Shown here: in pieces, positions 1-27,499 of the stretch
Numbering within the stretch: the stretch's first letter is position 1
Layout: every line of letters starts with the position of its first letter
Virus record (IMG/VR): IMGVR_UViG_3300020162_002577
Location: 1-27,499 of that record
DNA length: 27,499 bases
Strand: one strand, 5' to 3'
DNA from: a virus
The notes under the pieces: generated by a model
Seen by the model: the letters and a program-made list of their open reading frames with translations, nothing else
What the model was told of the DNA's origin: nothing
Database searches by the model: none
Made by a program: the position numbers and the translations under genes

Positions 1-99
1 AGAGCGAAACCAGCAGGCCATTGTTAACGGTGCGACTGTTGCCGGTGCTGATGCTACAGAAAGAAACTGACTGCTCGCTGCTGTGAAATCGTAAGCCAT
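1..99 (-). CDS. LamG-like tail fibre/lectin protein, N-terminus only (partial)
   Basis: The frame opens with ATG at 99 and runs off the left edge after 33 codons. The visible start reads MAYDFTAASSQFLSVASAPA and continues with a TMACWF segment. This is the usual opening of a concanavalin A/LamG-like jelly-roll domain (short strand, 'S.FLSV.SAP', then 'LTMACWF'), a fold often found in receptor-binding phage fibres. It starts 5 bases after the stop of the preceding fibre gene, so it belongs to the same late operon. No Shine-Dalgarno sequence is obvious; the bases before the ATG are T-rich. The family call rests on the first 33 residues only. Confidence 0.6.
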   Translation of the reverse strand, partial: MAYDFTAASSQFLSVASAPATVAPLTMACWFRS

Positions 100-104
100 A
101 AAAA

Positions 105-938
105 TCAAGCAACTTGTTGCACCTCGACGGCGATGAGCTCGGCGTCTCCGGTCATGGTGTCGTTGACGGCATCATCGGCATCGCGGTAGATTTTGACGCG
201 GAAGGTGTCGCCGACGGTAAGTCCGTCGATGGCGGTGGCGGTGATCTCGGCCACGGTCACGATGCCGCTGGTTCCGTTTGCGGCAGAGGTGCCGAGTGTG
301 GCGGTGTCGAAGGAGTCGGCGTCGAGGTCGGTGTTGCAACGCATGAGCTGCGCTCCCCATCGGACATTGCCGCTTGTGGCGGTGGTGGCCATCCAGACGA
401 TGCGGATTTTGATGCCGCTGGCAAGGTTGGCGTAGTCGGGTATGACGCCGGAGAAAATTGCGGATTCGTCGGTGGCGGCGTCGAAATCGAGCACGGCGAT
501 GGAGTTGCGCGTGTCCAGGGTGGCGAAGGCGGTGGCGGGCGGCTGGTTGTCCTTTGCGGCGGTGAATCGTGCGAGGGTTTTTGAGGCCAGGTAATAATTT
601 GTGCCTGTCGAGGCATTCAGCGTGGTGCCGGTGATGGAGAGAGCGGTGCCGAGCTCCAGGCCGGTGGCTTTGGCGGCGGAGTCGTCCCAGAAGAAAATCT
701 TGTCGCTGCCGAGGTCGTCGGCGGACAGAGTGCCGGAGGAAAAGGAGAGGAGGTCTGCGGCTGTGGCGTCAATGGTAACGCTGCCTCCGCCGATCTCTTG
801 GACTGTGCCGGAGACCGGATGGCGTGCGAAAAGTTTTGCGTCGGCGTGATTGATGGCGATCTCGCCGAGGGCGAGGTCGGAGGTGGTCGGGACGCGGGCG
901 GCGACCGTGGATTTTTTCGGGATTAGGACATTGGCCAT
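105..938 (-). CDS. Phage tail fibre / structural protein (277 aa)
   Basis: The N-terminus (VPTTSDLALGEIAINHADAKLF) matches the 'L..GElaiN..d..l' segment that begins many tail-fibre proteins of dsDNA phages. The neighbouring fibre gene carries a related opening (LLAGELALNTASGVVYIGD), so the two share an N-terminal attachment-like region. The rest is Ala/Thr/Asp-rich and predicted mostly beta, without a motif I recognise. There is no signal peptide or membrane segment. It lies between two other fibre genes at the distal end of the late operon, which fits a role at the tail tip in host recognition. Exact function unknown. Confidence 0.65.
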   Translation of the reverse strand: MANVLIPKKSTVAARVPTTSDLALGEIAINHADAKLFARHPVSGTVQEIGGGSVTIDATAADLLSFSSGTLSADDLGSDKIFFWDDSAAKATGLELGTALSITGTTLNASTGTNYYLASKTLARFTAAKDNQPPATAFATLDTRNSIAVLDFDAATDESAIFSGVIPDYANLASGIKIRIVWMATTATSGNVRWGAQLMRCNTDLDADSFDTATLGTSAANGTSGIVTVAEITATAIDGLTVGDTFRVKIYRDADDAVNDTMTGDAELIAVEVQQVA

Positions 939-964
939 AGGACGGTTTTGATTTCGCGGTGGAG

Positions 965-1005
965 ACCCCCGCGTGGCGAGGCGCTATGGAGCGCCCCGCC
1001 GGGGT
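965..1005. other. Imperfect intergenic hairpin between two fibre genes
   Basis: A 6-bp stem GGCGCT/AGCGCC (980-985 and 990-995, loop ATGG) is nested inside an outer ACCCC/GGGGT pairing (965-969 with 1001-1005). No U-tract follows on the minus-strand transcript, so it is not a classic intrinsic terminator. It may be an RNA-processing or stabilising structure. Confidence 0.35.
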
Positions 1006-1014
1006 TGGTTTGGA

Positions 1015-2094
1015 CTAGTAGGTGCCGCAGTCAATCGTCACATCTGCGATGGTGACGTTGCTGATGGCTCCGCCAGTGATGCTGACGTTGGAGCTGGCTT
1101 GGGTGGCGATTGTGCCGAGGCCCAATGTCGTGCGTGCTGCTGCGCCGTCGGCGTCGTCCACGAGGGAGCGTCCGAAGGAGCTGAAGTCAGCTACGGCGGC
1201 GGTGCCTGCCCCGGTGAAATACGGCACTTTGTCAGCGGCGCTGGTCAGACCGGCGATGGCGGCGAGTTCCGCATCGTAGGCTTGGACATTCGAGCCGATG
1301 GCGACTCCGAGGTTCGTGCGGGCCACGCTGGCGTCCGCGAGGTCGCTCAGGTTGGAGGCTTTGGCGAGCTTGGTGCCGAGGGCTGTTGTTAACGTCGAGG
1401 TGTAGTTCGCGTCGTCATTGATGGCGGCGGCGAGCTCGTTGAGGGTGTTGAGCAGATCAGGCGCTCCGTCTACGAGGCCGGAAACGGCGCTGTCCACATA
1501 GCCCTTGTTGGCGGCGTCGGTGCTGACTGTCGGATCTGCGAGGCCAGTGATCTTCTGCGAGTTGAGCGAGACGGACGCCGATGGCGCGGCCATTTGATCG
1601 AGGCGGCTGGTGCGGACTTGCGTATCGAAGTCGCTGATCTTGGACGCGGTGAGCGTCGGGATGTCGCTGGCTTCGAGGTTCGCGCCTGTGGTGACGAGAC
1701 CTTTGGCGTTGACCGTTACTTTCGTGTGGGTGCCTGCGCTGACGCCGGAGTTCGCCAACGTGGCGGAAATGCTGGCGTTCGCTGTGCCGTTGAATGCCGA
1801 AGCAGTTCCGGTGACGTCGCCGGTGAGGCTGATGTCGCGGCCTGTGGCCAATGCGGTGGCTGTCGCGGCGTTGCCGTCTACCGAGCCGGAGATTGTCGAG
1901 GTGAAGGTTTTGACTCCGCCTACGGTCTGTGCGCTGGTTTTGTCAACGAATGCGCCCGAGCCACCGAGGCTCAATACACTCGTTCCATCGCCAATGTAGA
2001 CTACACCGGACGCTGTGTTTAGGGCCAACTCACCTGCGAGAAGGCTCGATGGCACTGACGTGCCTCTTTTGATTTTTAGAATTGGAGCTGCCAT
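1015..2094 (-). CDS. Phage tail fibre protein (359 aa)
   Basis: The sequence has hallmarks of long tail fibres. It begins with a 'GTSVPSSLLAGELALNT' segment and a 'VYIGDGTS' turn. It has an NAATATALATGRDISLTGDVTG stretch, then 'LADPTVSTDAANKGYVDSAV' and repeated 'DASVARTNLGV' / 'DGAAARTTLGLGT' units, which are the short fibre repeats common in lambda- and P2-type fibres. These are thought to form trimeric beta-helical shafts. It ends with a short 'VTIDCGTY' tail. The mRNA leader (2095-2151) is rich in A and C, has no Shine-Dalgarno sequence, and contains AACCCAAC. A TTTGACA word stands at 2152-2158. Probable role: adsorption to the host. Confidence 0.8.
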   Translation of the reverse strand: MAAPILKIKRGTSVPSSLLAGELALNTASGVVYIGDGTSVLSLGGSGAFVDKTSAQTVGGVKTFTSTISGSVDGNAATATALATGRDISLTGDVTGTASAFNGTANASISATLANSGVSAGTHTKVTVNAKGLVTTGANLEASDIPTLTASKISDFDTQVRTSRLDQMAAPSASVSLNSQKITGLADPTVSTDAANKGYVDSAVSGLVDGAPDLLNTLNELAAAINDDANYTSTLTTALGTKLAKASNLSDLADASVARTNLGVAIGSNVQAYDAELAAIAGLTSAADKVPYFTGAGTAAVADFSSFGRSLVDDADGAAARTTLGLGTIATQASSNVSITGGAISNVTIADVTIDCGTY

Positions 2095-2151
2095 TTGATT
2101 TTATTTTAGTTGCTGCGGTTTGTTGTGTGGTTGGGTTCTCTTTTTGGAGAT

Positions 2152-2158
2152 TGTCAAA
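2152..2158 (-). promoter_or_regulatory. TTTGACA element, 57 nt before the 2094 start
   Basis: One of nine sense-strand copies of TTTGACA found only upstream of late-gene starts in this window. It begins a few bases after the stop codon of the preceding fibre gene. Function unknown. Confidence 0.35.
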
Positions 2159-2161
2159 ATG

Positions 2162-3352
2162 TTAGTATTCGCCCGCGTCGATGGTGCCTGGGGCTGGCTG
2201 GTAGGTGGTGCCCGTCCAACGCCAAAGGGTGCCGAGGTCGTCGGCGAGGTAGAGGCGCTGGAGGCGTCCGGTGGCGGGGAAAGCTGCTGCGGTCGGGTAA
2301 ACGACAACCGGCTCGGCGTAGTCGGAGATTTCCGAAATCGTGTGGGTGTGGACGGCGGCGGCTTTGTTGGCGAGCTCGGCGGAAACCCAGAGGTCGTAGG
2401 CGGGCGAGCCCGTTGACGCTGAAAACAACGCCCATGAAAAGTGGCCTGGGGGATAGCCGGGGTTATTCGGATTGCTGACCCGGATATATAAAAGGCCGTC
2501 GGTATAGGTGACGACGTCGCCGTAAGTGTAATCAAGCCCGTTGTTATAATTGCCGCGATAATTGACAGGCGTGGGCTGAAGGGCGGTGTCGGCTTTTGCG
2601 CCTTGGGCGGCGGTGGCTTTGCCGTCTATCTGAGTTTGAAGCGAGCCGATGCTGGCGGCGGCTTCGGCGATGGAGTCGAGCGCGGCGGGGTCGAGATTTG
2701 CGGCGAGGTAGTCTATCCGCTGGCCGAGCGAGGTATCTGAGGCAGTGAGGGCGGCGAGGTCGGCATTAAGGCCGGTGATCTCGCCTTTGAGGTGCGTGTG
2801 AGCCGAAGGCGCGAAGGTCGTTGGCTTGCCGGTGATGGATTCCCACGAAGTGGCGGCGAGGCGTAGAATCGCCTGAGCGGTCCGCAGCGGGGTCATCCAT
2901 GCGGAGTTGTCGGTGCCTGCTTCGGCTTGTGCTTGGGTGGCTTTGCCGTCTGGCATCGCCACCGGGGTGGCTTCGGTGCCGAGGATGACGGAGTTTTGCA
3001 CTTCGACAGGGAGAGTGGCGGTGCGGGTGGCTTCGCCGGTGGCGGTCCACTTGACCTCGAGGAGGGCGCTGACTACAGCGGGGGAGGATGCGAATGCGGC
3101 CTCGAGGGGGATGGTGTTGAGATCGAGCGTTCCACCGGCGGCGAGGGCGAGAAAATTGGTGTCGGCGTAGGTGGCTTTTAAGGCGGTGGTGAAGGTCGTG
3201 CCGACGGGCGTGGCGATAGCGGCCCCGCGTTGCACGAACTGGATCTCCAGGGCGAGGCTGTCGCGGCGTTTGAGCGTAAGCGCGGGGAGAGCGGCGGAGG
3301 ATGCCGCCGACTTAACGAACCGCCGAGATGTGATGTCGATGAATAACTTCAT
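2162..3352 (-). CDS. Phage tail fibre / baseplate protein with CBM5/12-like segment (396 aa)
   Basis: Three parts can be seen. Residues about 1-130 form a beta-rich N-terminal domain. The middle has tail-fibre signatures: 'KATQAQAEAGTDNSAWMTPL', 'SAHTHLKGEITGL' and 'HTHTISEIS'. Around residues 265-315, 'YRGNYNNGLDYTYGDVVTY' followed by 'GLLYIRV' and 'SWALF' resembles a carbohydrate-binding CBM5/12-type module, which binds chitin-like or other glycans in known families. The C-terminus (GTLWRWTGTTYQPA) is another short aromatic-rich beta segment common in fibres. A TTTGACA word lies 22 nt before the ATG. Likely a receptor-binding component. The CBM assignment is tentative. Confidence 0.7.
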   Translation of the reverse strand: MKLFIDITSRRFVKSAASSAALPALTLKRRDSLALEIQFVQRGAAIATPVGTTFTTALKATYADTNFLALAAGGTLDLNTIPLEAAFASSPAVVSALLEVKWTATGEATRTATLPVEVQNSVILGTEATPVAMPDGKATQAQAEAGTDNSAWMTPLRTAQAILRLAATSWESITGKPTTFAPSAHTHLKGEITGLNADLAALTASDTSLGQRIDYLAANLDPAALDSIAEAAASIGSLQTQIDGKATAAQGAKADTALQPTPVNYRGNYNNGLDYTYGDVVTYTDGLLYIRVSNPNNPGYPPGHFSWALFSASTGSPAYDLWVSAELANKAAAVHTHTISEISDYAEPVVVYPTAAAFPATGRLQRLYLADDLGTLWRWTGTTYQPAPGTIDAGEY

Positions 3353-3374
3353 GCCGCTTCGATGAGCGGCGAGA

Positions 3375-3381
3375 TGTCAAA
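3375..3381 (-). promoter_or_regulatory. TTTGACA element, 22 nt before the 3352 start
   Basis: Member of the nine-copy TTTGACA set. It is too close to the ATG to serve as a -35 box for a transcript that includes that start codon. Confidence 0.35.
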
Positions 3382-3399
3382 TGCGCGGCGGTCGCGGAA

Positions 3400-4233
3400 C
3401 TAGGTCAGGAGCGGAGCGGAGGGGGGAGAGAAACTGGAAACCGGAGACTTGAGACCTGAAACATCTTCCGCTTCCCATTTGCCGAGGGGGCATCTTTCGG
3501 TCGCCATGCGTAACTTCGCCCACGTCGAGCATCCGCATTTGCGGCAGCGGCCCGTGGCGTTGAGTGCCTGCGCGTCCCATTCGGGACAGGCGCGGCACGT
3601 TGCTTCGCGGGTGGCTAGTGCTTCGGGTGGGGTGGGAATAAAATTTGACGCTGCAAATTTACGAATAGCAAACCCAACATTTTTCATTTGCTCCCAAAGT
3701 GTAGGGTTAGATTCTGTTTGAGATTCTGCTAATGTTTGTGGTGCTTTAATGCTTTCGTATAAATCAAAGTCATCCTTGTAGATTTCACGGAGTTTGTCGG
3801 AATACGGAAAATTAATCTCTTTATCGTAAATCTTTGGTGGTTCTCCGAGGTCTAGCGTTCCCCAAAAATGCTCAATATGATCTGTTGCTTTCCAAAGATA
3901 GATCGGCTGCCCACCCCATTTTAAAAATCTTGATTGCGGAAAAAAATGAAATGACGGGAACTTTCCTTGAGCTACTAATTTCACCGCCTCCTCTGGCTCA
4001 ATGCCGTCTTCGTGACAGGCGGCAATAAATCTCTTGATTGGGTCCCCCAATAATAACGCAACGGGATTACTTGGTGTATTTTTGTATCCCTTAATAATGA
4101 AATGAGGCCGAAATGGAATAACGCCTTGGTTTTTTTTAATCCAAATTGCATTAACAATTTCTGTGGAAAATACTTTCCAGTTATAAGCAACATCAAATCC
4201 CCCGTATTCACAATATGAAAATCTGAAAATCAT
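3400..4233 (-). CDS. Sulfotransferase-like protein with C-terminal zinc-ribbon (277 aa)
   Basis: The N-terminal 190 residues resemble small sulfotransferase-family domains: 'LLLGDPIKRFIAAC' (compare 'vRdPveRfvSay'), then 'HFFPQSRFLKW' and 'LREIYKDDFDLYESI' (compare 'l..iY..Df.ly'). A clear PAPS 5'-phosphate loop is not visible, so catalysis is uncertain. The C-terminus has a Cys-rich unit, CRACPEW ... CRKCGC ... CPLGKW, a zinc-ribbon tail seen on some phage proteins. The final 20 residues (LKSPVSSFSPPSAPLLT) are encoded by degenerate heptamer repeat DNA (3430-3465) and look like a late extension. The gene directly abuts its upstream neighbour (TAAATG). Its 5' two-thirds is markedly A+T-richer than the flanking fibre genes, suggesting separate acquisition. 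Host-surface or virion modification is possible but unproven. Confidence 0.5.
   Translation of the reverse strand: MIFRFSYCEYGGFDVAYNWKVFSTEIVNAIWIKKNQGVIPFRPHFIIKGYKNTPSNPVALLLGDPIKRFIAACHEDGIEPEEAVKLVAQGKFPSFHFFPQSRFLKWGGQPIYLWKATDHIEHFWGTLDLGEPPKIYDKEINFPYSDKLREIYKDDFDLYESIKAPQTLAESQTESNPTLWEQMKNVGFAIRKFAASNFIPTPPEALATREATCRACPEWDAQALNATGRCRKCGCSTWAKLRMATERCPLGKWEAEDVSGLKSPVSSFSPPSAPLLT
3430..3465. repeat. Degenerate heptamer repeats (GAAACTT-type)
   Basis: About five tandem 7-base units, GAAACTG, GAAACCG, GAGACTT, GAGACCT and GAAACAT, lie at the 3' end of the sulfotransferase-like gene and encode its last residues. Related units recur at 4859-4897 and, in inverted orientation, near 4974-4993. 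Confidence 0.5.
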
Positions 4234-4839
4234 TTAAGGAGATGGGGTAATAGTAATACTAAAAGATGCGGTTGCGGTTGCATCAAGATTATAGATTCCA
4301 AAACTTATGCTTCCTGCCGAAGTTGCTATTGTTCCTGGTCCAACTTGAGTAAATTCTACAGGGCCACCTCCCCCAGCAGCATCATAGCCAGAGTTAATAA
4401 AAAAACCTACTGTATAACAAATCTCAAATGGATTATTCCAATCGGGAACTGAAGAAAAACATGATCCGCCACCAGAATAGGCAATCCTATATTCAGTCCC
4501 AACTTTCGCAATGTCCCAATAAATAACGAGGCTTGAATTATAGGGAGAACCATCAGCACTACACGTCATACCGCCCCCAACAACAGCAAATCCAGAGCAA
4601 AGTGATGCATTTCCTCCTGCAGTTCCAGAAAATGAACATCCCGTGTATTCGCTTCCTCCACCAGATCCGCTTACCGATCCACCAGATCGTAATGCGTCAA
4701 ACATTGCCTCTGAGATTACAATATAAGAATCAGTAATTTCTGGACACGGCGGAACACAACACGCGCACTCGACCGCGCGAGTTGCGCCGTTGTCGGTTTT
4801 GATTTTCACTGCGCCGGATGATGTGAGGCCGAGGGTCAT
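4234..4839 (-). CDS. Putative tail protein, Gly/Ser-rich with N-terminal Cys cluster (201 aa)
   Basis: Unrecognised family. It begins MTLGLTSSGAVKIKTDNG, followed by a compact cysteine cluster (ECACCVPPC, about residues 24-32). A long Gly/Ser/Cys-rich beta-type region follows (SGGSVSGSGGGSEYTGCSF and more). There is no membrane segment. The composition and position between tail-tip and fibre genes suggest a virion tail component. Its coding DNA, apart from the first 100 bases, is A+T-rich, like the start of the next gene. It is translated in series with the sulfotransferase-like gene: its stop TAA is followed immediately by ATG. Confidence 0.5.
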   Translation of the reverse strand: MTLGLTSSGAVKIKTDNGATRAVECACCVPPCPEITDSYIVISEAMFDALRSGGSVSGSGGGSEYTGCSFSGTAGGNASLCSGFAVVGGGMTCSADGSPYNSSLVIYWDIAKVGTEYRIAYSGGGSCFSSVPDWNNPFEICYTVGFFINSGYDAAGGGGPVEFTQVGPGTIATSAGSISFGIYNLDATATASFSITITPSP

Positions 4840-4858
4840 TGAAGAAAAGGGTGAAGGG

Positions 4859-4993
4859 TGAAACTTGAAACTTGAAAGGTTTCCGGTCTCAGGGTTGCCT
4901 CGCTCGCGCCCGCGAGTCTCGCCCTTCGGGCTGCCTTCGGCAGGCTACCCGGCCATCGCCCGCTGGCCCGTGTTCCGGTCTCAGGTCTCATCT
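4859..4993. repeat. Intergenic segment with heptamer repeats in both orientations
   Basis: The gap between the genes at 4839 and 4994 starts with GTGAAACTTGAAACTTGAAAG, shifts to TTTCCGGTCTCAGG, and ends with TTCCGGTCTCAGGTCTCATC, which is the inverted form. The middle (4900-4970) is G+C-rich, with a CGCTCGCGCCCGCGAG palindrome and a GCCTTCGGCAGGC hairpin. It looks like an inserted non-coding repeat related to 3430-3465. Confidence 0.45.
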
Positions 4994-5251
4994 TTAGCAT
5001 GCCTCGGTGGCGATCCATTGCAGGGTGCCTTCGACCGCTGCGAGGACGTGGGTGCCGGATGCTGGCGGCTTCGGAAATTTAAATCTGCGAGCGGAGTAGT
5101 TATTTACGAATGCCGGTTCCGTGAATGCGTCATCCACCAATAGTTTCGCATCTGCAAAGTTTTGCATGAGGTCTGCCGCAGATATTGAATAAACTGGCGC
5201 GCCTACGATCTTCGCCACGAAATCCACGGGCAGATTGTCTTGGTTGTTCAT
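4994..5251 (-). CDS. Hypothetical late protein (85 aa)
   Basis: Small soluble protein starting MNNQDNLPVDFVAKIVGAPV and ending LQWIATEAC. It has no motif I recognise and no signal peptide or membrane segment. Its ATG follows the stop of the large tail protein by only a few bases, so it is co-translated with it. Position between the tail-tip protein and the fibre genes suggests a minor tail component or fibre-assembly factor, but nothing in the sequence proves that. Confidence 0.55.
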   Translation of the reverse strand: MNNQDNLPVDFVAKIVGAPVYSISAADLMQNFADAKLLVDDAFTEPAFVNNYSARRFKFPKPPASGTHVLAAVEGTLQWIATEAC

Positions 5252-5254
5252 TTT

Positions 5255-7939
5255 TTAGAACGGGATGAACTCGGTGCGGCGAATGGCTTTGACTTCAAAA
5301 TCGCTGAACGCCAATCCCCATGTGGCAGTGACTTCGTCGATTTCACCGTAGTTGGCGCGGGACAAGGATAAGAGCTGTGCGAGTGACGCCATAGCGGTAT
5401 CGGGCGCGGGCGAGATTGTCGTGAAGCTCCGAATAGTGCCTCCGTTACCTTGCTGAAAAGTGGGCGCAAATATTTGCAAAAATTCCGCGAATGAACCATA
5501 GCTCTCGGAAGTCGTGGTGTTCGTTATTTCAAATGTATCGAACTTGATCGGCTCGGATGGGAGGCCGATCTCGGTCATTGACGTTGACTCTCCAATGGTG
5601 AAGCGCTTGGTGATGGTGTCCGACAAAATCCGCAAATTAAAAATCCATGGCGCAAGATTTGGCCCGCGATTTAAAGTCATGGAAACTGAGGAGAGTTGCG
5701 TGCCGAAAACCGTAGGCACATCGACTGGCACACTGATGGATTTCCGACCCGCAAACCCCGTGATGGAGAATTTTGCAAATCCGGAAGTGTCATAATTCTG
5801 CGCGGCGGAATCTTTGCTGATGTGGTCGGGGAAATTTGGCAACGCCATTCGGGCCTGCAATAGACGCGAGGCGCTCGCGGCATTTGGGGTAGGGCAAATG
5901 TATTCAGCCGAAACTACCGAGAGGCCTGAGTCACTGGTCTGGCGCTGGTGGCTAATGAGCTGGAGGTTTTTGTTGCCGCGATAAATATATGCGGACTTTA
6001 AAACTCGAAGCTGGAGGCTTGTCGACGTCGAGCTGCCGCCGCCGGAGACGGTGATGGCTACCGAGAGCGGCGCAATAACCGAGCTGGGGGTCCATGTGAT
6101 TTCGCCTGTTGAGGAGTTGATCGTCGCGCCGGTGGGTAACCCTGTGGCGGACCACGCTGAGGCGGGGCTATTTTGAGGGTTCTGGAGGCGGGGAAAATAG
6201 CTCAACGGAAAGTTTAACCAGGCGTCGATCTTTTGATTTGGGTCGATGGCCGGAATCCCCGGGGCTATGACGAAATTCACCGTCTCGGTGGAAGATCCGA
6301 AGACGCTGAAAACCGTGACCGCCAACGAAAACGAGCCGACCTTGTTAGGCGTGCCGATTAGCGCGCCGTCGTCGGCAATTTCCATGTAAAATGGCAAGCC
6401 GACAGCTTTAAAATACAACGGAGGTGCGCTTATCGCGTCGAGGGCGAGCGATACGGAGAGAGGCACATCTACTCGCCCCGTGATGGTTTGGTTGGCATTA
6501 ATAACGGCGAGACCACCGACAATGCGGATTGTGAAAACCGCACTGGCATTCGATCCGTCACCGCCCAAAGCATTGATGGTTGGGTTGAATGTGCCGACTT
6601 CTGTTGGCGTGCCTGAAATGAGGCCCGTCGAGCTGATAGTGAGTCCTGCTGGGAGTCCGGTCGCACTCCAATTGGACGCTGGTGTGGCGCGTTGGTCATA
6701 GACGGTGCACTGGCTTTCAAACTCCTGCCGCGCCGGAATAACAAAATTGCCAATGTTGATGTTTGGCGTGCCGCCTACGCCGCCAAACGAGATGCTGGCA
6801 TACGGGCGCGGAAAAAATATGCTGCGAGACTCCATATTAAACCCTGGAGCGAACATCTGCGCGGAACCGTCTGATTTTAGTGCATAAACATATTGCGGGT
6901 GGCCGAAATCCGCAGTCCCTGAAGAAAAAATCTTTGTGAATCCAGTTCCCCCAATCACCTCCGTCCAATAATAGCCGAGGTTGTCCCAATTTAGGACGCT
7001 GCCATTTGAAAAAACAACAGAGCTGACAGATCCCAGCGATGATACTGAAACAACCGAGCCTTGTCCTGAAATAGGGCCACCTTGTCCTCCTACGACAAAG
7101 ACCGTGCCGTCTGTTTTTCTAATCATCAACTGCGAAGAGCCTACCGCCAACTCAGCCACAGTCCCGCCAATGCCCGTTATGAGAGCAGGCGTTCCAGATA
7201 TGTTGGAGTAAACAGAACCGTCTGTTTTTTCTACCGCCCATTGATTGCCATCACCATAATTTGTTGCAATTTTACGGACATTGGTATTGACGGTTACACC
7301 TCCCACCACGCCGTAATCCGCATCGCCAAAGCTTGTTCGGTTCCACTCATAGACAACGCCGCTGGATCGCAATCCATAAAAAACTTGGTTGTAATGGCTG
7401 CCCCTCACGCCAATTTTTGTAACGGGAAATGTTGGGATGTTGGGGAAGGCGACTCCACCGGTAGGTGATACTGGATCGCCGACAATTTCAACCATGCCAG
7501 AGCTCTTGCGAGCTATAGTATTGCTCCGGCTATGAGGGTAATCAGGCACCGTGAATTGGCACGCTTGCACATAGTCGCCATAAGCGATCTGTGTTTGAGC
7601 TATCCGTGCATCGGTATTGTATTGGCCTGCGGAATAAGCCTGACAAGACAGAATAACGCCGTCGGTAGTTACGCCCAACACGGCATAGCAATAGACCTTT
7701 TGAAAACTGCAGCCTGATGGAATTACTACAAATAAATCCGCCCACGTTGATTGATAGGAAACTTTTGCATTTCCACTATAAATTTTACTAAGCGTACCGG
7801 AGAGCACGCCTGTGCTTGGGTCAATGCCAATGAACTCTGGCGTATCTGCTAAGAATCCGGTATGTGGAATGGTAGTTAATACGGGCGCGGTAAATGGCAC
7901 GCCAACGACGGGGTTGAAAATTTGTCCTGGTGTAATCAT
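5255..7939 (-). CDS. Large tail-tip protein with Ig-like (He_PIG-type) and RCC1-like repeats (894 aa)
   Basis: Residues about 8-55 (VVGVPFTAPVL ... IDPSTGVLSGT) and three further units between about 395 and 650 carry the He_PIG pattern 'W.a.GLP.Glt..s.TG.isGTP...G'; examples are 'WSATGLPAGLTISSTGLISG' and 'WSATGLPTGATINSSTGEIT'. Between about 170 and 385 are repeated 'Y.LkSdGsV' type units (YGLRSSGVVYEW, VEKTDGSVYS, IRKTDGTVFVVG, YALKSDGSAQMF), which suggest an RCC1-like beta-propeller. The last ~240 residues are unassigned. It follows the tape measure with an ATGA overlap, the usual place for distal-tail or tip proteins. A role in host contact is likely; the enzymatic role, if any, is unknown. 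Confidence 0.7.
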   Translation of the reverse strand: MITPGQIFNPVVGVPFTAPVLTTIPHTGFLADTPEFIGIDPSTGVLSGTLSKIYSGNAKVSYQSTWADLFVVIPSGCSFQKVYCYAVLGVTTDGVILSCQAYSAGQYNTDARIAQTQIAYGDYVQACQFTVPDYPHSRSNTIARKSSGMVEIVGDPVSPTGGVAFPNIPTFPVTKIGVRGSHYNQVFYGLRSSGVVYEWNRTSFGDADYGVVGGVTVNTNVRKIATNYGDGNQWAVEKTDGSVYSNISGTPALITGIGGTVAELAVGSSQLMIRKTDGTVFVVGGQGGPISGQGSVVSVSSLGSVSSVVFSNGSVLNWDNLGYYWTEVIGGTGFTKIFSSGTADFGHPQYVYALKSDGSAQMFAPGFNMESRSIFFPRPYASISFGGVGGTPNINIGNFVIPARQEFESQCTVYDQRATPASNWSATGLPAGLTISSTGLISGTPTEVGTFNPTINALGGDGSNASAVFTIRIVGGLAVINANQTITGRVDVPLSVSLALDAISAPPLYFKAVGLPFYMEIADDGALIGTPNKVGSFSLAVTVFSVFGSSTETVNFVIAPGIPAIDPNQKIDAWLNFPLSYFPRLQNPQNSPASAWSATGLPTGATINSSTGEITWTPSSVIAPLSVAITVSGGGSSTSTSLQLRVLKSAYIYRGNKNLQLISHQRQTSDSGLSVVSAEYICPTPNAASASRLLQARMALPNFPDHISKDSAAQNYDTSGFAKFSITGFAGRKSISVPVDVPTVFGTQLSSVSMTLNRGPNLAPWIFNLRILSDTITKRFTIGESTSMTEIGLPSEPIKFDTFEITNTTTSESYGSFAEFLQIFAPTFQQGNGGTIRSFTTISPAPDTAMASLAQLLSLSRANYGEIDEVTATWGLAFSDFEVKAIRRTEFIPF

Positions 7940-10065
7940 ACGAGCACGGTTTGCGGAAGCTTAGGTTCGATTTTTTTGACGAGGTCGAGGATGGATTGCA
8001 CGAGGGAGTCGAGGGATTGGGGTTTACTGGACGAAGGGGATTTTCCGCTTGGTGAACCGTCTTGGCCTGGCTTGTCGATGCTGGGTTTCCCCTCGCCCAT
8101 TCGACGAGGCTTAGGTTGTCCATAGTCGCCGTCTTCGCGGGCGGCGCGGACTCGCTCGCGGAATGCGTTTGAGTCTTCGCCGAGCTTGGCACTGAGGCCG
8201 TAGTCTTTGCCGATGTCGGCGAGGGCGCGGCGGTCTTTGTTTGCCCCGATGCCTCGGAGATTGACCTCGGCCTCATTATTGGCGATCTTTCCAGCAGTGC
8301 GGCGGGCTCCAGAGAAATCTCCGGCGGCCATCTGGTCGGCTGCTTTTTTTGCGAGCTTGCCGCCCTTGTCCACGGCGTCTTTGGCTTCGGACTTGGTGAC
8401 GTCCTCGAGGAGTTTCGCGGAGGCGGAGAGCTCCTCTTTCATTTTTTTTGCACTGCCTTCGGCTTTGGAAAATGAGGTGGCGACGGATTCGGCGTCCCCG
8501 GCTGCGCCCTTGGTTTTGCCTTTGGCGTCTTCGGAGGCTTTGGCGGATGCCTCGAAATCTTGGCGGAGCTTGGTGCCGATGGAGGTGACTGATCCCAACT
8601 TTTCTGCGGCTTCGGCGGCGGCGGGTGCAGCGCCGAAGAAATCCTTTGCTGATGGCTCGATGGTAGAAATTACATTCTTAAAACCATCGTTGATCGATTT
8701 AACGCCAGATGAGAGGTTTTCACGATAACCATCTGCGGCAGCGCCAAGTCCGGCTGATACTTTATCGAGAACAGATCCGGAGGCGCCATCAAATGCCGAT
8801 TGAAATTTACCGGCGCCACCTTGCGTCACTGCATCGAGCCCACTTTTAAATTTGCCCGTCACAAATCCAATAGGGTCCGACATTGCGTTTTTGAAATCTT
8901 CTGCAAACCCGCTAACGAATTTTTGAAATCCTGTTGAGAAAAATGAAACGACCGCGTTTACCGCTGCTGAGAATCCCTCCTCGATCATTCTGGCGCTGCT
9001 GATGATAGCATCGATGAGGCCTTTTCCAAAAGTGGTGTAGACCAAACCTAAGGCCGATCCCATTGTTTTTATAATCTCAAAAGGCAATCCGCTAGTTAAG
9101 TATTTTCCCAAAAATTCCGAAGCCGTTATGAATCCGTTGAGAAGAGCATTCCCTGTTATTTTTATGCCAGCCATTAGCCCAAGTCCGATGGCCTCGATGG
9201 CAGGCATGGGTGCCTTGAATGCGCCAATGAGGAAATCTGCCACGCTCATGACTTGCTTCATGAGGGCTGCGCCCCACCCGGCTGCGTCGACGCCACTGAG
9301 GGCGCTGGTAAATAAGTTGAGGGCAGGCAGGGCGCTTTCGATAAATCCGGCGGCGAACTCCATCGTTTTTGAACCCATCGCGGAGAGGTTGTCTCCGAGG
9401 CTGTCGAAAGCTTCGGCACTGCGGTCCATAACGTTAGGCATGTCGCCGAGTTGGCCTTTGGCTCCTTCGATCTCGGCACCGAAATTATTGAGAAGCGGGA
9501 GGAGCTCGCCGCCGGATTCGCCGAAGACCTCCATCGAGGCGCGGGCGCGTTCGGCGGGGTCGGAGATGCTGGCGATCTTGCCAGCGAGGACGCCCATCTG
9601 CTCGGTCGGCGTCTTGCCAGCGAGATCCGACATCGACACGCCAAGGGCATCGAGTGTGGCGGTCTGATCGGCTCCGCCTGCGGCGGCATCGGTCATGAAT
9701 TTCTGGAGCTTATTGACGGAGGTGCCGACTTTATCTGCTCCGACGCCGGTGTTTTCAAAGGCGCGTTGGAGCACCAGGAGATTCCCCGCGCTTTCGCCTG
9801 TGCGGGAGGAGAGGTCGTTGAGTTTGCCGCCGAGATCGATGGCGTCGCCGAATCCATCCACCACGGCGCGAGCGCCTGCGGTGGCGGCCTCGATGGCGAG
9901 CATGCCCACCTTGACTGCGGCACCGGCGATGGCTGCGGCACCGGCGATCTTGCCGAATGAAAGGTCGAAGCCTTTGGCTGTGTCGTCGGCTTGGCTGCGG
10001 ATGCCGGAGAGGGAACTGCTGAGGCCTTCGTCCTTGGCTCCTAATGTGACGGTGATGTCACTCAT
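7936..10065 (-). CDS. Tape measure protein (709 aa)
   Basis: Long, Ala/Gly-rich, mostly helical protein in the tape-measure position directly after the chaperone pair. It has an N-terminal coiled region (residues 1-50), then a hydrophobic stretch 'IAGAAAIAGAAVKVGMLAIEAA' (about 39-60). The phage minor-tail signature follows: 'LNDLSSRTGESAGNLLVLQRA' and 'EQMGVLAGKIASISDPAERA'. Several hydrophobic segments lie in the centre (residues about 240-380), and the C-terminal third is Lys/Glu-rich. Tape measures set tail length and help DNA pass the host envelope. At about 700 residues it predicts a tail of roughly 100 nm by the usual 0.15 nm per residue rule (family knowledge). ATGA overlaps join it to both neighbours. 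Confidence 0.9.
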   Translation of the reverse strand: MSDITVTLGAKDEGLSSSLSGIRSQADDTAKGFDLSFGKIAGAAAIAGAAVKVGMLAIEAATAGARAVVDGFGDAIDLGGKLNDLSSRTGESAGNLLVLQRAFENTGVGADKVGTSVNKLQKFMTDAAAGGADQTATLDALGVSMSDLAGKTPTEQMGVLAGKIASISDPAERARASMEVFGESGGELLPLLNNFGAEIEGAKGQLGDMPNVMDRSAEAFDSLGDNLSAMGSKTMEFAAGFIESALPALNLFTSALSGVDAAGWGAALMKQVMSVADFLIGAFKAPMPAIEAIGLGLMAGIKITGNALLNGFITASEFLGKYLTSGLPFEIIKTMGSALGLVYTTFGKGLIDAIISSARMIEEGFSAAVNAVVSFFSTGFQKFVSGFAEDFKNAMSDPIGFVTGKFKSGLDAVTQGGAGKFQSAFDGASGSVLDKVSAGLGAAADGYRENLSSGVKSINDGFKNVISTIEPSAKDFFGAAPAAAEAAEKLGSVTSIGTKLRQDFEASAKASEDAKGKTKGAAGDAESVATSFSKAEGSAKKMKEELSASAKLLEDVTKSEAKDAVDKGGKLAKKAADQMAAGDFSGARRTAGKIANNEAEVNLRGIGANKDRRALADIGKDYGLSAKLGEDSNAFRERVRAAREDGDYGQPKPRRMGEGKPSIDKPGQDGSPSGKSPSSSKPQSLDSLVQSILDLVKKIEPKLPQTVLV

Positions 10066-10832
10066 TGCTGGAGCTCGGCTTGCTTGGCTTTTTCAAAGCG
10101 GATGGCGTGGTTCATCATAGAAATCATTTTCTTTTTGGCGAGGTTGACGGCAAAAGATTCTCCACTCGCATCGAGGGTGGCGCGGGCGTAGCCGACGGAG
10201 TTTGTGATGTCTATGGAAAAGCCGAAGCCTTCTTTTTGCAGGAGAGCGGAGACCCTGCCGGATGCCTTGGGCATGTTGCGCTTGACCCACGCGGGGATGC
10301 CCTTGAGGGGCTCGCGCACGTCGGCGTTGCACTTCTCGGCGACGATGGCCCATCCGGCTTTGGCAAGGCCGACTTTTTTTAAAGTCTCTTTGAGATACTT
10401 GCGATACGTGGCTTGCTTGACGAGAGCGCGCTCGAGGAGGCCGAGGCGGTTGGTGCGCCCTGCGGCGTTCTTGTGCGACTTGTGCCAATCTTTTGCTGCT
10501 GACATATCAGCCACCTGAGTCTGCGTGTCGGTCGCCCAGACGATGCCGGAGCGATTGTGGATGGCAGCGCCGCCGGAGGAGAAGGCGGTGCCTTTGGTGA
10601 CCTCTTTCCACCAGGAGGGATTCACGATCGTGAAGAGATTGCGCAGGTCGCCTGCGATTTGCTTTTCTCCGGCTTGCTTGTCTTTTGGCGCGGTGGCTTT
10701 CAAACACTCGATGGCACAGAGGCGGGCGGCATTATTGACAAGTTGCCCGATCTCTTTGCCCGTTATCTCCTCATACTTCTTCATTTTCCGAAGAAATTTC
10801 TGGTTGTCGACTTGGATTACGGGCTTTGCCAT
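10062..10832 (-). CDS. Putative minor tail protein (256 aa)
   Basis: Basic, soluble protein beginning MAKPVIQVDNQKFLRKMKKYEEITGKEIG. It has a helical N-terminus ('LVNNAARLCAIECLKATAPKDKQAG') similar in style to HK97-gp10-like/minor tail components, which open with a helix bundle followed by 'a..lv..aK...P..tG'. The rest is unassigned. It stands between the T extension and the tape measure and shares a 4-base overlap with the latter. The start is ATG at 10832, 3 bases after the T-frame stop. The family call is tentative; the coding status is firm. Confidence 0.6.
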   Translation of the reverse strand: MAKPVIQVDNQKFLRKMKKYEEITGKEIGQLVNNAARLCAIECLKATAPKDKQAGEKQIAGDLRNLFTIVNPSWWKEVTKGTAFSSGGAAIHNRSGIVWATDTQTQVADMSAAKDWHKSHKNAAGRTNRLGLLERALVKQATYRKYLKETLKKVGLAKAGWAIVAEKCNADVREPLKGIPAWVKRNMPKASGRVSALLQKEGFGFSIDITNSVGYARATLDASGESFAVNLAKKKMISMMNHAIRFEKAKQAELQQ

Positions 10833-10835
10833 TTT

Positions 10836-11461
10836 TTAGAGTTTCGAGAAAACGCTTTCTATTTCGGCGAGGGAGTCAAAATGAGCCTGCGGATTCTCGC
10901 GCAGATAAACGCGAGGAATGCCGCGAGCGAATGAATCGGCGTCCAGTATCTGCAACCCGGCAGCATAAGGGATCTCCCACATGATATCGTGAAATCCCCA
11001 ACCGGTGACACTGGCGAGTCTGTAAACATAGGAGGAGAGCCAGTTGGGGGATGCTACTTTCCCGAGGTGGTGCTCCCGGGGGATTGGTGTTGGGCTTTTG
11101 TCTCGGCGGCGTTCACGCGATTCCATGCGGCTCCGACAATGGCTGAGAGTTCGTCCTGGGCGGCGATGCTGTCGAGGTTGTCGAGTTGCCAGTGGCGGAC
11201 GGCGCGGTTGAAGGCGATGGCGTCGTTGTCCACGGCGAGCACGTCCTCGAGTGGAGCGATGTGGACGAAGGCGAAGGCGGCGACGAACCAGAACTCGTCG
11301 CGCTTCTCGAGCATGTTGGACCGGATGATGGAGATCGTGCCAGGCACGCAGGGGCGCATCTTCCACTTGGAGGCTTTGCGGGTGCCTTCGCGCATGCCTG
11401 CTTCGCGGAGGGCTTCGTCGTCAGTTTCGAGTTCGTCTATGGTATCGGTGTTTTTTTTCAT
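10836..11461 (-). CDS. Tail assembly chaperone GT fusion, made by -1 frameshift (about 208 aa)
   Basis: This is the long product of the chaperone pair. It shares the 135 residues encoded at 11461-11057 with the short form. It then continues in the -1 frame from GTA at 11057 for 73 more residues (VASPNWLSSYVYRLASVTGW ... ESVFSKL) to TAA at 10836. The T frame has no good start codon of its own near the junction. Its content 'YRLA.VTGW.f.dI.WEIP' is typical of the T portion of phage tail chaperones, which recruits the tube protein while the G portion coats the tape measure. The shift site is described at 11057-11063. It is the same arrangement as lambda G/GT. Confidence 0.8.
11054..11461 (-). 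CDS. Tail assembly chaperone, short form G (135 aa)
   Basis: The zero-frame product starts MKKNTDTIDELETDDEALRE and ends AQHQSPGSTTSGK, followed by TAG at 11056-11054. It is an acidic helical protein with a 'MLEKRDEFWFVAAFAFVHIAPLEDV' core, placed between the tail tube region and the tape measure, which is where the G gene sits in lambda-like phages. The ATG at 11461 follows an A/C-rich leader (TAAACCCAACGAAACC) with no Shine-Dalgarno sequence. The last sense codons GGA AAG belong to the slippery site. A much longer upstream reading of this frame exists but overlaps the preceding gene and is low-complexity, so I chose the internal ATG. Confidence 0.75.
   Translation of the reverse strand: MKKNTDTIDELETDDEALREAGMREGTRKASKWKMRPCVPGTISIIRSNMLEKRDEFWFVAAFAFVHIAPLEDVLAVDNDAIAFNRAVRHWQLDNLDSIAAQDELSAIVGAAWNRVNAAETKAQHQSPGSTTSGK
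11057..11063 (-). promoter_or_regulatory. Programmed -1 ribosomal frameshift site (GGGAAAG)
   Basis: The minus strand reads G GGA AAG TAG in the G frame. This is the X XXY YYZ heptamer, identical to the slippery sequence of lambda gene G. The stop codon follows directly. Slipping back one base continues into the T frame as GTA GCA TCC. Confidence 0.85.
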
Positions 11462-11474
11462 GGTTTCGTTGGGT

Positions 11475-11864
11475 TTAGATAAATTTTGCGAAGCGCTTTT
11501 TGTCGGCCTCGGTGGCGTCTTCGCTGATCGAGATGATCTTGCCGTTGCGCTCGAAAACGATCTGGCGAGGTGTGGATTTAATGACGGCAACGAGCGAATC
11601 GCGGTTGCGTAGGACGGCGAGCATGTAGGCCAGTGGCGACTCGGGGGCGGCGGCAACAAAATCGGCCCCTTCCGAGAAGGAGCGCATGACCTCATCGGCG
11701 ATCTGCCCTGTCGGGGACTTTGAGATGAAGTGGAAGACGGTGGACTCTTCGCCGGACTCGCGCCGAATGCGGGAGGCGGGGGAAGAGGGAGATTCAAACT
11801 CGAAGCCGAGCGTGCAAAGAATCGCGGCCAGCTTGATGTCGCGAGTGGAAAATACAGATTTCAT
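11475..11864 (-). CDS. Hypothetical tail-region protein (129 aa)
   Basis: Starts MKSVFSTRDIKLAAILCTLGFEF and ends DKKRFAKFI. Mixed alpha/beta composition, with no motif I recognise. The segment 'ADEVMRSFSEGADFVAAAPESPLAYMLAVLRNR' looks helical. It lies between the putative tail tube gene and the tail chaperone gene. In lambda-like phages this place is taken by tail-assembly proteins, so a role in tail assembly is plausible by position only. The gap to the upstream tube gene (54 bases) holds a 9-bp hairpin. Confidence 0.55.
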   Translation of the reverse strand: MKSVFSTRDIKLAAILCTLGFEFESPSSPASRIRRESGEESTVFHFISKSPTGQIADEVMRSFSEGADFVAAAPESPLAYMLAVLRNRDSLVAVIKSTPRQIVFERNGKIISISEDATEADKKRFAKFI

Positions 11865-11882
11865 TTTTCGTATAAGGCATCA

Positions 11883-11905
11883 CCGAGGTGCGAGATGCAC
11901 CTCGG
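11883..11905. other. Intergenic 9-bp hairpin after the tail tube gene
   Basis: CCGAGGTGC and GCACCTCGG pair perfectly around a 5-base loop. No U-run follows on the minus-strand transcript. It may stabilise the abundant tube mRNA or mark a processing point. Confidence 0.45.
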
Positions 11906-11918
11906 CGCTGTGGGTGCT

Positions 11919-12281
11919 TTAGGACATTGTGGCCACGTAGGATTTCGCGGTGAGCGAGACGGTCTCAAATTGCTCGGAGGCGAATTTGGATTCCAATCCT
12001 GTCACGATAGTCGTTGCACCGAGAGTCACTGAGGCAGGCATGACCACGGCGAGAGTCGCTCCGACCGTCGCGGTGAATGTGCCGGTGCGCATGCCTTCGA
12101 TGCTGATCTCTTTGATCGGCTCCGCTACGGCGACGGCGACCACTGACCCTTGGTCGTCCTTCACCTCGGTGAGGGCGGCGGATTCATTGACGCTGAATGA
12201 GGTAACAATGAGGCCTGAGATCGAGGGCGTGCCATAAGTGGCTGATCCGAGGGCGGTGGTGGTGAAAAGATTTGCGGCCAT
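11919..12281 (-). CDS. Putative major tail (tube) protein (120 aa)
   Basis: A small beta-rich protein: MAANLFTTTALGSATYGTPS, then 'FSVNESAALTEVKDDQGSVVAVAVAEPIKEISIEG' and 'GTFTATVGATL'. The 'tevkd..G.vvg......i.eisieg' pattern resembles short tail-tube or tube-like proteins that form hexameric rings. It sits between the tail-completion gene and the chaperone pair, as expected for a tube gene. The leader before the ATG is A/C-rich (CTCAACCCACCAATTC) followed by a run of A. A TTTGACA word lies 39 nt upstream, overlapping the stop of the preceding gene. Confidence 0.65.
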   Translation of the reverse strand: MAANLFTTTALGSATYGTPSISGLIVTSFSVNESAALTEVKDDQGSVVAVAVAEPIKEISIEGMRTGTFTATVGATLAVVMPASVTLGATTIVTGLESKFASEQFETVSLTAKSYVATMS

Positions 12282-12320
12282 TTTTTTGAATTGGTGGGTT
12301 GAGGTTCACCAATTTCGGCG

Positions 12321-12327
12321 TGTCAAA
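12321..12327 (-). promoter_or_regulatory. TTTGACA element, 39 nt before the 12281 start
   Basis: Member of the nine-copy set. Its TGA is also the stop codon of the upstream gene (frame GAA ATT TGA). Confidence 0.35.
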
Positions 12328-12724
12328 TTTCGATCACCGCGAGGGAGAGATCCGCTGTGGTGGTGAAACGCTCGGAGCCGATGGAATCGCTGAAGGAATT
12401 GAGGTCGGCCCCGGCGAGGATGAGGCCCGAGGGGAGGAATGAGACGAGGCCCGCGATGCTGAGGAGGGAGGATTTCACGGCACCGGATATGCCTTGGTGC
12501 GCGGCGAGCGAGTCTTCGATGACGGCTGGGGTGCTGACGATCAGTTGGGCGCGGACCTTGTAGTGCTTGAGCGCGAGCGTGTCGGTGTTCTCGCAAGAAA
12601 CAAAAACCACGGTCTGGTCTGCGGGGATCGTCTCGGCGCTCTGTCCGGTGAGGATCACGATGTCGGCGAGGTCGGGGTCGGTGAGAAGCCAATCGCGGAT
12701 GGCGAGTTCGAGGGCGGAGTTCAT
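12323..12724 (-). CDS. Putative tail completion / head-tail joining protein (133 aa)
   Basis: Begins MNSALELAIRDWLLTDPDLADIVILTGQSAE and ends TADLSLAVIEI. The 'le.air..L..dp.la' opening followed by alternating strands resembles tail-terminator or neck proteins that close the tail at the head end. It starts within the stop of the upstream connector gene (ATGA at 12724-12721). A longer reading exists in the same frame back to 12874 but is low-complexity and antisense-like, so the ATG at 12724 is preferred. The function is inferred from gene order. Confidence 0.6.
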   Translation of the reverse strand: MNSALELAIRDWLLTDPDLADIVILTGQSAETIPADQTVVFVSCENTDTLALKHYKVRAQLIVSTPAVIEDSLAAHQGISGAVKSSLLSIAGLVSFLPSGLILAGADLNSFSDSIGSERFTTTADLSLAVIEI

Positions 12725-13044
12725 AGGGTCGAGCCGGGCGCGATGGTGGCGACGTATTCGCCTGGGGTGGATATGAGCTCCTTGAGGCTTTGGACCGTGT
12801 AGGCCTTGCCCCCGACAAGGATCTGCTCGCCACGGCGCGGCGGGGTGCTCAGGGACGTGGCCAGAAATCGGCAAGTAAATTCCCCGCCCTGGCGAAGTCC
12901 GCCGGTCTCAAGATCAAGGCCGATGGCGATGGGAGAGAGCACGACGCGGAGGGGCTGGCTGCGGAAGGTGGCCGTATGCCCGAGGGCGGCGTTGCGAAGC
13001 GCGGAGGCTGTTAACTGGAATGAGCGGATCGCGTCGGGCGACAT
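12721..13044 (-). CDS. Putative head-tail connector protein (107 aa)
   Basis: Reads MSPDAIRSFQLTASALRNAALGHTATF, then a beta-rich section with 'RRGEQILVGGKAYTVQSLKELIS', typical of small phage neck proteins that carry an 'G..Y.V..v' barrel edge. It is directly after the capsid gene and its terminator. Two starts are possible: ATG at 13050 (MGMSPD) and ATG at 13044. I chose 13044 because it sits 13 nt after the TTTGACA word, the spacing seen at the terminase-adjacent and portal genes. The role is inferred from gene order. Confidence 0.6.
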   Translation of the reverse strand: MSPDAIRSFQLTASALRNAALGHTATFRSQPLRVVLSPIAIGLDLETGGLRQGGEFTCRFLATSLSTPPRRGEQILVGGKAYTVQSLKELISTPGEYVATIAPGSTL

Positions 13045-13057
13045 ACCCATGCTGCTG

Positions 13058-13064
13058 TGTCAAA
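13058..13064 (-). promoter_or_regulatory. TTTGACA element, 13 nt before the 13044 start
   Basis: Member of the nine-copy set. It lies directly after the U-run of the capsid-gene terminator, so transcripts that read through carry it at the head of the next cistron. Confidence 0.35.
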
Positions 13065-13105
13065 AAGAAAAGCCCGGCTGGGAAAGGCTCCAGCCGGGCT
13101 TTTTG
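13065..13105. terminator. Intrinsic terminator after the major capsid gene
   Basis: An 11-bp perfect stem AGCCCGGCTGG/CCAGCCGGGCT (13071-13081 and 13090-13100) with an 8-base loop. On the minus strand it is followed by TTTTCTTTTTG, and on the plus strand by TTTTTG, so it could work in both directions. It would end part of the capsid transcript before the connector and tail genes. Confidence 0.85.
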
Positions 13106-13124
13106 CGGTGCGGGTGTCGGGGAA

Positions 13125-13976
13125 TTAAGCTGCTGGCACGATGAGGGCCATCGTTCCACCAGTGATGCCTTTGGCGGCGCCGAACATCACTTCAAGCGAA
13201 GCGATGAGCGAGCGGGTGCTCTTGTCGCTGTAAACATTGTAAGCGATGGTGAGGCCGATCTGATCGAGCGTGACGCTGTCGGAGACCATGTAATCGTTGT
13301 CTGCGAGTGCTGGCACGGCGGCGGCCATGACGAGTGCCTCGGGAGCGCAAGCGAATCCAGCCAGGTTGGCTTGGCCGCCGAATGATGATGCGTAATGCAC
13401 ACCATTCTCGAAGCCATACGCGCCTTCGCTGAGGCTGATGTTGGTTGTGTTGGTTGGGATGAGGTTCGAGTAAATCACGGGATTCACGACGAGGCCCTTG
13501 CGTGCGCTCTTCGATACTGCTGCCCAGAGATCAGGAAGGTCGCCGCTGGCTCCGTTGATGCTGCCTGCCGCTGAGGTGACGGTCGCTGCGCCGAAATTGG
13601 CGACGGTGATCGGGGCTGTGACGAGTGCCCAGATTTTGTCGGCCATGGCGTCCAAGTTGATTTGGATCAAACGGTCCAAGCGGTGCGCGCTTTGGAGGTC
13701 GCTGTATGCCAAACCGAAAGGCTGATAGATGTGATCGAGAACGACCGATGCTTTACCGATGGTCGTGCCGCCGATGCTGTTGAAAACAGATGGGTTGACC
13801 TCTGTGCTCGCTGTCGCGGATGCGATAGGAACGTGGACGGTGTCTTTTGGTTTCTTGACGTCGGACGAGAAGTCGGACGCAAACAGGTTCAACGCTGTGA
13901 GGCGCTTGCTGAGGATGGTTTTTGTCTGTGCGGCGATAGAATCCGCAACCAGAGCTGAGTCGAATGTATTTGCCAT
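13125..13976 (-). CDS. Major capsid protein (283 aa)
   Basis: Opens MANTFDSALVADSIAAQTKTILSKRLTALNLF, then 'KPKDTVHVPIASATASTEVN' and 'LDHIYQPFGLAYSDLQSAHRLDRLIQINLDAMADKIWAL'. This is the layout of P22/HK97-fold coat proteins that lack a long N-terminal delta domain: an N-arm, a peripheral 'gdtv.vp' strand, a spine helix 'al...iw', and an A-domain ending with 'GLTIAYNVYSDKSTRSLIASLEVMFGAAKG'. It follows the protease/scaffold gene and precedes a strong terminator, as expected for a highly expressed coat gene. The leader is a long A/C-rich, G-poor tract (CCCAACCAACAACCCAAACA) without a Shine-Dalgarno sequence next to the ATG. Confidence 0.85.
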   Translation of the reverse strand: MANTFDSALVADSIAAQTKTILSKRLTALNLFASDFSSDVKKPKDTVHVPIASATASTEVNPSVFNSIGGTTIGKASVVLDHIYQPFGLAYSDLQSAHRLDRLIQINLDAMADKIWALVTAPITVANFGAATVTSAAGSINGASGDLPDLWAAVSKSARKGLVVNPVIYSNLIPTNTTNISLSEGAYGFENGVHYASSFGGQANLAGFACAPEALVMAAAVPALADNDYMVSDSVTLDQIGLTIAYNVYSDKSTRSLIASLEVMFGAAKGITGGTMALIVPAA

Positions 13977-14027
13977 ATGAGGTGGTGTGGTTGTGTTTGG
14001 GTTGTTGGTTGGGTTTCTCCTCGGCGC

Positions 14028-14540
14028 TTATGCTTTGGAAATTGTCTTTTGGCGGGCTTGCCAGATGAGAGCTTTGTGTTTCTCAAAAAGGGAGGAGGCG
14101 GCCTTGCGGTCGCCGGACTCTACGGCGGCGAGATACTCGGCGACGGGGTCGAGGGCTTCCGGTGCGGCATTCTCGATAATCGGAACGACGCGGGCTGCGG
14201 AAAGACCGAGGCTGCGCTCGAGGCGAGCGAAGGCTTCGCGCTCTTCGTTGAGCTCGTCGCGAAGGATCTCCACTTTGGCGGAGTAGGCTTGGAGGGCGAG
14301 GATGGCTCCGTCGCGCTCGGCGAGGATGGCGTTGTATTTTTGCAAGATCGAATCGGCGGCGGCTAGAGATACGGGGCTGACAACAGGCAGGGGTGTGGCA
14401 TCTGGTGCGACTTCGGCTTCGACGGCGGGCTCGATCTCTTCGATGATCTCGGGTTGCTCGGCGGGAACGGACTCGGTGACGATGCTGGATTCGACAACTT
14501 CGGAGACGATCTCTTGGTCGGGTGTGATTTCAATTTCCAT
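14028..14540 (-). CDS. Possible separate scaffold protein from an internal start (170 aa)
   Basis: An in-frame ATG at 14540 (Met206 of the protease gene, MEIEITPDQEIVSEVVESS) stands at the boundary between the protease and the scaffold part. A TTTGACA word is 15 nt upstream, the same spacing as at the start of the full protease gene. This matches the lambda pattern in which Nu3 is made from an internal start within gene C. The product would be an acidic, coiled-coil scaffold lacking protease. It is inferred from sequence only. Confidence 0.5.
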   Translation of the reverse strand: MEIEITPDQEIVSEVVESSIVTESVPAEQPEIIEEIEPAVEAEVAPDATPLPVVSPVSLAAADSILQKYNAILAERDGAILALQAYSAKVEILRDELNEEREAFARLERSLGLSAARVVPIIENAAPEALDPVAEYLAAVESGDRKAASSLFEKHKALIWQARQKTISKA

Positions 14541-15155
14541 ACGTGGTGGCTGGGCTGTCAAATTTGCGGGGGCGTTTTTGAATTTCGCCATTCTGGCGAA
14601 TTTATTGGAGGAGGCGGCGAGGGAGAGGGTGTCGGTGATCTCGTCTACGAATCCGGCGGAGAGGGCTTCTTCGGCGGTGAACCATGTCTCGGAGTCCATC
14701 CACTCTTGGATCTGCTCGGGGTCTTGTCCGCTCTTGGCGGCGTAGGCTCCGACCATGTTGGACCGGATCTTGTCGAGGAGATGGGCTTGGTCGCGGAGCT
14801 CGGCGGCGTCTCCCATGGCAACGCCCCAGGGATTATGAATCATGTAAAATCCATTGGCTGCCATCTTGACTGGCATACCGGCAAGGGAGATGACGGTGGC
14901 CATGGAGGCGGCGAGGCCTTCGATCTGGACCTCTACGTTGCCGCGACGCTGGAGGGCGTTGAAGATGGCGTTGCCGTCGAAGACTTCTCCACCTGGGGAA
15001 TGGATCTTGAGGACGATGCGGTCGGTAGCGGGGATGGACTTGAGGTCGGTGATGAATTGCTTGGCGCTGACGCCATACATGCCGATCTCGTCGAAAATGG
15101 AGATTTCGGTTTCGCTAACCGTGGGCTTAGGAGTAAGGGCATACCAGTTACGCAT
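14028..15155 (-). CDS. ClpP-class head maturation protease fused to scaffold (375 aa)
   Basis: Residues 1-190 form an S14/S49-type serine protease domain: 'IHSPGGEVFDG' (51-61), Ser84 in 'GLAASMATV', His107 in 'MIHNPWG', and Asp128 in 'HLLDKI'. Together these give the ClpP Ser-His-Asp triad. The C-terminal half is acidic, then forms a coiled coil (about 275-340, 'AILAERDGAILALQ ... DELNEEREAFARLE') and ends in a basic tail, as in phage scaffolds. The pair resembles lambda C/Nu3. The start is ATG at 15155, overlapping the stop of the upstream gene by 8 bases and 15 nt after a TTTGACA word. A longer upstream frame to 15278 is Pro/Ala-rich antisense-like sequence and is rejected. Confidence 0.85.
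   Translation of the reverse strand: MRNWYALTPKPTVSETEISIFDEIGMYGVSAKQFITDLKSIPATDRIVLKIHSPGGEVFDGNAIFNALQRRGNVEVQIEGLAASMATVISLAGMPVKMAANGFYMIHNPWGVAMGDAAELRDQAHLLDKIRSNMVGAYAAKSGQDPEQIQEWMDSETWFTAEEALSAGFVDEITDTLSLAASSNKFARMAKFKNAPANLTAQPPRMEIEITPDQEIVSEVVESSIVTESVPAEQPEIIEEIEPAVEAEVAPDATPLPVVSPVSLAAADSILQKYNAILAERDGAILALQAYSAKVEILRDELNEEREAFARLERSLGLSAARVVPIIENAAPEALDPVAEYLAAVESGDRKAASSLFEKHKALIWQARQKTISKA
14556..14562 (-). promoter_or_regulatory. TTTGACA element inside the protease gene, 15 nt before the internal start
   Basis: The only copy of the set that lies well inside a coding region; it still precedes a plausible start codon with the common spacing. Confidence 0.4.
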
Positions 15156-15462
15156 GTGATTGGGTGGGGTTGTCAAAAAGGGCGGCGTTGCGGATTTTAT
15201 CGGAGGGAAGATAGAGGCGGCGGCAGATGCCTCGGTAGATGCGGGAGTCGAGGAAGGTGCGGGCGGTGGACTTATCAAATGCGACGGCGTCGTTCATTTG
15301 CTTGCTGCGGTAGGTGGCGGTGACGCGGAGATCCTCGACGGCGCGGTCGATAAGCGCACAGAGGAGGGCGCGGATGGGCTTGCTCTCAGCGTCGAGCTTC
15401 TCGTCGGCTGCGGAGATGGTCGGCAAGGTTGAGCTGAAAAATTCTTGGTGGTTCTTTATCAT
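15148..15462 (-). CDS. Hypothetical head-region protein (104 aa)
   Basis: Reads MIKNHQEFFSSTLPTISAADEKLD, then 'RALLCALIDRAVEDLRVTATYRSKQMNDAVAFDKSTARTFLDS' and ends 'NPTQSHA'. The segment 'AFDKSTARTFLDSRIYRGICRRLYLPSDKIR' looks like a small helical domain. No family recognised. It lies between portal and protease genes, follows the portal by 77 bases and overlaps the protease gene by 8 bases. It may be a DNA-associated or head-assembly protein, but that is by position only. Confidence 0.55.
   Translation of the reverse strand: MIKNHQEFFSSTLPTISAADEKLDAESKPIRALLCALIDRAVEDLRVTATYRSKQMNDAVAFDKSTARTFLDSRIYRGICRRLYLPSDKIRNAALFDNPTQSHA
15171..15177 (-). promoter_or_regulatory. TTTGACA element, 15 nt before the 15155 start
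   Basis: Member of the nine-copy set. It is within the 3' end of the upstream gene and is followed by an A/C-rich tract (ACCCCACCCAATCAC) and ATG. Confidence 0.4.
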
Positions 15463-15539
15463 TTTCTTTTTGTGGTGGGAGTGGGGCCATCAAGGGGCGC
15501 TGGAACTTGGTTCGCAGCGCGTTGATGAAGGTGATGGGC

Positions 15540-16985
15540 TCAGGGGAGTGGGTTGCCTTGGATGGGGGACGCATGGCTCGGGAAGACGTCGGAGGTGTTG
15601 AGGCCGAGGGCGGCGCATTTCTGCTGGCGGCGGATGTAGGTATTGAGGATGTCGTCTTCCTCGGCTTGGGCATCGAGGCCGTGGATGTTGCAGTAGCGCT
15701 CCCAGCTCATGTAGCCGGAGTCGAGGAGCTGGGCGTAGAGACGGCCATCGCGTCCGTTGTCGACGGTGATCTTGCGGGGGGTGACCCATTCGTGCCTCCA
15801 CCAGTCGTCGCCGGGGTAGGGAAGATTCCCTGCTTGGATCTCATGCCAGATCCAGAATTTCCAGAAGGGGCGGCAAAATTGATCGATGAGCATTTGCTGG
15901 AGTCTCTCGAGGAAATTCTGCGCGACTTCGAGGAGGCCTCGGAACTCGGTGCCTGCGGTGCCGACGAAGACCATGAGGGCCTCGGGGGGAAGGCCGATGC
16001 CTCGGGCGATCTCGCCCATGATGGTGCGGATGAATGGCTCGAAGGCGGTGCCGGGGTGTTCGTTTTTGAAGCTCTGGATGGATTCGCCGGGCTTGAGCTT
16101 GGGAATGAGGGTGCCGTTGTAGAGGGTCTCGGTGGTGATCTCTTGGTTGTCGGCGCTTTGGATATTCGACAGGCCGCCACCGAGGCGGACGGCTTCATCG
16201 CTGGTGATGGCGAAGGCGACTTGGGCTCCGGCTTTGGCGGACCCTTTTTCGTAGGCCATATACTCGGCGAGGTCGTGGCAATTTATGATGGCGTTGTGCA
16301 GCCAGGAGATGCCGCGTGGGTAGCCGGAGCGGCGGACGTGGCGGAAGTGCAGCATGTCGGCTGCGGGGACGTCTTGGTATTTCCCATTCGCCCGGTCGGT
16401 GATGACGCGGTAGCTGGTGGGCGCGCCGAACTTATCAAGCAGCACGCCGTCGTAGGCGCGGTCGGAGGAGTCGGCGGTGCTGCCGATGGCCTCGCCGCCG
16501 ATGAAGCGGACGCGGGTGCCGCCTGCTTCGGTGCGGATGAACTGGGCAAAGAAGTCGCCGTCGACGGCGACTTGGCGGAGGATGAGGGACTGCGCGCCGT
16601 AGAAATTCACCTGGGCGCTGGCGTCGAAGGCCCATGACTCGGCGCAGGCGCGATCCTCGAAGAGGCGCTCGGCGCGGCGGTTCCACTCGGGGTCGGAGGT
16701 GCGGGCCTGCGGGACGATGCCGGTGCCGACGGCGCGCTGGGCGAGATGCTCGATGAGGTAGCTGGCGATGCCGACGTTATTGTAAAGCCAGCGGGATTTC
16801 TTAAGAAGCTCGAGGCGGGTGGCGGGCGTGGCTTCGCGCTTGGGCTCGAGGGTATTTAAAACGATGAGGCCGCGATTGCGGGAGAACTCGGCGGCCTCGA
16901 AGGCGGCGGCTTTGGGTTTACGCCCGGCTCCGGGGCGGGGGCCGCCGCGATTTGATTTGTTTGAATTCGGTTTGATTTCGGACAC
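15540..16985 (-). CDS. Portal protein, lambda gpB family (481 aa)
   Basis: The residues after a basic N-terminal tail (KSNRGGPRPGAGRKPK) match lambda-type portals: 'TRLELLKKSRWLYNNVGIASYLIEHLAQRAVGTGIVPQA', then 'FYGAQSLILRQVAVDGDFFAQF', 'YRVITDRANGKYQDVPAADMLHFRHVRRSGYPRGISWLHNAI' and 'RGIGLPPEALMV'. Twelve copies form the DNA entry ring on the capsid and bind terminase and connector. About 480 residues is close to the usual length. The start is GTG at 16985, inside an 8-bp hairpin and 13 nt after TTTGACA. The 'GGPRPGAGRKP' motif is an AT-hook-like basic stretch, often found at the start of phage terminase or portal proteins. Confidence 0.88.
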   Translation of the reverse strand: MSEIKPNSNKSNRGGPRPGAGRKPKAAAFEAAEFSRNRGLIVLNTLEPKREATPATRLELLKKSRWLYNNVGIASYLIEHLAQRAVGTGIVPQARTSDPEWNRRAERLFEDRACAESWAFDASAQVNFYGAQSLILRQVAVDGDFFAQFIRTEAGGTRVRFIGGEAIGSTADSSDRAYDGVLLDKFGAPTSYRVITDRANGKYQDVPAADMLHFRHVRRSGYPRGISWLHNAIINCHDLAEYMAYEKGSAKAGAQVAFAITSDEAVRLGGGLSNIQSADNQEITTETLYNGTLIPKLKPGESIQSFKNEHPGTAFEPFIRTIMGEIARGIGLPPEALMVFVGTAGTEFRGLLEVAQNFLERLQQMLIDQFCRPFWKFWIWHEIQAGNLPYPGDDWWRHEWVTPRKITVDNGRDGRLYAQLLDSGYMSWERYCNIHGLDAQAEEDDILNTYIRRQQKCAALGLNTSDVFPSHASPIQGNPLP

Positions 16986-17001
16986 GCCGAGGCGGGCGTG
17001 T
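16981..17001. promoter_or_regulatory. Hairpin covering the portal start codon
   Basis: GACACGCC and GGCGTGTC form an 8-bp perfect stem with a 6-base loop. The GTG start of the portal gene (16985-16983) and the GACA part of the TTTGACA word are in opposite arms, so folding would hide the start until upstream translation opens it. Confidence 0.5.
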
Positions 17002-17005
17002 CAAA
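16999..17005 (-). promoter_or_regulatory. TTTGACA element, 13 nt before the 16985 start
   Basis: Member of the nine-copy set. Its TGA is the stop codon of the upstream 93-aa gene. Confidence 0.4.
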
Positions 17006-17282
17006 GTGGGCTCTCGTAAAGGGATCGATCGATGACGGAGGAGAGGGATCGGACTCCGTTGCCTTCGGTGTAAACTTCCATGATGGCGGCGAGGCGGTCG
17101 GTCTTGGTAAGGGCGGAAAGCTGGGCAGATGTGCCGGTGCCGTCGGTGGACAGGCTGGTGATGATGGTCTCGTCTATGCCGCTCTCGAGGGCCGAGGCCA
17201 TGGCGAGTAGCTCGGCGCGGGTTTTGCCTTGGGCTTTGAGAAGGGCTTTGTAGGCCACGCGTGCAATGGAGTTCTCGTTCAC
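17001..17282 (-). CDS. Small head-completion-like protein in the gpW position (93 aa)
   Basis: Reads MNENSIARVAYKALLKAQGKTRAELLAMASALESGIDETIITSL, then an Asp/Gly/Ser-rich linker and 'TKTDRLAAIMEVY'. Two helices with a short hairpin between fit the small gpW-like fold, but I see no decisive motif. Its place between the large terminase and the portal is that of lambda gpW, which joins head and tail. The start is GTG at 17282, 13 nt after TTTGACA. Confidence 0.6.
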   Translation of the reverse strand: MNENSIARVAYKALLKAQGKTRAELLAMASALESGIDETIITSLSTDGTGTSAQLSALTKTDRLAAIMEVYTEGNGVRSLSSVIDRSLYESPL

Positions 17283-17295
17283 GTGGGTGTGCCGG

Positions 17296-17302
17296 TGTCA
17301 AA
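17296..17302 (-). promoter_or_regulatory. TTTGACA element, 13 nt before the 17282 start
   Basis: Member of the nine-copy set, followed by CCGGCACACCCAC and the GTG start. No minus-strand gene lies directly upstream, so this copy is not a by-product of a stop codon. Confidence 0.4.
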
Positions 17303-17364
17303 GGGGAGGAGGGCAGGGACGGTGTGCCTTTTTGCTGGCGTCTGCTAATTGGTTTCTTTAATAG

Positions 17365-17682
17365 ATGGGAATGGCTCTATCTAAAGCAATCCTCCTGAGT
17401 CTCGATAATTGTCCCAAAGATTTCCAAGATGCTTTTTTGTCGGATTATTATCGAAGGGAAAAATCGGTGATCGTGGGATACTTGGCCTGGTTGTTTTTGG
17501 GGTGGCATTATTTGTATCTGGGGCGGGTGGGATTCCAGTTTGCCTTCTGGTTCACGGGAGGATTTTTTATCATCGGATGGTTGGTGGATTTTTTCCGAGT
17601 GTGGGGAATGGTCTCCCGGCACAACCAAGATGTGGCGCGGGAGTTGGCGATCCAGTACAAGGCGATGGCGGGCGGGATGTGA
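17365..17682 (+). CDS. TM2-domain membrane protein, moron-like (105 aa)
   Basis: The only plus-strand gene in the late block. After a soluble N-terminus (SKAILLSLDNCPKDFQDAFLSDYYRREKS), residues about 35-85 match the TM2 domain: 'VIVGYLAWLFLGWHYLYLGR' and 'GFQFAFWFTGGFFIIGWLVDFFRV', two membrane helices joined by a short turn with 'G.H..YlGr'. It ends 'HNQDVARELAIQYKAMAGGM'. TM2 proteins occur widely in bacterial membranes with few known functions. Its stop abuts the large-terminase stop, so it is convergent with TerL and divergent from the gpW-like gene. The start may be ATG at 17365 or 17371. Independent expression, orientation and lack of a structural role fit a moron. Confidence 0.75.
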   Translation: MGMALSKAILLSLDNCPKDFQDAFLSDYYRREKSVIVGYLAWLFLGWHYLYLGRVGFQFAFWFTGGFFIIGWLVDFFRVWGMVSRHNQDVARELAIQYKAMAGGM

Positions 17683-19389
17683 TTATTTGATAACCCACCA
17701 GGCGACCCCGTGGAGTTTGGTGCAGTCACCGTAGTGATCTTCGGCGACTTTCTTCCAATAGAATGGGGCGAGGCGGGAGTGTTTATTTTGGAGGAGTTGC
17801 TGGCCGGAGTGGCCGACGATGAAGTCGTTGCCAGCGTCGGAGGGGAGATGGAAGGGGGGCGGCATTTTTTTATTAATGCGCTCGAGGTAGAGCTCGATCT
17901 TGGCTGTGTGGTCGACGTAGGTGACGAGGCGCAGGCCGGGGTAGCCATTGATGGCGGATTGATTCCATGTGCCAAAGGCGGCGGACGAACCTTTGGATGG
18001 GATGTATAGGCCGCCGCTCTTGGCGCAAACGGAATAGACGCGCTCGGCGGACCAACCGGAATCGATGAGGCCGAAGCGGGGGGTGAATGTTTTTTCGCCG
18101 AAGGTGTAGGAGCGCTGCGCGAGGAAGTCGGGGGAGATGAGATCCTCGATGGCGAGCACGGTGCCGTAATCAATAACCCAACTCTCGCCGGTGGCGATGC
18201 GGGCCTCGACGGTCCAGTGAGTCTGACGCTCGCCGGGGTCGGCGCAAAGGGTGAGGATGACGGGCTCGATGGGTAACTCGCGGATGCGGTAGTCGCTGGA
18301 TCGGAGGGCGAGGATGGAGGACTCTTTGACGGTGGCGGCGCGGTTCTCCCACGGGATGCCGAGGAAGTTATTATGAAAATCGTGGAGGCCGCCGGGGCTG
18401 TCTTTTTTTTGCAGGAATGTTCTGGCTAAATCGCCCCACGACATCTGCGGGGAATAGAGGGCGGAGATGTGTGCGGAGATGTGGTCGGTGGGGGCCTTGG
18501 GATTCCCTGCGATCCACTCTCCTGCGCGGATGAGATCGCTCTGCATGGACTGGGGCCAGTGGGAGGAGCAGGCCTCACAGGCGTAGGTGGTCTCGTCGGC
18601 GACGGCTTCGAGATCCCAGGCACCGGCGAGATCGCGGTGATGCTCGGGCCACTTGAGCTGCTCGAAGCGGAGGGGCTGGGCGGTGCCGCAATCGGGACAG
18701 GCGATGTGGTAGCGGTGCTGGCTACCGGCGAGGAAGTTCTGCCAGATCGCGGCGGACTCGACGGTGGGGGTGGAGGTGAGGCAGACCTTGGCGATCTTGC
18801 GGTAGAAATTCGTCCGAGCGATGGCGAGCTCGAGGGCGGGGGCTTCGAGGGAGGAATCGTCTGGCCACTTGTCGACCTCATCGGCGAAGAGATAACGAAT
18901 CGCGCGGGAGGCGAGGTTGCCTTCGGAACAGGCACCGACGAGCTTGAGGGTGCATGTGGAAAAGTGCATTTCCGTTTTTCGGAAGTCATCTTCATTGGCG
19001 GGGATGAGATGTTTGATGGCCGGACAGGATCGGAGGCGGGGATGGAGCTCGCGCTCGGACCAGCTTTTTGCATTCTCGTTGGTCGAGGTGACGTAGAGGA
19101 TCGGGCCGGGGTCTTCGCTGATCGCCCACATGAGGCAATTAGCCAGCCAGGTGGTGCCGCCGACTTGGGCGGACTTCACAAAAGTGAGTTGCCGGACGCG
19201 GGGATTGGAAAACCAAAGGTGGAGCTGCCGAAGGTAGGGAGTGTAGTCGGCGTCGTATTTCCCAGGGCGCGGGGTGAAGCGCTTGTCGAGGGTGACGTTA
19301 TCTTGCGCCCACTCGAGGGCCGATGGCCGGCGGCCCGGGTCCCAGATGCGAGCGAGTTGCTCGCGGATATCGGTCTCAAGCGATGGCAT
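17683..19389 (-). CDS. Terminase large subunit, lambda gpA family (568 aa)
   Basis: ATPase part: an ATP-binding P-loop-like motif 'KSAQVGGTTW' (72-81, the gpA-type 'K.aqvG.t' rather than a classical Walker A) and a Walker B 'YLFADEVD' (166-173). A Cys4 zinc site lies at C231/C234 (CPDCG) and C271/C274 (CEAC). The C-terminal half carries the endonuclease: 'ADPGERQTHWTVEARI', then 'FGLIDSGWSAERVYSVCAKS' with acidic metal-ligand candidates, and 'NDFIVGHSGQQLLQNKHSRL'. The terminase cuts concatemers and powers packaging into the portal. The length is slightly under the 640 typical of lambda gpA. Its start overlaps the small-subunit stop by 14 bases. Confidence 0.92.
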   Translation of the reverse strand: MPSLETDIREQLARIWDPGRRPSALEWAQDNVTLDKRFTPRPGKYDADYTPYLRQLHLWFSNPRVRQLTFVKSAQVGGTTWLANCLMWAISEDPGPILYVTSTNENAKSWSERELHPRLRSCPAIKHLIPANEDDFRKTEMHFSTCTLKLVGACSEGNLASRAIRYLFADEVDKWPDDSSLEAPALELAIARTNFYRKIAKVCLTSTPTVESAAIWQNFLAGSQHRYHIACPDCGTAQPLRFEQLKWPEHHRDLAGAWDLEAVADETTYACEACSSHWPQSMQSDLIRAGEWIAGNPKAPTDHISAHISALYSPQMSWGDLARTFLQKKDSPGGLHDFHNNFLGIPWENRAATVKESSILALRSSDYRIRELPIEPVILTLCADPGERQTHWTVEARIATGESWVIDYGTVLAIEDLISPDFLAQRSYTFGEKTFTPRFGLIDSGWSAERVYSVCAKSGGLYIPSKGSSAAFGTWNQSAINGYPGLRLVTYVDHTAKIELYLERINKKMPPPFHLPSDAGNDFIVGHSGQQLLQNKHSRLAPFYWKKVAEDHYGDCTKLHGVAWWVIK

Positions 19390-19975
19390 CGTCGAGGCGG
19401 ATCTCTTTGGCCGAGCGCATCACGTCGGTGATCTCGGCGTGGATTTTTGCGGCGATGTCTTCGCCGATCTGAGGGAGGAGGCTGAGGATGCGATCGGGGA
19501 GATTCGAGACGGCGGCGGCCACCCCGGCGCTGTATTGGAGAAGGGCTTGATGGAAAAGGCGCTTGCTCACCACATCCCCCGAGGCATGAGCGATGCCAGG
19601 CGCGTCTTTTTCCAGACGTCGGAGGGCTTCGGCGTGTTGGAGCCACATCCGGCGGAGCGTCATCTCGGCATCGAGGTCGCCGGTGAGCTTCGCCAGCTCC
19701 GCACGCTCGCGCAGATCGGCGGTGGCCTCCTTGAGTTTGCGGATCTGGTTGTCCAGTGTCAGTTCCTCATCGGTCCACTCGCGAGGATTAGCCGTTTGAG
19801 GTTGAGCCGGAGCAGCCGATCCCATGGGAACCATCCCGGCAATCGCACGGTCGGCGAGAAATTTGTTCCAACGAGGGTCCGCAGCGTCACGCCACTTGCG
19901 AACAGCACGCGGCGTAACGCCGTGGCGCGCCGCGCATGTCTTGATTAAGTCCGCCTGTTCCCTTCCGTGTCGCAT
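19376..19975 (-). CDS. Terminase small subunit / DNA-packaging recognition protein (199 aa)
   Basis: The N-terminus 'REQADLIKTCAARHGVTPRAVRKWRDAADPRW' is a winged or simple HTH of the kind that recognises pac or cos DNA. A Glu/Arg-rich coiled region (about 70-120, 'LTLDNQIRKLKEATADLRERAELAKLTGDLD') follows. The C-terminus has 'SKRLFHQALLQYSAGVAAAVSNLPDRILSLLPQIGEDI', as in Nu1-like small subunits, with an amphipathic end for the TerL contact. The start is ATG at 19975, 23 nt after a TTTGACA word. It is the first gene of the late operon, next to the GGAAC cluster at 19986-20042 that could be its binding site. Confidence 0.8.
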   Translation of the reverse strand: MRHGREQADLIKTCAARHGVTPRAVRKWRDAADPRWNKFLADRAIAGMVPMGSAAPAQPQTANPREWTDEELTLDNQIRKLKEATADLRERAELAKLTGDLDAEMTLRRMWLQHAEALRRLEKDAPGIAHASGDVVSKRLFHQALLQYSAGVAAAVSNLPDRILSLLPQIGEDIAAKIHAEITDVMRSAKEIRLDDAIA

Positions 19976-19985
19976 ATGTGGTTAC

Positions 19986-20042
19986 GGAACGGGGCGCGTG
20001 TCAAAGGAACGGAAGCGGAACAAGGGCCACAGTTCCAGTTCC
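19986..20042. repeat. GGAAC/GTTCC cluster next to small terminase
   Basis: Within 57 bases there are three direct GGAAC copies (19986, 20006, 20017; the first two extended to GGAACGG) and two inverted GTTCC copies (20032 and 20038). The location beside terS is where cos or pac sites lie in lambda-like phages. Candidate binding region for the small terminase. Confidence 0.4.
19999..20005 (-). promoter_or_regulatory. TTTGACA element, 23 nt before the 19975 start
   Basis: First copy of the nine-copy set, in the intergenic leader of the late operon. Its context GTTCCTTTGACA is close to the boxA-like TGTTCTTTGACA of some bacterial rRNA leaders. Confidence 0.4.
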
Positions 20043-20146
20043 GTTACCATTTCGGCTCACTCGCTCAAAAACACCGATCGTCTGGCTAAACTGCAAGAAC
20101 GCCCACGCTGAAAAGATTCCTTAGTACGCCAGTGGAAAACCCAAAC

Positions 20147-20398
20147 GCATAGGTGCGTAGGTCAAAAACTTTATTCCTTAACGATACCCATACCCTCAAT
20201 TAAAAAAGTCAAAAGACCTATGCTACCTATGCCACCTAGTTGAGCCATCACAGAAGAAATGCTTGGAGAACAACTTACAACACAATTAAACTGCATAGGT
20301 ACTGCGTAGGTGCATAGGTCATCTGCAAACTCTGTAATGAAGGGTCGGGGAATGAGACGAGAGAAGCGGAACCGAGCGGACCTGTGCATGACCTATGC
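20147..20398. repeat. Iteron-like repeat cluster (GCRTAGGT), candidate origin or operator
   Basis: Eight copies of GCATAGGT/GCGTAGGT or their complement are in this gene-free region. Direct: 20147, 20155, 20293, 20304, 20312. Inverted (ACCTATGC): 20216, 20225, 20391. A degenerate ACCTAG is at 20234. Three are in tandem without gap (20147-20162, 20304-20319). The spacer (20163-20215) is A+T-rich (AATTAAAAAAGTCAAAAGAC). The repeats lie between the helicase operon terminator and the late operon, a classic place for an iteron origin or for operators. Confidence 0.65.
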
Positions 20399-20402
20399 AA
20401 AC

Positions 20403-20430
20403 AAAAAGGCCCGCCGTGATGGCGGGCCTT
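20403..20430 (-). terminator. Intrinsic terminator of the primase-helicase operon
   Basis: On the minus strand, GGCCCGCC and GGCGGGCC form a perfect 8-bp stem with a 5-base loop, followed by TTTTT. It starts about 26 bases after the helicase stop. Confidence 0.88.
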
Positions 20431-20456
20431 GTGAGGTATGGAGTCAATGGGCTGGG

Positions 20457-22082
20457 TTAGTTGAGGACCTCGAGTGTGTAGAGTCGCTGGCGGTTCTTTC
20501 CCTGCTGGCCCCACTTAACGACGCGCCCAGTCGGCAGCGTGAACTTCTTGCCGCCGTATGCTTCAGCGAGGAGCTTACCGAACTTCGACTTTGCTCGAGC
20601 CGTGAGGACGTAATGCCGAGGGCCATCCTTGCCTTCACGCTCCTCCTTACCTTCGAGCAACCAGGTGAAGGAGTTCACATCGAGCGCTGCCTGCACCACG
20701 GTTTGGAAGTCGAACTCAGCCACATCGTCCACACCTTTTGCCAACTCAGCCACCAGGGCGACCATATCCGCCAACTCCGAGTTACCGGACTCCTCGACAG
20801 GAAGAGGTTCGATAGGGTCTCCGAACCCAGCAAACTCCACCATACCGGCGAAGATCTGACACCATTGTTCATATCCGCGAACCAATCGCTTGGCATGGGG
20901 GCGGCCTGCAGCATCCCACTCGCGCACGATGGCCCACAGACAGGCGAGGAGCTGAGACCGGACCTCGGGACGCTCGAGCCACTCGTCGCTCATCACGTTC
21001 TCGATCTTGCGCGCTTGGGGATCAGACTCATCCGTCATCATTTTGCAGTGTAAGAAGCGGCGGGCCACGTCAGGCGATACCTCGAGGTTGTTGCCTGTCA
21101 GGAACACACTGGCGATCTTAGGCACTGCAAACTTCTGTTGGGAGTGCATACGGCGGCCAGACCATGTGGGAGCAGTCAGAAAAGCATTAAGGATCTGGCT
21201 TTTGAAAAAACCATTGCAGTCATCGAATAGGATATAGGGAGAGCCTGCTAGGGATTCTGTATCGAGGATCTTCCTCCACTCTTCCTCGGCAGACGGCACA
21301 GGCTGGACGTCACAGGAGCCGATAGTGGTGATGATGGCGAGCTGGGCCAGCAACGTCTTCCCAGATCCAACTGAGTTCGAGCTGAACATGAAGTTGAGAC
21401 GGCGGGCCGATGGTCTGAGCAGTGGGGCCGCATACATGCCAAGCATAGAAGCTAGGACAATGGCCTCATTGCGCGATCCTCCATCTGATCGACGATCCCC
21501 AAATGGGAACTCCTTGAGCAGATTCCTCAACACCGTCTTGGCCTCATCTAGTGGCATATCATGAGCGAACTCCACCCCCGAGTTCTGCGTGTATGTCTGC
21601 GCCTCGGCATCATAGCCATAGTCTAGCAACTCCACCCGGCCATCCTTTCGCTTCACCGGCTGCCGAACCGTGGCAACACGCATGAGCTCACGTTGCCGAG
21701 ATAGGAACTGATCAGACTCAAGGATCGTCGCGGCAGACTCCACCGTCATAGTTTGAGCCTTCTTTTCAAAAACATTCGGGGATGGGGTTGCCCACTTGAA
21801 CGTCACAAGATGCTCTTCGCAATAGGTACGGAAGCGGCGCGCCGTCATCTCCACCAACCGCCCATCTGGCGAAACCGTCATGGCCGCACGCTGCCGGACA
21901 AAGACTCCATTCTGACACAATACCCCACCGATCTCTCTCGCCATCGACGAGATCACCGGCTGGAGCTCAATGTAGGGGAGAGCATTCGTCTCCGACTTGG
22001 GTTGCGTCTCTTCCTCACTGGGGTGAGGGGTGATTCCATATTCCGCCAATTTGCTGTTAATAGTATCAGATAATTTACTCAC
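20457..22082 (-). CDS. Phage replicative helicase, AAA+/SF3-like (541 aa)
   Basis: The C-terminal two-thirds is an ATPase of the D5/SF3 type: Walker A 'SNSVGSGKT' (235-243), Walker B 'YILFDD' (283-288), a sensor motif 'FLTGNN' (327-332) and an Arg-finger-like 'DVARRFLH' (338-345). The N-terminal 200 residues probably hold a primase-linked or DNA-binding part. The last 60 residues include a small 'RHYVLTARAKSKFGKLLAEAYGG' domain, perhaps a winged helix. The start is GTG at 22082, overlapping the primase stop by 8 bases with AAAGG upstream. Together with the primase it would replicate the phage genome; the iteron-like cluster is just downstream of its terminator. Confidence 0.75.
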   Translation of the reverse strand: MSKLSDTINSKLAEYGITPHPSEEETQPKSETNALPYIELQPVISSMAREIGGVLCQNGVFVRQRAAMTVSPDGRLVEMTARRFRTYCEEHLVTFKWATPSPNVFEKKAQTMTVESAATILESDQFLSRQRELMRVATVRQPVKRKDGRVELLDYGYDAEAQTYTQNSGVEFAHDMPLDEAKTVLRNLLKEFPFGDRRSDGGSRNEAIVLASMLGMYAAPLLRPSARRLNFMFSSNSVGSGKTLLAQLAIITTIGSCDVQPVPSAEEEWRKILDTESLAGSPYILFDDCNGFFKSQILNAFLTAPTWSGRRMHSQQKFAVPKIASVFLTGNNLEVSPDVARRFLHCKMMTDESDPQARKIENVMSDEWLERPEVRSQLLACLWAIVREWDAAGRPHAKRLVRGYEQWCQIFAGMVEFAGFGDPIEPLPVEESGNSELADMVALVAELAKGVDDVAEFDFQTVVQAALDVNSFTWLLEGKEEREGKDGPRHYVLTARAKSKFGKLLAEAYGGKKFTLPTGRVVKWGQQGKNRQRLYTLEVLN

Positions 22083-23226
22083 ATTTGCCTTTCAGTTCAC
22101 CCGCTGCGCCAAGCAGCCAAGCGTCAAATTTTCCATAGAAGTTGCACGCGGCAGCCGCCCTCGCCGTATCTGGCTGAGGGTAGTTTTGTTCTGTGCACCG
22201 GATCGCCTCACCACGCCAAAAAGCCACCACATCCCGCCGTGGCATTAGGTCGAGCAAAGTCAAAGACGGGGAGGACGGGGCGAAGTAGAGGAGCTTCTGT
22301 TGCTTGTCCCCGCGAAGACATGAGGGGAGGCGGGTCAAGCGAACCGCACTCAGCGCGCCCGGATCAGCACCAGCCACCACAAGCCCCATGACCTTTCGCT
22401 TTTCATCATCCCATTCCTTCTTGCAGCGCGCATCTACACGCACCAGCGCATGCACCGAGCGGCCTCCCGAAGTCGTGATGGCCGCGATCCTCGGCATGAT
22501 ACGAGCCAAAGCTGCCAGCCAGAGCTTCACCGGCGCCTCATCACTCTCGAGGACCATCCATCTCCAGGCCAACACCGACTCCTCGGAGCGTCGGGACATT
22601 TTCCCAAGGCGAGGATTTGGGCGAGACTTCCCATCCACCGGCTGCGCGAGGAACCAAATGCCTTCTGGTCCCGAAGTCGGTATCCGATCAGTCGGCCATA
22701 TCGCTTGGCCTTGGCTTTTGTATTCAGAAAAGACCACGACTCTCTCACCGGCTGGAGCATTATAAAGCCGAGCCAGGAACTCCTCAGCCGAGACAGTAGC
22801 AGGATCGACCTCGGAACGATTCGCCAGCCAGATCAGATCGACCTTATCAGCGAGATCACCGGCAAGACGAGAGAGAGCATTGACATCAAAGATTCTCTTC
22901 TCAGGCGGTTTGGATTGGCGGACTTGAGCAAAGTGAGTTGACTCAGGAGCCGAAGCCGACCCGAGCAGATAACCGTCAGCACCAGGACCATTCGCCGCAG
23001 AGCGGATCTTGTGCTCGAGTTCGTGCTCGGTCCAACGATCCGCATTGCCCTGGTTCCACTCAGCCAGCAAAGCCAACGCATCCGAATGAGGAATCATAAA
23101 TCCCTTCACCAGAGATTTTGCAGCCAGAAGGGTATGGGTATGTCCACCAGCTCCAGATATAGCCGGACCCACCTTTGCCAGATAACGACGCGCGCGCTCG
23201 ATGACCGGAACTTTTTCCTTGATCAC
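22075..23226 (-). CDS. Primase, PriCT-like plus AEP-like (383 aa)
   Basis: The N-terminus 'VIERARRYLAKVGPAISGAGGHTHTLLAAKSLVKGFMIPHSDALALLAEWN' followed by 'WTEHELEHKI' is the helical domain common in phage primases. The C-terminal half carries archaeo-eukaryotic primase marks: 'MVLESDE' (about 224-230; D/E at the metal site), 'SGGRSVHALVRVDA' (253-266; the SxH motif) and 'VRLTRLPS' (about 294-301). Two starts exist: GTG at 23262 and GTG at 23226. I prefer 23226, which has GGAGGGG 3 bases before it. It is the first gene of a two-gene operon with the helicase; its promoter would lie in the att region. Confidence 0.65.
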   Translation of the reverse strand: MIKEKVPVIERARRYLAKVGPAISGAGGHTHTLLAAKSLVKGFMIPHSDALALLAEWNQGNADRWTEHELEHKIRSAANGPGADGYLLGSASAPESTHFAQVRQSKPPEKRIFDVNALSRLAGDLADKVDLIWLANRSEVDPATVSAEEFLARLYNAPAGERVVVFSEYKSQGQAIWPTDRIPTSGPEGIWFLAQPVDGKSRPNPRLGKMSRRSEESVLAWRWMVLESDEAPVKLWLAALARIMPRIAAITTSGGRSVHALVRVDARCKKEWDDEKRKVMGLVVAGADPGALSAVRLTRLPSCLRGDKQQKLLYFAPSSPSLTLLDLMPRRDVVAFWRGEAIRCTEQNYPQPDTARAAAACNFYGKFDAWLLGAAGELKGKCE

Positions 23227-23282
23227 AATCCCCTCCCCGTGCAGAGTCGCATCTTGTTGCACACCGGCGACCGCCCTAAAAA

Positions 23283-23448
23283 TGTGGGAGTCGTGTGGGA
23301 GTATCCCGCAAGTGCAACAAAATCAAGAAGTTCAACTGCCCTGTGGTGTAATGGTAAGGATGGCGACACTGCATAAGGCGTTGATTCACAGCAATAGCTT
23401 GCATCGTTTTGCAACATTTTTGTTGAGGTATGTGGGAGCATGTGGGAG
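23283..23448. other. Candidate phage attachment region (attP) with paired arm repeats
   Basis: TGTGGGAG occurs four times, as two close pairs: 23283-23290 and 23294-23301 (11 bp apart), and 23431-23438 and 23441-23448 (10 bp apart). The pairs flank about 130 bases next to int. One-turn spacing of paired direct repeats on both sides of a core is the pattern of arm-type integrase sites. The core contains CTGTGGTGTAATGGTAA (23341-23357), which resembles the 5' part of bacterial tRNA-Gln genes, and an inverted repeat CAACATTTTTGTTG (23412-23425). Confidence 0.55.
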
Positions 23449-23457
23449 TTTGATGGC

Positions 23458-24492
23458 ATGGCACACTTGATTCGCAGCGATAAGTCTCGTTTCTGGATTC
23501 TGAGGTCCAGAGATCTGGATACGGGACGATGGAGAGAACGCTCCACCAGATGCGATGCGGAGGACTCTAAGGCGACTCGCCGAGCGCAGCGTATGGCGGA
23601 GGATGCGACGAGGCTGGAAGCGCAAGTCGGGCCTACCATCAAGGGTGAGTTTAGCGCTTGGGTTCCTGACTTTCTCGAGCGGCACTTCACGAATGTTCGA
23701 TCGTTGAAGCGGTATCGGCTGGCTTGGGCGAGGCTCTCGGAGTGGCAACGCTTGAGACGGGTGCGGCATCCGGCGGCGGTACGTTTTGAGCATGTGCAGG
23801 ACTTCCTTGATTGGAGAAGGGCAGATGGGGCTTCGCAAAATACGGCCCGGCTGGAGTTGAAGTTTTTCTCCTTCGTCATGCAGGAGGCCATGCGCCGCGA
23901 GTGGGCTGATAAGAATCCGCTGGCGTTGGCTAAGGTGCCGCGTAAGGCATCGAAGGTGAAAAAAGAAATCAACGACGATGAGTTTAAGGTGGCTCGGCAG
24001 GCGTTTACGGCCCGCGACGGCGCGCCTTGGATGCTCACTGCTTTTGAGATCTGCGCGAATCTAGGCTGCCGATTCTCCGAGTCGGAGTTTGGGAAGGATG
24101 CGGTCGATTTTGATAAAGGCATGGTGACTATTGTGGATTCAAAGAGGGATGACACAGACCCGAGGAAATCTTTTTGCGTGCCTCTTCCTGCTACTTTGGC
24201 CGCCCATCTGAAGGGGGTATTTGAGAAGAGAGACCGCACTACCCCACCGCTCGGACTGAGCGGGGAGCATAATAGGCAGTTCAACAAAACGCTGAAGGAG
24301 GCCACGGGCGCGACCTCCCATTCGTTGAGGGTCTCCTTCGTCACTCGTTGCCACCGAGCGGGGCTGACGGAAGCGCAGGCCATGCGACTCACGAACCACT
24401 CCACTCGTTTAGTGCATTTGATTTATTCGCGGTTGAATTTTTCGGATGCTCAGGATGCGGCTGCAAAGGTGCCCCCGCCTGGTGGGATATAA
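23458..24492 (+). CDS. int: Tyrosine recombinase / phage integrase (344 aa)
   Basis: All the catalytic residues can be seen: R205 (GCRFSES), K229 candidate (VDSKRDD), H288-x-x-R291 (SHSLRVSF), H314 (LTNHST) and nucleophile Y323 (HLIYSRL). The N-terminal 60 residues form an arm-binding-like domain (HLIRSDKSRFWILRSRD), and residues 60-160 are the SAM-like core-binding domain. ATG at 23440 is also in frame, but it is within the att repeats and has a ribosome site only one or two bases away; ATG at 23458 has GGGAG at a suitable distance. The gene is convergent with the excisionase-like gene and overlaps its 3' end by 104 bases. It catalyses integration and excision at attP. Confidence 0.92.
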   Translation: MAHLIRSDKSRFWILRSRDLDTGRWRERSTRCDAEDSKATRRAQRMAEDATRLEAQVGPTIKGEFSAWVPDFLERHFTNVRSLKRYRLAWARLSEWQRLRRVRHPAAVRFEHVQDFLDWRRADGASQNTARLELKFFSFVMQEAMRREWADKNPLALAKVPRKASKVKKEINDDEFKVARQAFTARDGAPWMLTAFEICANLGCRFSESEFGKDAVDFDKGMVTIVDSKRDDTDPRKSFCVPLPATLAAHLKGVFEKRDRTTPPLGLSGEHNRQFNKTLKEATGATSHSLRVSFVTRCHRAGLTEAQAMRLTNHSTRLVHLIYSRLNFSDAQDAAAKVPPPGGI

Positions 24493-24631
24493 AATCTCGC
24501 ACCCAGCGCACCGTTGTCTTTCGACCGTAAAACGGACACCCTTTTAGCTTCATGTAGGCGATCTCGCGGAGAGAGAGACCGATGGTCTCTGCGATTTCAT
24601 TTGGAAAGTGCAGACGGTCAGGGTCCATCAT
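24389..24631 (-). CDS. Excisionase-like small DNA-binding protein (80 aa)
   Basis: Reads MMDPDRLHFPNEIAETIGLSLREIAYMKLKGCPFYGRKTTVRWVRDF. The pattern 'f.nEiAe.iGlS.rei...k..GcPf.gr.t....v..f' is a MerR/Xis-like winged helix, as in helix-turn-helix excisionases. The tail is Pro/Asn-rich and probably disordered. The ATG overlaps the stop of the DUF551-like gene (ATGA). Its position opposite the integrase 3' end and in the early operon fits a recombination directionality factor, but a small regulator is also possible. A longer frame to 24745 is rejected. Confidence 0.6.
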   Translation of the reverse strand: MMDPDRLHFPNEIAETIGLSLREIAYMKLKGCPFYGRKTTVRWVRDFISHQAGAPLQPHPEHPKNSTANKSNALNEWSGS

Positions 24632-24822
24632 ATCTCGGGTGGGTTGGGGAATGGGGCCCAGTGGAGGACGGGTTCGTCTATGGCGTCTGCGCTGACGTAG
24701 CGCCATTGACCGGCATCGAGGAAGCCGGTCCAGACTTCGCCGCATTGCAGATGGATGAGGACGGTGGCGTCATCGTCTGGCAGATCTTCATCTACCGAGC
24801 GCCAGTTTACTGAGGCGCTCAT
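24628..24822 (-). CDS. DUF551-like small protein (64 aa)
   Basis: Reads MSASVNWRSVDEDLPDDDATVLIHL, then 'GEVWTGFLDAGQWRYVSADAID' and 'PVLHWAPFPNPPEI'. The pattern 'W.s..e.lP.d...Vl.......v..G......W.........v.hW.plP.pP' is that of DUF551, a short phage-associated domain of unknown function. It is complete for that family. Its ATG is in a TAATG overlap with the preceding gene, and its stop is in an ATGA overlap with the next. A longer frame upstream is an Arg/Pro-rich shadow. Confidence 0.75.
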   Translation of the reverse strand: MSASVNWRSVDEDLPDDDATVLIHLQCGEVWTGFLDAGQWRYVSADAIDEPVLHWAPFPNPPEI

Positions 24823-25478
24823 TATTCGACCCCTTTCTCGAGCGACATGGCGGAGCATGTGCGGTGGATGGCGGCGATGGGTTGGAGGAGGTCGCGGACC
24901 ATGCGGAGGCGGCGGGCGTCCCACTCGTGGGGAAATCCATCGTCTTCCTTGACCTTGCGGAGCCAGAGGTTGAATTGCATGTGGACGCCTTCGATGGTGA
25001 CGAGGCCGACGCTGCGGTCGTTGACGTTTAGCCTCGGCTTGGCGTCTTCTTCCCGGGTGACTTCTCCGGCTTTGATGCTGTTTTGGAGTTCGAGCGGGGT
25101 GAGCTTTTCCGTGCGGGCTCGGTCGAGCCACTCTTCGGCATCGTAGGAGTTGGCGCAGAGCTTCGCGGCGACGAAGGCATGGGCATCGCTCGGGGCGGAG
25201 GGGTGAGATCCATCGAGCTTCTCGAGGGCTTCGGAGGCTTTGAGGTCTTTAAATTCAAACTCCAGTTGCTTTTCGGCGGCAAGCACGATGGCGTCGCCAA
25301 ATTGGCGGCGGCCTTCCATGCGCCAATCCGTCATCCACCGGAGACTCGATCCCCTGGCGGCGTGGACGTAGCGTCCGATTTGCTCCCATTCTTCTTGCGT
25401 GGGGGTGCGGAGGAAAGCGAGTTGGCCGCGCCAAAAGGTGCAAAGGCCATCGGGTAGTGTGAGGTCTGTATTTGTCAT
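24822..25478 (-). CDS. Hypothetical early phage protein (218 aa)
   Basis: Soluble, charged protein. It opens with MTNTDLTLPDGLCTFWRGQL and 'TPTQEEWEQIGRYVHAARGSSLRWMTDWRMEG'. It then has 'DAEEWLDRARTEKLTPLELQNSIKAGEVTRE' (about 113-143), which resembles the 'WL..A....ls..eLr..I..g' segment seen in plasmid or phage replication and partition-type proteins. The last part is helical (QFNLWLRKVKEDDGFP). I do not recognise the whole. It overlaps both neighbours (ATGA at its start, TAATG at its stop), so it is part of the tight early operon. Function unknown. Confidence 0.6.
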   Translation of the reverse strand: MTNTDLTLPDGLCTFWRGQLAFLRTPTQEEWEQIGRYVHAARGSSLRWMTDWRMEGRRQFGDAIVLAAEKQLEFEFKDLKASEALEKLDGSHPSAPSDAHAFVAAKLCANSYDAEEWLDRARTEKLTPLELQNSIKAGEVTREEDAKPRLNVNDRSVGLVTIEGVHMQFNLWLRKVKEDDGFPHEWDARRLRMVRDLLQPIAAIHRTCSAMSLEKGVE

Positions 25479-26317
25479 AAAAAGGAGGATAAAGTTTTTG
25501 AACGATCTAGAACGCTTGACTTTAGAACATTACGAACAAAATAACTTGCTTGGTTTTTATCCTCATCACTGATCACGATTTTAGTCAGACCTTGCTTGTC
25601 TTTATTAAAAACACGAAAGCCTCTTGCCAGAGATTCTCGATGTTCGACTGCTTTTGCCTTTCCGCTTTCCACCTGTCGAACAAGGGATTTTGCACTTTGG
25701 GACATCTCATCAAAATTAAGAGTGCATAGAGCTCTATATTGTTTGAAAACAAAGTCTGGATCTTCTCCGGCCATTATTTCAATGCAGGCAGCAAGTTTCA
25801 TCGGTGCAGAAGAGTAAAACTTACGCCTTTTATTACAAAATTCTACAAGAGCGCGGGTTGCATCTTGAAGTCCGCTTTCAATTATCGGCCTCATTTGAGA
25901 AATTGTTGGTTTATTGCAGCCGAGCGCATATTGGCAACCCAGTCTCATTACATCAGCTACATCACGACCTTCTCCAAGTCGGTCAGCATAATTGCGAACG
26001 ATACCGATATCGGTTACTTCGTAGGCAGATGGATCAAGACCAAAGACAACCACTGACCAGAATGATTGACCGCTTTTAATGCATGCGTTCAAACGGTGAT
26101 GTGCATCTCGCAACCTACCTTCGCTATCAAAGCCAATACCTTGGCTTGTGACGAGCCACTCCCCTCTTTTCATAGCTCCTGCAAGTAGATCCACATACCA
26201 ATCTCTCAAAGTTCGATTGCCTGGACTTGTTTCCAGCATTTCTTTCGCGATAGCCGGAGTGATCTTCATCAGGACAGCTTCTGCGATGTCCCTTACATAT
26301 TTAGTTTTTATACTCAT
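25475..26317 (-). CDS. ParB/sulfiredoxin-fold-like phage protein (280 aa)
   Basis: The N-terminal 110 residues fit the ParB-like fold found in many phage and plasmid proteins: 'ITPAIAKEMLET' and 'GNRTLRDWYVDLLAGAMKRGEWLVTSQGIGFDSEGRLRDAHHRLNA', then 'SFWSVVVFGLDPSAYEVTDIGIVRNYADRL'. The usual 'l.DGqHRl.A' is 'LRDAHHRLNA' here. The C-terminal helical part is unassigned. The ATG at 26317 has AAAGGA upstream and overlaps the HTH gene stop (TAATG). The DNA is clearly A+T-richer than its neighbours. Probable role: DNA-binding or nucleotide-dependent regulation; not proven. Confidence 0.65.
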   Translation of the reverse strand: MSIKTKYVRDIAEAVLMKITPAIAKEMLETSPGNRTLRDWYVDLLAGAMKRGEWLVTSQGIGFDSEGRLRDAHHRLNACIKSGQSFWSVVVFGLDPSAYEVTDIGIVRNYADRLGEGRDVADVMRLGCQYALGCNKPTISQMRPIIESGLQDATRALVEFCNKRRKFYSSAPMKLAACIEIMAGEDPDFVFKQYRALCTLNFDEMSQSAKSLVRQVESGKAKAVEHRESLARGFRVFNKDKQGLTKIVISDEDKNQASYFVRNVLKSSVLDRSKTLSSFL

Positions 26318-26895
26318 TATTTTTCCTTTCGTTTTGCCCACGATTTTGTTGCGGCGGCGCGGTAGGTCTCCCGTGAGCTGGAGCCTTTGCGAAATTTGAA
26401 GACGTTGATTTTGAGGAGGTCGGCCCATGTTGTGACGTAGTAGCTCATGAGGGCGCGGGTGACTCCGAGCTCTCGGGCGACTTCGGCTTGGCTGTGGGTG
26501 CCGTTGAGTTCGGCGAGGCCGGTGGCGAGGGCGAGGCCACGCACCAGGGCTCGGAGGTTTTTGGTGGGTTTGCAGAGGAAGGAGACGATGAGGTTGAGCT
26601 GCTCGGCTTTGGCCCATTCGATCTCGCGGGCGATGGTGGAGAGATGCCAGGCATGGACGCGCTCGGCTTCCTCGAGGCCGAGGCGGAGATCTTCGGCGAG
26701 CTTCCACTCGGGGCGGTCGACGTCGAAGGCGGAGTCGGGGTCGGGGAATGACTCCAGATACTCGGCATCCACGGTGGACAGGGCGGAGATGGGGGTGAGG
26801 GTGGCCTCGATGGTCGCTCGATCGAGGGGCTCGAGGCCGTCGAGCCAGTTGCGGAGGAGGGTGTCTTGCTCGATTTCTTGTGGCGTTTCCTTCAT
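26317..26895 (-). CDS. HTH DNA-binding protein, hypothetical (192 aa)
   Basis: The segment 'NGTHSQAEVARELGVTRALMSYYVTTWADLL' (about residues 132-162) is a clear helix-turn-helix. It is preceded by 'VSFLCKPTKNLRALVRGLALATG', a helical stretch. The N-terminal third is acidic (LTPISALSTVDAEYLESFPDPDSAFDVDRPE). ATG at 26895 is preferred; a TTG start at 26904 overlapping the upstream stop is also possible. It is located in the early operon between a small Pro-rich gene and the ParB-like gene. It could regulate the early genes or the iteron-like sites, but no target is shown by the sequence. Confidence 0.65.
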   Translation of the reverse strand: MKETPQEIEQDTLLRNWLDGLEPLDRATIEATLTPISALSTVDAEYLESFPDPDSAFDVDRPEWKLAEDLRLGLEEAERVHAWHLSTIAREIEWAKAEQLNLIVSFLCKPTKNLRALVRGLALATGLAELNGTHSQAEVARELGVTRALMSYYVTTWADLLKINVFKFRKGSSSRETYRAAATKSWAKRKEK

Positions 26896-26900
26896 AGAGA

Positions 26901-27080
26901 TCAATCTTGGGCGAGTTGGGCGCGGAGTTGGCGGAAGGCTTCGCGGATCTCTTCGGGGGTGGCGGGGTCTTCGGGTGGTTGAGGGGGCGCGAGGGGTTTC
27001 GGGGGAGATTGCCGGCGGGTGAGGCGCTCGACGGCGGCGAGGTGGCGGCGGGCGGCGGAGATGTGAGCTGTGAGAGTCAT
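26901..27080 (-). CDS. Small Pro-rich hypothetical protein (59 aa)
   Basis: Reads MTLTAHISAARRHLAAVERL, then a Pro-rich linker (SPPKPLAPPQPPEDPA) and 'TPEEIREAFRQLRAQLAQD'. The first and last parts are amphipathic helices. No motif recognised. It begins 8 bases after the stop of the 29-residue membrane peptide, behind an A-run, with no Shine-Dalgarno sequence, and ends in the TTGA that may start the next gene. Likely translated by coupling within the early operon. Confidence 0.5.
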   Translation of the reverse strand: MTLTAHISAARRHLAAVERLTRRQSPPKPLAPPQPPEDPATPEEIREAFRQLRAQLAQD

Positions 27081-27088
27081 AGTTTTTT

Positions 27089-27178
27089 TTATTGGGTGTC
27101 TTCGTCGGAAATGAGCCAGAGGAAGTAGGCGGTGAAAAGGAGTGCCAGGATGAATCCGATAACGATCAGGAGTTTCAT
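27089..27178 (-). CDS. 29-residue single-span membrane peptide
   Basis: Reads MKLLIVIGFILALLFTAYFL then WLISDEDTQ. Residues 3-23 form one membrane helix, followed by an acidic tail. The ATG overlaps the stop of the 45-aa gene as ATGA, and the stop TAA is followed by the next gene. It could be a small lysis-related or regulatory membrane peptide, but short phage ORFs of this kind are often uncharacterised. Coding status is supported by the tight overlap and clean hydrophobic pattern. Confidence 0.5.
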   Translation of the reverse strand: MKLLIVIGFILALLFTAYFLWLISDEDTQ

Positions 27179-27312
27179 TCTTGGTCTTCTTCAAAGCGGC
27201 GGCGGCGGGCCTTGCGGGCGCGCTCGCGCTCGCATTCGATCCCAAGCTGGAAAGTGGTGTAGAGCGACATCATGACCAGGCAGGCGGCGACGATTGCGGT
27301 GGTGTCGCTCAT
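27175..27312 (-). CDS. 45-residue membrane protein with basic tail
   Basis: Reads MSDTTAIVAACLVMMSLYTT, then FQLGIECERERARKARRRRF and EEDQE. There is one membrane segment (about 5-22) and a strongly basic cytoplasmic-type tail. It has the best ribosome site in the window: AAGGAGG eight bases before the ATG. The ATG overlaps the stop of the upstream partial gene (ATGA), and the stop overlaps the 29-residue peptide. A longer frame to 27453 is an Arg-rich shadow. Function unknown. Confidence 0.6.
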   Translation of the reverse strand: MSDTTAIVAACLVMMSLYTTFQLGIECERERARKARRRRFEEDQE

Positions 27313-27499
27313 TTTGAGGACCTCCTTGCGAGAAGATCGTGGAGGGCGTTGCGTTGGCGCTCTAGGCGGCGGCTGCACTCGCGGAGGGGAATGCCGTAAG
27401 CGGTGCCGCTGGCGGCGACGGCGGCTTCGGTCTCGGGAGTTTCGGTAGTCCAAGCACTCTCGGGGAGGGCTTCGGCGCGGTCTCGGTCGGCTGCGATCT
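27309..27499 (-). CDS. Hypothetical early protein, C-terminus only (partial)
   Basis: An open frame from the right edge to TGA at 27309 codes for 62 visible residues: IAADRDRAEALPESAWTTET, then PETEAAVAASGTAYGIPLRE and CSRRLERQRNALHDLLARRS. The last part is an amphipathic, Arg-rich helix. The stop overlaps the next ATG (ATGA), so it is translated with the 45-residue membrane protein. It continues beyond the window. Confidence 0.5.
   Translation of the reverse strand, partial: IAADRDRAEALPESAWTTETPETEAAVAASGTAYGIPLRECSRRLERQRNALHDLLARRSSK

Follow-up and report, generated by a model that had tools for sequence, protein, structure and literature searches.

Gene order and the G/T frame break

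The window, i.e., the entire 27,499-nt stretch of an IMG/VR virus record that was analyzed here, carries on its minus strand a gene for a putative G-like tail chaperone, the end of which is joined by a second, T-like frame in the -1 register (Table 1). The gene order is putative tail tube, G/T, one further gene and tape measure, which places G/T between a tail tube gene, itself weakly identified, and the tape measure gene. As reported in an earlier, sequence-only reading of this DNA, GGGAAAG is present at 11063-11057, is divided by the G frame into the slippery phase G GGA AAG and is immediately followed by TAG (11056-11054), and a slip of one base back would connect G to a frame of 73 residues (11057-10839, stop at 10838-10836). 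The latter frame opens with GTA GCA TCC CCC AAC TGG and its predicted product reads VASPNWLSSY...VFSKL.

Table 1. Features of the G/T locus and of its neighbouring genes, in positions of the window.
Feature	Positions	Strand	Remarks
Tape measure gene	7936..10065	minus	Downstream; PHROG tail length tape measure, E 1e-22
Gene separating T from tape measure	10062..10832	minus	No PHROG or Pfam match
T-like -1 frame	10836..11057	minus	73 codons plus stop (10838-10836), predicted to be read only after the slip; dN/dS 0.144-0.169
Downstream hairpin	10996..11049	minus	5' arm 11049-11040, 3' arm 11005-10996; spacer to the heptamer 7 nt
TAG, G-frame stop	11054..11056	minus	Abuts the heptamer
Putative slippery heptamer G GGA AAG	11057..11063	minus	GGGAAAG in 32/50 loci, GGGGGAG in 18/50
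SD-like GGGAG	11073..11077	minus	Located 9 nt upstream of the heptamer; may stimulate from the 5' side (suggestion)
G-like tail chaperone gene	11054..11461	minus	ORF, 135 aa, ATG at 11461, 3' end TCG GGA AAG TAG
Putative tail tube gene	11919..12281	minus	Upstream; weak Pfam Phage_tail_2 match, E 0.044, below the curated cut-off

The bare string GGGAAAG is not enriched in the window (four found, 5.5 expected), and the weight of the site derives from its phase, its position relative to the stop and its conservation. In-phase heptamers of the X XXY YYZ type occupy 30 of 7490 codon positions in the genes of the window, GGGAAAG accounting for two of these. The second in-phase GGGAAAG (20496-20502, minus strand) is located approximately 46 nt before the end of a 541-aa gene (20457-22082); it is probably a chance occurrence, since the -1 frame at this position, while open, runs through a terminator-like hairpin.

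Neither G nor T returned a Pfam or PHROG family match, and profile comparison by hhalign detected no homology to lambda G or lambda T. Furthermore, a search of solved structures with the G alignment, a comparison of the low-confidence AlphaFold model of G (all helical, pLDDT 67) with the PDB and viral models, and a tblastn search of 50,697 phage records with the G-T fusion all failed to return a (significant) match. ORFs of the G/T type are known to share little sequence across phages (PMC5009743), and the G-T fusion is a gene for annotators to add, being missed by current family libraries. Two further genes lie in this region. One (11475-11864, minus strand) separates G from the putative tail tube gene, encodes 129 aa and has no clear family. 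The other follows the tape measure gene (5255-7939, minus strand); its 894-aa protein gave no PHROG match and, by eye, looks repetitive.

Conservation of the frame break and constraint on the T frame

Scans with T and G, in addition to one genome scan, provided 50 usable loci, the window included, on contigs from many metagenomes and one MAG; 48 relatives of the G gene were obtained, at 67-99% identity. The frame break occurs at the identical base in all 50 contigs, and TAG directly follows the slip site in all relatives found, with one contig (L033) stopping after TA. The alignment of related phages that had been proposed as a check on the heptamer returned GGGAAAG in 32 of the 50 loci, while showing that it is not fixed, as a clade of 18 carries GGGGGAG. 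The codon that supplies the first G of the heptamer (Ser, Gly or Ala) ends in G in 32 of 32 GGGAAAG loci, against 13% for codons of the same kind elsewhere in the G gene, although these loci are related and do not represent 32 independent events.

Downstream of the TAG, pN/pS is 0.22 in the -1 frame versus 1.4-2.7 in the other two frames, and the dN/dS of T is 0.144 in GGGAAAG loci and 0.169 in GGGGGAG loci. The -1 frame is thus under purifying selection and is the sole constrained frame. The first T codon, for valine, is GTA in all 23 loci tabulated, whereas GTA represents a minority of the valine codons in the structural genes of the window (35 of 298); this invariance fits selection to keep TAG in the other frame. 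With respect to initiation, 20 of the 50 loci are devoid of ATG, GTG and TTG between the upstream stop and the end of T codon 20, and in one locus (L039) just three codons are open upstream of T in the -1 frame. The statement that T lacks a start of its own consequently holds for these 20 loci but not for the window, where an ATG (11126-11124) is preceded at 4 nt by GGAG; this start is not kept among the relatives. A coding downstream -1 frame without a conserved start is the arrangement of lambda-type G/GT genes.

Taken together, the in-phase heptamer at the stop, its conservation across 50 loci, the constraint on the -1 frame, the start-free loci, the partial covariation in the downstream hairpin (see below) and the gene order argue for a lambda-type programmed -1 ribosomal frameshift that would produce G and G-T tail chaperones, a reading to which we assign a probability of roughly 93% and which leaves the earlier proposal of such a shift well supported. 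Slippage itself, its rate and the chaperone role are inferred.

Other explanations of the two frames fare poorly against the same data. If T were a separate gene, it would be started inside G in the -1 frame or be reinitiated at the G stop, and the window's ATG, with its GGAG, would indeed yield a product of 96 aa. This ATG, however, overlaps a G-frame Ala-Trp pair (GCA TGG) and can be ascribed to the choice of alanine codon; together with the 20 start-free loci and the three open codons of L039, this marks it as incidental. Moreover, the opening residues of T, which are out of reach of any start in the start-free loci, are among the most conserved. An independent T start was accordingly rejected and is considered very unlikely. 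Readthrough of the TAG, in place of its bypass by a shift, could draw on a zero frame that remains open for 64 codons beyond the TAG in 44 of the 50 loci, yet this frame displays a pN/pS of 1.36-1.69, i.e., no constraint at the protein level, and its constant length is attributable to the conserved T sequence; readthrough was rejected on this basis as highly improbable. That the two frames reflect an assembly or sequencing error, or that T is a decayed remnant, is suggested by nothing other than the frame break itself. With the identical break in contigs of so many origins, and with T under purifying selection, conservation refutes this explanation in practice and its probability is negligible.

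Elements flanking the heptamer

A hairpin with an 11-bp outer stem, formed by CCCCCAACUGG with CCGGUUGGGGG, and a smaller inner helix begins 6 nt past the heptamer in most relatives; in the window the spacer is 7 nt, as the outermost pair (11050/10995) is C-A and is not formed. Among 35 distinct sequences, 97% of outer-stem cells are paired and the covariation score exceeds that of all 500 shuffles. Covariation is nevertheless partial, with one covarying outer pair; eight of the 11 outer pairs never vary across the relatives and are uninformative in this respect. The covarying pair, at columns 14/69, is CG in 24 sequences, GC in seven, GU in one and unpaired in three; it flips via synonymous changes in Ser (TCC/AGC) and Gly (GGG/GGC) codons, and its GC form occurs in both heptamer clades. 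Folding energies are less telling: for its composition, the window hairpin is unremarkable (z -0.98), and relative to synonymous shuffles it scores z -0.21 (L015, z -0.99), while the fold was more stable than the average of such shuffles in eight of ten loci tested, with z values of -1.5 to -2.7. As the single-sequence folding energy is weak in the window, the argument for the hairpin relies on the alignment of relatives, which places a conserved, putatively stimulatory structure a few nucleotides after the heptamer. An Rfam search returned no match.

On the 5' side, GGAG, GGAAG or a similar Shine-Dalgarno (SD)-like motif is found within 20 nt upstream of the heptamer in 36 of the 50 loci, including all 18 GGGGGAG loci, mostly at a distance of 9-10 nt and against a coding background of 11%. 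Such motifs (GGAG, GAGG, AGGA, GGAAG) were observed within 20 nt upstream of none of 21 start codons on the minus strand of the window, and within 20 nt upstream of none of the G starts in 48 relatives. The 16S sequence in the MAG that contributes one of the loci is partial and ends short of the 3' region that would hold the anti-SD. The -1 heptamer of Escherichia coli dnaX is likewise flanked by an SD-like element, approximately 10 nt upstream, and by a hairpin a few nucleotides downstream, although dnaX is an unrelated gene and the SD-like element of the present phages is absent from 14 of the 50 loci. Given these 14 loci, and the relatedness of the remainder, a role of the element as 5' stimulator of the shift is offered as a suggestion only.

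Proposed shift, its two slip sites and known systems

GGGAAAG, as present in the window and 31 other loci, is a canonical X XXY YYZ heptamer on which both tRNAs can re-pair in the -1 frame. Under the frameshift reading, most ribosomes would terminate at the TAG, yielding G (135 aa). With tRNA-Gly on GGA and tRNA-Lys on AAG, and with the ribosome delayed by the hairpin 6-7 nt downstream, a minor share of the tRNA pairs would shift back by one base to pair with GGG and AAA, thereby bypassing the TAG, and the shifted ribosomes would complete a G-T fusion of 208 aa. If these proteins act as in lambda, the tape measure protein would be coated by G while the T part would bring in tail tube subunits, and both would be absent from the finished tail.

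Toward the 3' end of its G gene, lambda carries the identical heptamer, read in the same phase; its -1 frame likewise has no conserved start, and its G/T genes are flanked by those for the major tail protein and the tape measure. It differs from the phages studied here in that its stop follows 15 nt past the heptamer (0 nt here), in that an extra gene separates T from the tape measure gene here, and in the absence of detectable sequence homology. G_GGA_AAG is highly prone to shifting in E. coli; the G/GT shift is common among phages and conserved in spite of low sequence similarity (PMC5009743). The view that distant phages have kept one solution is not supported, since 18 of the 50 loci use GGGGGAG and homology to lambda G/T was not found. 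These results give no basis for claiming that the site was inherited from a common ancestor; as few slip sites are efficient in bacteria, the shared heptamer may instead have arisen by convergence on one of them.

The stop had also been described as closer to the heptamer than in many relatives, which is accurate relative to lambda and to published average distances of 26-36 nt (PMC10885494) but not relative to the phages' own relatives, in all of which it is adjacent. A published precedent exists in gp18/gp19 of Burkholderia phage KL1, where the stop codon TGA immediately follows GGGAAAC (PMC3483164). The KL1 slip site is a prediction in the cited paper, and KL1 departs from the window in its stop codon and in the final heptamer base. 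A gene between T and tape measure has been reported for KL1, HK97 and SPP1 (PMC3483164).

In a phylogeny from which the slip site and hairpin were left out, a single branch (support 100/99) separates the 18 GGGGGAG loci from the others; these 18 retain the hairpin, the T frame and the TAG next to the slip site. GGGGGAG does not conform to X XXY YYZ: on G GGG GAG, tRNA-Gly would re-pair perfectly one base back, whereas tRNA-Glu would re-pair on GGA with a middle G-U. It is therefore conceivable, for this sister clade and not for the GGGAAAG of the window, that the P-site tRNA-Gly alone slips on GGGG, ahead of decoding of the following codon, or that the G run causes slippage of RNA polymerase. 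For the latter, however, five consecutive Gs are few. Tandem re-pairing remains feasible with one middle G-U, as has been proposed for GGGGGAA (PMC10885494), and these other routes are considered unlikely, if still worth consideration, for the clade. Approximately one thousand such GGGGGAA ('fivetwo') sites were described in actinophage tail chaperones using PRFect (PMC10885494); the GGGGGAG clade has the equivalent Gly-Glu arrangement, with GAG for GAA and the same tRNA-Glu G-U re-pairing, albeit in other phages and hosts and with neighbours that use GGGAAAG.

The lambda-type shift is well known and the mechanism is thus not new; the most interesting aspect is that the slip site has changed among these phages. 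We tentatively propose, while regarding it as somewhat doubtful, that GGGAAAG was swapped for GGGGGAG (or the reverse) in one lineage, which retained the hairpin, the T frame and the TAG next to the slip site. This lineage would combine its slip site with an SD-like element located 9-10 nt upstream, in a phage group whose gene starts rarely carry SD motifs. If true, this swap would constitute a natural replacement series in which the frameshift signal was rebuilt while its protein products were kept. The occurrence of two slip sites in one close-knit group, with stop and hairpin constant, furthermore offers a ready comparison of GGGAAAG and GGGGGAG.

The only match in sequenced genomes was a contig of a Verrucomicrobia MAG (L097), and the hosts of these phages are on this account probably members of the Verrucomicrobiota; the best-known phage frameshift would thereby be extended to an uncultivated phage group, probably of that phylum. 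Of note, the L097 contig also encodes, at 4154-4543, a clear relative of the 129-aa gene upstream of G, of equal length and in the corresponding place. Finally, a 350-aa frame on the plus strand of the window (23440-24492) reads by eye like a tyrosine recombinase, and if it is one, the phage would be temperate.

Follow-up and report, generated by a model that had tools for sequence, protein, structure and literature searches.

The DNA analysed here (the window) is a phage contig of 27,499 nt, on which all genes that could be assigned are located on the - strand. A gene-free stretch of 481 bp (19976-20456) separates the genes for a helicase and a primase from those for the terminase small subunit (TerS), a lambda GpA-type terminase large subunit (TerL), and a lambda-type portal protein, which follow leftward in this order. 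Tail genes were judged by eye. The gene-free stretch contains an array of short repeats, an A+T-rich core and, between the array and terS, the elements of a probable cos site (Table 1). Searching phages and plasmids for near-identical sequences gave no match to the window. Among its relatives are L122, a contig from a MAG labelled Chthoniobacter flavus (TerS 78%, TerL 82%, helicase 75%), and, at a greater distance, the Akkermansia phage Moulinsart (TerL 36%, helicase 28%), which comes closest among named phages. Because of these relatives, a host among the Verrucomicrobiota appears likely. In the late region, the G+C content dips to ~0.43 at 3400-5018 compared to 0.57 for the window, and the genes in this part were possibly acquired recently. 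The late region also specifies a protein of 894 residues (5255-7939) with repeats that resemble, by eye, beta-propeller and Ig-like segments, which is likely a host-contact protein.

Table 1. Position of genes and predicted elements at the array locus of the window
Feature	Position	Strand	Remarks
TerL, lambda GpA family	17683..19389	-	PF05876, E 2.4e-56; PF20454, E 2e-19
TerS	19376..19975	-	phrog_57, E 5e-5
GGAAC/GTTCC repeats, candidate TerS site (cosB-like)	19986..20042	.	between cut and terS; role suggested by location
Putative 12-nt cohesive end (cosN)	20080..20091	-	homologous position is the start of nine left-end contigs (GTTT...) and the end of L087, a right-end contig
AAGGAATCT element, cosQ-like candidate	20114..20122	-	invariant in window and 17 relatives; 22 bp before cut; role suggested by position
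Iteron cluster D	20147..20162	+	tandem exact units 20147, 20155
A+T-rich core, candidate unwinding element	20163..20215	.	70% AT; role suggested by the PICI origin layout (PMC6092414)
Iteron cluster C	20216..20232	-	exact units 20216, 20225; highest conservation (0.94-0.96); faces A+T-rich core
Iteron cluster B	20293..20319	+	exact units 20293, 20304, 20312
Iteron cluster A, outer set, helicase side	20380..20398	-	exact unit 20391-20398; one-change unit 20380-20387
Intrinsic terminator after helicase gene	20406..20430	-	terminator prediction
D5/SaPI-type helicase, candidate Rep/initiator	20457..22082	-	fold match of model
Helicase C-terminal domain (~residues 435-541), candidate iteron reader	20460..20780	-	winged-helix-like topology in model; alignments
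Primase, overlapping helicase start (pri-rep order)	22075..23262	-	phrog_2597 DNA primase, E 9.8e-13

No Pfam family was matched by the helicase, and a profile of 34 relatives gave no hits to solved chains at E <= 0.1. According to its AlphaFold model (pLDDT 85.9), the protein has the fold of D5 and SaPI Rep helicases. The top VIA structural match was the SaPI5 primase-helicase (7ola_D, Z 14.6, 318 aligned, rmsd 4.3); 7om0_D was matched with Z 14.1 (376 aligned, rmsd 5.2), and poxvirus D5/E5, PriRep1, and NrS-1 were close behind the SaPI5 match, D5 and NrS-1 being partly tied. For the isolated C-terminal model, the fold search reached Z values of 5.9 at most, with initiator winged helices (ORC, RctB, RepE) among the matches, and Foldseek found none at E <= 0.001.

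The repeat array and its conservation

The repeat cluster is real, with a number of units well above the chance level. Eight exact GCRTAGGT units, five on the + strand and three on the - strand, and a ninth unit with one change (ACCTGTGC) are found within 252 bp, where ~0.02 would be expected. Compared to the eight exact units in the gene-free stretch, the average over 20,000 Markov resamples was 0.023 and the highest count 2, and the 10 exact units in the entire window compare to a shuffle mean of 0.78 and a maximum of 4. The two units outside the array, at 3165 and 18581, are at chance level. Clusters C and D are facing inward on either side of the core, and the array starts ~60 bp past the helicase stop, in the window as well as in relatives. 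A first-pass annotation had described eight units, five direct and three inverted and including tandem pairs, around an A+T-rich core bordered by the helicase terminator. All of this was recovered: every unit is present where it had been placed, the core of 53 bp has an AT content of 70% compared to 43% for the window, and an intrinsic terminator is predicted between the helicase gene and the array.

Searches of viral contigs yielded 11 loci with the helicase and 54 loci with TerL as query. An array at the equivalent place and with the same spacing was detected in all 17 contigs that were aligned with the window across the region. Conserved spacing had been proposed as a check in the first-pass annotation, which had also named missing repeats in close relatives as counterevidence; the spacing is fixed, and none of the 17 contigs lacks the array. 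It is kept even in L051, with identities of 56% for the helicase, 58% for TerS, and 49% for TerL. In some relatives of the window clade only three exact units are left, and the remainder is degenerate. Among seven representatives, column conservation was 0.84 in the iterons versus 0.68 in the spacers, a difference not reached by any of 5000 circular shifts. The array is not described in the open-licence literature searched, and Rfam produced sub-threshold matches only.

Two further points raised in the first-pass annotation found no support. Some units had been thought to overlap TTGAC promoter-like words, yet a search for sigma-70-like promoters detected no site in 19900-20600, and relatives have not retained the TTGACCTACGC context. 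GC skew, suggested as another check and determined for the window, seven related contigs, and Moulinsart, was not diagnostic: on the + strand, the window and three related contigs (G021, G022, G024) show a drop at the array, but its polarity is that of a maximum, not a minimum, the change is absent in two others (G019, G020), and it is confounded by gene direction and genome end, which coincide at this place.

A probable cos site next to the array

Thirteen contigs end within 250 bp upstream of terS, and nine of them begin at one homologous base (GTTT..., corresponding to 20091 on the - strand of the window). These nine come from nine different metagenome numbers; one further contig starts four bases earlier. 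The right end of another contig, L087, is located 12 bases past the common start and has GTTTGCCAGTCG in common with L033, L039, L042, and L047. Such a 12-base overlap with left-end contigs would be expected if cohesive ends of 12 nt had been filled in. In L241, from another clade, the contig ends at a matching distance from AAGGAATCT (42 vs 43 bases). Since several right-end contigs stop elsewhere (L074 and L206 of the window clade, L229, L237, L244), the figure of 12 nt rests on few contigs. Two contigs with a TerL of 43% identity, L054 and L055, likewise begin with GTTT. In their clade (L053-L055), the contigs start at or near GTTTAGG ~855 bp before terL, which suggests a similar fixed genome end.

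The element preceding the cut is widespread. In 60 of 65 loci, AAGGAATCT (57 loci) or AAGGAGTCT (three loci) was detected no more than 800 bp from the helicase gene on its 3' side. In its position, AAGGAATCT is similar to lambda cosQ. In Moulinsart (L189, 316), AAGGAATCT precedes terS, and an integrase gene sits between the helicase gene and that region. From these arrangements a cos site ~55 bp from the array is probable, and the contig ends would then represent terminase cuts. AAGGAATCT may be used as a simple marker of the genome end for uncultured phages of this lineage.

Association of the array with the helicase gene

Scans for iteron patterns covered 46 viral and 77 genome stretches; the loci L081, L137, and L146 come from these scans and were selected by pattern. 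The scan for triple repeats placed the repeat directly 3' of helicase homologues with identities of only 23-40%. A helicase homologue was present in 23 of the 46 viral loci (22 and L046) and in two of the 77 genome loci, to which L122 has to be added, where the helicase is outside the fetched tile. Many of the remaining loci showed 9-bp-period repeats elsewhere. By a profile search, 42 further distant helicase loci were obtained, most of them carrying an array 3' of the helicase gene. The repeated word in distant loci is specific to the clade: ACCTATGC, ACCTTGAC, ACCCCCGC, ACCGGTTCC, CATGGTCA, ACCTGTGC, ACCCCCGCC, ACCTTGACC, or ACCCCTGCA. When 65 loci were shuffled individually, the rearranged contig L212 being left out, an enriched word (five or fewer of 100 shuffles) was detected in 40, with a top word of low complexity in eight of the 40; no clear array was apparent by this test in L214, L219-L221, and L250-L252.

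Arrays are also found beside the helicase gene in the company of other terminases. The terminase of L081 is T4-like (Terminase_6N) and encoded on the opposite side of the helicase, that of L146 matches phrog_38 and is ~4 kb away, and L137 is an integrase element in an assembly without window-type TerL. Linkage of the array to the helicase gene, and not to the terminase, is supported. The L137 element (1382-6350, from a Verrucomicrobiia MAG) encodes a tyrosine integrase, an HTH protein, and a helicase whose N-terminal domain is of the DnaB type, and its window-type iterons are arranged as two inward-facing triplets close to the contig end; it is possibly a satellite or a prophage. No clear GCRTAGGT array was seen in Moulinsart, which has an integrase 3' of the helicase instead. 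In L012 (63-2001), helicase residues 1-268 meet a primase on the opposite strand at ~838-866, and this contig is rearranged or chimeric.

Comparison of closely related loci suggested which part of the helicase changes together with the array. L236 and L249 encode TerS proteins that are 94% identical and differ at only one of the first ~59 residues; their TerL proteins have 95% identity. Over the ATPase part their helicases share 90% of the residues, over the C-terminal part 62%, and their iterons are unrelated (ACCCCCGCC vs ACCGGTTCC); at the DNA level, the array is 43% and the cos region 91% identical. Between L228 and L236, the helicase genes have a DNA identity of 89-98% before the last ~78 codons. 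Identity is 59-67% inside these codons and 46-65% over the array, and it is again 92-99% between AAGGAATCT and the early part of terS. The replaced block has sharp edges between flanks that are 89-99% alike. In window coordinates its coding part corresponds roughly to 20460-20680 and comprises, if the window model is transferred by alignment, the third helix and the wing of the C-terminal domain. The iterons of the two loci differ although, when the GRP motif is taken as the start, the C-termini share 90% of their residues, which speaks against a reading of the iterons by this part. A chimeric assembly could mimic one such mosaic, but this is less likely, because a similar drop in identity is seen between L243 and L228. 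The joint exchange of C-terminus and array in L228 and L236 indicates that the helicase may read the iterons with its C-terminus.

A correlation analysis was applied to 55 loci, leaving out loci that were too short or motif-less. Pairs with a core identity below 0.75 were dropped and 144 pairs below 0.995 were used, which are not independent of each other. Among these pairs, array identity was related to that of the helicase C-terminus, given core and cos, with a partial r of 0.55 (jackknife 0.37-0.61), and weakly to that of cos/terS, given core and C-terminus (partial r 0.17, 0.10-0.23). A Mantel test on 14 loci (L248, the same as L218, left out), which is cruder than the pair correlations, showed array k-mer profiles to be uncorrelated with helicase C-terminus, ATPase, TerS, and TerL (r -0.04 to -0.06). 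From the exchange in L228 and L236 and the pair correlations, the array appears to co-vary with the helicase C-terminus, and the winged-helix-like domain at this end would most likely read the iterons.

Interpretation and comparison with known systems

The best explanation for the array is a replication origin of the SaPI/PICI kind that lies next to cos and is recognized by the helicase of the phage itself, which we consider to be correct with a probability of about 0.8. The helicase would bind the iterons of 8-9 bp via its C-terminal winged-helix-like domain, assemble on the inverted iteron sets, and open the A+T-rich core. It would be loaded as a hexamer, and replication would start with the phage primase. 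A terminase of the lambda type would cut concatemers at the probable cos site ~55 bp further, which has its own AAGGAATCT and GGAAC elements.

Alternatively, the iterons could belong to the packaging site, as a cosB- or pac-like array bound by TerS or IHF-like proteins. This possibility was taken seriously after the shared contig ends had been recognized, as a fixed end is found ~55 bp from the array together with a conserved AAGGAATCT, the order helicase-array-terS is retained in most relatives, and lambda cosB also contains repeated, spaced sites. It was rejected, because TerS and cos remain near-identical while the iterons change, most clearly in L236 and L249, where the iterons are entirely different, and because arrays occur by unrelated terminases or none. 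Moreover, a separate conserved repeat family, GGAAC, is located between the cut and terS. A packaging function of the iterons is thus quite unlikely. Even less should be expected from a multi-operator switch, in which a repressor such as the HTH protein at 26317 would act on the iterons to control late transcription. The position upstream of the late operon would suit such a switch, tandem and inverted half-sites could serve as operators, and HTH homologues are encoded in the window clade and the CATGGTCA clade. However, no homologue was detected in the flanks (up to 4 kb, incomplete) of the array-bearing ACCTATGC and ACCCCCGC clades, sigma-70-like promoters were not detected around the array of the window, its TTGAC context is not conserved, and the array is exchanged along with the helicase C-terminus.

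It is also very improbable that the array serves in partition or incompatibility, or that it loads the helicase only for concatemer processing, and is not an initiation origin. Co-variation with the C-terminus shows recognition at most, not initiation, and the skew is without origin signature, but the order pri-rep-ori and the inverted iterons on both sides of an AT-rich core agree with PICI origins that have been tested (PMC6092414). The first-pass annotation had offered an iteron origin and a multi-operator switch side by side. The origin is favoured by the fixed spacing, the position after the helicase gene, and the co-variation with its C-terminus, while no sigma-70-like promoter was detected for the switch to act on; the probable cos end next to the array had been missed.

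Tentatively, the origin reading may be extended. Helicase tip and origin array might form one exchangeable specificity cassette across a wide phage lineage, which would be replaced repeatedly as a unit, its limits being the body of the helicase gene and AAGGAATCT/cos. Related phages would switch origin specificity in this way, and replication and packaging signals would stay joined at one fixed genome end. We regard this extension as possible but rather doubtful. Such a switch would perhaps allow escape from incompatibility or from satellites copying the origin, the integrase element of L137 having window-type iterons. Since helicase tip and iterons were exchanged as a pair, a domain swap would offer a direct test of origin specificity.

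Several known systems share parts of this arrangement. In phage lambda, cos is laid out as cosQ-cosN-cosB. The window resembles it in the GpA-family terminase and lambda-family portal, the short conserved element before the probable cut, the repeats between this cut and terS and, as far as the few contig ends indicate, a 12-nt shared end. The sequences are different, however, and the probable cos site of the window abuts a candidate replication origin. The alpha protein of satellite phage P4 is a helicase-primase initiator reading short repeats, and P4 requires a distant second cis site, crr. The window contains only the isolated units at 3165 and 18581, which are at chance level, and no second, crr-like cluster was detected in the 27.5-kb fragment, the genome being probably incomplete.

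For Cch2 of SCCmec, PMC7581432 describes binding of the C-terminal domain of the helicase to direct repeats just 3' of cch2, as proposed for the window, but the repeat region is 23 bp long with three iterons of 5 nt and belongs to a mobile cassette, not to a phage. According to the same paper, the C-terminal domain of SaPI Rep reads iterons downstream of rep, and PICI origins follow rep on its 3' side and have an AT-rich region between two iteron sets (PMC6092414). The window shows the same succession of primase, helicase-initiator, and an origin-like array directly 3' of rep, its inverted iteron sets flank an AT-rich core, and the best fold match of its helicase is the SaPI5 primase-helicase. 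It differs by four iteron clusters instead of two sets, by a helicase without detectable sequence similarity to solved SaPI Rep chains, and by an array adjoining a probable cos site on contigs of a type that carries capsid, portal, and terminase genes. PICIs are recognized by incomplete virion genes and dependence on a helper, whereas the window has genes for terminase, portal, and head maturation protease. We do not assign the window to the SaPI/PICI family, because Rep similarity is not detectable, the isolated C-terminal fold does not exceed Z 5.9, and virion genes are present. A SaPI/PICI-style replicon in phage contigs with their own virion genes would tie islands to phages by a common replicon design.
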